This document shows, piece by piece, positions 1 to 64,000 of a stretch of DNA of 64,000 nucleotides. The notes beneath the pieces were generated by a model. That model was not told the origin of the DNA and searched no databases. It saw only the letters and a list, made by a program, of their open reading frames with translations. This stretch comes from Candidatus Altimarinota bacterium (lineage in GTDB: Bacteria > Patescibacteriota > Gracilibacteria > BD1-5 > UBA6164). The translations under genes and the position numbers were made by a program. Numbering within the stretch: position 1 is the first letter of the stretch; every line of letters starts with the position of its first letter. The DNA lies in assembly GCA_028697205.1 (NCBI GenBank), contig JAQVFO010000001.1, positions 195,086 to 259,085 on the forward strand, given 5' to 3'.

Positions 1-945
1 GTTTATTTACTTCCTGCTTTTGATTTAATACATAATTTTCCTTTTCCAAAATTTTGGGAAAAAAAGTTTTGGGAGATTTTAAGATTAACTGAATTAAAAA
101 CTTGAATTATACAAACACATACTAGATTTTTTTTATCAAGTTTTTTAGGTTGATTATTTGCAAAACACTATAAATTGAATTGGGTTCATATAGAGCATTG
201 AAGTGATTATGTTAAACTTTGAAGTAAGTTTAAATCAAAAATAGCTTATATATATGATAAAATTATTTGAAAATGGATATTTAAAAAGGCTAATAAATTA
301 GTTGCAATTAGTGAATGAGTAAATAATTTTATAAAATGCGAATTTATCTGATTAAAAAATATAAATATAATTTACAACTGAATTGATTTTATTTCTTGAG
401 ATAGATTAGATAATTGAGAAAATATAAATATATGATTTGCATGAAGAATAGTAAATTTAAAGTGAATAAATTTATTAATTGATGTTGTTAAAGATTTATC
501 AGAAAATCATAAAAATATAAAATTATTTATTGTTTGAGACTGAGATGATAAAGTAAATCTTGAAAAGTATATAAAAGATAATAACATAAAAAATATTAAA
601 TTTTTATGACCTAAAAATAGGGAATACATAGCAAAAGATTTTTTACCAAAGATTGATATTTTAGTTAATCCAAGCTATCAAGAATGACTTCCTACAACAG
701 TTTTGGAGTGATTAATTTCCTGATGTGTAGTTGTTGCAACTGATGTTTGATGAACAAAAGAGATATCAAACAAAGATGACTTGATAATAATTGAAAAATG
801 AAAAAAATCAGAGCTTAAAAAATGATTAGAAAAAGCTATTTTAAATTATAAAGTTTTATGATGAAAATCTAGTGCTTATGTAAAAGAAAAATTTAATTGG
901 GATATTGTTATTGATAATTATTTTAATTTGTATAAAAGTTTATAG
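1..945 (+). CDS. GT4-family glycosyltransferase, 5' end outside window
   Basis: The first 314 visible codons are open from base 1, so the N terminus lies upstream. The protein has the GT-B glycosyltransferase fold of family GT4: IEHGSDYVK in the central part, a LFIVGDGDD strand, and the donor-binding motif NPSYQEGLPTTVLEGL followed by VVATDVGGTKEI. These enzymes transfer a sugar from a nucleotide donor to a growing glycan on the cytoplasmic side of the membrane. Its TAG is followed directly by the ATG of the next gene, so it is the visible head of a co-transcribed glycan locus. The sugar is not predictable. Confidence 0.93.
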
Positions 946-2058
946 ATGAAGAAAATCTTTTTTTTAATAAATTCTTTAGAGTGATGATGAGCAGAAAGAG
1001 TTATAGTAAATATTTCTGAAAAGCTATCTGAGACTTATGATATTACAATTATAACATTAAAAAATACAAATTTTTTTGAATTATCATCTTGAGTTAAACA
1101 TATAGCTTTATCCAACATTAAAAATAATTTTTTAATGTTTTTACTAATTCCATTTTATATTTACAAATTTAAAAAATTATTAAAAAAAGAAAAGTTTGTA
1201 ACTTGAATGAGTTCATTAGAAATATCAAATTTTGTAAATATATTATCAAATAAAAATGCAATAATTGCTTTTGAAACTAATATATGATTTTTTCAATCAA
1301 TTACATGATATATATATAAGCTTTTAATTAAAGTTTTATATCCAATAGCAAAAAAAATAAAAGTAAATAGTGAAGAAAATAAATATCACTTAGCAGAATA
1401 TTTAAATATAGAATTAGATAAAATTTTTACAATTTATAATCCAATTGACATAGAAAAAATAGAAAAATTAAAAAATGAAGTTATAGAAGAGGACTTACTT
1501 AACAAAATTAAATGAAAACAAGTTTTTATAACAGTTTGAAGATTAATTAAATCAAAATATCATAAAAGGATAATAAATTCTTTCTCAAAAATAAAAGGAA
1601 AAAATTGGATTTATTTAATTATATGAGATTGATTAGAAAGAAAGAAACTAGAAGAACTAGTCAATAAATTATGATTAGAAAAAAAAATAATATTTTTATG
1701 ATCTAAAAAAAATGTATTTAAATATCTAAATATCTCTAATTTTTTTCTTTATGCATCAAAAATAGAATGATTTCCAAATGTTTTATGAGAAGCAATGGCA
1801 TGTAATTTGCCAATTATTACAAGTAATTTTGTTTCTTGAGCAACTGAGATAATAATATGAAGTTATTCTAATAAGTTGAAAAATATTAAATATCCTTATT
1901 ATTGAGATAACTGAGTTTTAATTGATTTAGACAACTATGAAAATTATTTTTTAGAAATTTATAATAATTTAAACAAAATTAAGCAAATTAAAACTTGATT
2001 TGAAAAGTTTAATATTAAAAAAATTGAAAAAGACTTTGAAAATATATTATTTAATTAG
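946..2058 (+). CDS. GT4-family glycosyltransferase
   Basis: The 370-residue protein begins MKKIFFLINSLEGGGAERV, the standard N-terminal signature of GT4 enzymes; its three consecutive glycines are TGA TGA TGA. The C-terminal half carries VGRLIKSKYH, LIIGDGLERKKLE and the EX7E-type donor motif KIEGFPNVLGEAMACNLPII. Length is normal for the family. The ATG abuts the preceding TAG with no spacer. It probably adds a sugar during assembly of the surface polysaccharide made by this locus; donor and acceptor are unknown. Confidence 0.94.
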
Positions 2059-2068
2059 GTTATTTTAA

Positions 2069-3154
2069 ATGAAAATACTTATTGTTGTGTGAGCAAGACC
2101 AAATTTTATGAAAGTTGCTCCAATTATATCTGAGTTTAAGAAATATTCATTTATTGAATATAAATTAATTCATACATGACAACATTTTGATAAAAATATG
2201 TCTGATACATTTTTTGAAGACTTATGACTTCCTTATCCAGATATAAATTTAAATATAAATTGATGATCTGTATCAGATCAGATTTGAAAAATAATGATAA
2301 ATTTTGATATTGTTATAAAAAATGAACTACCAGATTTTGTTTTAGTTGTTTGAGATGTTAATTCTACAATTGCCTGTTCAATTGTATCAAAGCAAAATTG
2401 AGTAAAACTTATTCATATAGAATCGTGATTAAGATCGTTTGACGAAAAAATGCCTGAAGAAATAAATAGGATTTTAACAGATAGAATATCTGATTTTTTA
2501 TTTGTTACAGAAAAATCTTGAATAAATAACCTAAAAAATGAATGAATAGAAAAATGAGTTTATTTAGTATGAAATGTTATGATTGATTCTCTTATTAATA
2601 ACTTAGAAAAAATAAACCAAAAAAATACCTATTTAAAGTTAAATTTAGAAAAAGATAATTATTGAATTATAACTATTCATAGACCTTCAAATGTTGATCA
2701 AAAAGAAAATTTAGAATATATGTTGAAATATTTTGTTAATTTATCTAATAAAATAAAATTAGTTTTGCCTCTTCATCCTAGAACAAAAGCTAATATAGAA
2801 AAATTTTGATTTTTAAGTTATTTAGATAGTAAAAATATTATAGTAACTGAACCTCTTGCTTACACAAATTTTATAAATCTATTAATGAATTCAAAATTTA
2901 TTTTAACAGATAGTTGATGAGCTCAAGAAGAATCTACATTTTTACATATTCCTTGTTTAACTATGAGATATAATACTGAAAGACCTATAACTTGTGAAAT
3001 ATGAACAAGTGAACTTGTTTGAAATGATTTTACTAAAATTGATTTTTTTATAAATCAAATAATGAATTGAACTTATAAAAAGTGAAAAATTCCTGATTTT
3101 TGGGATTGAAAAGCTTCAAATAGAATATTAAAAGTACTTTTAGAAAATAAATAA
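2069..3154 (+). CDS. wecB: UDP-N-acetylglucosamine 2-epimerase (non-hydrolysing)
   Basis: The 361-residue protein matches the WecB/MnaA family, which interconverts UDP-GlcNAc and UDP-ManNAc. It starts MKILIVVGARPNFMKVAPI, with the family's GxRPxxxKxAP motif, and carries THTGQHFD-like residues near position 35, HIESGLRSFD (conserved E and R), HRPSNVDQKENL, LPLHPRTK and TDSGGAQEE near the C terminus. UDP-ManNAc could feed one of the UDP-sugar dehydrogenases encoded convergently at 13252-15874 to give an amino-sugar uronic acid. It follows the previous gene after 10 bases. Confidence 0.95.
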
Positions 3155-3164
3155 TTACAAAAAA

Positions 3165-4496
3165 ATGAAAATAAATATAGTTTTTTTATGAAATTATAAT
3201 AATAATTGAATATGATGATGAGATAGAAAATTTTGAATTTATTTTAATAATTTAAATGAAAAATATTTTAATAAATTTTTTATTTATCTTTCAAATAATA
3301 ATAAATATATAAATAAAAATTGAAATGAGGTAGTATTGACAGAAGACTTGATTTTTGATTTTATTAATGAAAATAAAATAGATTATATATATTTTTCTTG
3401 AGCTATTATTTCAAAAAAATTAGAAAATAAAATTTTAGAAAAATGCATCTGACTAGTAAATGTTAATTTTACTCCTATTTATTCTGAGAATCCTAGAATT
3501 TTAAATCTAATCATAAGTAAAACTGATTACTGGAAATTAAAATTTATCCATTGAGATTTAAAAAATTCTTATGTAGTTTACAATCCTATTGATTTTGAAA
3601 AATGGTTAAAATTATCAACTGAAACTTGAGAAAATTTTAGAAATAAATTTAAGTACAAAAAATTTATAATATGAAGAATTGCTAGAGCAGAACCTTCAAA
3701 ATGGAATTTTTTGATAATTGCAACATTGTTAAAATTACAATTATTAAAGAATTATAATTATTGATTTATTTTTGCTTGAATGCCATATTTTTATAGAGCA
3801 TTTTTAAAAATTTTTCTAAATAATGAGATGCTGAAATCTATTCTTTTTTTACCAGAATATAAAGAATATAATGATATTGCAAAGTTTTATAAATCTATAG
3901 ATTTATTTTGGCAAACTTCTTGGATTTGAGAAAGTTTTTGAAATGTTATAGCTGAAGCTTTTTGTTTTAAAATACCAGTTATAACTGACTTTAAATGATT
4001 TTATAATAATTGAAAAGTTAATAAAAAATTATATGATGCACAAATTGAGCTTGTAGATGATTCAATAAATTGATATTATTTAAATTATCCAAATTTTATA
4101 ATTTCTAAACTTAATGAATTAAACTTAGAAAAACTAAACATTCTATGAGAAAATTGATTTAATAAAGTTCGTGACATTTACAATGTTAAATTTACTTCCG
4201 ATACTTTAGCAAAGATATTATATGACTATTGAAAAAAGAATCTTTGATTTGAAAATGATGAAAAGTTTGAAAAATTAAATCAAATTCCTTGCAATAATGA
4301 AGTAAATGAATATAAAGAGGAATATTTAAAAAGGTTAGAAACTTCTTATACAAACAATAATATTTGATTTTTAAGTAAAATTTTATTCTTAAATTTTAAG
4401 TATATATGGACTTTCTTTGAATATGTATATTTAATTTACAGAAAAATTTTAATGAAATATTTTAATATAAATATAGAAAAAAAATATGAAAATTAG
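3165..4496 (+). CDS. Glycosyltransferase, GT4-like
   Basis: The 443-residue protein shows a divergent GT-B architecture. The N-terminal domain begins MKINIVFLGNYNNNGIGGGDRK. The C-terminal domain has IIGRIARAEPSKW, IFAGMP, and the donor-side signature QTSWIGESFGNVIAEAF with both glutamates of the EX7E pair. The last 90 residues are an extra charged, aromatic tail ending in a region that may associate with the membrane. It overlaps the next gene by 11 bases, so the two are translationally coupled. The fold family is clear, the substrate is not. Confidence 0.85.
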
Positions 4497-5421
4497 TTTT
4501 ATTTTACCAATTTATAATGAATCTTGAAATATAAAAGAACTTTATTCAAGAATCATAAATACCATTAACAACTTATCATGCGAATATGAGTTAGTATTTA
4601 TTAATGATGCATCTAAAGATAATTCATTAGATTTACTAATTGAACTTTCTAATAGTGATAAAAATGTAAAAACTTTAAATTTTAGTCGTAATTTCTGACA
4701 TCAAATAGCTATAACAGCTTGACTTGATTATGCTAATTGAGATATAGTTGTAATAATGGATACTGATTTGCAAGACCCTCCAGAAATTATTCCAGAAATG
4801 CTTGCTAAATACAATGAATGATATAAAGTAATTTATGCTAAAAGAAGAACTAGGAAAGATTCTTTTTTTAAAAAAATTACTGCAAAAATGTTTTATAGGA
4901 TATTAAGAAAATTATCAAATATTGATATTCCTCTTGATACAGGTGATTTTAGGATGATGGATAGAGATGTCGTTGAACAGATGAAAAAAATTAGAGAGCA
5001 TTCTAGATTTATGAGATGAATAACAAGTTGGATATGATTTAAACAAACTTTTGTTGAATTTGATAGAGATGAAAGAAAATATTGAGTAACAAATTATCCT
5101 TTATCAAAGATGTTAAAGTTTGCGTTGGATTGAATTACATCATTTTCTTATAAACCATTAAAAATAGCTACCTATACGTGATTTATGACGTCATTCTTTG
5201 CTTTTGTTTATGCACTTTATATTGTAATTTCATATTTCTTTTTATGAAAAGTTTATGAAATTTGATGGCCAACGATAATTTTAGCTATAATGTTTTTTTG
5301 ATGACTTCAATTAATTATTCTTTGAATAATATGAGAATATATTGGTAGAATTTATACAGAAACTCAAAATAGACCACTTTATATTATTAGTGATATTTAT
5401 AATAATGGAAAAAATAATTAA
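4486..5421 (+). CDS. GT2 polyprenyl-phosphate sugar transferase, GtrB/DPM1-like
   Basis: The 311-residue protein has an N-terminal GT2 domain (FILPIYNESGNIKEL, NDASKDNS, and the metal-binding segment VIMDTDLQDPPE) and two hydrophobic helices near residues 225-290, the layout of GtrB/ArnC/DPM1 enzymes. These load a sugar onto undecaprenyl phosphate for later transfer outside the cytoplasm. The partner flippase subunit at 6911 and the multi-pass membrane protein at 7285 fit such a route. It overlaps its upstream neighbour by 11 bases and its downstream neighbour by 17. Confidence 0.93.
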
Positions 5422-6094
5422 AAACTATACTAAAATTTACAGATATTCTAGATTTTTTTCATTTGATAGGGATAAAAAAATATTAGAAATTTGTAAATGA
5501 AAAAATGTTTTACATATATGAGCTTGAGATGCTCCATATACTGAGGAAAAATATAATAAATGAACATTATTACATAAAAAATTAAATGATGTATGTAATA
5601 AGCTTATTTGAATTGAGTTAGATTTAAATTCAATTGAATTTCTAAGTAAAAAGTGAATTAATAATATTATTCATCAAGATTTGAATGATATTAGTGCTAT
5701 TGATATTTGATTTGATATTGATGTAATTGTTTTTTGAGAAACAATTGAACATATAATGAATTTAAAAACTTTTTTTGATAAAATAAAAGATATTATGAAT
5801 AAAAATACTTATTTATTAATATCTACACCAAACATGAATTATTCAGTTATTATGATGTTAGCCTTTTTATGAATTGAAATGGTACATTATGATCATAATA
5901 TAAGTTTTTCATATTGAACATTAAAACAATTAATTGAGAAAAATGATTTAAAATTATATAAATATTATTACACTTTTATTTCTAGAGATAATAATTCTTT
6001 ACTTTTTAGATTTTTTCACAAACTTTCTAAAGTAATTGGGTTTATTTTTCCTTGGCTATGAGAAACATTATTGTTTGTATGTATAAAAAAATAA
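5405..6094 (+). CDS. SAM-dependent methyltransferase
   Basis: The 229-residue protein has a class I methyltransferase core: the SAM-binding loop VLHIGAGDAPYTE near residue 36, an acidic strand end (IGIELDLNS), FGETIEHI after strand 4, and STPNMNY after strand 5. The C terminus is hydrophobic. It starts inside the preceding glycosyltransferase gene. Because it sits among glycosyltransferases, a sugar or lipid-linked glycan is the likely acceptor, but this is inferred from position only. Confidence 0.88.
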
Positions 6095-6098
6095 AACT

Positions 6099-6908
6099 AT
6101 GAATAAAAATAATATATTAGATGAAATTGTAGATAAAAAATATTGAACATTTATTGATTGAAAATTTTTTGATAGCAGAATTAAAATTAAAAAAAATCAT
6201 ATTGAAGAAAATAAATGAAGTATAATTACATATTTGAAAGAATTTTTTAAAAAAAATTATAAAATTTACAATTTTATTGTATATGTATTTTCTCAATCAT
6301 ACTTTGATTTAAAATTAAATAAGTATAGAGATGATATTATAAAATCTTCAAATGTAACACTAAATATTTGATCTTGAAACTGAAAAATCTCTGAAAATAT
6401 AATTAATTTAGATATTATTAATTATGACAATGTAGATATAATTAGTGATGCATCAAAAATATCTATACTAGATAACAAAATTGATTTTATTGTAAATGAA
6501 CTAAATTTAGAACATGTTTATAATTATAAAGATGTTATATTAGAATCTTATAGAATATTAAAAAATGGCTGAAAAGTTTGGTATTTAATCCCTTTTATAG
6601 AATGATTTCATGCAAGTCCATATGATTATAATAGATTTACTATTAAATCAATTGAGAAAAATTTTTATGATGCATGATTTAAAGACATTAAAATTTGAAT
6701 TTACTCTTGACCAGCAAGCTGATTTCTATGGATTTTAACTGAATTTATTGCAATCTTATTTAGTTTTAATTTAAAAATTTTATATGAAATTAATCTTATA
6801 ATTTTGATGCTATTACTATGGCCTATAAAATTTCTAGATATATTTTTAAATAAATTTAGAAATTCTGAAAATATTGCTTGAGTATTTTATCTTATTGCTA
6901 AAAAATAA
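6099..6908 (+). CDS. SAM-dependent methyltransferase, type 11-like
   Basis: The 269-residue protein contains a class I methyltransferase core, with LNIGSGNGK as SAM loop, NLDIINYDNVD, FIVNELNLEHV and RILKNGGKVWYLIPF, typical of type 11 family members. The C-terminal 70 residues include two hydrophobic stretches (FLWILTEFIAILFSF and the segment after it), so it may be membrane-anchored. Four bases separate it from the gene before and two from the gene after. A glycan or lipid carrier is a reasonable acceptor guess. Confidence 0.87.
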
Positions 6909-6910
6909 TT

Positions 6911-7282
6911 ATGTTAAATTATATTCTTCTTTTTATAACTTTAATTGCAACTGTTTGATGACAAATTATATTAAAATTTTGACAAAAAACTTTATATTTT
7001 CCAAAAAATTTATCTTATAATGAAATATTAAATTTTATAACTCAGAGTATATTTAATAAATTTACTATTTCTAGTGTTTTATTTACATCAATATGAATTA
7101 TAACATGGTTAATGATTATACAAAGAATGAAACTAAGTATAGCATACCCATTTATGTCATTAAGCTATGTTATTGTCTTTCTTGTATCATATTTTATATT
7201 TAAAGAAAGTATTTTTTTTAATCAAATTATATGACTATTTCTTATTATAATTTGAGTAATTTTTCTATCTATTAAATTATAG
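6911..7282 (+). CDS. Small SMR/EamA-type membrane protein, ArnE-like flippase subunit
   Basis: The 123-residue protein consists of four hydrophobic helices with little else, the size and layout of small multidrug-resistance family proteins. The segment AYPFMSLSYVIVFLVSYFIFKE resembles the third and fourth helices of ArnE/ArnF-type undecaprenyl-phosphate-sugar flippase subunits. Only one such subunit is encoded here. With a GtrB-like transferase upstream and a large membrane protein downstream it plausibly moves a lipid-linked sugar across the membrane. Function rests on size, topology and context. Confidence 0.75.
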
Positions 7283-7284
7283 TT

Positions 7285-9036
7285 ATGAACACTTTTATAA
7301 AGTCATTTAAAAATTTAGATTTACAGCTTAAAATAATATTAATATTAATTATTTTGTTACCTTGGACATTAATTTTTCAAGGTTTAAATTGCATTGATGA
7401 ATGATTTATTATAACAAATTTTTATTATTTTTTTTCAAGTCCAGAAAATATTAATTATTGATTTACTCATTATTTAACAGATTTTTTGTGAGCTATTTTT
7501 AATATAATTTTTAATAATCTATGATTAATTTGATTTAGAATTTGATGGATTATTATTATTTACTTAATTTATTTTGTTTCATATTTTATTTTAAAAAGAT
7601 TCTTAAGTATAAAACATATCTTAATTTGATTTTTATTATCTTTTCTATTTTTAAATAATGTTGATACAATTAATTGGGTAACATATCCATATACAACAAC
7701 ATTATTTTATTCATTATCAATATGATTATTATATTATTGATTAATTAATAATTCTAATAAATTAATTTTACTTTCATGATTTTTCATTTGAATAAATGTT
7801 TTTTTTAGATTACCTAATATTGTTTTAATTTTTTTATTTTTGTTAATTCCTGTATATTATTTATATTTTTCATTACAAAAACTAAAATTTAAAATTATTT
7901 TATTAAAATTATTTATATTTTTATTTTGAACTTTTTTTTGAATTTCTCTTATTTTATTTCTTATAAATATTTTATGACACTATAATCTTTTTTTAGATGC
8001 AATAAAAATGATTTTTTGAATGGCAAATGAATGAATTCAAACAAGAAATCACTGATTATCATATTTAATTTTATTATATTCTAAAAGTTTATTTTTTGTT
8101 ATTTTAATTTCTTGATTAATATCATTTTTTTTATTAATAATATTAAAATTACAAAAGAAATTTAAATATAATTTATTTATGATATATTCAGTTATTGTTT
8201 GAATAATATTATGAATAATTTCTGTTTTAAAATTTTACTTATGATTTTATATATTTTGACTTAATTTTTTTATTAGTTATATATCTTATATTTATCCATT
8301 ATTATTTTTATTAGTATTAATAATGGTTTTTAAAAATAATACATATAATTTAAATATTAAATTTTTGTATCTATTATGAATGTTTTTTATATTAACTGTT
8401 CAAATTTGATCTTGATGATATCTTGAACTTATGCAGAATTCTTGATTTATAATTTTTCCACTTGTAATAAAATATATATCTGATACTAAATTAGATAATA
8501 GCATTAATAATATAATAAAGTCATTTATTATTATTATTATTATTTCCTCAACTATATCAACTTTATGAATGATTTATAAAAATAATAAAGAATTTACATT
8601 TTTATCAATATGAAAAATAAATTTTTTGAATATAAATAAAAATACATATAATGAGATAAATACTGTAAAAATAAACATTTTTGATAAATATAATTGAAAA
8701 AAATTATTATTTTTATCAAATTTTTGATATTGAAGTTATTTTTATTATTTGTTTAATATAAAACCATATTTATGAAATTCTGTTCCTGCATATTATTCAG
8801 TAAATGATTATAAAAATAAATTAATTGAGAAATTAAATACAAATGATTACCCAATTATATTAATCGATAAATATAAAAATATTTCAAAAAATAATTCTTA
8901 CATTTCTCATTGAATTGAGATGGAAAAAATTACTTTTGATATATTTAAAGTATATGGGATTAAATATAAAAAAATATTAGAAACTGAAAATTTTATTTTT
9001 TATTTAAGTTATAATGAAAAAGATTATAAAGGATAG
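7285..9036 (+). CDS. Multi-pass membrane protein, possible GT-C glycosyltransferase
   Basis: The 583-residue protein has about ten to twelve hydrophobic helices in its first 440 residues and a soluble C-terminal domain of about 140. An acidic motif, NCIDEGF, follows the first helix, a place where GT-C enzymes that use lipid-linked sugars carry catalytic acids. I do not recognise a specific family. In its operon it could be the extracytoplasmic transferase that uses the sugar moved by the small flippase just upstream. Its 3' end overlaps the next gene by 23 bases. Confidence 0.7.
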
Positions 9037-9637
9037 ACATGATTATATAAAAGAAATCTGTAAATGAAAAAAAGTTTTACATGTGTGATGTATATGAAAT
9101 TCGTATAAATCTAATTCTAAATATGAACCATGGTTACATAAAGAAATTTGTATGAGTTCAAAAGAATGTGTATGAGTTGATTTATATAAAGAAAGAATAA
9201 ATGAAGCCGAAAAACTTTCCTGATCAAAGATTTTTTATTGAAATGCGCAAGATTTTGATTTATGAGACAAATTTGATGTTATTGTTGCATGAGAAATAAT
9301 TGAGCATTTAGATAATTTTGTATCTTTTTTTGATACATTAAAAAAACATTCTAATGATGATACTATAATTGTATTAACAACTCCTAATGTTTTTAATTTT
9401 TCAAGTCTAATTAGAATTTTATTAACATGAAAACCTATTTTTGATAAGGATCATGTAGTTTATTTTGATGAATTTACTCTTTGACAAATGTTAAAAAGAC
9501 ATTGATTTATTATTGATAAATTTATTTATAATACTGAAATATCACCTCAAAGAATAAGAAATATAATAATAAGAACTATTGGAAGGATTTTCCCAATATT
9601 AAATTTAAATTTAATGGTTATTTGTAAAATAAAATAA
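9014..9637 (+). CDS. SAM-dependent methyltransferase
   Basis: The 207-residue class I methyltransferase has VLHVGCIGNSYKS as SAM loop, CVGVDLYKERI as acidic loop, FDVIVAGEIIEHL after strand 4 and LTTPNVFNF after strand 5. It resembles the methyltransferase at 5405 in motifs and layout (GExIEH in both), so the two may be paralogs acting on related acceptors. The chosen ATG lies inside the upstream gene; no later in-frame ATG would keep the SAM loop context. Confidence 0.87.
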
Positions 9638-9639
9638 AT

Positions 9640-11472
9640 ATGTGTTGAATTTCTTGAATAATACTAAAAGATTGAATTGTAAATAAAAATAATATATTAA
9701 AAGCTAATGAAACTATGAAACATCGTTGACCAGATGCTTCTAGTTTTTTTATTTCAGAAAATAAAAAAATATGATTGTGACATGTAAGATTATCTATTGT
9801 TGATTTAAATAATAGATCTAATCAACCTTTTCAAATTGATAATTGAGATTATGTTATAGTTTTTAATTGAGAGATTTATAATTATGAATCACTTAAAGTT
9901 TTACTTGAAAATAAATATAGTGTTTTATTTAAAACTACATCTGATACTGAGGTCTTAGTTAATATGTATAAATACTTTTGAAAAGAATGTTTAAATTATA
10001 TTGAATGAATGTTTGCTTTTGTTATTTATAATAAAATTAAAAATGAAATTTTTATAGCTAGAGATTTTGCATGACAAAAGCCTTTAGTTTATATAAATGA
10101 CAAAACTTGATTTTATTTTTCATCAGAAATTCCTGCACTATTTAATTTAAATCCATGATTTAAAAAAGAAATTGATGTTTCAACTTTAAAGTTTTATATG
10201 CTTCAAAATTTCTGGCATATTCCAAATGATTTTTGTGCTTTTAAAAACATAAAAAAACTAGAAAAATCTTCATATGTTTTAATTAAAAATTGAGAAATAG
10301 TTGAAATATGAAAATATGATAAACTTCAAAAATGAATAAATACAAGTTGAAATGAAATAGATTTTTTAGATAATAAGTTATCTGAAATGAAGCCATCCGA
10401 TATTGGATATGCCTCATTTTTATCATGATGAATAGACTCGAGTTTTATTTGTAATTGACTTAAAAAAAATGAAATAAAAAAAACTGATGCATATACACTT
10501 AAAATTTCAAATGACGATGAGGACTTTGAAAGAAGTAAATTTGTTGCAAAAAAATTAGATTTAAATCATAATGTAATATATATAAATGATTTTAATATAA
10601 TTAAATCAATTAATGAAACAATTTCAATTTTATGAGAACCATATTTTCATATAACTTCTGTTTATGCTGATTCTATTTTAGAAAAAGCAAAAACTAAACA
10701 CAAAGTTTTTTTTACATGAGCAGCTTGAGATGAATGTTATTATTGATACAATAATATTTTATTTATTTTAATGAACATTTATTTTAAAATTAAAAAAATA
10801 TTACCATACTTTGTGATAACTTTTTTAAATAAAATAACTAATGAAAAATATAAAGATATATTTTTTTCTGATATAAAAACTTTTAAAAAAAATTATTATA
10901 AATCAAATTTTCAGAAAATATCAAAAATATTTATTGATAAACAAAATATTGATAATTACATAGACAAATTAGTAAATGATTTTTTTAATTTTGTTGAAGT
11001 TAATAATTATATCGATGTAAGTTATATGTTTTGATTATTTATTGAAAATATGCATTCGTTAACTATCCAATCTGATCTTATTTGAATGAAAAATTCAATT
11101 GAAATTAGAGCATTATTTCTTGAAAGGGAAGTTATAAAAAGAGCTTATTCAATACCTTTTAGAAAAAAAGTAAATTTATTTAAATTAAATGAATGAAAAG
11201 AAATATTAAGAAAACAACTTATAAAAATTTTTTGAAAAAAATTTATTTATTCTAAAAAAATTTGATTTTGAGTTAAATATAATTTTGCAAAAAAAATAGA
11301 AGAAAAATATTTAAATCTAATTTATTCTAAAATAAAAAATTTGTTTAAAAGATGACTTTTTGATGAAACTGAAGTTAACAAATTATTTGAAAATTTTATT
11401 TGAAATTTCCAAATAATTATTAAATTATATACTATAGAAATATGGTTTGAACAATTTATAGATAATAAATAA
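9640..11472 (+). CDS. asnB: Glutamine-dependent asparagine synthase family amidotransferase
   Basis: The 610-residue protein has an N-terminal glutaminase domain starting MCGISGII, with Cys2 as nucleophile, RGPD and FNGEIYNY motifs. The C-terminal synthetase domain carries the ATP pyrophosphatase loop SFLSGGIDSSF and GAAGDECYYGY. This is full AsnB length. Classical AsnB makes asparagine from aspartate. Paralogs inside polysaccharide loci, such as WbpS, instead amidate uronic-acid sugars, and two UDP-sugar dehydrogenases lie close by on the other strand. Family is certain, substrate open. Confidence 0.92.
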
Positions 11473-11474
11473 AA

Positions 11475-12518
11475 ATGAGAAATAATTTACCTTTAATTAC
11501 AATAATAACTCCTACATACAATCGTAAAGAACTTTTAGAAAAAGCTATTTTATCAGTAATTAATCAAAATAAAGATATCTCATTTGATTGGGAGCTTTTA
11601 ATAGTTGATGATTGAAGTAAAGATTGAACTAAAGAGTTTATTAAAAATTATTTAAATAATTATTGAGATAATATTAAATATTTTTATCAGGAAAATGCTT
11701 GAATGAACAATGCAAGAAATTTAGCATTTGACAATATGTCTAACGAAAGTGATTATATCACTTTTCTTGATGCTGATGATGAATTTAAAGACGATTGTTT
11801 TAAAACTTGCTTAAATAAATTTAATGAACTTAGAAATCAATGATTTTATGATAAAACTTTATGATTATTCTTTTTTGCTGAAGATGAATTTAAAAATTTA
11901 ATATGAACAAAAAATATTTTATCTTGAAATCATGAAATTTTTATTGATTATAAAAAATATTTATCCTGATTATTTTCTTTTGAACCATGATTTATCTTTA
12001 AATCAGATTTTTTTAAAAATAAAATAAATAGATTTAATAAAGATTTACCAAGTTGATGAACATGAATATTATGGGCTGATTGGTGGAAAAAAGAATTATG
12101 AGATAATAATAATTTTTTAATATTTTTTGATTATATTTGAAGAATATACAGACAAGAAGTAGATAATAGACTTACTTTTGAATTTACAAAAAATAAAAAA
12201 AGACTTTTAGAAAATGCCAGATCACAGGAAAAAATAAATGAAATTATATGAAGTGATTTAATAAAATATTGATATAAGAAAAAATATGCATTTTATTTAT
12301 TTACAATATGAATTAATTACATATTATATTGAAATAGAGATAACTGAATAAGAAGCTTAAAAGAATCATTGAAATATAATTTTTCAATTGTAGTATTAAT
12401 TATGTTATTTTTATCATGGATAAACATAAATTTAATTTATTATATATTTTTAGTTTATAATAAATTACAATATAAAATTTATACTATCTTAAAAGTAATA
12501 TTAAATAAAAAGTATTAA
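11475..12518 (+). CDS. GT2-family glycosyltransferase
   Basis: The 347-residue protein carries a GT2 domain: LITIITPTYNRKELLEKA at the N terminus, LLIVDDGSKDGT, ENAGMNNARN, and the metal-binding TFLDADDEF near residue 97. A hydrophobic segment (VVLIMLFLSWINI) near the C terminus suggests membrane attachment. It begins two bases after asnB and precedes another methyltransferase, so it belongs to the same transcription unit. The transferred sugar is unknown. Confidence 0.93.
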
Positions 12519-12542
12519 GAATTATTTTATAAAAAATTATTT

Positions 12543-13238
12543 ATGGAAAATAAAGATATAAAATTATGGGATTTTCATCAAGATGAAAATAGATCTCATT
12601 TAAAAGCCTCTTATCCTAGACAAAATATGATTGCAAATAAAATTTATAAATTTTTGAAAAAATGATCAAAAATATTAGAAATTTGATTTTGAGACTGATA
12701 TTTGTTAAATAAACTTGCTAATTCATGATTTGATGTTATTTGACAAGATTTATCAGATAAAAATATAGAAATCACAAAAAAACAATGGAATAATAATAAA
12801 ATTAATTTTGTATTGTGAGATGATTCTTGAAAATTTAAATTTAATGATAATACACTAGACTGATTTATTGCCTCAGAGGTTTTAGAACATATGAATGATG
12901 AACAATTAAATATTTGTATTTCAGAAATTTATAGGTTATTAAAAAAATGATGATTTGCCTTTTTGACTTTTCCTGCTAGAGAAAAATTAAAAATAAGTGA
13001 ATGTATGTGTCCTAATTGTTGAGAAATTTTTCATAAATGGTGACATAAACAAACATGGAATAATGAAAAAATTAAATTATTGTTTGATAAGTTTGAAATT
13101 ATTACATTAAAAGAATTTGTTAGTAGACCAAAATGAACGAATGTTATATCAGAATTTATTTGATATTTAAAATATATTTGATGATATATATTAAATATGA
13201 ATAAAAGTTATTTTGTAATTATAAAAAAGAAGTCATAA
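12543..13238 (+). CDS. SAM-dependent methyltransferase with Cys-rich insertion
   Basis: The 231-residue class I methyltransferase has ILEIGFGDGYLL as SAM loop, FDVIGQDLS, FIASEVLEHM and RLLKKGGFAFLTFP. A short insertion, CMCPNCGEIFHKWGHKQTW, near residue 155 has three cysteines and two histidines that could bind zinc. This insertion is seen in glycan-locus methyltransferases. It is the last gene of the rightward run; its TAA lies inside a bidirectional terminator hairpin. Confidence 0.88.
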
Positions 13239-13253
13239 ATTGACTTCTTTTTT
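13223..13253. terminator. Bidirectional rho-independent terminator
   Basis: A perfect 13-base inverted repeat (AAAAAAGAAGTCA / TGACTTCTTTTTT) surrounds a 5-base loop. A-run and T-run flanks let it act on both strands. It contains the stop of the methyltransferase at 12543 and its T-run overlaps the stop of the leftward dehydrogenase gene, so it separates the two convergent units. Confidence 0.85.
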
Positions 13254-14544
13254 ATAAACTTTTATAATTTTTATATCATTTTTTTCTAAGATTTCACTTT
13301 ATATCAAAAATAATTCAATTATCTTTTAATAATTCATTAAAATCTATTGTATCAAACTCTTTATGATTTACAGCTAGAATTACTCAATCAAATTTAGTGT
13401 TTTTATAATTTGATATTATTTCATCTTCTTTTAAATTTATTTCACTTAAAATATGTTTATTTAAATTGTATGAATAAGGATCATATCAAGAAATTTTTAT
13501 TCAAAAATCTTTTAACTCTTTTATAGCATCTCAAATTTTGCTGTTTCTAAAATCAGGTACATTTTCTTTAAATGTTAATCCTAAAACAAGAATATTGGCT
13601 CATTCAACTTTATTTCAAGTTTTTATTAGTTGTTTTGCTATTTGATTTGATATAAAAACTCACATTCATTCATTTATTCTTCTTGCTGAAGATATCATTT
13701 CAGGATAGTATCATAATTCTTCAGATTTTTGTACTAAATAGTAAGGATCAACTCAAATGCAATGTCATCAAACAAGTCCAGGTGTAAATTTTAAAAAATT
13801 CCATTTAGTTCAAGCTGCTTCTAAAACATCAAAAGTATTTATTCATATTTTGTTAAATATTAGTGATAATTCATTTATCAATGCAATATTTACATCTCTT
13901 TGAGTATTTTCTATTACTTTAGCTGCTTCCGCAACTTTAATTGAACTAGCTTTAAAAATACCTGCTTTTATAATTTTTCAATAAATATTACTAATTATTT
14001 CTAGTGCATCATTATCACTTCAAGAAACAATTTTTAAGATTTTTGTTACTGTATGTTCTTTATCTCATGGATTTATTCTCTCAGGACTATATCATAGCTT
14101 AAAATCAGTATTAAAACTTAATCAAGAAATTTTTTCAAAAATTGGTAAACAAACTTCTTCAGTCACTCATGGATATACTGTTGATTCATAAACTATAATA
14201 CTTCATGGTTTTAAGTTTTTTGCAACAGTTTCAGTTGCTTTAATTACTGGTGTTAAATCAGGTTTTTTATATATATTTACAGGTGTTGGAACAGTAATTA
14301 TAAAAAAATTATATTGATTTAAATCATCACTATTAGATGAATATTTTATTTTATCTAAAAATTCTTTTTCATCTCAAGTTATCTCATTTGTTGAATCAAT
14401 TTTATTTTTTAATTCTTCTAATCTTTTTTGATTTATATCAAATCACAAAACATCAAATCATTCTTTTACAAATGCATGTGCAAGTGGTAATCACACATAT
14501 CAAAGTCATATAATTGCAATTTTAGCATTAAAATTTTTAAACAT
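13252..14544 (-). CDS. UDP-N-acetyl-sugar 6-dehydrogenase, WbpA/TviB-like
   Basis: The 430-residue protein is an NAD-dependent nucleotide-sugar dehydrogenase. It has the Rossmann start KIAIIGLGYVGLPLA, TVPTPVN, YESTVYPGVTEE, the catalytic-cysteine motif GLVGGHCIGVDPYYL, and [15 protein letters not shown]. The last motif is typical of WbpA/TviB/VipA enzymes acting on UDP-GlcNAc or UDP-GalNAc rather than of WecC. It would make a UDP-N-acetyl-uronic acid. Together with WecB it suggests acidic amino sugars in the surface glycan. Thirteen bases separate it from the second dehydrogenase. Confidence 0.9.
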
Positions 14545-14557
14545 ATTTTTTAATTAA

Positions 14558-15874
14558 TTAATATCAAACTCAGACATACTTAATTCATAAATTTCTTATC
14601 ACATCACTATTAAGTATGTTTTTTCAATCGAAAATAATATTATCTTTTAATTTTATTTTTGCAAAATCTTCTTGTAAAATATTATTATTTTCTTGAGTTA
14701 TGACTAAAAAATCAGCAGATAAACATATATCAGAAAAACTATTTCATATTTCAATAGGGAAGAATCATCTACTATTTGAAAGCATTAATCATTCATAATA
14801 TTTTCTAAAATTATCTAGTGCATTTTCGTTATAATCAAATATCTTAAGTTTTGCTCAAGCATAAAGTAATTTTTTTATAATATCTAATCATTTTGATTCT
14901 CTTAAATCATCTGTACCAGGTTTAAATGCAACTCAAAAAATAGCAATCTTTTTTCAGTGCAGATTTCAATTATAATATTTTATTATTTTATCTAAAAAAT
15001 AATCAACTTGAGTAGAATTTACTAAATCTACTTTTGTAATTATTTCTCAGGTTAAATTATGTTCTTTAAATTGATGAATAAGTGATTTAACATCTTTTGG
15101 AAAGCAAGATCAACCATAACCAATTCAAGCATTTAAAAATTTTGATCAAATTCTTGAATCAATTCATATAGAATTTGAAATATCTTTTATATTAGCTCAA
15201 ACACTATCAGCAAGTCTTGAAATCTCATTTATAAAGCTTATCTTAGTTGCTAAGAAACTGTTAGCTGTGTATTTTATAAGTTCTGCTGTTTGCCAATTTG
15301 TTTCTATAATAGGAATTTGTTTGTCTGAAAAATACTTATAAATTTCAGTTACTTTGTTTTTTACATATTCAATTTCTTTTTCTCGAAAACCTAATACAAT
15401 TCTATCAGGAGCAAAAAAATCATTTATTGCAATTCATTCTCTTAAGAATTCTGGATTTGAAACAACAGGATTTTTTTCTCAAAGCAATTTATATATCTCT
15501 TCATTTGTTCAAACTGGAACAGTTGATTTAATAATTATTATTTCATCTCATTTTAATAAATTTTTTATATCGTCAATTGCTCAGTACACATATCATAAAT
15601 CAGTTTTTCACTCATCATCTTGTGGAGTTCAAACACAAAGAAAAATTATATCACTTCATATAATTTCTTTTTTTTCTGTTGTAAAATTTATATAAGTCAA
15701 AGTTTCATTTAATAAATCCTTTAATCAATCTTCATAAATTGTTGGTATTCAAGCATTAAGTTTATCAATTTTATCTTGAAAAACATCAATAGCTGTTACT
15801 TTAAATCATAGTTTTGCGAGTCAAACAGATTGAATTAATCAAATATATCAAGTTCAAATTACAGATATTTTCAT
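14558..15874 (-). CDS. ugd: UDP-glucose 6-dehydrogenase
   Basis: The 438-residue protein starts MKISVIGTGYIGLIQS and shows the UDP-glucose dehydrogenase motifs NAGIPTIYEDGL and GIGYGGSCFPKD with its catalytic cysteine. The reaction oxidises UDP-glucose to UDP-glucuronate with two NAD. Motifs and length separate it from the neighbouring WbpA-like enzyme, so the locus encodes two different UDP-sugar dehydrogenases. It lies between that gene and wzx in a leftward unit. Confidence 0.9.
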
Positions 15875-15914
15875 AATTAATTTTTAAATATTTTTACAAT
15901 TATATAAATATTTC

Positions 15915-17444
15915 TTACCTATTCAAATTTTTTACCTTTCTAACAGATTTAATTTCATTAATAAATAACTTTATTTCTTTGTTATTTGTTAAAATAAAAA
16001 ATCAAATAAACAGTATAGTAATCAAAATCATAAATAGTAAAGCTAAAAGCCTAGGTAAAGAATTTATATATGGAACAATAAAATAATAACTAAATATTCA
16101 CAATAAAGAAAAAACTAATAAATTTTTAAAAAAGTTTTTAAAGTCATATTTTACTTTAAATTCATTTCATAAACGATATTCAGATAACCACCATATAATT
16201 ATCCATCAAATTCAAGTTGCTAAAGAGGCTCATGCAACTCAAATCCATTTTATAAAAAATATATTTGTAATAATATTTACAATAATAGCAATTACCATTA
16301 TATCAAATTTGTATTTTACTTTTCATATTCAAGACATTATTTGAAAGTTTATTTGTAACAAATAATTAAAAATTAAAAATAAAACACTATATTTTAATAT
16401 AATTCATGACATAATAAACTTTTCTCAAAAAAGAATAAATGCTATTGTTTCAGCAAAAACAAAAAATAATATATTTACAAACATTCAAATACTTAAGAAA
16501 TTTTTTGTAAATATGGATTTAATCAATCTAATCTTATCTAATTCATTTTTTCAATAAAGCTCAGAAATAACAGGAAATAAAAATCAAAATACAGGTCAAA
16601 TAATCATAAATGGAATTGAAATTATGCTTAAATAATTTGTATAATATCAAGCTGCCTCTGTTCATAACATATAAATTACAATTAGCATATCTATTTGTCA
16701 CAAAATTGTTGCTGCTTGAGCAGATAAAAAAACAAGTAATGAATATTTTATAATTGTTTTTAGTAGTTCTTTATCGAAGAATAGTTTTTCATTTACTAGA
16801 TAAACCTTATAATACTTAGTATAAAAAATAAATATTGAAAATAACATTCAAACAATAAGTCAAAATAACCAAGCATATGAAAAAGTTAATAGAGTTCAGT
16901 AATTAAATACAAAAAGTCATATAGTTGAAAATAAAACAAATCACATTCTTAATAGCTCAATTAATTTATTGTAAAAAGTATTTTGAACGGCCATTAAGAA
17001 ATTTCATATAATTTGATAGAAATTTATACACAAAAAATAAAATGCAAAAATTTTTAAAACATTCATTGCTTCAATTGATTTAAAATAATGTTCTGCTAAA
17101 TAATTACTTCAAAAGAAGAAACAAGAAAAAAGTATTAATCAAGTTACAACTTGAGCCAAAAATCAATAAAAAATAATTAATTTAACTTTATCATATCTTG
17201 ATTCTGCAGTAAATTTAGGAACAAAATAATAAATACTTTCACTAATTCAAAAATCATGATAAGCTGACACAAGCATTATAAGACTTATTATTCAGTAAAG
17301 TGTTCATACTTCTGAAACAGTTAAATTTCATGATATTATTATTTTAACTATATATCACAAAGGAGCTGTAATAAATGAAAAAACATATAACCAAAATCAT
17401 TTTTTAATAAACTTTTCAGACAAACTTCAATGTTGTTCAATCAT
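15915..17444 (-). CDS. wzx: Wzx-type polysaccharide flippase
   Basis: The 509-residue protein is almost wholly hydrophobic, with about 12-14 predicted membrane helices, and begins MIEQHGSLSEKFIKKGFWLY. The order of helices and segments such as GTEAAGYYTNYLSI and SAYHDFGISESIYYF fit the MATE/MVF-type polysaccharide exporters, which move lipid-linked glycan units to the outer leaflet. It is the first gene of the leftward dehydrogenase unit and stands back to back with the large membrane protein at 17630. Start chosen at the first ATG before the conserved first helix. Confidence 0.88.
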
Positions 17445-17535
17445 TTGAAAGAGTAAAAAATAAAAAATAAAGAATAAAACTTGCTTAACTGTATTTCATA
17501 TTTAATTTTTAGCTTAGTCTTTTTTCTTTTTACAC

Positions 17536-17563
17536 TTGTATTTTATTATTATTTTTTTATAAT
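17536..17563 (+). promoter_or_regulatory. Sigma70-like promoter
   Basis: TTGTAT and TATAAT are separated by 16 bases, about 65 bases before the ATG at 17630. The 185-base gap between wzx and this gene is otherwise featureless A/T-rich DNA. Confidence 0.45.
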
Positions 17564-17629
17564 CAACTAAATTTTTAAATTACTTAGGATTAATTTAAAG
17601 TTTAATATTTAAAATTTAATATTTGAAGT

Positions 17630-20600
17630 ATGATTTCATATGTAATTAAACTAATTACTTTAGCCATTTTCTGATGATTTGCAGTATTTTCTTATTATAA
17701 TATTTTTTCTTTTCACGTTGAGGCATTTCCTTGAATTACAATTTTTTATTATATAATTCCTTTATTTGTAATTTATTCATTATACAAAGTTTTAAGTTTT
17801 TTTGTTTTTAATGATTCTGAAAGTGAAAAAGTTGAAATGTCATATTTATCAATATTAACTTATGCACTTATCCACTTATTACTTTTATGTATTGTATACT
17901 TTGTTACAAAAGATTGATTCTCATGAGCTGAGTGAATTTGATTATTTTTCAAAATCATATGGTTTTTAATTCTTCCAATATTTATTTTTTCAACTTCATA
18001 TTGATTTTGAAACAAAATTTTATCATATATTAAATGATTTGAAAAAGAGGAAAATTCATTTAAGTTATTATCTTCTATATGATTTTGATTCTTTTCTTTT
18101 GTTGCATTGTTATATATTTTTGCTTTTTTAGGATTTTATAATCTTTATTCATTCTTTTTAATCCAAATATTATTTTTATCTTTAGGTTATAAAAAGATTT
18201 TAAACTTATATTGATGATTTTTTACAAAAAAAATAACTTTAGATAAAGATATAAGTTTATATACTTCAGAATTTTTATTTACAGTAATTACTGCTTTAAT
18301 TAGTACAAATTTAATACTAGTATTTAGACCTTTTCCAATAGGTTGGGATGATTTATGAGCTTATATGAACATTCCAAATCTATTATCTGCAGCTTGACAC
18401 TTACTTCCAACTTGATGAATTCAAACATGGGAAATATATACATGAATTTGATATTTATTTTGATCTACAACACAGGCATTTTATTTAAATACATTCTCAT
18501 GAATTCTAGCATCTCTTGTAATTTATATTTTTGCAAAAAGCTTTTTTAATAGTAAAAATGAATTTATAAACATACCTTTATTGCTTACAGTTATTTTTAT
18601 ATCTATGCCAATGGTTATTTTCCAGCTTGGAAAAGATATGAAACTTGATATATGATTATTTTCAATTAGTGCAATAACACTATATATGGTTTATTATATA
18701 TTTGTAAAAAAAGAAGATTTTGTATGAGAAGATGTTGAAAATGAATGAATAACTAATTCTATTAAAAACTTTATTACAAAACATGAATTTTTTAAAAAAG
18801 AAGATTTTATATATATTTTTATAATATGACTTATAGTTTGATTTGCTTTTGCAATAAAAGCAACAACACTTATGCTTATTTCAGCAGTAATCTGATTAAT
18901 TATATTTAATAGACTTTGAATAAATGCATTTTTATGATATTTAGCTGTTTATTTTGCAATATTTACAAAACTTCATTTATGGGATTTGATGAATGTAGTT
19001 TATCCAAAAGACAATACATTTGTTAACTATTTCTCAATAATATCACTACTAATTTGATTCTGATTTATTACATATTCATATATAAAACATAGTAAGGAAT
19101 TTTTTATAAAAACTTTTGCAATTATTTGAGTTTTTATTTTATGAATTTGATTGTCATTAATTCCTTGGTTTGCAAAAAATATAAGTGAATCATGATTAAA
19201 TAATATAAGTGTATGAACATTATTATGAGGAAAAGCTTCTGTATTTACTCCAGATTTTTCTAAAATTCATACAAAAGAAGAACTTGTAAATATAGAAAAT
19301 AAAGTTAAAGAAATGAGTAGTCTAGATGCTAATTGACAAGCTGTTAATGCTGATATGTGAAGATATTTTTGATACGAAAAATGAATTAATAACTATTTAA
19401 AACTTCCATATAGTTTATCAATGCAAACAAATCAAAAAGGTGAGTATACAGATATAACTTATATTTTCTTTGCTTTATTACCTGTATTATTTTTATTTAT
19501 TCCATTTAGAAATAAATGGTATTATATTGCTATTTATTCGATTTTATTGTTAGAAATATTTTATTTTATATTTCCATGAACAAATGAATTTTTAACATCA
19601 TTATTTTCTTCACTTGAGTTACCATTATGATATGTATTCATTTTATGATTATTTTTAGCTTGACTAGCATTTTTTAAATCATCGATAAATTGGAAAAAAG
19701 ATAAGATGATGAAACTATTTATGGTTAATTTAGTTTTTACAGTATTTTACGTTTTTTTATGGGATATTGCAGCTTTTGGTATAGTTTGGTACTGAATTAC
19801 TATGTATATGTGTTTTTTAATCTTTTTAGGAATATGAATACACTATGTTACAGTTGAAGATAAAGAAATAGATACAAATGATAATTTTTATTTATTCAAA
19901 ACTATAAACTTTTTTATTATATTTATTATAATTTCAATTTATTTTGTAAGATCATCTTTACCTCATATATTTGCAAATTTTAATGAAGACAGTTATATGC
20001 ATTATAAATCATGAATTGTTCGTGCTGATGATGCTATATTTATATATCATAGTGATTATCTAAATGTTCTTTTTGAGTTAAATATTAAAGATACTAAGAA
20101 AAGTGATTTTATAACAAAATATAAAAAGGAAGTTTATGATTTCTTTGCATTAAATAATTATCCTGATGAATTTAAAACTGCAATTGAAAATGCAAATGAT
20201 ATAACAAAGTTAAGTGATATTTTAAGTTTTTTTATTTACAATGCACAATTAAAACAAAATATTCCAAGTAATGATTATCAAAAAATGACTAGTAAATTGG
20301 CTAATATAAGAACAGATATATATAAGTCAATCACTCATCCTTCAAGTGAGTTTAAAAGTGATGCTATAATTTATAGGATGTGAACATTTTTAAAATATTT
20401 TGTCACAGAAAATTATTATAGACTTGTAGATGATTCACTTGTGTTTAGTTTTGATCAATATATTTATAATAAAGATATAAATAAAACTGTTGATAATTTT
20501 AAAAATATTTGAATGAATTATATACTTGTTGATTTAAATACTCCGACAATAGATAGAGATCCAAATCACACACTAACTATAAGATTTGAAAATCTATTAA

Positions 20601-20974
20601 AAACGTTTACCTCACAAAGACTTGAACTTATTGATAGTGATAGTGTTTGTTTAAAAACAGCAATAGAATTATATAACAAATCAAATAAAACTGATGCTGA
20701 TTTAAAAAACTATGTTAGACTTGCATGAGTTAATTTTGAAAGTTATGATGAAAACAATAAAGAAATAACAAGATGAACAAAAATAATAAAATGTTATGAT
20801 GCAATTAATTATTTAATAAATAATAATTTAATATCAAATACTAATTTCCCATATCTTCTTCCTATACAAGATGAGCTTTCAAAACAAAAATTTGCAAATG
20901 AAGAAGAAAAATATAGATATATGTATAGTAGAATTCCAGCTTGATATAAAGCATTGTTTAAGATAAAAGACTAA
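17630..20974 (+). CDS. Large multi-pass membrane protein, possible GT-C glycosyltransferase
   Basis: The 1114-residue protein has roughly 18-20 hydrophobic helices in its first 780 residues and a soluble C-terminal region of about 320 residues rich in Asn, Lys and Tyr. RPFPIGWDDLGAYMNIP, near residue 227, places two acidic residues right after a helix, as in GT-C and PMT-type enzymes. A second soluble loop near residues 520-600 is rich in Lys and Glu. It ends the glycan locus. I do not recognise a named family. A role in glycan or protein glycosylation, or as a channel-like scaffold, is only an inference. Confidence 0.8.
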
Positions 20975-20980
20975 TAAAAT

Positions 20981-21009
20981 AAAAAACTCAGTAATTTACT
21001 GAGTTTTTT
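20981..21009. terminator. Bidirectional rho-independent terminator
   Basis: A 12-base perfect inverted repeat (AAAAAACTCAGT / ACTGAGTTTTTT) has a 5-base A/T loop and runs of A and T on its two flanks. It lies between the convergent genes at 17630 and 21008 and touches the stop codon of the latter. Confidence 0.85.
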
Positions 21010-22204
21010 ATTTTCATTTTTTCCAACTATCATATGTTTCATAACCAGTTGAGATATCATTTACTTTTCATTTTATTGAATTTGCATAATTTCTAAAAGT
21101 CCTTCTTTTTGCGTCATTAATATAAGTTGTTAATTTATTAGCTTCATTTTTTATAAGTCATAAGAAATTTGTTCACATTAATAAATCATATTCTTTTGCT
21201 ATTTCATAGAAGTAAGTTTTTGTTTCAATAATCTTTCTATTAGCCTTTTTAATATTTTCAGAATTATAGTCAAAATAAACTTCACTTGTTCTTAAATTAT
21301 CAATTCTATCTAAAAATTTTACTTTTAATGATTCTAAACATATATTTTTAATTTTTTTGTTATCTATGTTTCAATTTTTATCTTTAAATGAAAATCATAA
21401 ATCAAGTTTAGGTGTATCTCAAGTAACTAATGATAAAGCATAATTATAAAATCTATTTAATGATGGGTAACTTTTTAATGTTACATTGTCAATATAAAAT
21501 AAGTCATTTGATTTAGAATCAGATAATAAATGTGAAAAATACTCATCATTTCTCTTATATTTATATTTTTCTTCAAGTTCAATAAACCATTCTTCAGCAT
21601 TTTTTTGTTCCTCACTTAATGTATCAGGATGGAAATCTCTTATAAATCTAAATGTATCACTTAATAATCATTTATTATTTAGTATTCATGTTTTTTTAAT
21701 TTTTTCTAGTAATATTAAATCATCTTCATCATCAATAAAATCAATAAATGGCTTTTTACTTATCAAATAAACTCACAAAGCTACTTCAGGTTGAGGGGTA
21801 ATTAAATCTTTCAATGTAAAAAATGAAAAATCTGTATCTTCCAATATATCGTGATTTAAAGCCATTAAAGCTTCTGTAACTGTTGGATTATGTGATAATA
21901 CATATCTGATTACTCTTACAAGATGATCAAAATACCTTCATCATGTATTTCTATTTAGATATTGAAATTTATATTTATTAGTTCAAAATGACGCATTTAA
22001 GGCCTGAAGAATATTATCTCTTTCTTCAGGTGATATATTTCATTTATCTAATTCATTTTTAAATATCTTCTCATTTGCCTCTGACCAAAGGTACTCAATT
22101 CATCTTTTTTTTGAGAATTCAATATTATCATTTGAATAAATAAAATCAGCATTTATTCTGGGTTCTCAGTTAGTGATATCAACTAAGTTAACAATATGCT
22201 TCAT
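21008..22204 (-). CDS. HD-domain protein resembling the SpoT/RelA hydrolase domain
   Basis: The 398-residue soluble protein has, near residues 95-135, a histidine and then ALNHDILEDTDFSF, very close to the ALLHDVVEDT motif of the SpoT/RelA ppGpp hydrolase domain. A second histidine pair (RYFDHLVRVIRYVLSHNP) precedes it. I find no synthetase domain. The remaining 250 residues are helical and charged, with YKFQYLNRNTGGRYFDH before the motif and a lysine-rich end. It could be a stand-alone (p)ppGpp hydrolase, but another HD phosphohydrolase activity is possible. Confidence 0.75.
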
Positions 22205-22244
22205 ATTAATGATATTTTTATAAATTTTTAAATTATTTTTTGTA

Positions 22245-22272
22245 ATAATAATTACTATTTGACATAATGCAA
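22245..22272 (-). promoter_or_regulatory. Sigma70-like promoter for the HD-domain gene
   Basis: On the minus strand, TTGCAT and TATTAT are separated by 16 bases, ending about 40 bases before the start at 22204. The rest of the 171-base divergent gap shows a TTGACA on the plus strand at 22259 but no good matching -10. Confidence 0.45.
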
Positions 22273-22375
22273 ATTTATTTTTCTAAAATTATTTTAAAAA
22301 AATCTATTAAAAATAACTTTCTTTTTTTAAAAATTGGTCTATATTATAAAAGTTTTATTTCATAACAATTCAATT

Positions 22376-22825
22376 ATGGCAAAAAATAAAGGTAAGAAAA
22401 AATGTATATTATCCAAACCAATTGTGAAAAGAGTAGCAATTTGAATATCTCTTGGTATCATATTTTGATTACTATGTTCTTATTTTGCTTTAAAATACAA
22501 TACAACAAATATTGTAAATCAATCTGCACTAATGTGGAATTTGATTTTTAATAGATTTATAATGTGATTCATTATTGCAATATTGTGATTAATTACAGTT
22601 CATCCTCTTTTCTGATTTAGAATGTATCCAGCATTAAGATGAGCATTTGCATGATGAGTAATAAGTATTGATCTAGTTTTTGGACCATATATGATGTGAT
22701 ATGAAAATGCTTGATCTATAGCATTTGCTACAATTTTAGTAGGTGCAATTTATGGTATGATAATTGACTTAGTTGCAACTAAATTTGCTTGAGAATGAGA
22801 AGAATTGTTTAATAGTATTAAATAA
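22376..22825 (+). CDS. Small membrane protein of unknown function
   Basis: The 149-residue protein has a short basic N terminus (MAKNKGKKKC) and about four hydrophobic helices. The segment HPLFGFRMYPALRGAFAGG between helices 2 and 3 could be a functional loop; nothing else is distinctive. It is the first of three rightward genes (22376-24729) that all encode envelope proteins, so it may be a membrane partner of the lipoprotein encoded third. I do not recognise a family. Confidence 0.8.
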
Positions 22826-22847
22826 TTTAATTTCTAACTTAATCATT

Positions 22848-23435
22848 ATGAAATCCTGTATTTTAAGTAAATGGTATATAAATATCATATTGTTTTTGCT
22901 GTTTTGATTTTTATTTATGTTTTATACATCAAGCAATCAAGATAATTTAATAAATTGTTCAACTAACCTATCAAGTCAAGATACTTGTAAATCTCATCTA
23001 GAAAAATGATTTTTAGATACTGTAATACCAAAAAATAATACTGAAAAAATTGATACAAACATAGTTGTTTATAATTGAAGTAGTGTTTATAATTTTTTTG
23101 TTAATTATACAAAATATTTATGATTTGCTATCTGATTTTTTGCAATGTTAATAATTTTTATATTAAATTGATTTAAATACATTTTATGACTTTGAAAATT
23201 TAAGTTTTTAAATGTATTTTCATTATTTATTTGATATTTTTTACTTTTTTTACTTTGATTAAATTTTTTATACTGGGAACCTAGATTTACAGAAACTTGA
23301 GTTGCTACAATAGTATTTTTATGACATACCTTAACTTTAATAAGCTTTTATTTTTGTTTAATTATTCTAGTTTTGTGAATAGTTAGAATATTGATTTATT
23401 TTCTAACAAAAAAGAAAGATGAAAAAGATAATTAA
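22848..23435 (+). CDS. Membrane protein with a small cysteine-bearing outer loop
   Basis: The 195-residue protein starts with a helix of about 20 residues, followed by a hydrophilic stretch (about 28-85) with two cysteines (INCSTNLSSQDTC) likely outside the cytoplasm. Three or four more helices follow, and the protein ends in a lysine-rich tail. It overlaps the lipoprotein gene by 17 bases, so the two are translationally coupled. Family not recognised; the context suggests an envelope complex with both neighbours. Confidence 0.8.
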
Positions 23436-24729
23436 TGTAATTATAATGGTAATTTTACCATTTATTTTAAGTTCTTGTAATTGGGATTGAATATTTTCTT
23501 TTGCTTGAGATTTTATGTGTACTTATGCTCCTGATTCAGATCATTGTACTCAATTTATTGCAGTTCAGTCATGAAGTCCATCAAAATGTGAAAGTATAAA
23601 GTGAACAAAGTTTAAAGATACATGATCTAATCCTCCAAAAGATAAATGTTATATGCAGGTTGCAATTAATAAATGAGATTATAATATCTGTAAAAATATA
23701 AAAGGTTGACCTATGTCTTATACTGAGGATGAATGTATAAAAAGTGTTTGAAAAAATATACTTGATTTAAGTATAAAGAATGATGACTTAAATTGATGTA
23801 AAAAATTGGAGAAATTTCCGTCATGATATCAAGATAGTTATGATGAGTGTAGAAGTACTTTAGCAAGTGTTGAAAAAATGAAATCAAGGGATACAAAAAT
23901 GGATGAATTGATTAATGCTCTAAAAGATAATCCAAAAGATAAAGATTTACAAAAGCAATTAGAAAATCTAAAAAATATAAAGCAATCAACTTATGAGATG
24001 ATGACTCCAGCTGATAAATGAAACTACTTTAAGGAGAAAAGGGAAGAGATAATGTGAGATGTAGAAGATGAAGATGTAAAATCAGCAATAGCTAAGGAAT
24101 ATACAGCATATAAGTGAAATGAAACAAATATAAACAATATGCTAGATAAACTTCAGGAAGTTACTGAGAAACAAAAAACATTAAAAAGACTAGACGATGA
24201 AGCAAATGAGTTAACAGATAAATTAAAAGAACAATTAGAATGACTAGTTAATGATAAACAAGATGAAATAATATGAGAAATGTGAGATAAAGCTAAAGAA
24301 TGGATAGACAAAAATTGATGAGAAAATCTAAAATGGTCATTGAAGAATTATGAATGGGCAATGGAAAAGTATGAAAAATGAAGTAAAATGTATGAAGATG
24401 CAAAATGAAAATATGATAAATTAAAAAAAGTTTATGATGAAGTTATGTGAGTATATCAAAGAGTAGATGAAGTAAATAAATTATTAGCTCAATGAAAAAT
24501 TGATGAATGAAAAGCAAAAGTATTAAAATGAGCTGTTTTACTTGATAAATGATTAGAATATGCAACTTCATATGTTCCAGTTTTTTGAAGCACTATATCA
24601 ACTATAAGTAAAGAAACATTTGATACTGTTATTAAATTAGCAAAGAAAAGAGCAGAGAGAACTACAGCAATAGATAAATGTATAGAAGACCCTGAACATT
24701 GTGATCCAAATAATATTAGTGCATATTAA
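23419..24729 (+). CDS. Lipoprotein with Cys-pair repeats and a long coiled coil
   Basis: The 436-residue protein has a signal peptide ending in the lipobox LSSC (Cys near residue 16), so it should be lipid-anchored. Residues 20-150 hold about five cysteine pairs in units such as AINKGDYNICKNI and KNDDLNGCKKLEK. Residues 155-370 are charged heptad-rich helix, for example LDKLQEVTEKQKTLKRLDDE. The Cys-pair unit resembles that of the membrane protein at 38644. It is the last of three envelope genes. A structural or adhesive surface role is an inference. Confidence 0.83.
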
Positions 24730-24763
24730 AAAATAGAGAGAATTTTATTTCTCTCTATTTTTT
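24728..24763. terminator. Bidirectional rho-independent terminator
   Basis: A 15-base perfect inverted repeat (AAAAAATAGAGAGAA / TTCTCTCTATTTTTT) has a 6-base loop. It begins in the TAA of the lipoprotein gene and includes the stop of the opposing small gene at 24755. Confidence 0.87.
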
Positions 24764-25093
24764 ATGCTTTTTATACCAAGATATTGCTTTTGCAAGAACT
24801 CATCAATCTCATCTTGAAAATGTATTAGGTTGTTTATCTCATACCTGAAAATTTAATGATTCAATATTTTTTTGTGGTTTTTTAAATCATTCATCTCTTA
24901 AAATTCTTGCTACAACAAAAGTTATTCTTGCTAATGATTTTCTTAACTCTTTTTGATCTAGATGTCATTCATTAAGTATAGTCCTAACCGCATCACTTTG
25001 TTTTTGAGTAAAATCTGAAACATTCAAATATATTCTTTTTTCTCAATTAACTGCCTTTCTAAGTTCTGCATAAACTTGTATATTCTCTCACAT
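24755..25093 (-). CDS. Small cytoplasmic protein of unknown function
   Basis: The 112-residue, charged, helical protein has no signal peptide or membrane segment. It contains NVSDFTQKQSDAVRTIL, then a mid-part LRKSLARITFVVARILRDEGF, and a C terminus ending YKKHKK. It is the last gene of the leftward unit starting at ribE, 61 bases beyond tgt. I do not recognise the family. The coding call rests on the open frame with UGA as Gly and on its fit between tgt and the terminator. Confidence 0.7.
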
Positions 25094-25154
25094 AATTTTA
25101 TATTAGACATAATATATAATTTTAGTATATACAAAACTTACAAAATGTAAAATT

Positions 25155-26318
25155 TTATTTATTAGTAAGATATTTTTCCCAAAAATCATTTCTAAATTCA
25201 TCAAATTTTCAAGCAATTATTGCCACTCTAGCTTTTTTTGCTAGATTAATTAAAAAATATAAATTATGATAAGAAATAAGATGCATTCAAAGTATTTCAT
25301 CTTCAAGTATTAGATGTCTAAGATATCATAAATTATAAGTAGTACAAACTTTACAATCACAATATTTATCTAATTTTTCTTTACTTGTTTTATATTTTTC
25401 ATTTTTTAATTTTACATTTCAAAAAGTACTAAATGCTAATCAATGTCTTCAAACTCTAGTTGGTAATACACAATCAAACATATCAATTCATCTAGCAATA
25501 CCCTCAATTAAATCTTCAGGTGTTCAAACTCACATCAAATAAACTGGTTTTTCTATATTAACTAAATTATCACTCACAATATCAAGTATTCTATACATAT
25601 CTTTTTTAGATTCTCAAACTGAAAGTCATCAAATTGCAATTCATGGTAAATCAAGAGTTTTTATAAAGTTTGTAGATTCAATTCTCAGGTCATCATAAAC
25701 AACTCATTGAATAATCGGAAATAAAGCTTGAGGATATAATCAATTTTCTAACCTTATTTTGTTGTTTTTTTCCCATTGTTCTTTACTCCTTACAGCCCAT
25801 CTATGAGTTCTTTCCATAGCTTTTTTTGCATATTCCTTTGTGCTATCTCAAGGTGCACACTCATCAAAGGCCATAATAATATCTGCTCACAAATTATTTT
25901 GTATATCCATAACCTTTTCAGGTGTAAAAAAGTGTTTACTTCAATCAATATAGCTTCTAAAATGAACTCAATTTTCAGTTATTTTAACAAGACTTTCCTT
26001 TGATTTTCTTATTCATTGACCAAGTGAAAATACTTGAAATCATCAACTATCTGTAAGAATTGGTTTATCATAGCTTTGAAATTTATGAACTCATCAAAAA
26101 TCTTTTATAATTTCATCTCAAGGTCTTAAGTAAAGATGATAAGTATTATTTAAAATAATTTGAGCTCACATAGTATTTAAATCTTCACGAGTTATAGCTT
26201 TTACAGTTGATTTTGTTCAAACTGGCATAAAAATAGGGGTTTCAATACTTCAATGTGATGTATTAAAAACTCCTGCTTTTGCTTTTCAATCTTTTGCTAT
26301 AAGTTTATATTCAAACAA
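25155..26318 (-). CDS. tgt: Queuine/preQ1 tRNA-ribosyltransferase
   Basis: The 387-residue protein exchanges guanine 34 of GUN-anticodon tRNAs for a queuine precursor. Visible signatures are GSIETPIFMPVGTKSTVKA, QIILNNTYHLYLRPG, LTDSGGFQVFSL, and the zinc ligands CDCKVCTTY plus the histidine of MHLISYHNLYF. No ATG precedes the first conserved strand. The best start is TTG at 26318, giving MFEYKLIAKDGKAKAG; an upstream ATT is the alternative. It lies inside the leftward riboflavin-protease unit. Confidence 0.93.
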
Positions 26319-26393
26319 AATAAAAAGTTTAAAAAATAAATAATAAAGATTAAAGAAAAAATTTTTATAATTTTTTATCTTTTATCTAAAAAA

Positions 26394-27017
26394 TTAGTAA
26401 TCTGGTTGATATATTATTTCTCATTCTCAATGAACCATATTCTCAAGCATTTTTTCATTTTGTTTCTTTTTTTCTCATCTTTCAACAGTTTGTGTACTTG
26501 TAAAATATTTATGATTCCATAAAAAATCAAGTGAAGAATGATGCCAATCAGGATCTTTTATTTTTATTTTTTTGATAGTTTCAAGCTCTCTTTTAAGTTT
26601 TTCTCATTTATCGAAAAAATCTTCTCTTCAAAGATTATCTAAATCAGAATCCTTTATAATACTTTCAAGAATGTCTTTAGGATTCTTATAATTTGGATCT
26701 GTAGCTAAAATAATCCTCTCAATAATATTAATCTTATCATCAGGATAAAGTTTTCATTTTAAATAATTTCTTGCAATTTTTGCTCAAATATATTCATTGT
26801 TATCATATAGAATTGTAAATCATGTGTCATGAAATAATCATGCAAGTGCAAGTATCTCAATTTCTGAATCACTTAATCATTCTTTTTCTCATAAATACAT
26901 AGCTCTTTGCATAACTTCAATAGCATGTTCATATTGATGGTAATAAAAATTTTCAAGTGGCATCAAAATAGAATTTACATAGTTTTTTGCCTCTGTAATA
27001 ACTTTATCATTTAGCAT
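26394..27017 (-). CDS. HD-domain phosphohydrolase
   Basis: The 207-residue protein is an HD-superfamily metal-dependent hydrolase. It has YYHQYEHAIEVMQRA with the first histidine, LALAGLFHDTGF with the HD pair, and IKDSDLDNLGRED with the last aspartate, in the order expected. Its natural substrate, probably a nucleotide or cyclic nucleotide, is not predictable. Only one base separates its start from the stop of rseP upstream. Confidence 0.87.
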
Positions 27018-27018
27018 A

Positions 27019-28338
27019 TTAATTATTATTAGTTATCTTTAAAATATCATTATATGTTATTATTATACTCAAAAAAATTAAAATAACAAAAAAACTCATA
27101 TGGATTAGTCATTCAACTTGTGGCGATACTCATTTTTTTCATGTAGTTATTCTAATTATTTCATTTATAGTCATAAATGCAAATCTTCATCAATCAAGTG
27201 CAGGTAAAGGTAATAGATTAAAAACTCAAAGATTTATACTTATAAGTGAAGCTAATATAAATAAAACTGTAATAGATTGTTTCAAAGATTCATTTACGAT
27301 TGAAACAATTCAAACAGGTCAACTTACATTTTGAATTGCTTCTTCTCTTTCTTCAACTGTATGTGGAACAACAATTTTACGAACCAAAATTCATAGTGCT
27401 TTTAGTGTAAGTAGGGATTCATTATATACCTCTTTTGATGCAACCACAAAGGATTTTCCAATTCAATATTTATATATAAAATCTTTGTTATATTCAATAT
27501 TAGGAGCAAGATAAGATCAAATCTTACCATCAATTCAAGGTTTTATCTTAATATTTATTATATTGTCTCATCTTTTAATTTCAAAATCTATGTAAATATT
27601 TGAGTTTGATCATATTATTTTTTTTACATCATCAGGTGAGTTTACTTCACTATTATTAACTTTTAAAAGTAAATCACTATCTTTTATTCAACTAACTTCA
27701 GCCAAAGATCAAGTTAATGGATATAAATAAACTCATTTATTTTTTATTAATAATCAATCATTTATTGCTTGATTAATAGTTGGAAAAAACTTGATATCAA
27801 GATTTGTATCTAACTTATCATTAATTCAAATTGGTTTTACTCAAACAAAAAATAATATAGAAAAAATAAAAATAGCTAATAAAAAATTCATAAAAACTCA
27901 AGCAAGTATAACTATACTTTGTTGCCAATAAGATTTATTTATTAAGTTATCTTTATCATTATTTTCATTTATTTTAGCTAATAATTCACTTCTGTCTGAA
28001 TTACTTATTTTATTTCAAAGTTTATCAAAAATTATTTTTGAACTTTTTAAAACTTTTCCTAAATCCTCTTGTTTATATAAATTTTTATTTTCGTCATAAA
28101 TCATAAAATAATTTATACTTTCTCATTTTAGTCTTACAAATCATCAGATAGGCAACCAATTTAATGTATAAATTGTTCACTTTTTATCTTGCCATATTTT
28201 TTTTGCTTTTGGTGGTATTCAAAGTCAAAATTCATAAACTTTTACTCAAAAAATTCTAGCAGTTTTAAAATGTCAAAATTCATGAACCAAAACTATAAGA
28301 GAAAACATTATAATAGATACTAAAATTCAAAGAAACAT
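27019..28338 (-). CDS. rseP: Site-2 intramembrane metalloprotease, RseP-like
   Basis: The 439-residue M50 protease has its zinc motif HEFGH in the first helix, after LIVLV, and the third ligand in NLLPLPALDGGR near residue 360. A PDZ-like segment (GSLAEVSGIKDSDLLLKV) lies at about 205-260. Such enzymes cut transmembrane segments of regulatory proteins or leftover signal peptides. A charged insertion of about 90 residues (60-150) sits between the first helix and the second. Its operon with riboflavin genes is not one I know. Confidence 0.93.
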
Positions 28339-28410
28339 AAAAATCAATTAGAAGATATAAATTACTAAATTATTTTATTAAAAAAATGAAATATTCAAAA
28401 TAAATCCTTT

Positions 28411-29139
28411 TTATTTCATTAAAGAGGATTTATATTTTTTAGGATAATATGATTTTAATCTAATTATTTCTAAATTTTTATACTTTTCATTTTTTGATAA
28501 CAAAGATATAAATCAAGTCTGATCATATCAAAGGCAAACAATATTTGGGTTATATTTTTCAAAACATTCCAATGGATTTGTATTACTTCAAATCTCAACT
28601 ATATTAGATATTCATCACTTTATTACACTTTCTTTTCTTAATAGCTCATTATGTCTAGGAGCTTTTCACTTTATTTTTTCTACATTTTTATCAGTTGCAA
28701 TAATTGTAATTATTTCATCTCAATAAAAACTAGCCTGTTTCAAAAAACTTTTATGTCAAGGATGAAAATAATCAAAAGTACCAAAAGTAATAACTCTAAT
28801 CTTTTTATTTTTTGCATCAATTATATCGCTTGAAATTTGCTTTTTTAATTCATCTAAATTTTCAAACTTCTTATTATCTCTTATTTTTTTCAAAATAAAA
28901 ACTTCTATTTTTTTTCAGTAAATATCTTTATCAAAATTAAAAATATGTGATTCAAAAACTCATTTAGATTTTAAATATGCTCAAACTCAAAAATATTTTC
29001 TTCAGTTATATTTTATATTTATTTTATAAGTTCACTCACTTAAAAGTTTATTATCACAAGTTATATTTGCAGTTCTAAATCATAATTTTCTTCATAACTT
29101 ATTTCATTCAACAACAATTCATTTTAAAATTATAATCAT
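28411..29139 (-). CDS. Riboflavin kinase / TagD-like nucleotidyltransferase fusion
   Basis: The 242-residue protein has two domains. Residues 1-110 are a riboflavin kinase: GIVVEGNKLGRKLGFRTANI, the EGTYKINI strand, and FNFDKDIYGKKIEV. Residues 120-242 are a cytidylyltransferase-fold domain with VITFGTFDYFHPGHKSF, KAPRHNELLRKE and VCLGYDQTGF, closest to TagD and archaeal RibL FAD synthetases. Bacterial RibF has the opposite order, with the adenylyltransferase first. It overlaps ribH by 10 bases and probably turns riboflavin into FMN and FAD. Confidence 0.9.
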
Positions 29140-29585
29140 TTTTCTATTAATTCACTAAGTAAATTAAGTCAAGAAAGTGCGTAAACTGGTTTTATTCTTT
29201 GTTTTACTTGTTCTTCATTATTACATGTTAATAATCAAAAAATAATAGGAACATCATAGCTCATAGTTAAATCCATAATTCATCTTGAAGCTTCATTACA
29301 AACATAATCAAAATGAGGAGTATCTCATCTTATTACAACTCAAAGAGTAATTATTAAATCAAACTCTCAACTTTCAAGAATTTTTCTTGTCATTCATGGG
29401 ATTTCAAAAGCTCAAGGAACATAAAAACTAACTACATTTTCAAATCAATTATCATTTAAAAAAGCTATATTTATATCTTCTAGCTCTTTTGTGTATTCTC
29501 TATTAAATTCTCAAACAACAAAAGCAATATTGATATCAGTATCAATAAGTGAAATATCTTTTAGACTTGTTACAAAATTAGACAT
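29130..29585 (-). CDS. ribH: 6,7-dimethyl-8-ribityllumazine synthase
   Basis: The 151-residue protein has the normal RibH length. It contains NIAFVVGEFNREYT, VPGAFEIPGMTRKI, ITLGVVIRGDTPHFDYV with the catalytic histidine, and VPIIFGLLTCNNEEQ. It condenses 5-amino-6-ribitylaminouracil with dihydroxybutanone phosphate to give lumazine. It lies 27 bases after ribE in the same leftward unit. Neither ribBA nor ribD, which make its substrates, is in the window. Confidence 0.96.
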
Positions 29586-29612
29586 AATTTATTAATTAAA
29601 ATGTAAAATATT

Positions 29613-30185
29613 TTATAAACTTTTTATTTTATTAACATATTTTCAAAGCATATCAAATTCCAAATTAACAATATCTCATACTTTTAAGTCTCATAAATTA
29701 GTATGTTCTAAAGTATAGGGAATAAGTGATATACTAAAAAAATCATTTCATACATCAACTAAAGTTAAACTAGCACCATTTACAGCTATGCTTCACTTTT
29801 CAATTATTAAATTATTAAATTTATTATCAAATTTGATAAAAATTACTCTTGAATCATCACTTTTATTTTCGACCTTATTTACTATTCAAGTTGTATCTAT
29901 ATGTCATGTTACAAAGTGTCAATCAATTCTATCACCATATTTTACACATCTCTCGACATTAAAATAATCTCAAATTTTTTTGTTTCAAAAATTTGTTCTT
30001 TTTAAACTTTCTTCCATTGTAAAAAATGTATAGCTTTTTGAGTCAATTTTTGTTAGTGTCATACAAGCTCAATCATGTGCTATACTTTGTCATTCATTCA
30101 AATCAGAAAAAGTATTTTCAATAGTAAATTTTCAAGCATTAATACTTAAGATTTTTGATTTCTTTTCTATAATTCAACTAAACAT
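29613..30185 (-). CDS. ribE: Riboflavin synthase
   Basis: The 190-residue protein has the two lumazine-synthase-fed barrels of riboflavin synthase: MFSGIIEKKSKIL and SIAHDGACMTLT in the first, HFVTGHIDTTG between them, and IAVNGASLTLVD and PYTLEHTNLGDL in the second. It converts two lumazines to riboflavin. It is the first gene of a seven-gene leftward unit with ribH, the kinase fusion, rseP, an HD hydrolase, tgt and a small unknown. Confidence 0.96.
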
Positions 30186-30213
30186 TTAAAAACTTTATTA
30201 ATTAATTTATTTA

Positions 30214-30241
30214 ATAATATGAAATAAGTATTCTTTTGCAA
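30214..30241 (-). promoter_or_regulatory. Sigma70-like promoter for ribE
   Basis: On the minus strand, TTGCAA and TATTAT lie 16 bases apart, the -10 ending about 29 bases before the ribE start. No FMN riboswitch is visible; the gap lacks its conserved G/C-rich helices. Confidence 0.4.
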
Positions 30242-30262
30242 ACTTTATACTGCATAAAAATT

Positions 30263-30290
30263 TTGTTTTTAGTGTATTTTATGTTATAAT
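30263..30290 (+). promoter_or_regulatory. Possible promoter for the 1357-residue protein
   Basis: A perfect TATAAT at 30285-30290 lies 28 bases before the ATG at 30319, with TTGTTT 16 bases upstream as a poor -35. Confidence 0.35.
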
Positions 30291-30318
30291 TGATAAAATA
30301 TTATATAAATTATTAATT

Positions 30319-33300
30319 ATGTCAGATATAAATTCTAATTGAACAATTCCAGATTCACCTGAAAATCAAAAAAAGTTAGAAAACGACTTCAACTCATTAT
30401 TAAAAAGAAAAAGCAAGAAACTAGCAAAAGATAAATTAAAAGAACAATGATTTTATAAAAATTTTTCATCTAATAAATACAAAAAATCAGACTTAAAAGA
30501 TGAACTATTAGAATGATTAAGTGAGTCAGAAAAAAATACTTATACGAAATTTGTTGAATCTATGAAAGAATCTGAGATTAATGAATTATTTGAGATATTT
30601 TCAAATGAAATATGATTACTATCATATCATATTGAAGCAAGAAAAAATGAACTAGTAGAATATTATTTAGATAAATATATTATATCTTCTGAAAATGAAA
30701 AGAAATTAAAACAACAAATTGAATTATTAGATGAAGATGAAATAAAAAATTTAATAAATTCTAATGAAATAAAAAAAGAAGAAATCATAAATAAGTTATT
30801 TTGAAAATGAAAAATAAACTTAAAGCCATCGGAAATAAAAAAAGAAATAAGAGAATTATTAGTTTGAGCAGATTTACCAGATGAAATGAAAAATAGGATA
30901 TTAAAAAAAACTAATTTAGCTGAACTTAATCCACTTTTTTCAACTATAAGATGATTAAATGATATTGATATTAGTATAGTTAATGATTTATTTCAATATG
31001 ATATTTTATCTCCTGAAGATAAAAGATATTTTTTAATTCATTATGTCCCTTTTGTTTCACTTTGAGATTTAAAAAAATCATGAATTATATCTGAGAATAA
31101 AGCAAGAGAAAAAGTAAAAAATGATTTAATAAATAGTTGAAAATCAAATGATGCTGATTATATAAGTGAAAATATTGATTTAGATAATTATGTTATTAAT
31201 TCAAAATCAATTATTGAGTGATTAAACTCTAATGATTTAGATAATTTTATAAAATACATTTGATTTGCACAAAAATTTGCATCAAGTTATAACGAAACTT
31301 TAAAAGAAATAAAAGATTGATATTTAAATAGTGTACAAAATATAGAATTGTTTAATGAAAAAGTTGAAAAAAATCAACAAATAAAAAGAAAAATAGTAAA
31401 TAAAGATTTTAAAAAAAGTTTTGTTGAATGATCTATATTAAAACTTACAGCTAAAAGTAATGATAGAAGTAATGAAGAAAGTTTTGTTTATTTAGAAATA
31501 GTTAAATTTCATGATAATTGAACCTTTACTTTTTTAAATAGAACAGATTCATTAAGTAACTATGATAGTTCAATAAATTTAGAAAAAAAAGAATGACATT
31601 ATTCTACATTATATGAAACTTTTTGAAAAAATGAAGTGAATGAAATTGAAGTTATTGAAAAAAATGAAATTATAAAAAAAATAAATTTATGAGAAATAAA
31701 TGAATCTGAAAATAGTCTTAATTTAAAATCAGATGAAGATTTTGATGAAATAAAAAACAAAAAAATAAATGATCTAAAAGATAAATTAAATGAATTTTCA
31801 AAATGAAAAACAATTGATGAATTAGAAAATAATAGTAATGTAAAATATTTAATTGAAGAATTAGAAGAACTTGAAAATATAAATTTAGATGATTTTAACT
31901 ATAATTATTTATTAGAGAAAATTAATTTGCTTGATAGTGAATGAAAAAAGTTTTGATTAGATAATTGAGTAAGCTTTAAGATTACAAAATCATGAATTGA
32001 ACAAGAATGAATGGTTTATACAATTACAAGTATAGATAGACAAAACAGATTAATTCATATAAAAAATGCTTTATGAGAGGATGATGAATGAACTTTTGAA
32101 GAATTTTATAAATTATTTAAAGATTATGATATAAAAAGATTCTCAAATAATGAAGATTATACAAAATTACCTGAGTTATTATCAAAAGACGATAAGATAT
32201 GAAAAATTTGGGATAATTTTGAAGTTAAAAATGATGAAATAATAAAAAAAGATAGTGAAACATGAATTTCATATGATTATTTAGTGGCAAATGATGATTG
32301 ATGAGATGAACTTATAAAAATTCATGAAGTAAATTGATGAAAAGTAAAAATAAGTTTTTGAAAAATTTTAGATCAAGAAGAAGTAAAAAAAGATGATTAT
32401 TGAAAAAATACAAAAAGTGAAAAAAAATGAGAAATATTTGAAACAGAAGAACAAACATATGAAGTTACAATATGATTTTTAGAGGATTATATTAAATCAA
32501 AAAAACTTGAACCTAGATCATTTGATGAATCAAAAGATAAAAAAAATGCAAAACTTCCTCACTGAGTTGAAAATAGAAGAATTAGTTTAGTTAGTAAAAT
32601 TTTCGCTAATAAATCTTTGATTGAGGTTATTCAATGAATGAAAGTATGAGTTGATTCTATACAACATTACTTAAAAGAATCTCATGAAGAACATGCTAAT
32701 GCTATAGCATTAGCAGTTTATGGAAAATTTTTACCTATAGAGTTACAAAGTGATTTAAGAACAAGAGTAGAACAATGAGAAAAAAAACATATGGATGAAT
32801 ATATTTGAAAATTAAAGGCTGTCGATTCACCAATAGCTACTTGAATGATTGAAAAATGGTTGTTAATAAAAAATACACCTAGACATAAAGTCGAAGCTTG
32901 ACTTTTATTTATGATGGAAAGTTACTGAACTTTATATGCAAAAAAAATATATGAATACAAATGAAGATTTTTATGGTATGAAGCATTAGGATGACATATA
33001 TGAGATGATTTATATAAAGAAGTTGAATCAGATGCAAAAAAAGCTTGAATACAATTTAGTGAAGAAGAATTAGTTCATCAATTATTAAAAAGACAATGTA
33101 AACCTGAATGATTTCATCATATACATAGAAGAAGTAGAATTCATAAGGAATTTGAATGATCTTGGAAAGCATGAATGAAAAAAGATAAAGAAAAATGATT
33201 AGAAGATTCTAAATGAAAAAGAACAATAGATTGAAGAATAAAGTGATGAATTGATGAGTTATATTGATGAACATATCCTAATTCAATGTGATGGTTTGAA

Positions 33301-34392
33301 TGAGTAGTTTGAAAATGATGACCAATGCATAAAATGAATAAATTACCATTCATAATGTTATTTTCATGAATTGCATACAACTTTAATCAAAAAATGGCAG
33401 ATGAATTTAAAAATTCTATGAATGATTGAAGAAATATTCCAGCAGCAAGATTCATATCTCTTACATCTGATATTGATTTATTTAATCAAACTGTATTAGA
33501 ATTATCAAGTAGATTTAGAGATTTATACTGATCAAAAAATGAAAAATATAATTTAATGTATGACAGAGCTAAAAAAATATTTGATAATCAAAATCTAAGC
33601 AAAAAAAATGAAAAGAATCAAATAGAAGCTACTGAAAGTTTTTTTGATGATTACTGAGAAATTCTTACTAGATCTATGTATATGCTAAATACATGAAAAG
33701 ATGATGAATACAATTTAGCTAACAAATTAATATTTTTAGAAAAAGATTCAAATCCAATTTTTAAAAAATACTATGCTAAGTTTAGAGCATACATAGATCA
33801 AGATGCAAATTTTAAAGTAAAAGATTATATGACTGATGCTTTTAAGTTTGCATGAACTTCTTGATATGACTTATATAAATTTACAAGAGATACTTTATCA
33901 TATCGTACGTGAGGTTGATTTTTTCAAGCTGAAATATGACCTGATGCATTAAAAGAAGTAGAAAATGAATTTTTATCTATCCCTAAAAGAACATATTCTG
34001 ATGATAAAAAAGAAGATGAACAAATAAAAAGAAAAATATTAAAAGAAGATTTAAGAGAATTTATTGCATGAATTTTGACTAATCATTCATGAGATGAAAG
34101 AGCTCTAGAATCTATAAATAAACCTTGAAGTCATTTTTCAAAAATATTTGATAGATATTGAATTGAATTAACAGAATTTAATAAAAATAACATTAGTGAT
34201 ACAAAACTATTATCTTGAGATGAAGATGTTGCTGAAAGAATTCTGGATAAATATGTTAGTAATGCATTTAATGGAACAGATCATAGTAAAAATAGAGGTG
34301 TATCATGAATTATAAATTTTACTTGATGATCTATCGCTGAAGCATTATCCAAACCAGTATTAAATGATGAAACATTCGAAAGAGTTGCTTAG
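30319..34392 (+). CDS. Very large soluble protein of unknown function (1357 residues)
   Basis: There is no signal peptide and no membrane segment. Residues 1-250 are charged helix with repeated short leucine/lysine motifs (KKSDLKDELLEG, PSEIKKEIRELL). Residues 350-730 alternate beta-like and helical stretches rich in Glu, Asp, Lys and Asn. From about 745 the character changes: LPHGVENRRISLV, ESHEEHANAIALAVYGKF, then a Gly-, Trp- and His-rich core with FHHIHRRSR near 933 and DELYGGTYPNSMGWFEG. The last 300 residues are helical again. I recognise no domain. It stands alone between a divergent riboflavin operon and a convergent pilin gene. Confidence 0.85.
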
Positions 34393-34430
34393 AAATTAAA
34401 AAAAATCCCATATGGGATTTTTTTTAATTT
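34393..34430. terminator. Bidirectional rho-independent terminator
   Basis: A perfect 18-base inverted repeat (AAATTAAAAAAAATCCCA / TGGGATTTTTTTTAATTT) surrounds a 2-base centre, so the effective loop is larger. It starts right after the TAG of the giant gene and contains the stop of the opposing pilin-like gene. Confidence 0.87.
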
Positions 34431-35056
34431 CTTTTCCAATTAGTAAGTAAATTTTCAAGACTAGTTGTATAAAATCAATTTTTTGAATTATCACTCCAGG
34501 ATACAATTGATTTTACAAGCATTTTTTCATCATTAGCATTAAAAATAGTATCTCAATTTGTATCTTCAGGATAACTTATGTTAATAACTCTTGTAAATAA
34601 TGGAGTAAAAGAAGTTCATCAACTTTGAGTATATAATCAATCTGTTGTATCAATATATACTTTGAAAGTTGCTCTATATGTTGCTGATGAGTAATCTCAA
34701 ACAAGTACTTTTGATTGTAATTTCCATCTATTATCAATATCTTTATAAATTATATAATTTCATGCAGGTATTTTTGGTCATACTCAAGTATTTCAAAGAC
34801 ATGTAACATCATAATTATATGAATTCCAACAATTTCTTGTATCAGATCAAAATATGATCCAATTTGTATCTCTTATATTTTGTAGTACTTCAATTCACTC
34901 ACGGGCAATTGAAATAGCTTTTATTCTATTTTCGGTTGATGTCGCTAACTTTTGAGATTTATCATTTATATTATATAATCAAATTATTCAAATAACAATT
35001 ATAACCAATGCTATGACTGCTTCAATAATAGTTGTTCAAGATTTAGAATATTTCAT
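34424..35056 (-). CDS. Type IV pilin-like (pseudopilin) protein
   Basis: The 210-residue protein begins MKYSKSGTTIIEAVIALVI: a short basic leader, Gly, then the prepilin-peptidase context with Glu at +5 of the mature form and a long hydrophobic helix. The rest is a globular domain with four or five Trp and two Cys (RNCWNSYNYDVTC). It resembles PilV-type minor pilins. It would be cut by PilD and join a type IV pilus or competence-like fibre. No other pilus gene is nearby. Confidence 0.85.
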
Positions 35057-35155
35057 AATAAAAAAAATTATATATTTTGTTTATTTTATAATAAACTTTA
35101 TTTTTTCAAAATTTTTTTATAATAAAGTTAATTCAATTATTTATTAATTATTTTT

Positions 35156-36190
35156 ATGTTTTCTATCCATGATGAAATTGCTTTAAAAAATTTTTTAAAA
35201 GAAAATAAATATCCTCCTTTTAGATACTGACAAATTGAAAATGCAATTTACAAAAATTATATAACAAATTTTGATGATATACAAACTATACCAAAAGATT
35301 TAAGAGAAAAATTAAATGAAAATTTCTTTTATTATTCATTAAATGTAGATCATGTAGTTACATCAGATAACTGACAAACTACTAAAATATTATTTAAAAC
35401 AAATGACTGATTATTTATTGAAAGTGTTATAATGAGACATTTAACATGAAGAAATACATTATGTGTTTCTAGTCAAGCAGGTTGTCCTATGGCTTGTACT
35501 TTTTGTGCTACATGAAAACTATGACTTCAAAGAAATTTAGAATTTTATGAAATTGTAGAACAAGTTTATTATGCTTCAAAGCTTTTAAATGATGATCAAT
35601 TAGTTCTTAGAAATGTAGTATATATGTGAATGTGAGAACCATTTTTAAATTATGATAATGTAAAAAAATCAATTGAAATAATTTGTGAGCAAAAGAAACT
35701 TAATCTAGCAAATAGGAGAGTAACTGTTTCAACTTGTTGAATAGTTCCATGAATAAAAAGATTTTGAGATGATTTTCCACAAACAAGTTTAGCTATAAGT
35801 TTACATGCACCAAATGATGAAATCAGAAAATGAATTATGCCAGTAGATCACACATATTCAATTGAAAAACTAATGGAAACATTAGATGAGTATGTTAAAA
35901 AAACAAACAAAAAAGTATTTTATGAATATATAATGATAAATTGAGTAAATGATAATATAGTATTAGCAAAACAGTTATGAGAGCTTTTAAAAGGGAAGTT
36001 AGCTCATGTAAATTTTATCCCTTATAATGCTTGAGAATGAACAGGTTGAACTTATAAACCAACACCTAGATTTATTATTGAAAAATTTCAAGATATACTT
36101 GAAAAATATTGAGTAGTGTCAACAATTAGAGCCACAATGTGAGATGATATTGATGCAGCTTGTTGACAATTAGCAACTAAAAAGAGCTAG
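35156..36190 (+). CDS. rlmN: 23S rRNA/tRNA adenine C2-methyltransferase
   Basis: The 344-residue radical-SAM enzyme methylates A2503 of 23S rRNA. It carries the CX3CX2C cluster motif AGCPMACTFCATGKLG, NVVYMGMGEPFLNYDN, VTVSTCGIVPGI, LAISLHAPNDEIRK, and the second catalytic cysteine in DIDAACGQLATK at the C terminus. The glycine before the first cluster cysteine is written GGT. It starts a rightward stretch after the convergent pilin gene, 99 bases downstream of that gene's start. Confidence 0.97.
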
Positions 36191-36206
36191 TTTAAAGTAA
36201 AAAAAC

Positions 36207-36232
36207 AGATTTAAATCTAATTATTTTTTTAT
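36207..36232 (+). terminator. Weak possible terminator after rlmN
   Basis: The palindrome AGATTTAAATCT is followed by a T-rich run. The stem would be only about four base pairs, so this is a weak call. The rest of the 174-base gap to secD is A/T-rich with no clear promoter. Confidence 0.3.
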
Positions 36233-36364
36233 TATTTTATTTTTTTTCTTTTTTAACTTTCAAAAAAGCATTATATTATCGTCTTTTTATCTAAAATAAC
36301 TTTACTTTTAACTTAAAAAAAGTATAAATTGTTAAATTTATTTTTTTATTAATTAATCGGGTAT

Positions 36365-38056
36365 ATGAAAAAAATTGTTTTAAGATTATTTATTACTTTA
36401 TTTTTATCTTTATTAGCATTTGTTTATACTTTTCCATGGGCAAATTATAATATTCAAGTGCCTTTTTCTTGAAAAGATTATAAATTATGACTTGATTTAC
36501 AATGATGAATTGAACTTGATTACAAAGTTGATTTAGAAGAAGCAAAAACTGCTCCAGACTATGATAAAACAAAAGAAAAATCAATTATAGAATGACTTAA
36601 ATCAATAATTGATAAAAGAGTTGAAGCTTTACATATCAATGATTCTGTAATAACATCATCAAGCTATGCTTGAGAACAACATATAATTGTTCAAATTCCT
36701 TTAAAATGAAATAGTGATTTTGAAAACTCAGAAAATATTAAAAAAGCTAAAGATGCTATATGAAAAGTTGTAAAAATTGAATTTAAAGAAAGAAGAACTC
36801 AAATTACAGATGCAGATAAAAAAGAAAGAAAAGATATAGCAAGAAAAGTAATAGCTGAATTAAAAACTACACAAGACTGATTTACTCCAACAGCTCAAAA
36901 ATATAAAGATACTTATGAAAATGTTGATATTTGAACTTTATCATGAACTATAGATGAGTTAAATTCATATTTTACGCTTGATTATACAAAAATTCAACCA
37001 TGAGTTTTTGATGATATAATTTCATGAACATGAAAAACTCAAATTTCACTTGAAAACTGAAGTTTACAAGAAAAAAAATGAGAGGAAGGATATTATGTTC
37101 TTGATTATTTATGAGAAACAAAAACAAATTCATGAAGTACTTATGCATTTAATTATGTATTTTTAACAAAAAGTCCAAGTGAATGGATGCCAGCAAAAGA
37201 TAAACAATGAAGAATTTTAAATGATAAATATTTTGTAAAATCATCTGTTCAGTATAATCAAGCATTTCAACCAATGGTAGAATTAACATTTAACAATGAT
37301 TGAGCAGAAATATTTTGAGAACTTACAACTAGACTTAAATGACAACAAATTGCAATTTTTGTTTGATGACATATGCTTACTGCTCCAAATGTAAATGAAG
37401 CAATTCTTACTTGAAAGGCTGTAATAACTTGAAATTATACTCCAGAAGAAGCAAATGCTTTGTCACAGGATATAAATACTTGAGTAGTTCCTGCTCCAAT
37501 ATACTTAACATCTGAAAGAACAATTGATTCAAGACTTTGATTTAAATCATTAGAAAAATTAGTTACAGCTTGAATAATATGATTTATAGCTATTACTTTT
37601 TTCTTAATTATTATTTATAGACTTAGCTGACTTATGGCTTCATTAGCACTATTTATATATGTAATTTTGCTGTTATTTATTGTAAAATCTACTTGAACTG
37701 TATTAACTCTTGCTTCAATTGCATGACTTATACTTTCAGTTGGTATGGCTATAGATGCAAATATCCTTATATTTGAAAGAACTAAAGATGAATTAAGAAA
37801 TTGAAGAAAATTAGATGAATCATTGAGTATTTGATTTAAAAAATCATTTTCTGCAATTCTTGATACACACTTAACATGACTTTTAACAGCTTTAATACTT
37901 TTTATTTTTGGTATAAATTTAATTAAATGATTTTGATTAATGCTTTTAATCTGATTAGTTGTAAGTTTATTTACAGTTCTTTACATAAGTAAACTATTTA
38001 TAGTTGCCATATCAAAAGCAAAAGTTAAACAAAAAAGTTTTATTGGTAAGGTTTAA
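36365..38056 (+). CDS. secD: Protein-export membrane protein SecD
   Basis: The 563-residue protein has the SecD layout. An N-terminal helix leads to the P1 head starting YKLGLDLQGGIELDY. A large extracytoplasmic region with FNNDGAEIFGELT and FVGGHMLTAPNVNEAI follows. Last come about five helices with VGMAIDANILIFERTKDE. SecDF uses the proton gradient to pull translocating proteins through SecYEG. SecF, normally the next gene, is not here; a peroxiredoxin follows instead. Confidence 0.95.
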
Positions 38057-38073
38057 TTCCTAATTTATAAATT

Positions 38074-38532
38074 ATGAATTTAGATTTAAAATATGATTAT
38101 ATTGATTCAAGTTGAAATATTTTAATTTCAAGTTTAGCTGATTTGTTAAAAAAATCTGAAAAAACAATATTATATTTCTACCCAAAAGATAACACTCCAT
38201 GATGTAGTATTGAAGCAAAGGACTTCACATGCCTAAAATGAGAATTTCAAAAGTTATGAATTCAAATTATTTGAATCTCAAAAGATAATATTGAAAGTCA
38301 TAAAAAATTTAAAAATGATTTATCTTTATGATTAGATTTAATTTCTGATCCAAATTTAATTTTACATAAAGAATTATGAGTATATTGAGAAAAAAATAAT
38401 TATTGAAAGATAGTTATGTGAGTAATTAGAAGTACATTCTTATTTGATAATAAATGAAATTTAATAAAAGAATGGAGAAATGTAAAAGCAACTTGACATG
38501 CACAAAAAATACTTGCAGAATTACAAAAATAG
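38074..38532 (+). CDS. bcp: Thioredoxin-dependent peroxiredoxin, Bcp/PrxQ type
   Basis: The 152-residue protein matches the Bcp/PrxQ family: YFYPKDNTPGCSIEAKDF with the peroxidatic cysteine, IGISKDNIESHKKF, and RSTFLFDNKGNLIKEW. It reduces hydroperoxides in the cytoplasm. In most PrxQ enzymes a resolving cysteine follows five residues after the first. Here that place is lysine, and another cysteine lies nine residues on (DFTCLK). It follows secD by 17 bases and is closed by a strong terminator. Confidence 0.93.
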
Positions 38533-38560
38533 AGACTATTATAAAATAGTCTCTATTTTT
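38525..38560 (+). terminator. Rho-independent terminator after bcp
   Basis: A 16-base perfect inverted repeat (AAAAATAGAGACTATT / AATAGTCTCTATTTTT) has a 4-base loop and ends in a T-run. It starts in the last codons of bcp. Confidence 0.85.
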
Positions 38561-38643
38561 GTCAAAGATTTTTTTTAATATTAACTTTTAAAATTAAAAA
38601 ATCAGCTATAATTAATTAATAACTTTAAAAATACTTTAAAATT

Positions 38644-39474
38644 ATGAGAAAAGAAAAAATTCAGTTAACTTATTTTATAAGTTGTGTAATAATAGTTATT
38701 ATGTTGTTTGTATTGTTTTCTTTATTTAAGACAGATAATAAAAATAATATTAATCAAAAAATAACAGAGCAGAATAATGAAAATCAAATTAAATTAGAAG
38801 AAAATTCAAATACATGATTTATCAAGGAAGAAGAACTTCATAATGAGAAAGAAGAAGAAATAGAAAAACAAATAGAGATTACAAATACAATAAATTTATC
38901 ATGAAAATCGTGAGATAATGATTTATGTACAAATATAGAAAATTTAGATAAAAAAAATGAGTGTTTAAATAATTCATATGCGACAAATGCTAGTAAAGAA
39001 AATAATATAGTCTATTGTAAGAAAATTACAGATTCAGCTTGGAAAAATAGATGTATAGATGATTTGTATTTTAAAGATGCTATTTCAAAAAATGATAAAT
39101 CTATTTGTGAAAAAATATTAAATAATGAATTGAAATACAATTGTATATCAACTATAATTTTTACAACAATAAATGATTCAAGTTATAAATGATGAATTGA
39201 AATATGTAATCAGTTAAAAGATTCAGATAAAACTAATTGTGAAAGTAAATTTTATGTTACAAGTGATGTTGAATTATTAAAAGCAGCCATATCTTTAAAT
39301 GACATTAGTAAATGTAAAAAGATTGTAACTACTAACTTAAAAAATAAGTGTAATGATGTTATAAATTTAAAGACAGCAATTTCAACAAAAAATATATCAA
39401 ATTGTGAATTAATAATTGATTCTAGTTTCAAACAACAATGTTCAGATACATTAACAAAAATATTAAATAACTAA
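38644..39474 (+). CDS. Single-pass membrane protein with Cys-pair repeats
   Basis: The 276-residue protein has one N-terminal helix (ISCVIIVIMLFVLFSLF), a Glu-rich linker to about residue 90, then five or six units of about 35 residues. Each unit has two cysteines spaced by about 11-12 residues: KNDKSICEKILNNELKYNC, LNDISKCKKIVTTNLKNKC, KNISNCELIIDSSFKQQC. Similar units occur in the lipoprotein at 23419. The cysteines suggest an extracytoplasmic disulfide-tied helical repeat. Function unknown. It stands six bases before the surface-protein gene at 39481. Confidence 0.83.
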
Positions 39475-39480
39475 AAATTT

Positions 39481-41925
39481 ATGAGGAAATTATTGTTATT
39501 AATACTATTTATTATTATTGGTATAAATACATCTTTTGCTTGAGATTTTATATTAACCTGATCAACAATACAACAAAGTGGTTGAAAAATAGTTTTACCA
39601 AATGATGCTAGTTGAGTTTATATAAATAATGATAACTATTTAAATAATAGTACTTCTGATTTAGATATAAAATGAAATTTTTGGTATTCTGACTTATCAA
39701 CAGTATCAAATCAAACTTTATGATGGTCAACTTTCGATATATGATCTGTTCCTTGAGTTCAAAAAGTAGCACTTAAAAATAATTTAGATTGAACTTTTAC
39801 TTTTACTTGATTTGCATGGTCAAATGCTTGATGATGGATTTACTTTTGAGATACGTGAGTTTCAAACTGAAAAGTTATTTATACTCTTAGTACATGATTA
39901 ATTAGTGGTTGTGCTTGGAGTCAAAATTTATGATGGATGTGTATAGAATCATCACTTAGTATGGATTCATCAGCTCCAAATTTAACAAATATTCTTAAAC
40001 CAACTGCTACTAACCACCAAAAACAATATACTTTAAGTGAATTATCTAATGTTAAAATAGAAAATTGGGATTCCACAGCTATGACCACATATAATAATGT
40101 AACGACTTTTATTCACGATATGAGAAAATCAAAGAATTATTATATTGAAGCTACAGATATGTATTGAAATACTTCAACTTGATATATTCAAGTAGTTGCA
40201 TGAGTTCCAAATGAAACTTTAAGTCCATATAACATATGATGAACTGCTATTCCAACTATTTACTGATGAAGTTTATGAAATAATAAAATATGAGATTGAT
40301 ATGATAATCATAGTATTAATATTAAATTAAGAGATACATATGGTAATCCTGTAATTCCTGCATCATGAATAAAGAATATAGAATTAACTTTATGATTTGA
40401 TAATAATTTGGATAAAGAACAAATATGAATTAATGATTTAGATTTATGAGATGCTATAAATTTCTTAAATAATGACTTTGTTTGATTAATATCATGAATT
40501 TGAAATACAGAATGAACTTCTACAAATAAATTTGATTGAAATTATGATGTTGATATAACTTCGTTTGCTCCTTCTACTGCTTGATATAGTTATACAACTA
40601 TTAATAATGATATAAAAGTAAATAAGTTAATTGTACTTGTTACTGCACTAAACTGAAATACTTGAGTTTGAGAATATAATGCTAATATGACTTGAATAAA
40701 GTATACTAGTGCTTTTAAATTTATTCCAACTGTAAAACTTAATAGTATTTTAAATTCAGATAATTGAAATATATCAAGAGATAATGAAACTTCGTTTACC
40801 TGAGAAATAATTGCAAATAAATTAAATACTTTAACTATTCAAAATTTAAAATTATCTCATATTCTTGATACTTATACATGATGAACTTATAAAAATAATA
40901 TTATAAATTTCCAAAATATACTATGATCTAGTATATATTGTATTTGATACTATACTTGAACTTGATACTATTCAAGTAATTCAGAATGTGATAGACTTGC
41001 TCCAAATAAATCATCAAATCTAATTAAAACTCTATGAAATATATCATCAAATATAACTTTTAATGATACTTTTAAATCAACACCAAGATTAGTTACTTCA
41101 TGATTAGATAAATTTGATACTAAGTATTCATCAGAAATATCTTATACACTTTGATGAAATTATATAAAATATCCTTCAATTAATTATCTGTTTTCTTCAA
41201 GTATTACTAACAATGAGATAAAAGTTGCTTGATTAGTAAATAAAAATAACAATAATTTTTCTGTTATTCAGGATTCAAGTATAAATTATATATGAACTCT
41301 TAATAAAACAGATATTTTTGCAATGATCCATAAAAATGTTGCTATTTACCAAAAATCATGAACTTGAGCTAATTGAATTAAATATGTAAAATGAGATTTT
41401 ACTTTAAATTCTTGGCCATCATGAATTGATACAATTATTGTTGATTGATGAGATTTAATTGTAAATACTGATATATCAAAAGTTACATGAAGTATAAAAA
41501 TATTAATTACATTAAAAGATGCTAATTGAACTAAATGAAATATATGGATAAAAAATTGAGTTCAAAAAGTTTATGCAGCTTTAATTGCTGATAGGGCAGT
41601 ATTATCTTGAGATTGAACAATATATTATTCTGATTCAAAATCTGCAAATAACCAATTATTTGTAAAATGAAGTGTAATATCTTACAACACAATTTGATGA
41701 TCTAGTACTACACCAAGCTCTTGTCCTTATTATGTTACATCAACTTGTGATTTACAAACATCAAAAAGATATGACTTTAATCATTTTAGATCATATATAA
41801 AATGAGTTTCATGAAATCCTGTTCCATGAATAACAATGTTTCCATGATATGATATAGCACCAATGATTATAGAGTATGATAGTGATATACAAAAAAATCC
41901 TCCATCAATTTTAAATATTAATTAA
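39481..41925 (+). CDS. Large secreted surface protein
   Basis: The 814-residue protein has a signal peptide (MRKLLLLILFIIIGINTSFA) and no later membrane helix. Near residues 110-155 a repeated aromatic motif is seen (GFAWSNAGGWIYFGD and CAWSQNLGWMCI), a pattern I associate with secreted proteins of Patescibacteria. The rest is beta-rich and dominated by Asn, Thr, Ser and Gly (TGA), and YNTIGGSSTTPSSCPYYV lies near the end. It is the first of five consecutive secreted proteins and lacks the cassette shared by the other four. Adhesin-like role inferred. Confidence 0.82.
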
Positions 41926-41930
41926 TTTTT

Positions 41931-42908
41931 ATGAAAGTATTCTTGAAAACTATATTTAGAACTACATCAATATATATTATATCTTTTGTTTTAGCAATTT
42001 GACTTCTAACAACATTTGCCTTAACTTTTCCAACATGAATTCCAAGTTGAGAAACTCCCTCTTGAGTATTTATGAATTATTTTAATAAAATTCTTGTAAA
42101 TACTTGAGTTACCACAGATTGAACAGTAAAAATGACTGAAAAAGTTATTAATCAAGATTGTTGAACTTGAAAACTCCTTCAATGATTTGATTGAAGTTGA
42201 AATATTATTTGTATTTCTTCAACCTTTAATTTTACTTCAAATTATCCTTGATGTAATAATAATGATATAGAATTATCTAATTGATTAGTATGGGCTGCTT
42301 GTAATGTATGATCTAGTGTTAGTTGAACTTGAGTATCAAGTTATTGAGATTTATTTCAATGGTGAAGAAATACTCCTTTTTCAAGTACATGAGTTATATC
42401 AACTACAAGTTGACCACTTACTTATACTGCAGCATTATTGACTACAAATTTTATAACATGACAACCTTCTTGAAATTATGATTGGTTAACTCCACAAAAT
42501 GATAATTTATGGTGATGAACTTGAACAACAGAATCATTATGAACATATTTAACAGTAAGTTCTGCTAATCAATCTTTGATGCAATGACCTTGTGCTAATT
42601 GATATCATGTACCAACAATAAAAGAATGGTGTGATTCAATTGTTACAATTAACCCTGCTATTGTTTGTACTTTATGATCTTGACAAACTGATACTCTTGT
42701 TGCATCTACATTAAAATTACCGTTTCAATGATATCGTCTAAGTACTAATTGAGTTAATCAATTTTATTGAGTTCAATGAGCATACTATTCATCATCGCCA
42801 ATATCATGAACAGAATGAAGAGTAATTGCATTTTGAAGTTGAGTCTTAAATCCACTTTGGTTACATCGTGCAAATGCAGCATCTATACGTTGTTTAAGAA
42901 ATAACTAG
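41931..42908 (+). CDS. Secreted FISUMP-domain protein, cassette family member 1
   Basis: The 325-residue protein has an N-terminal signal helix and the shared cassette (FPTGIPSGET, NYFNKILVNTG, TDGTVKMTEKVINQDCG, LLQGFDGSGNIIC) up to about residue 95. The remainder fits the Fibrobacter succinogenes major paralogous domain (TIGR02145 type): YGDLFQWGRNT, GYHVPTIKEWCDSI, FQGYRLSTNGV, YYSSSP and the closing SIRCLRNN. Five bases separate it from the gene before. Domain and secretion are clear; ligand unknown. Confidence 0.86.
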
Positions 42909-42932
42909 ATATTAAATAATTAAAAATACTAT

Positions 42933-43910
42933 ATGAAATTAAAAAAAATATTTTCAAAGATTTCTTTACATTTACTAGCTTTTACTATAGCTTGTTGAGT
43001 AATTACTGTATTTGCTATTACTATGCCTACTTTAATACCACCATGAGAATCAAATGTTGATTGATATTATAAAGAATATTTTAATAAAATACTTGTTAAC
43101 TCAAATATTTCAACAACTGATTGAATAGTAAAAAAATCATCAACATTAATTAATCAAGATTGTTGAAGTTGAAATTTATTACAATGATTTACAAGCACTT
43201 GAAATAAAATATGCATAGCAACGCCAGTCTCTCAATCTACATATCCATGATGTGACTCTAAAGATATTGTTTTATCAAATTGACAAATTTGGGCTTCTTG
43301 TAATATATGATCTAGTATAGCTTGAACTTGAACATCTAGTTATTGAGATTTATTTCAATGGTGACGTAACATATCTTTTCCAATAAGTTGAGCTATAACT
43401 ACAGTTACTTGACCACTTACTGCAGCAGCAGCAGCTTCAACAGTAAACTATATTATTAATTGAAATGCTCCAAATGATTGGTTAACTCCAAAGAATGACA
43501 ATTTATGGTGATGAAGTTGAACAACTGAATTGGTTTGAACTTATCAATCTGTATCATCATCTAACCAAGTATTAATGCAATGACCATGTAAATCATGATA
43601 TCATGTACCTACTTTAAAAGAATGGTGTGATGCAATAACTACAATTAATCCTTCATTAGCATGTAATACTTCTTCATTTCAAAATGATACTTTAGTTGCA
43701 AGTACTTTAAAAATATCATTAGCTTGATCTCGTGATGCAAATCCATGACAATCAAATGCAACTATATGATTTTTAGGTGGATATTTAACATCAACTCCAT
43801 ATATAAATTATGGTAGATTTATCCTTTTTAGTTCATCACAAATTATAACACTTACAAATACTTGATACCGTGCATGATGAACATCAGTTCGTTGTCTTAA
43901 AAATCCTTAA
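42933..43910 (+). CDS. Secreted FISUMP-domain protein, cassette family member 2
   Basis: This 325-residue protein is a paralog of the preceding gene product, with the same length. It shares the N-terminal cassette (YYKEYFNKILVNSN, INQDCGSGNLLQGF, GNKICIA) and the FISUMP domain (YGDLFQWGRNISF, PCKSGYHVPTLKEWCDAI, TSVRCLKNP at the end). The middle of the domain differs most (AGSRDANPGQSNATIG and a GGYLTSTP segment), as expected for a diversified binding face. It is one of four tandem cassette genes. Confidence 0.86.
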
Positions 43911-43921
43911 CTATAAACTTT

Positions 43922-44133
43922 ATGAAAAATTTTCTAAAAATAATAATTAAATATTTAATTTTAATATCTTTTGCAATTTGAATTATATCAGCATTTGCAA
44001 TTACTTTTCCTACTTGAACTCCTAGTTGAGAAACAAGCTGATGACTTTTTAAATATTATATTAACAAAATATTAGTTAATACTAATTTATCAACAACAGA
44101 TTGAACTGTAAAAAAGGCAAATTTATTAGTTAA
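43922..44133 (+). repeat. Near-identical 5' coding repeat, copy 1
   Basis: This 212-base direct repeat matches 45729-45940 with about three mismatches by eye. It spans the start codon, signal peptide and first part of the shared cassette, then identity breaks off sharply. Confidence 0.93.
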
Positions 44134-45709
44134 CTCAATTTCTGATTGTTGATCATGAAGTGCACTACAATGATTTGATTGAAGCTGAAATATAATTTGT
44201 GAGTCATATTTGCCAGTAACTTATACGCTATCATGATCTTTTTGAGCAAACTGATGATGAGCAATTATTAGTGCGTGTTGAAAATCTATAGTAGCTGCAG
44301 CAAATTGAAATTTTTTAATTAGTAGTATACTAAAATGAACAGATTGTAATAATGTAATCGCAACAAAAACAAACTATACTTGTAATACAACAGTTAACTG
44401 ACCATCAAGTATAAATAGTGATATTACTAATGTTGCTTGAAATTGTACACAAAATACTCAAGTCGCTAATTGTACTTGATTACCATTAAATGCAAGCTGG
44501 AATACTGTAAATAGTATAACTCAAACATGGAATTGAAGCGTATGGACTCCAACTTCAGTGTGAGTATATGATACTACATCAAGTACAACTTTATGTCATT
44601 TTATTTGTAACTCATGATATACATGGAATTGAAGTAGTTGTAACCCTATTGTAGTATGAAATTTCAATTTTACTGTAAAAATGTGACAAGCATGATATGG
44701 TAACTGAGATAATACTATGAAATTTAATTTAGATGTTAATTGAAATTATTCTATTGATTGGTGAAATTGAAACATACAAAATTATACATCAACATGAACT
44801 ATATCAAATACCTATGCTTCGGCATGAACATATCAAATAAAAATTACTTGAGATATTAAACATTTTTTTACTTACTTCTCAGTTTGGCCGCCTAGTCAAT
44901 ATGCCTGAAAGATTATTTCTATAGACAATTGGAATAATATAAAATGGACAAATATGAATCAAATGTTTTATTGGGCAGACAATTTATTAAGTATTCCAAC
45001 AACTTCGCCTGACTTATCTAATGTTCTTGATATGAGATATATGTTTTATATGACAAGAAAATTTAACCAACCAATATGATCTTGGAATACTTCTAATGTT
45101 ACTAATATGGCATACTTATTTATGCTTAATGATCTTTTTAATCAACCAATATGAACATGGAATACATCTAATGTACAAAATATGAGTTATATGTTTTATT
45201 GTTCAAAGAACTTTAATCAACCAATATGAACATGGAATACATCTAATGTTACTGATATGACATTAATGTTTGGTTGTGCTAATAATTTTAATCAACCTAT
45301 AGGTTCATGGAATACTTCTAAAGTTACTTCTATGGATAATATGTTTTGAGAAGCAACTCAATTTAACCAGCCTATATGATCTTGGGATACTTCCAATGTC
45401 ACTAATATGAACTGAATGTTTAGTCGTGCAATAAACTTTAATCAAGATATTTCGCTATGGAATACATCTAAAGTTATTTATATGTGATCAATGTTTCAGT
45501 ATACAGAAAATTTTAACCAGCCAATATGAACTTGGAATACTTCAAAAGTTACAGATATGTATAGAATGTTTTATAATGCTCAAGTATTTAATAAAAATAT
45601 TAACTCTTGGTGCGTTACAAATTTCTCAACTAAGCCAACAGAATTTGATACATCAACATCTGCTTCATGGACAACAGCCATGAAACCAATTTGGGGAACA
45701 TGTCCTTAA
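43922..45709 (+). CDS. Secreted BspA-like protein with DUF285 repeats, cassette family member 3
   Basis: The 595-residue protein carries the shared cassette (signal helix, [36 protein letters not shown]) to about residue 92. A Cys/Asn-rich linker follows, then a PKD-like strand region near 248-315 (IDWGNGN, NTYASAGTYQIKITG). Last come eight tandem 25-residue repeats with core [16 protein letters not shown], as in the DUF285 family (PF03382, Mycoplasma and BspA-like surface proteins). Such repeats make elongated binding surfaces. The 5' 212 bases are nearly identical to those of the next gene. Confidence 0.9.
45060..45640 (+). repeat. Tandem 75-base repeats coding eight 25-residue DUF285 units
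   Basis: Eight units each encode a variant of [20 protein letters not shown] plus a variable stretch. Units differ mainly in the five or six residues after the Met, which would line the exposed face. Confidence 0.88.
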
Positions 45710-45728
45710 TAACTTTTTCTATATAACT

Positions 45729-45940
45729 ATGAAAATTTTTCTAAAAATAATAATTAAATATTTAATTTTAATATCTCTTGCAATTTGAATCATATCAGCA
45801 TTTGCAATTACTTTTCCTACTTGAACTCCTAGTTGAGAAACAAGCTGATGACTTTTTAAATATTATATTAACAAAATATTAGTTAATACTAATTTATCAA
45901 CAACAGATTGAACTGTAAAAAAGGCAAATTTATTAGTTAA
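45729..45940 (+). repeat. Near-identical 5' coding repeat, copy 2
   Basis: Second copy of the 212-base repeat at 43922-44133. After it the sequence diverges within the cassette, while the protein remains similar to the NIIC motif. Confidence 0.93.
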
Positions 45941-46469
45941 TAATAATTCAGACTGTGGCAGTTGAAAATACTTGCAATGATTTGATTGAAGTTGAAATAT
46001 TATTTGTGTCACTCCATCTTGATTAAAAGACTGTTATTTACTTGCTGATTTTTTAGTAGGTGATAGTTGAATTTTTAAGTTTTGTCCTACATCTAAATCT
46101 TCAGCTAAAATTATTAATAAAGCAACTTTAAGTGAACCAATACTTCCATATAATAATGGTAGTTCAACACTTATATCAGGAGATTATTTCTATAATTGTA
46201 CCCCACATTGTTCATCTTTAAGTATGTCAGGAGCAACAGCATATATGGATGATGGTGGTTGATGGTTTGTTGGTAGTTGATTTGGTTTTTACAATAATAT
46301 GCTTTGAAGAACATTGCATAATTGGGAATGGGAAGCTGTTTGTTGGTTTAATATAAATTCTACTACACTAGAATTAAATTATAATTCATATGAATGAAAT
46401 ATTACATGAATAAATTCATCAAACAGTAAATCTTGGTGTGAATCATTATTAACAAAAGTATATTGGTAA
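45729..46469 (+). CDS. Secreted protein, cassette family member 4
   Basis: The 246-residue protein carries an N-terminal cassette almost identical to that of the gene before through residue 70 and similar to about residue 93 (CGSGKYLQGFDGSGNIIC). The C-terminal 150 residues are unrelated to the other members: Cys-, Trp- and Gly-rich, with YMDDGGGWFVGSGFGFY and LHNWEWEAVCWF. I do not recognise this domain. It is the last of the tandem family and meets murC tail to tail with a 22-base gap and no strong hairpin. Confidence 0.83.
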
Positions 46470-46491
46470 TTTAATTATTTCTAAATATTAA

Positions 46492-47829
46492 CTAGTTTAT
46501 TGTCTTTATCCTATACCTTAAATCATCAACATTTCCTGCTCATTGTAATATAATTACTGATGAAGTAGGATTTTTTTTATCATAATCTAAAATTATATCT
46601 AAAGTATTTTCAAGACCTTTTCAATCTAATTTATCAGAATGATTTATAAAACTAACAAGTTTTTCACTATTAATCTTTTTTTTATCTTCTTCAGTATCTC
46701 TTGATTCATAAATATCTGGAATTATAAGTTTATCAACATACTTAAAACAATTTTTAAAATCTTCAAGTAATTCCAATGTTCTATTATATTGATGTGGCTG
46801 AAATATACACACAATCTTTTTTTGTGAATATTTTTCTTTTATAGCTTTTGTGTTAAGTAAAATCTCAGTAGGATGATGTCAGTAATCACTCATTAAAATA
46901 TTTCAATTTAAAGTCATTCAAATTATTTCACTTCTTCTCCATATTCAATTATAATTTTTTAAACTTTTAGTTATTTCACTATCATCTAAGTTAAGCACTT
47001 TTCATACTACATATGCTATTTTTGCATCATAAAGTATATGTTCTCAAGGAACATTTAATTCAATATTTGGAAAATTATAATCTTTAGTTATTCAATTAAT
47101 ATTTTTAATTTTATATTTTTTATTTTCTACTATAACATAATTTATATCATTTCTTAATCATAATAATTTCATTGAATTTATACAATTTCAATTCAATATG
47201 ACATATCATCATGGAATAATATTTTCAAGATAATTTTTAAAAGCACTTAAGTAATCATCTAAATCTTTATAATAATCAAGATGATCTAATTCTATGTTTG
47301 TAATAACTCATATAAATGGTTTATATTTCAAAAAACTTCTTTTATACTCGCATGCTTCTAATGCAAAATATTTACTATTAGAAAAATAAGAGTTTTTATT
47401 TCAAAATTCTTTCAATATACTTCAAACAACACTATTAACTCAAATATTTGAATTTTTTAATACAATACTGATTAAACTTGTAGTTGTAGATTTTCAATGA
47501 GTTCAAGCAATAGTTATAAGTTGTTTTTTATTTGCAATTTCAGCAAGAGCAGTAGGGTATGATATAACATTTAAATTAAGTTCTCTTGATTTTTCTAATT
47601 CACTTTGTGAATTTGGAATTGCTTCAGTATAAACAACTAAATCAAATTTATTATCTATAAATTCTGGTCTTTCTCATATAAATATATCAATTCATTCATC
47701 TCTTAGCTTATGAATTAGTTCACTATCTGTTTTATCACTTCAAAAAACCTGGTATCAATTTTCATTATAATACCTTGCAATTGCAGAAACTCAGATTCAT
47801 CATATTCATATTACATAAATTTTTTTCAT
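46492..47829 (-). CDS. murC: UDP-N-acetylmuramate-L-alanine ligase
   Basis: The 445-residue protein carries out the first amino-acid addition in peptidoglycan synthesis. It has the Rossmann start YVIGIGGIGVSAIARYY, the ATP loop TIAGTHGKSTTTSLI, ACEYKRSFLKY and NIELDHLDYYKD in the central domain, and SDYGHHPTEILL and FQPHQYNRT in the C-terminal domain. Length is normal. It is the last gene of a leftward unit, two bases beyond a membrane protein gene. Confidence 0.96.
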
Positions 47830-47831
47830 AT

Positions 47832-48824
47832 TTAATTTTCAATTACTTCAGTTAAATTATCAGTATTTTTAACGATTCATTTATCAATCTCAAATCTTTT
47901 CATCAGCAAAAAATAAAATATTAATCAAAAAATATAAAATAAAGTATCTTTAAGAGTAGCTATTATATTTTTAAAAAATCAAATAATCATAGATCAGTTT
48001 GTTGGAGTCAAAGAAGAAATTAAAACATTTACTTTTTCTTGAATATTATCAGTATTTTTATTTATATAAACATCATAAATAAAATTATAAATTGCATCTG
48101 TATTAAACGAAGAAAGATTTATAAATTTTGAAATTATAAATCAAATTATCCAAAAAATTATAACAAATCATAAAATATTTAAAAAAATAGTTCATAAATT
48201 ATTTTTTGTTAAATTAATTGAATTTTTAAAGCTATTTTCTGAATAATCATTATTGGTAATAGCATAGAAAAGAGAAAAATAAGCTCTTAATCATCTAAAT
48301 ATAGAGAAATAAATAAAAATAAATAATGATAATACAATAATAATTAATCAAATAACAGAATCTGCAAATATAACAAGTAATCAAACAATTAATAATACAG
48401 ATGGAATTAATGCAATATATTTAAAAATATACCAATAAGTATTAAATATCTTCCAAATTGACAAAAATCAATATTTTAAATTCAAGCTTTTATTAATAAT
48501 TTCTCATTTATAAGAATCACTTATATTTTTTATCAATGAAATATAAAAAGGAATTTTCAAAACCATAACGCTAAATGTTATAAATCAGTAAATGACTGCA
48601 AAATATCACATATTTATATATGAGTTTGAATCAAATCAAATACTTTTATCAACATTTGCAAATTTCATAGCTATAGAAAAAATCAAATTTCAAACAAATG
48701 AAAGGGAAATTGAAGCAATTAATGCAAATATTAAGTAATATAACACTATTCATAAAAAATCCTTTTTAATTAATAAAAAAGATTGTTTAAATCTTTCTGT
48801 AAATGTTAGTCATGGAATAATCAT
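47832..48824 (-). CDS. Multi-pass membrane protein of unknown function
   Basis: The 330-residue protein has about six hydrophobic helices. Long soluble loops lie near residues 65-75, 190-215 and 235-275, the last charged (NKNTDNIQEKVNVL). The C terminus is a short hydrophilic tail with KRFEIDKG. It sits between pth and murC with gaps of 25 and 2 bases. I recognise no family. Confidence 0.8.
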
Positions 48825-48849
48825 AAGTTTTAATTAAAAAATAATTAGT

Positions 48850-49383
48850 TTACAGTTTTTCTAACAATAAGTTATATACATTAGGAAAGATTTCTATCTC
48901 TAAAGAAATTAATTCGTCTTTTGTAAATTTTGATAAAACCCAATCTGATACATCAAAATTTGAGTTTAATCAAATTCATACTTTTATTCTACTAAAATTA
49001 TCTCAAAAATGATTTATTATACTTTTGATTCAATTATGTCATCAAGAGCTTCAAGAATCTCTAAATCTTATTTTTCAAAAATCCATACTCATATCATCAT
49101 AAATAACAATTATATCACTTACATCAATCTTATAAAAATCAACTATTTTTCTTAATGAATCTCAAGAAAGATTCATAAAAGTATTAGGTTTTAAAAGTAT
49201 AATTTTCTCAGAGTTTAAAATTCAATTTGATAAAAATCATTTAAATTTAATTTCTTCTTTAAAATTTGTCAAATTATTGTTCTTATTTAAAGAAACTAAC
49301 CAATCTAAAAATAAAAAACCTAAGTTATGTCTTGTTTTTTCATATTCAATTCAAGGATTTCAAAGTCAAACAATAAGTTTCAT
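48850..49383 (-). CDS. pth: Peptidyl-tRNA hydrolase
   Basis: The 177-residue protein recycles tRNA from peptidyl-tRNA dropped by ribosomes. It starts MKLIVGLGNPGIEYEKTRHN, with the catalytic histidine, followed by LLKPNTFMNLSGDS, IVIYDDMSMDFGKIRFR with the catalytic aspartate, and GGHNGIKSI. It has normal family length. It follows a terminator hairpin at 49413-49445, so it may have its own promoter. Confidence 0.97.
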
Positions 49384-49412
49384 AAATAATAAATAATTTA
49401 AATTTTAAATAA

Positions 49413-49445
49413 AAATAAGCTAAACTTTATAAGTTTAGCTTATTT
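49413..49445. terminator. Rho-independent terminator between ppk2 and pth
   Basis: A 15-base perfect inverted repeat (AAATAAGCTAAACTT / AAGTTTAGCTTATTT) has a 3-base centre. It is placed to end ppk2 transcription on the minus strand. Confidence 0.78.
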
Positions 49446-49461
49446 TATATCTTTTATTATT

Positions 49462-50637
49462 TTATTCAAATAAATCTTTTGATACATCTATTTTTTCTAC
49501 TAGATTTTTAGCTTTTTGCTCTCAAGTAATTACAATTTTTTTATCCATTTTAAGTTTCTTTTCATTTAACTTTTCAGTATAATTAAATTTACTTAAAAGA
49601 TATTTTATTGAATTAATTCTTGCTTTTTTCTTATCATCGCTTCTTATAACTATCCAAGGACAATCTCTTGTATGTGTTTTTGTAAAATTTTTATATTCTG
49701 CAAGAGTATATTTATCCCATAATTTTTGACTAAATTGATCTATAGGAGATAATTTAAATTGTTTTAAAGGATTTCTTTTTCTTTCATCAAATCTTTTAGC
49801 TTGTTCTTCTTTTGAAACTGAAAAATAAAATTTAATAAGTTTAATTCAAGAATCAACTAACATTTTTTCAAATTTTGGTACATCATCAAGAAATTGTTCA
49901 TAGTCTTTTTTTGTTACAAATCACATAACAGGCTCAACTCATCATCTATTATACCAACTTCTATCAAAAAAAACCATTTCTCCTGCACTTGGCAAATTTG
50001 ATACATATCTTTGAAAATACCATTGAGTTTTTTCTTTCTCATTTGGTTTTTCAAGAGCAACAATTCTTGCTCATCTAGGATTTAAGTATTCAGTAAATCT
50101 TTTTATTGTTCATCATTTTCCTGCTGCATCTCTTCATTCAAATATAATTAAAACTTTCTCTCATGTATCTTTTACATATTTTTGTAGCTTAACAAGTTCT
50201 AATTGAAGTTTAATTATTTCTTTTTCATATTCTATATTATCTTTTTTTACACATACATGTGAATATTCTTTTTTCTTCTCTTTAGTTAAACTTGGACAAT
50301 GTTTGTACTTTTCTTCTATATTTTTTACTACATCAATTAATTCTACTTTTTGTTCTTTTTCTTTTTCTGAAATAAAATTTTCTGCATCGTCAAGTAAATC
50401 ATCAAGTTTTTTAAATTCTTTCTTTGCTTTTTTATCAATTTTCTTTTTATTTTTTTCAATTAATTCATGAGTTTTATTAACAAGAACTTTTAATTCATCT
50501 ATTTCATTTCTTTGCTTTAAATCATTTATAAAACTTATTAATTCAGCTATTAAATATTTTATTGATTCTTCGTCTATTTTTCTTAGATTGTTAAAAATTT
50601 CATAAAAAATTGATGGCATATGTAAAAAATTAAACAA
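49462..50637 (-). CDS. ppk2: Polyphosphate kinase 2 with N-terminal helical extension
   Basis: The PPK2 domain runs from about residue 145 to 391: Walker [43 protein letters not shown] (Walker B and lid) and [14 protein letters not shown]. It uses polyphosphate to phosphorylate nucleoside di- or monophosphates. The first 140 residues are an extra, lysine/glutamate-rich coiled-coil region, which makes the protein longer than usual single-domain PPK2. A second Met at residue 7 is an alternative start. Hairpins on both sides suggest an independent transcript. Confidence 0.94.
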
Positions 50638-50684
50638 ATAATAATATTTAATTAATTTAGTTAAATAACTTATTAATATATAAC

Positions 50685-50713
50685 ATTAAATCATATGTTT
50701 TTGTAAATGTCAA
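50685..50713 (-). promoter_or_regulatory. Possible sigma70-like promoter for ppk2
   Basis: On the minus strand, TTGACA is followed after 17 bases by TTTAAT, about 48 bases before the ppk2 start. Confidence 0.4.
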
Positions 50714-50737
50714 GAAAATGAATAATATTTTTTTTAA

Positions 50738-50766
50738 AAAAGTCTATTTTCTTTAAATAGACTTTT
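50738..50766. terminator. Rho-independent terminator after the Xer recombinase
   Basis: A 12-base perfect inverted repeat (AAAAGTCTATTT / AAATAGACTTTT) has a 5-base loop and overlaps the stop of the leftward recombinase gene; A-run on the plus strand side gives the T-run on the minus strand. Confidence 0.8.
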
Positions 50767-51688
50767 ATTTCATATATTTATTATGTATTTCTTTTAGCTT
50801 TGGATTGGTAACATGTGTATAAACCTGAGTTGTATTTATACTAGCATGTCATAGCATTTCTTGTATACTTCTTAAATCAGCTCAAGCATTTAAAAGTGTT
50901 GTAGCAAAACTATGCCTAAGTGTATGTGCTGAGATATCTTTAAGTATAAATGCCTTAATAGCATATCTTTTAATAGAATTAGTTATAAAAAATCTTGATA
51001 ATCTGAGACTTTCACTATCAATATTTTTTATATCATCTTTTGAGAAATTATGTCTTATAAAAAGAGGGGAATATGTATCTTGTCTTTTACTTAAATAATT
51101 TTTGATTAAATTACAAGCAATATCAGTAAGATAAACAACTCTAAGTTTTCTTCATTTTCATCTTACTGCAAATTCTTTTGTTTCAAGATTTATATCATTT
51201 TTATTAAGTGCAGTTAGCTCAGAGATTCTCAGTCATGTTGAATAAATACATTCCATAATTGCTAAATCTCTAGCTCAAACAATTGTGCTTATATCAGGAG
51301 CTTTAAATAATCTAATTAACTCTTCTTCAGTAAGGAATTCAACTCTTCTAGTTTCTTGTTTTATCAAATCAATTGAAGTAGGGGAAAGTGTCTTTATTCA
51401 AGTCTTTTCAAGATATTTCAAAAAACTTCTCAAAGTTATCATATATGCATTTGCAGTTTTTATTGAAATTTGCTTTCAAGCTTTTTTATGTATATATGTT
51501 CTAAATCATTCAGCTAAATCTAAATCTATTTTTTCAACATCAAAATTATCTAAATTTGTTGATTTCTGTTTTAAATACTCAGAAAAATACCTAAGATGTC
51601 TGTCATATTGTTCAACTGTCTTTGGAGATTTGTTTTTTATAACTTCTAACCAATTTAAAAATTTTTCGTAAGCTAGAGGAAATTTCAT
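50765..51688 (-). CDS. xerA: Tyrosine recombinase, XerA/XerC/XerD type
   Basis: The 307-residue protein has a SAM-like N-terminal domain (SPKTVEQYDRHLRYF) and the catalytic residues in order: Arg in STGLRISEL, Lys in VRGKGRKLR, His-x-x-Arg in SAHTLRHSFAT, His in MLGHASINTTQ, and nucleophile Tyr in VYTHV. Family length is exact. The likely role is chromosome dimer resolution at a dif site. Only one such gene is visible, so a single-recombinase (XerA/XerH-like) system is possible. It is nine bases from map. Confidence 0.93.
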
Positions 51689-51697
51689 AACTATTAT

Positions 51698-52444
51698 TTA
51701 AATTATTATCTCAGGATCTCATGATGTTACTAAAATTGTATGTTCAAACTGACATCATAAACTTCAATCAGCAATATAAATTTCCCATCATCATTTATCT
51801 TTTATTTTTCAACTTGAAAATCATACAATTGGCTCAATAGCTAAAAGCATTCCTTCCTTTAACTTTTCTCAAGTTCAAGGTTTACCATAATTATATATAT
51901 ATGGTTTTTCATGTAATTTATATCAAATTCAATGTCATGTAAGATCTCTAACAATATAAAATCAATTTCATTCAACATGTTTTTGTATTGCATTTCAAAT
52001 ATCTCAAACTCTATTTCAAACTCTACATTGTTCAATTCATTTATATAAAGCTTGTTTATTAATTTCTAAAAACTTTTCTATTTCTGGATTTTTTGGTCAA
52101 TCTCAAACAATCATAGTAAAAGCAGCATCAGTATTTATTGCAATGTTTTTGTCTTTAACTCAAAAATCAAATTTAACAACATCTCATTCCATAAAAATCA
52201 TATCTTTTTTTGGAACTCAATGAACAACAACATTATTTATACTTATACAAATATTTGCTGGAAATCAATAAACTCATTTAAATCATGGTAGAACTCAATT
52301 TTGTTCACAAATTTTTTCACATAATTTATCTATTTCATATGCTGATACTCATGGCTTAACAATATTTTTAATTTCATCAAAAACCATTTTATGAACTTTT
52401 GCATTTTTTCTTAACTGTTCGAGTTCCTTTTTATTTATAATCAT
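51698..52444 (-). CDS. map: Methionine aminopeptidase, type I
   Basis: The 248-residue protein removes the initiator methionine. Metal ligands are all visible: Asp in VKFDFGV, Asp in AINTDAAF, His in LTGHGIGYKLHE, Glu in AIEPIV and Glu in FEHTILVT. Substrate histidine is in CISINNVVVHGVP. The region around the first two ligands is diverged from the usual NIDVG...GDT. It lies between the recombinase and the secreted-protein pair, with gaps of 9 and 19 bases. Confidence 0.96.
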
Positions 52445-52463
52445 TTTTATATTTTAAATATTA

Positions 52464-53750
52464 TTATGGTTTATAATCAGTACAATTTCATCATTTATTT
52501 ATACATTGAGCATTACAAGCATTTTGAGAATTCTGAATAGTACTATTTAAGGTTTCAGCAATTCTTGATAAACTTATATGTAATTCAACTACTTCATCAA
52601 CAATCTTTTCATCAACAGTTGTTTCTTGTCATGCATAATTTAAATTTTCAGCATACAACTTTTGCATTGTCTCAAACATAGCTTTAGTATCATCTTTTTT
52701 TGAAACTTCAGCATTTACAACTTCATTTGAGACTCATCATTTTGTTGTATCAGTACTAAAAATTGCTCATATGCTATTTCAAACATCTGCAAGTCAAGTA
52801 ACAAAGCTTCAAAATGATGAAATAAATTTTCATCAAGCATTTGCCATTGAATTAAAAGAATTTGCAAAAAAATTATTTCATAAAGAATATCATCAATTTT
52901 GGTTATACTTTTCTAAGTTGTTCATAATTACTTGAGCTTGATTAGCAGGAAGCCCTTGACGAGATAACTCTTTTCTTAAAAGATCTTTTTCAAGTTGTCT
53001 TTCTTCTTCTTTACTAACTTTTCAAGTAAGCAAATTCCATGCATCAATCCATTTTTTTGTTGCATCTTTCATATATTGAGAGTCAAGAGATATCTTTTCC
53101 ATAGCTTTTGAAGCTCTATCCCAAAATCATCAATCACTTAAAGAACAATCTGATAAAGTACTTTTATTGTAATATTTTATAACCTCATCTCTAAAATTTG
53201 TAGGTACTAAAATAAATTTATTATCAGTTTGAGATGCATCTCAAAGTATACTTGATTCAAACAAAGAAATTACATTTTCAGTATTTTTTATAAGTTCTGT
53301 TATTACTTGCTGTCAATTTCAAGATAAACTACAATTTTCTACTCAAGAACAAGCATTTTTAACTAAGTTATTACTATATCATCTTCTAACAATTCTTTCT
53401 AAATAATTTTGTAAATTTCTTAATTCATTTTTTAACATAACTCTATCTCTCTTTACTTCATAAGGTACTTCATTTGTAATTTCTAATGTTGTAAATTCAA
53501 AACTAGAGTAATATCAATCAAAATCAATTATTGTATTCATTGACCTTATAAAATCTTGTTCAACTTTTAAAAGTGTAGAATTATCTTTTCAACTTGAAGC
53601 TAAATCTTTGGTTACATTATTAACAACTTTTCTTAAATTTGAAATATAATCATTCAAAACTTGTGCTGGAGAATCCTTGATAGAACATTCAGCAAAAGTA
53701 TTTTGAATCATTAATATTAAAAAGAAAAATGTAATAAATATTTTTTTCAT
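52464..53750 (-). CDS. Secreted protein of unknown function
   Basis: The 428-residue protein has a signal peptide (MKKIFITFFLLILMIQNTFA) followed at once by Glu-Cys. It is mostly helical, with coiled-coil-prone stretches (KEEERQLEKDLLRKELSRQG) and a Gly/Ser/Phe-rich part near 300-345 (NSFNSMANAGGKFISSFGSF) that may be amphipathic. Cysteines cluster near the N terminus, residue 135 and the extreme C terminus (CNAQCINKGGNC). It shares its operon and general make-up with the next secreted gene upstream. Family not recognised. Confidence 0.8.
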
Positions 53751-53789
53751 GTAATTGTTTTAAGTCTTATTTTTAATTTTGCTTATTTA

Positions 53790-55367
53790 TTATCCGGTTG
53801 GTTTTTTATCCATCTTTATAACCTGAGTTCTAGTTCAATTAACATAATTTTCAAAAGCTTTTGTAAAAATTTGTAATTCAACAAACATATCATAGAATGC
53901 ATTTAAATCTCATTTTTTAACTAATTCATTTGAAATATTTTCTATCTTTATATTATTTTCTTCTTGCTTTTGTATCATAGTTTTATATTGATTACATTTT
54001 GCCTCAGCTTCAGCTACAGTAAGATTTCAACTATCTTGAGTACATTTTAATTCTTCAATAACTTTTTTTAAGTTTTGCATACTATTTGCATTTTTATAAT
54101 CAAGTCATGAATTTTTATAATATTCATATGCAAGATTTTCCCGCCACAATGGTGAATTTTTATCAATTGTATCTTCTTGTTTTTCCTTTTTGTCAACATT
54201 TAATATTGGTGGAGATTTCTTATATATAATAAAATTTAAGTTAAAAATACTTGGTAAATTCAAATTTTTTAATGATAATTCCCAATCATTTATTGACATC
54301 TTTTTTTGAAGCATTGATGTATTTGTAAACTTATGAATATGATCATTTGATTTAGCCAAAATTGATTCTATAGAAATATTTTGTCATCATCATAACAATT
54401 TATGATTATACATAACAAAATCAATAACTATACAAAAAAAACTATCACATTTCCATATAGAATTGTCATTTACTTTACTATAATTAGAAAGCAGAGGAGT
54501 TAAAAATCAGGTATTAGATTGATTAAATAAGTTTAAATTTCATGAACTTGAAGTTCAAGATCATGTTAATCATCAAATAAGTCAACTAACTACATTACTA
54601 TCCAGTCAACTATCATTTATAGTATCTGCACATACATATTGTCAAACTCAAACTCAAGTTCATGTAATTGCATTTGCAGATATAATTGGAGTTATAGTTC
54701 ATCAAGTATATGGAATTAATTTTGTTGGAGCATATGGTAAATAGCTTGTTTTTCAATTAGTTCACAATCAATTCATTAAATTACTTAAAGGATTTCAATT
54801 ATCATAACTTTCAACTCAAACATACTTATTTTCTGATGCAAATATAACAGTATTTATATCTTCCATATCCTTAATCAAATCAAATGGAGAATTGTTTACA
54901 TCTCAATCACTATAAAGTCAAATCCTTGATACATTATAAGTTGTTTTTGCTTTTTCTTCAGCCTGTTTTTTTGTTTCATTATAAACTTCAGTTATAACTT
55001 TTTCAGTTCAAGTTATTAAAGAATTAGTTAAATTTCAATCAGATGTTTTACATTCCTTTTTAATTACTTTATTTAACTCTACCAAATCTCAATTTGCAAT
55101 TTTTTCAACTTGATCTATAGAAATATCACCAATACAATTATTTCATGCAATATTATTAATTCTCTCACTAATTGTAGAATTTCATCAATTTGTCATTTCA
55201 AATTCATAGTTTTTTAATTCTAAATCATAAATTCATTTATCAATATTTTTATATAAATCAAGTCATAAATCTGAGTCTAAAAAAGCATTTGTTTTTGAAA
55301 CAAATGAAAAATAAAAAACAAAAAATAAAAAGTAAAAAAATGAATATGAAAATTTAAATTTTCTCAT
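53790..55367 (-). CDS. Secreted protein of unknown function with Gly-rich middle
   Basis: The 525-residue protein has a long signal peptide (YSFFYFLFFVFYFSFV) ending in SKTNA. It has helical N- and C-terminal thirds and a middle (about 205-290) rich in Gly, Thr and Ser, such as TGTGVGVGQYVCAD and IGGLTGSGTSSSG, which could be a membrane-inserting or flexible segment. Seven or eight cysteines are scattered. As first gene of the unit ending at xerA, with a promoter just upstream, it may work with the second secreted protein. Family not recognised. Confidence 0.8.
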
Positions 55368-55396
55368 TTATATTAGTAAAACAAATTATTAACATA

Positions 55397-55424
55397 ATAA
55401 TACAAAAATATAAAATTTTATCAA
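55397..55424 (-). promoter_or_regulatory. Sigma70-like promoter for the secreted-protein/map/xerA unit
   Basis: On the minus strand, TTGATA and TATTAT are separated by 16 bases, with the -10 about 29 bases before the start at 55367. Confidence 0.5.
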
Positions 55425-55448
55425 GTTTAATTGGATAAAATAAGTAAT

Positions 55449-55480
55449 AAAAAAGACTAAGGAAATCCTTAATCATTTTT
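55449..55480 (-). terminator. Rho-independent terminator after clpC
   Basis: Imperfect inverted repeat, AAAAAGACTAAGGA against TCCTTAATCATTTTT, with a 2-base centre. It has one or two mismatches and A/T flanks, and follows the clpC stop on the minus strand. Confidence 0.6.
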
Positions 55481-55501
55481 ATTTTATTAATTATTTAAAA
55501 G

Positions 55502-58060
55502 TTATATAACAATAACTTCATCCTTCTCAACTTTTAACTCAAACAAATTAGTTTTTTTTGTATTATTTATAATCATTTCAGCAATCTTATCTTCTATACT
55601 GTTAATTATAAATCTTCTTACTTCTCTTGCTCAAAAATCTGGGTTATATACTTTTTTTGTAATAGCATTTAAAACTCTAGTATCATATATTAAATCTATA
55701 CATTTAGTATTTAATCTAGCAACTAATTCTTCTAGTTGAAGCTTAACAATTTTTTTTATTTGTTCTTTATCAAGTGGATTAAAAACAACAATTTTATCAA
55801 TTCTATTTATAAATTCAGGAGGGAAGTATTCTGATAAATTTCAAGTAATTCTTTCTTTTGCTTTTTCAAAATCTTTCATAACTTTTTCTTCATCACTATC
55901 ACTTATATCAAAACCAATCATGCTAGCTTTTTCTTTGAATTCTTCTTGTCAAATATTGCTAGTTAAAACTATAATAGTATTTTTAAAATTAACTTTTCTT
56001 CATTTATTATCAGTTAAAACTCAATCTTCAAGTATTTGTAGAAGCAAATTATAAACTTCTAAATCTCATTTTTCAATCTCATCAAATAAAACTATACTAT
56101 AAGGTTTTTTTCTAACTTTTTCAGTCAATAATCAACCTTCTTCATATCATACATATCAAGCTGAAGCTCAAATAAGCTTATTAGCACTTGTTTTATCACT
56201 ATATTCACTCATATCTATTTTTATAAGACTTGTTTCATCTCAATAAAATTCTTTTGCAAGAGTTTTAACAAGCTCTGTTTTTCATACTCATGTAGGACCT
56301 AAAAACAAAAAGCTTCAAAGAGGTCTATTTGGGTTTCAAATTCAAGCTTTGCTTCTCATAATAGATTTAATAACTGAATCTAAAGCATCATCTTGTCAAA
56401 TAATTTTTGATTTAAGTTTTTTTGGTAATGATTTCAATCTTTCTATCTCTTTTGAACTTAAATTATCAGTTGGAATTCAAGTTGCAATACTCAAAACTCT
56501 TTGAATATCTGAAGCTTCTACTTTTAGTCTCTTTTCTTTTGGAATACTAAATTTCCTTTTTAAACTTCATATTTTATCTTCAAAAGTTTTTTGTTCTTGT
56601 TTCAAAGTTGCAGCTTTTTTATATTGACTACTTATAACTGCTTGTTCAATTTTTTTCTGTAAATCAGCTATTTTTTCCTTTAACTTAACAATTTCTTCCT
56701 CATCTATGTTATACTTCATACTTTTTAAAGAACAAGCTTCATCAATTAAATCTATTGCTTTATCAGGTAAATATCTATCAGTAATATATCTCATTGAAAG
56801 ATTTACTGATTCTTCAACAGCTTCTGGAGTAATATTTAAGTTATGATATTCTTCGAAAACATCTTTTAATCATGAAATAATTTGCAATGCAATTTCTTTA
56901 TTTGGTTCAGCAATATTTATTTTTTGAAATCTTCTTTCTAATGCTGAATCTTTTTCAATATATTTTTGATATTCATTTAATGTTGTAGCTCATATAACTC
57001 TAATTTTTCACCTTCACATAGCTGGTTTCAATATATTTGAAGCATCTAGTGTTCATTCTCAAGATCAAGCTCATATAATAGTATGTATCTCATCAATAAA
57101 TAAAATAATCTCATTTTCTACTTTTGAAGCTTCATCAATTATTTGTTTAATTCTTTGTTCAAATTCTCATCTGTATTTAGTTCATGCAACAAGTGATGAC
57201 ATATCAAGAGCTAAAACTCTTTTATCTTTCATAGAGAATGGAACATCTCACTTAGCTATTCTAGTTGCTAATCATTCTACAACTGCAGTTTTACCTACTC
57301 ATGGTTCTCAAACAAGACATGGATTATTTTTTGTTTTTCTGTTAAGAATAGCAATAAGTCTTTCAATTTCATCTTCTCTTCATATAACTTTATCTATTTT
57401 TCAATCACGAGCTTCTTGTGTAAGATCAGTTGAAAAGAAATCAAGAGCAGGAGTTTGTGACTCTTTTTTCTCTTGTTTTCAAGGTTTATTGATATCAAAT
57501 GGAGTTTGTAGTTCATCTAATCAGCCAAATAAATTTTCAGTAATTGCTCAAATAAGCTTATTCATTCAATCATCAACATTTCAATTTGTCATTGGTCATT
57601 TTGCATATCAATCAATACTTCATACTTTATTTAAGTCTTCTAAATTTTGTTCTAAGTCACTTGAATTTATTCATACATAATCTAAAAAACTTACAAGCCA
57701 AGAATCATTTCTTATTACTGAAATAAGTAAATCTTCTAAACTTGCTTTATCTTTTGAAAATGAAGCAGCAATTTTAACACTTCATAGAATAACGTCTTTA
57801 AATTTATTATTTAATCAACCATAAACTCATTTTCTAGTTTCAGGTTTTTCATTAAATAATCATTTATTTATTATTTCTAAAGCTAATTTCTCATTAATTC
57901 AATATAAATTAAAAAGTTCTTTAATTCATGCTTCTGAAGAATTTAAAACTTCTAAAAAAACATCTTCAACTCTTAAATCCTTAAGTCAAATTTCCTTAAT
58001 CTTGTTTTCTGAATTTATTAATACTTTTTTATATCAATCTGAAAAATTATTGTAAACCAT
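55502..58060 (-). CDS. clpC: ATP-dependent unfoldase of the ClpC type
   Basis: The 852-residue AAA+ protein starts with an N domain of about 150 residues carrying a Clp repeat-like [10 protein letters not shown] segment. The first ATPase has [15 protein letters not shown] and [14 protein letters not shown] coiled middle part follows ([20 protein letters not shown], residues about 425-470). The second ATPase has [17 protein letters not shown] and [19 protein letters not shown]. It unfolds proteins for ClpP, whose gene lies 2.6 kb away. The UVR-like middle and the length point to ClpC, not ClpB. Confidence 0.95.
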
Positions 58061-58098
58061 TATTGAAATGTTAAATTTTAAATTCTAAATTTTAAATA

Positions 58099-58126
58099 AT
58101 TGTATATTTTGCTTAATATTTGTAAA
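58099..58126 (-). promoter_or_regulatory. Sigma70-like promoter for clpC
   Basis: On the minus strand, TTTACA and TACAAT lie 16 bases apart, with the -10 about 38 bases before the start. No CIRCE or CtsR-type operator is visible. Confidence 0.43.
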
Positions 58127-58157
58127 ATATACTTTTAAAAATATGTTAAAAAATACT

Positions 58158-58184
58158 TTGTATTAATATTTTTTTTAGTATAAT
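58158..58184 (+). promoter_or_regulatory. Possible promoter for the small coiled-coil gene
   Basis: TTGTAT and a perfect TATAAT are spaced by 15 bases, about 87 bases before the ATG at 58272. The 211-base divergent gap holds no other clear feature. Confidence 0.35.
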
Positions 58185-58271
58185 AATAATACATTATTTC
58201 ATTAAGTTTATAAAGTTTTTTATTACATTTTTATTTGCTAAAAATGTATTTTATTTTCTAATCATACAAAT

Positions 58272-58757
58272 ATGAAAAAATTATTATATTTAATAGCTTG
58301 ATACTTAGCTTGAAATGCAGTATCTTCAATGTATGGAAGTAAAAAATGAAAAGACATAAAAAAAGATATGAAAAAGGCAGTTGAAGGGAAACATGACCCA
58401 AAAATGGTTTTACTTGATAATTTTATTGAAACTCATAAAAATTTTTTTACAGATTTAAAGTTAAAACTAGAATCAGAAGAAGCTAAAAATTTCTTTGAAG
58501 AAAAAAAAGAAGAAGTTTATGAATTAATAGAAAGATACAAAACAGATAGTGAATGATTAATTGAGGAATTAAAAGGGAAATGAAAAGAATACATAAAAGA
58601 TACAACAAAAAAACTTGAAGATTTTTATAAAGAAAAAGAAGAAGAATGAAAAGAATTTTTAAGTTCTATCTGAAAAGAAGAAGAAATCGCAAAATTTAAA
58701 GAAAAACTTTCTCAAGTTTATACTGATTTAAAAGCTAAAATTAAAAAGAAAAACTAA
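58272..58757 (+). CDS. Small coiled-coil protein with N-terminal helix, YtxH-like
   Basis: The 161-residue protein begins with a glycine-containing hydrophobic helix (LLYLIAGYLAGNAVSSMYG) followed by GSKKGKDIKKDMKKA, the pattern of YtxH-type proteins. About 130 residues of lysine/glutamate-rich coiled coil follow, including KLKLESEEAKNFFEEKKEE. YtxH-like proteins are poorly characterised and often stress-linked; the nearby clpC and glutaredoxin genes would fit, but this is weak. It is 20 bases before the glutaredoxin gene. Confidence 0.8.
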
Positions 58758-58777
58758 TAAAATATAACTAATAATTA

Positions 58778-59038
58778 ATGATAACAATATTTTCAAAAGA
58801 TTACTGTCCATATTGTGCAGCTGCAAAAGACTTACTTAAATCACTTTGAGCAAAATTTAGCGAAATTGATATTACAAATGATGATGAAAAAATGATTGAA
58901 ATATCAAGAATTTCAGGTATGAGAACTGTTCCTCAAATCTATGTTTGAGAAATAACAAAAGAAAATTGTTTATGATGATATAGTGACATTGCGAAGCTTC
59001 ATGAAGAAGGGAAGTTAATAGAAAAAATAAAGCAATAA
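58778..59038 (+). CDS. grx: Glutaredoxin
   Basis: The 86-residue protein has the glutaredoxin fold: IFSKDYCPYCAAAKDLL with the CPYC active site, an ITNDDEKM segment, GMRTVPQIYVGE with the cis-proline, and LGGYSDIAKLHEEG. It reduces disulfides using glutathione or a thioredoxin-type partner. It follows the coiled-coil gene and is closed by a hairpin at 59057-59091. Confidence 0.95.
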
Positions 59039-59056
59039 TTTTAATTTTTAAACCAT

Positions 59057-59091
59057 AAAAATAGTGTATTTTTTATATTTACACTATTTTT
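59057..59091 (+). terminator. Rho-independent terminator after glutaredoxin
   Basis: A 12-base perfect inverted repeat (AAAAATAGTGTA / TACACTATTTTT) has an 11-base loop and ends in a T-run. Confidence 0.78.
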
Positions 59092-59121
59092 TAAAAGTAA
59101 TTTTTTAATTATAAAATATAT

Positions 59122-59149
59122 TTGACTTACATATAGTTAATATTATAAT
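59122..59149 (+). promoter_or_regulatory. Sigma70-like promoter for guaB1
   Basis: TTGACT and a perfect TATAAT are separated by 16 bases; the -10 ends 29 bases before the ATG, so the leader would be about 22 bases. Confidence 0.6.
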
Positions 59150-59178
59150 AACTAAACTTTAAAAAATAATTATATTTT

Positions 59179-60600
59179 ATGAGATTTAATAACCCAGATC
59201 ATATAACAAAAGAATTAACATTTGACGATGTATTTTTATTTCAACAATTATCAGATATAAAATCAAGAACTCAAGTAAATATAACCCCTAATCCTCTTTC
59301 AACTACAATTCCTATAATTTCATCAAATATGAATTCGGTAACTTGAAAAAGAATGGCACAGAAATTAGCTAGACTATGATGATTATGAGTATTACCTCAA
59401 GATATGAGTTTAGAAAAGACATTGAAAGTTATAGATTCTGTACATAATTCCGATATTAGACTAGATGAACCTTTAACATTAACAGAAGAAGATACAATAA
59501 GAGATGCTTTATGAATAATCAATAAAAGATCTCATCAAGGTATTATATTAATTGATAAAAATAATAAACCATTAGCAGTATATAAAGAATCAGATTTTTA
59601 TTGATTAGATCAATATACAAAAATTAAAGATATAAAAAAAAGAGCATTAATAGTTTGAGAAAAATGAATAAATGATGAAGAAGCATTTAACATAATGGAG
59701 GATAATTGAATATCTAGTTTACCAATAGTTGAAAATTGAATACTAATTTGAATTTTAACTAGAGATGATACTATTAGAAACAGTATTTACAATCCATCAT
59801 TAAATAAAAATTGACAACTTGATTTAGCTATTGCATTATCATTAAATAGTTATAATGAAAGAATTGAACATTTAGTAAATTCATGAATTAATACTATATT
59901 TTTGGATACAGCTCATTGATATACAACAAAGATGTTAGATGCAATTAAAAAAGTTAGAGCTAAGTACCAAGATATAATATTAATAGCGTGAAATGTAATG
60001 TGATGAGATTGAACAGAAGCACTACTAAAAGCATGAGCTAACTGAGTAAAAGTATGAATTTGACCTTGAGCTATGTGTACAACAAGAATGATGACTTGAG
60101 TATGAAGACCTCAAGTAAGTGCAATTTTAGAATCAGTAGAAGCATCAAAAGAGTATGGTTGATTTATTATAGCTGATTGATGAATAAAATATCCAAGAGA
60201 TTTAATTATAGCTCTAGCTCTATGAGCAAGTCATTGAATGTTATGAACATTATTAGCTTGAACTTATGAATCTCCATGAGATATAATGGAAGATAAAGAT
60301 TGAAAATATAAACAAAATTGGTGAATGGCTTCATGAAAAGCTGTAACTTGAAGAACAAAAGATTTATCAAGATTTGAACAAGCAAGAAGAGAAAGATTTA
60401 GAGAATGAATAAGTACTTGAAGAATATATAATCCTAAACCTCTTTGAGATGTAATAGATAAATTTACAACTTGATTATCTTCAGCAATGACTTATACATG
60501 AGCAAAAAATTTAGAAGAGTTTAGTAATAAAGCTAAATTATGAGTACAAACTACTGCTTGATTTCAAGAATGAACTCCACATTGAGAAATAAAGAAATAA
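59179..60600 (+). CDS. IMP dehydrogenase/GMP reductase family protein, GuaB1-like
   Basis: The 473-residue TIM-barrel protein has a CBS pair (about 95-210) and the catalytic loop KVGIGPGAMCTTRMMTG with the active cysteine. IIADGGIKYPRDL and LGASHGMLGTLLAGTYESPG follow. The start (LTFDDVFLFQQLSD, NMNSVTGKRMAQKLARLGGL, LPQDM) and the end (TPHGE) fit the GuaB1 subfamily, which in actinobacteria is GMP reductase rather than IMP dehydrogenase. The enzyme acts in purine salvage. Family certain, reaction direction uncertain. Confidence 0.92.
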
Positions 60601-60625
60601 AAATTTTAGTAAATTTTAATAAAAT

Positions 60626-60654
60626 AAAAAGTTAGATTTTAAATCTAACTTTTT
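60626..60654. terminator. Bidirectional rho-independent terminator
   Basis: A 14-base perfect inverted repeat (AAAAAGTTAGATTT / AAATCTAACTTTTT) has a one-base centre, so the loop opens to several bases. It lies between the convergent guaB1-like and clpP genes. Confidence 0.83.
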
Positions 60655-60658
60655 ATTT

Positions 60659-61267
60659 TTAATCATTTTTAATTATTTTATCAATAAGTCCATAAGCTAA
60701 AGCTTCTTCTGCCGTCATAAAGTTATCTCTATCACAATCTTTTTCAACTTGTTCTAATGATTTTCAAGTATGTTTTGCAAGTATTTTGTAAAGTCTATTT
60801 CAAGTTCTTATAATATGCTCTGCGGCTATTTTTATATCAGTTGCTTGTCATTCTGCTCATCATAGTGGTTGGTGAATCATTATTTCACTATGAGGAAGTG
60901 CAAATCTCTTTCATTTTGTTCATCAAGCAAGAATTATAGATCACATAGAAGCTGATAATCAAATAGATACAGTATGAACCGGACATTTTACATATTGCAT
61001 AACATCGTAAATTGCAAGTCATGCAGTTACATGTCAACCTGGACTATTTACATACATAGTTATTGGAGCTTTTGGATCTTGTTTCTCTAAAAATAAAAGT
61101 TGTGCAATAACTGTATTTGCTACTGTACTATCTATAGCATCTCATAAAAAAATAATTCTATCTTCTAAAAGTCTAGAATAAATGTCATAAGCTCTTTCTC
61201 CTTGAGGAGTTTTATCAATTACTGTAGGTATTAGCGTACTAGTAATAGGAAATATTTTTCTTGCCAT
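60659..61267 (-). CDS. clpP: ATP-dependent Clp protease proteolytic subunit
   Basis: The 202-residue serine protease has [32 protein letters not shown], the nucleophile serine in GLSASMGSIIL and the catalytic histidine in IMIHQPLGGAEGQ. The nucleophile context has Leu-Ser where most have Ala-Ala, otherwise typical. It forms the degradation chamber fed by ClpC (55502) and possibly ClpX, which is not in the window. Its stop abuts the terminator hairpin shared with the guaB1-like gene. Confidence 0.96.
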
Positions 61268-61299
61268 TTTATTAATTTAAAAATTAAATTTATATATTT

Positions 61300-61327
61300 A
61301 TTCTACCATATAAGTATTTTTTATCAA
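61300..61327 (-). promoter_or_regulatory. Sigma70-like promoter for clpP
   Basis: On the minus strand, TTGATA and TAGAAT are separated by 16 bases, the -10 ending about 32 bases before the clpP start. Confidence 0.48.
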
Positions 61328-61408
61328 ATTTAGCTTAGTAATTATTAGTTGACTTATTTTATTTAATATTTTAAAAAATAATTTTTTTTCAAATATAACT
61401 AATATTTT

Positions 61409-61436
61409 TTGATTTTTGTCATATGTTAGGTAATAT
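61409..61436 (+). promoter_or_regulatory. Sigma70-like promoter for gltX
   Basis: TTGATT and TAATAT are separated by 16 bases, the -10 ending 34 bases before the gltX ATG. A TATAAT at 61447-61452 lies closer but lacks a -35. Confidence 0.42.
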
Positions 61437-61470
61437 AAGTTAAATTTATAATATTTAAGATAAATAACTT

Positions 61471-62946
61471 ATGTCTGTAATTACTCGTTTTGCTCCTAGC
61501 CCTACTTGATTTGTACATATTTGAAGTCTAAGAACTGTTTTGTATAACTATCTATTTGCCAAAAAAATGTGATGAAAATTTATGCTTCGTATAGAAGATA
61601 CAGACCAAACTAGATATGTAGAGTGAAGTATTGAAAATTTGCTTAGAGTTCTTCATGCTTTTTGATTAGATCCAGATGAATGACCAAATAATCCATGAAA
61701 AGTATGACCTTATTATCAATCAGAAAGATTGGATATATACAAAAAATATGTTGATGAATTAATAAAAAACGATAAAGCCTATTATTGCTTTTGTAGTAGT
61801 GAAAGACTTGATGAACTTAGAAAAGAACAACAAGAGCTTTGATTACCAACAAAATATGACTGACACTGTAAATGATTATCAACTGAAGAGATACAAGAAA
61901 AGCTAAATTCTTGAACTCCATATACTATAAGATTAAAAGTTCCTAAATGAAAAAAAATATTTTTTGATGATATAATAAAGGGAAGAGTAGAAGTAGATAG
62001 TAAAGATGTAGATGATCAAGTTTTACTTAAATCTGATTGATTTCCAACTTATCATTTAGCAAATGTAGTTGATGATCATCTTATGTGAGTTACGCATGTT
62101 ATAAGATGAGATGAATGGACACCAAGTACTCCAAAACATATACTTATGTATGAAGCATTTTGATGGACTCCACCTACTTTTGCTCACATTCCACTATTAC
62201 TTTGAATGGATAAAAAGAAACTAAGTAAAAGAACTTGAGATGTAAGTTGTGAATCATATCTTGAAAAATGATATATAATAGAAGCTATTATAAACTATAT
62301 TGCACTTTTAGGGTGGAATCCAAAATCTACTGAAGAATTTTTTACTATGGATGAGTTAATTGAAAAATTTGATTTAGAAGCTGTTCATAAAGCTTGAGCT
62401 GTATTTGATATTGAGAAATTAGAATGGTTTTCAGCAAAATACTTAACAAAACTTAATATAGAAACCTTATATAATTTACTTAAAAAATATCTTGAAAAAT
62501 ATGATAGTGAATATGCTTATACTCTTTCAAAATTTGATGATAATTACAATAAAAAAATAATTAAAGAATTACAAACAAGATTAAAAAGATTAGGAGAATA
62601 TAGAGAACTTACAAAGTTTTTTTACAATGATGTATGACATATAAGCCAAGATCTTCTTGTTAATGAAAAAATGAAGATAGAAAATATTGACATAGCAAAA
62701 AAATGATTATACTTAGCACTAGAAATATTAAGTGCTAATAATGACTTTCAAAGTGTTGATGAAGTAAAAAATGTATTTGTAGAATGAATTCAAAAAGCAG
62801 AAATGAAAAATTGACAAGTATTATGGCCTGTAAGAATTGCTTTATCTTGAGAAAAAGAATCTCCTTGAGCCCTTGAACTAATTTTCATACTTTGAAATAA
62901 AAAGTCAAGCGAAAGAATTAATAATTTATTGAAAAATTTAAATTAA
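61471..62946 (+). CDS. gltX: Glutamyl-tRNA synthetase
   Basis: The 491-residue class I synthetase charges tRNA-Glu. It has FAPSPTGFVHIGSLRT (HIGH-type motif), [31 protein letters not shown] and the KMSKS-type loop [13 protein letters not shown]-terminal helical domains contain [13 protein letters not shown] and [16 protein letters not shown]. About 29 of 32 glycines are TGA by my count. It stands divergent from clpP, with a 203-base shared promoter region. Confidence 0.97.
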
Positions 62947-62990
62947 TATAGTACAATATTTCTATACTTATTATTAATCAAAATAAATAT

Positions 62991-63362
62991 ATGAATTACC
63001 AAGCTTTAAAATGAATGTTAGAATCAATTGTAAAGACATATAAATGTCCTTCTTGTAATTCATTAATCAATGAAAATAATGTTGATATTGTTTGAGCTGC
63101 TTGAACCACTGTAAATATAGATATAGAATGTTCTATGTGTCAAAAACACAGTATGATAAAAGCTGAAATGACTCAAATAAATCTTTGAGAAGTTAATTTT
63201 TCAAAAGATTGAATTACATGATTAAAAAATACCTTAGAAAAAATTAAAAACAATATTCAAATAAATGATGCAAATAAAATTAAAGATGAAGAAATAATAA
63301 AACTAAGTAAAGATTTAAAAAAAGAAGATCTATCAATAAGTGATTTATTTAGTCAAGAATAA
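62991..63362 (+). CDS. Small zinc-ribbon protein
   Basis: The 123-residue protein has two CXXC knuckles, YKCPSCNSLI and IECSMCQKH, about 30 residues apart, which form a likely zinc ribbon. Between them lies a beta segment VDIVGAAGTTVNID. The C-terminal half is a lysine-rich helix ending ISDLFSQE. No partner is evident; it may bind nucleic acid or another protein. It follows gltX by 44 bases and is probably co-transcribed. Confidence 0.85.
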
Positions 63363-63387
63363 TTTTATCCTAATACTTGATTTTCTT

Positions 63388-63424
63388 AAAATAAAAGTAT
63401 ACTTTTCATGTATACTTTTATTTT
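63388..63424 (+). terminator. Rho-independent terminator
   Basis: A 15-base perfect inverted repeat (AAAATAAAAGTATAC / GTATACTTTTATTTT) has a 7-base loop and ends in a T-run; it closes the gltX unit. Confidence 0.85.
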
Positions 63425-63442
63425 TTAATTTCTTATTAATTT

Positions 63443-64000
63443 ATGAAAAAAATAATTTTATTTTTAAGTATATTTTTATTTAGTATATTAATACTTAATA
63501 CTTATGCAGTAACAACTTCATCATCTACAACTACTGCATGTACTATGGAATATGCTCCTGTATGTTGAACTATTAGTTGAACACAAAAAACATTTTCAAA
63601 CAAATGTATGATGAATTCATCTAGTGCAACATATTTATATTCTTGAGAATGTAAAAATTCTGAAGAAACAGCAACTTGAGTTACATGCCCTGTATATAGT
63701 AGAATGTATCCAGAGTCATGATGTTATATAATAACTATTAAAGATGAAAATTGATGTGAAAAACCAAAACAGATTTGTTGAAGTTCAACACAAACATGAA
63801 TTACAAGTTGCCCTGTATATAGTATCTGAAAACTTGAAGATTGATGTTATTATAAAATTATAAAAGATGAGAATTGATGTGATAGACCAAAAAAAGTTTG
63901 CTCAACTACTAATACAATTCAAACATGATCAACAACACCTTGTCCTATATATAATAAATGAATAGCGAAGGAAGGTTGTTATTTTATAATTGAGAAAGAT
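63443..64000 (+). CDS. Secreted Kazal-like, Cys-rich repeat protein, 3' end outside window
   Basis: The 186 visible residues open with a signal peptide (IILFLSIFLFSILILNTYA). Residues about 31-70 resemble a Kazal serine-protease-inhibitor domain: CTMEYAPVCG, FSNKCMMNSS and a closing SGEC. Then come at least three antistasin-like units of about 42 residues, each with CPVYS, GCYYKIIKDENGC and a final Cys. The frame is open at base 64000. The predicted protein is exported and disulfide-rich; inhibition of host or prey proteases is an inference. Confidence 0.85.

Follow-up and report, generated by a model that had tools for sequence, protein, structure and literature searches.

A putative FAD synthetase joining a bacterial-type riboflavin kinase to an archaeal-type nucleotidyltransferase in a gracilibacterium that reads TGA as glycine

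RibF is the standard bacterial route to FAD. One gene in the 64,000-nucleotide stretch of Candidatus Altimarinota bacterium DNA analysed here (the window) raises the question of whether a comparable enzyme has been built a second time from other parts: its product carries a kinase domain first and a nucleotidyltransferase domain second, the opposite of the order in RibF. An earlier note, made from the letters of this DNA, had claimed this order, had pointed to HPGH and GYDQ motifs in a second domain described as TagD/RibL-type, and had read the protein as an independently assembled FMN/FAD enzyme. Pfam bears out the order, with Flavokinase at residues 5–111 followed by CTP_transf_like at residues 117–207 (E 5.7e-8, over the cut-off), and both motifs are present (Table 1). 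The wider reading is likewise supported by the genome, tree, profile and motif tests reported below, and the fusion is very likely a bifunctional FAD synthetase, riboflavin kinase (RFK) followed by RibL, assembled independently of RibF. A tiny, parasite-like bacterium with TGA as glycine thus appears, as far as sequence can tell, to obtain FMN and FAD from a single protein, part bacterial kinase and part archaeal-type enzyme.

Read with translation table 11, the interval 28411–29139 is interrupted by stops; read with table 25, it is a single minus-strand open reading frame of 242 aa that fills these coordinates exactly and includes 18 TGA codons translated as glycine. NCBI code 25 (TGA = Gly) is in use among Gracilibacteria and Absconditabacteria. 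Alignment with homologues places TGA codons of the kinase at conserved glycine columns (G12, G16, G20, G36 and G51), and those of the second domain include G128 of HPGH and G204 of GYDQ, both of which occupy columns that do not vary when archaeal RibL is aligned. This placement on conserved columns therefore supports the glycine assignment for the fusion gene, and the neighbouring ribH, ribE, M50-protease and tgt-like genes also read normally under table 25. The fusion gene lies directly downstream of ribE and ribH. An Rfam scan around the rib operon recovered no FMN riboswitch or other element, its sole match being a sub-threshold, chance snoRNA-like hit. Divergent from the operon, an ORF of 1357 aa (window positions 30319–34392, plus strand) has no Pfam match.

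Table 1 Features of the fusion gene and its operon, in window coordinates
Feature	Position	Strand	Remarks
RFK-RibL fusion gene (proposed bifunctional riboflavin kinase / FMN adenylyltransferase)	28411..29139	-	242 aa, table 25
Riboflavin kinase domain, bacterial RibF-type, PF01687	28807..29127	-	Residues 5-111; Pfam Flavokinase E 2.8e-27
Kinase T-A-N motif, residues 23-25	29065..29073	-	T and N invariant in aligned RFKs
Kinase Glu63, taken as equivalent of CaFADS E268	28951..28953	-	Invariant in alignment; PMC2573891
RibL-type nucleotidyltransferase domain	28414..28800	-	Residues 114-242; Pfam, PDB match, tree, predicted fold
HPGH motif, residues 126-129	28753..28764	-	Gly is a TGA codon
GYDQ motif, residues 204-207	28519..28530	-	Gly is a TGA codon; marks the RibL group among the sequences compared
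K-S-S motif, residues 237-239	28423..28431	-	Putative equivalent, by alignment, of the SS/ISSTxxR phosphate-binding segment
ribH, 6,7-dimethyl-8-ribityllumazine synthase	29130..29585	-	3' end shares 10 bases with fusion gene
ribE, riboflavin synthase, two lumazine-binding domains	29613..30185	-	Just upstream of ribH

The kinase half scores 95.9 bits with PF01687 against a cut-off of 19.6, and the RibF models TIGR00083 and NF004162 find their best match to the fusion through their own C-terminal kinase half. Residues T23, N25, E63, R87 and D105 are invariant among the aligned RFK rows, while the P of the usual PTAN motif is R in this kinase. Residues 5–111 accordingly combine the features by which we recognised a riboflavin kinase, namely a Flavokinase domain with (P)TAN and the catalytic Glu. 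At about residues 50–62 of this protein and its relatives, the kinases of the order have no G-x-x-P-T loop; in CaFADS this loop lines the flavin pocket (PMC2573891). In the predicted structure, model confidence for the kinase half is low.

The genome, 99.1% complete, was searched for other FAD synthetases with PF06574, PF01687 and CTP_transf_like. A separate canonical RibF, which the earlier note had named as an observation that would count against its reading, was looked for and not found: PF06574 (FAD_syn) has 0 matches at E<=10 elsewhere in the genome, and PF01687 matches at the fusion locus alone, with no second RFK. On the fusion protein itself PF06574 reaches 22.2 bits against a cut-off of 27, over 27 residues only. 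Two further CTP_transf_like genes resemble NadD (NaMN) and NMN adenylyltransferase, both under the curated equivalog cut-offs. The riboflavin pathway of this genome is incomplete, with ribE, ribH and the fusion present and RibB (0 matches), RibA and RibD_C missing; RibA and RibD_C are each absent in 39 of 40 family genomes. Import of riboflavin-pathway intermediates is possible and may be the source of 5-amino-6-ribitylaminouracil and dihydroxybutanone phosphate.

The second domain belongs with the archaeal FAD synthase RibL and not with TagD, HldE or the FMN adenylyltransferase (FMNAT) of RibF. Its best PDB sequence match is 3glv, to which a second profile comparison, with 3glv itself as a profile row, also pointed. 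Structure prediction and a tree, both proposed as checks in the earlier note, agree on this placement. The predicted model of the domain (pLDDT mostly 92–98 across residues 111–230) is closest in the PDB to 3glv (Z 18.9, 1.8 A over 120 residues), followed by TarD/TagD at 17.1/16.1; the 50 structural matches listed include no RibF chain, which is not evidence of absence. In the trees, built on 135 columns and weakly resolved within the RibL group, archaeal RibL and the Patescibacterial domains are together, split from TagD, HldE and ECT (SH-aLRT 95); inside this group archaeal RibL is one clade (SH-aLRT 97), and the Patescibacterial sequences are not nested within it. The archaeal sequences come from a genome scan led by 3glv, itself archaeal (Thermoplasma volcanium), which kept 80 archaeal loci and is silent on bacteria outside Patescibacteria. 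Because 3glv falls inside the clade of these loci, its PDB title, "lipopolysaccharide core biosynthesis protein", is probably a misannotation, and 3glv is probably a FAD synthase.

Profiles and motifs point the same way. The archaeal RibL profile outscores the TagD profile for 17 of 17 fusions (median 102 versus 43 bits); the window's own domain gives 83 versus 43 bits, the former only modestly higher than the 59–72 bits of the archaeal RibL profile on TagD/HldE/ECT-type references. G-x-[DN]-Q is present in 122/122 RibL-group rows and in 0/13 references (11 other nucleotidyltransferases and two RibF), a descriptive count, since resemblance to the query or to 3glv was the basis for choosing the rows. 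With HxGH, G-x-[DN]-Q, the fold and a placement apart from TagD/HldE/ECT, the domain carries the features by which RibL was recognised here. Of the label TagD/RibL-type, the RibL part stood on tree, profile, motif and fold, and the TagD part fell on score and tree.

The superfamily is functionally diverse, however, and the Pfam assignment of the second domain is just CTP_transf_like; TIGR02199 (HldE domain) and TIGR01518 (TagD) give sub-threshold matches to it, and the TarD/TagD structures are nearly as close to the model as 3glv. A TagD/HldE-like enzyme with a non-flavin acceptor, joined to the kinase accidentally or for some other pathway, could account for these observations, but we consider it improbable: the model scores are far below the curated cut-offs (28.8 versus 165.4 bits for TagD, 40.3 versus 181.5 bits for HldE), the TagD, HldE and ECT sequences lie outside the RibL group, and none of the 13 references has G-x-D-Q. 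The rib operon setting, the fusion to an RFK and the lack of any other recognised FMNAT all indicate FMN as the acceptor.

A search of the class recovered the full-length fusion in 16 genomes of three families, the relatives showing 42–53% identity: this genome, 13 of the same family, one of a sister family (G186, fusion L007) and one of a third family (G106). The third family, with fusions L020 and L052, contributes the latter as an additional, divergent fusion (G065). The G186 fusion is possibly mis-binned, as its contig is only 6 kb long. Across these genomes the fusion mostly adjoins ribH and ribE. In the rest of the class, kinase and nucleotidyltransferase are for the most part encoded by individual ORFs, each about 120–160 aa long. 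A scan of IMG/VR with the fusion found no relative. Besides the fusion operon, three genomes (G152, G014 and G024) have second lumazine synthase genes, and G152 has in addition another RFK that stands alone (L062). In the class, RFK domains are also fused to other partners, these being judged by eye from their sequences: a 5-formyltetrahydrofolate cyclo-ligase-like protein (L040, L056, L075), an RsuA-type pseudouridine synthase (L045), an O-antigen-ligase-like membrane protein (L054, L072, L073), an EamA-like transporter (L079) and a SIS-like protein (L031).

PF06574 exceeds its cut-off in 10/10 bacterial controls but in just two of the 192 class genomes; across the phylum the count is 1 of 287, and 0 among the 255 good genomes of that set. 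Of the two class matches, one is a 27.1-bit hit at a RibL-type locus and the other, in G107, is a real full-length RibF; G107 has an RFK and no RibL-type match. Among the class genomes without the fusion, 99 have both RFK and a RibL-type gene, 13 RFK only, 18 a RibL-type gene only and 45 neither, with eight ambiguous genomes entered as lacking the RibL-type gene and shared ancestry ignored. The near-loss of PF06574, this strong co-occurrence and the gene content of G107 are as predicted if RibL replaced the FMNAT of RibF. The pairing is not strict, given the 18 genomes with a RibL-type gene and no RFK. Two genomes of the same family, G174 and G178, keep the RibL-type gene without an RFK; in each it is a stand-alone gene (L023 and L043, respectively), ribH is also missing, and inspection by eye of the sequence upstream showed no RFK remnant. 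These organisms are possibly FMN importers that keep just the last step.

In the trees the fusion kinases fall, with modest support, together with kinases from the same order that stand alone or have another fusion partner (L031, L045, L050); among the second domains, three stand-alone ones form a group with 15 of those that are fused. In the sister-family genome G059, the RFK adjoins ribH and the RibL-type gene is on a different contig. These two groupings and the layout in G059 therefore suggest that a rib operon ending in RFK came first. The RibL-type gene would then have been joined to the 3' end of RFK in this operon, so that the fusion would represent a union of two already stand-alone genes, both widespread among Patescibacteria, and not a permutation of RibF. 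In the phylum Patescibacteria as a whole, an archaeal-type domain appears to have taken over from the usual bacterial FAD-making one. It is probable that in nearly all Patescibacteria (CPR) a RibL-type enzyme, known otherwise in archaea, replaced the FMNAT of RibF and left the bacterial flavokinase as a protein of its own, and that in this lineage the two were re-joined in reversed order as a second-built bifunctional FAD synthetase.

In the proposed reaction sequence, the N-terminal flavokinase would phosphorylate riboflavin to FMN, the riboflavin itself coming from the synthase whose gene lies just upstream, and the C-terminal RibL-type domain would transfer AMP from ATP onto FMN, yielding FAD and pyrophosphate. 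The archaeal-type homologue of Entamoeba, EhFADS, has FAD synthase activity and is ATP-specific, and M. jannaschii RibL uses ATP and also accepts CTP and GTP, though less than ATP (PMC11423594), so that FMN adenylyltransferase activity in this family is biochemically established elsewhere. For the fusion protein itself we infer activity of both domains, FMN as acceptor and ATP as donor; any coupling between the domains would be a further inferred property.

Reduced organisms of this kind are presumed dependent on others, and RFK, RibH or both domains are missing from some relatives. It could be that the kinase alone is active, with a degenerate or regulatory second domain, and that FAD comes from the host or an unrecognised enzyme. 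We regard this as very unlikely: HxGH, GxDQ and the SS motif are retained both by the fusions and by those stand-alone relatives that were examined, as would be expected of a nucleotidyltransferase site under constraint. An artefactual fusion, produced by assembly or by the choice of genetic code (the ORF being open solely when TGA encodes a residue), has a negligible probability: the TGA codons and flanking genes behave as described above, full-length homologues of the fusion in 15 other genomes contradict it, and recurrence in 16 genomes in all, plus the divergent L052, excludes chance or misassembly.

The reading of the protein as an RFK-RibL synthetase bears on how flavin metabolism is scored in this phylum. 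Riboflavin, FMN and FAD pathways have been reported for freshwater Gracilibacteria with the enzyme type unnamed (PMC9166423), and our literature search, to which subscription papers were mostly out of reach, found neither a RibL-type enzyme in CPR nor an RFK-nucleotidyltransferase fusion. If the replacement is true, a large bacterial phylum runs on a different adenylyltransferase for FAD, and its genomes have probably been scored as lacking FAD synthesis or the gene annotated as a generic cytidylyltransferase. RibF has been proposed as an antibacterial target (PMC7012052). The fusion acts as a Rosetta-stone link: through it, the stand-alone RibL-type genes would be connected with flavin metabolism and their function made directly testable. 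Probably more important than the fusion itself is the apparent takeover of the RibF FMNAT role by a RibL-type enzyme across the phylum.

Among known systems, TagD/TarD glycerol-3-phosphate cytidylyltransferase shares its superfamily and fold with the second domain (Z 16–17), but its R-T-x-x-I-S-T-T segment is missing from the fusion protein. Assignment to TagD was rejected on the TIGR01518 score given above and the position outside the TagD branch, as was assignment to HldE/RfaE domain II on the TIGR02199 score and its tree placement. Archaeal RibL (M. jannaschii) and EhFADS fall in the same sequence group as the second domain and share its predicted fold, along with the motifs G-T/V-F-D-x-x-H-x-G-H, G-x-[DN]-Q and SS near the C-terminus; archaeal RibL is stand-alone, whereas here it follows a bacterial kinase. 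The fusion protein has neither of the two C-terminal cysteines known from M. jannaschii RibL, which are not universal: EhFADS (PMC11423594) and most of the Thermoplasmata sequences listed lack them as well. RibF (type I FADS; CaFADS of Corynebacterium ammoniagenes and the Thermotoga maritima enzyme 1mrz) has a homologous RFK domain and, like the fusion as proposed, places two consecutive reactions on one chain with a nucleotidyltransferase of the HxGH superfamily. Unlike RibF, the fusion has the reversed order, an adenylyltransferase domain that is not PF06574 and scores as a RibL relative, and a shorter kinase without the G-x-x-P-T loop. Assignment of the whole protein to RibF was rejected at 99.5 bits against the TIGR00083 equivalog cut-off of 184.35, its first domain not being PF06574. 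The fusion is therefore RibF-like in its proposed function, yet falls outside RibF by the identity and order of its predicted domains.
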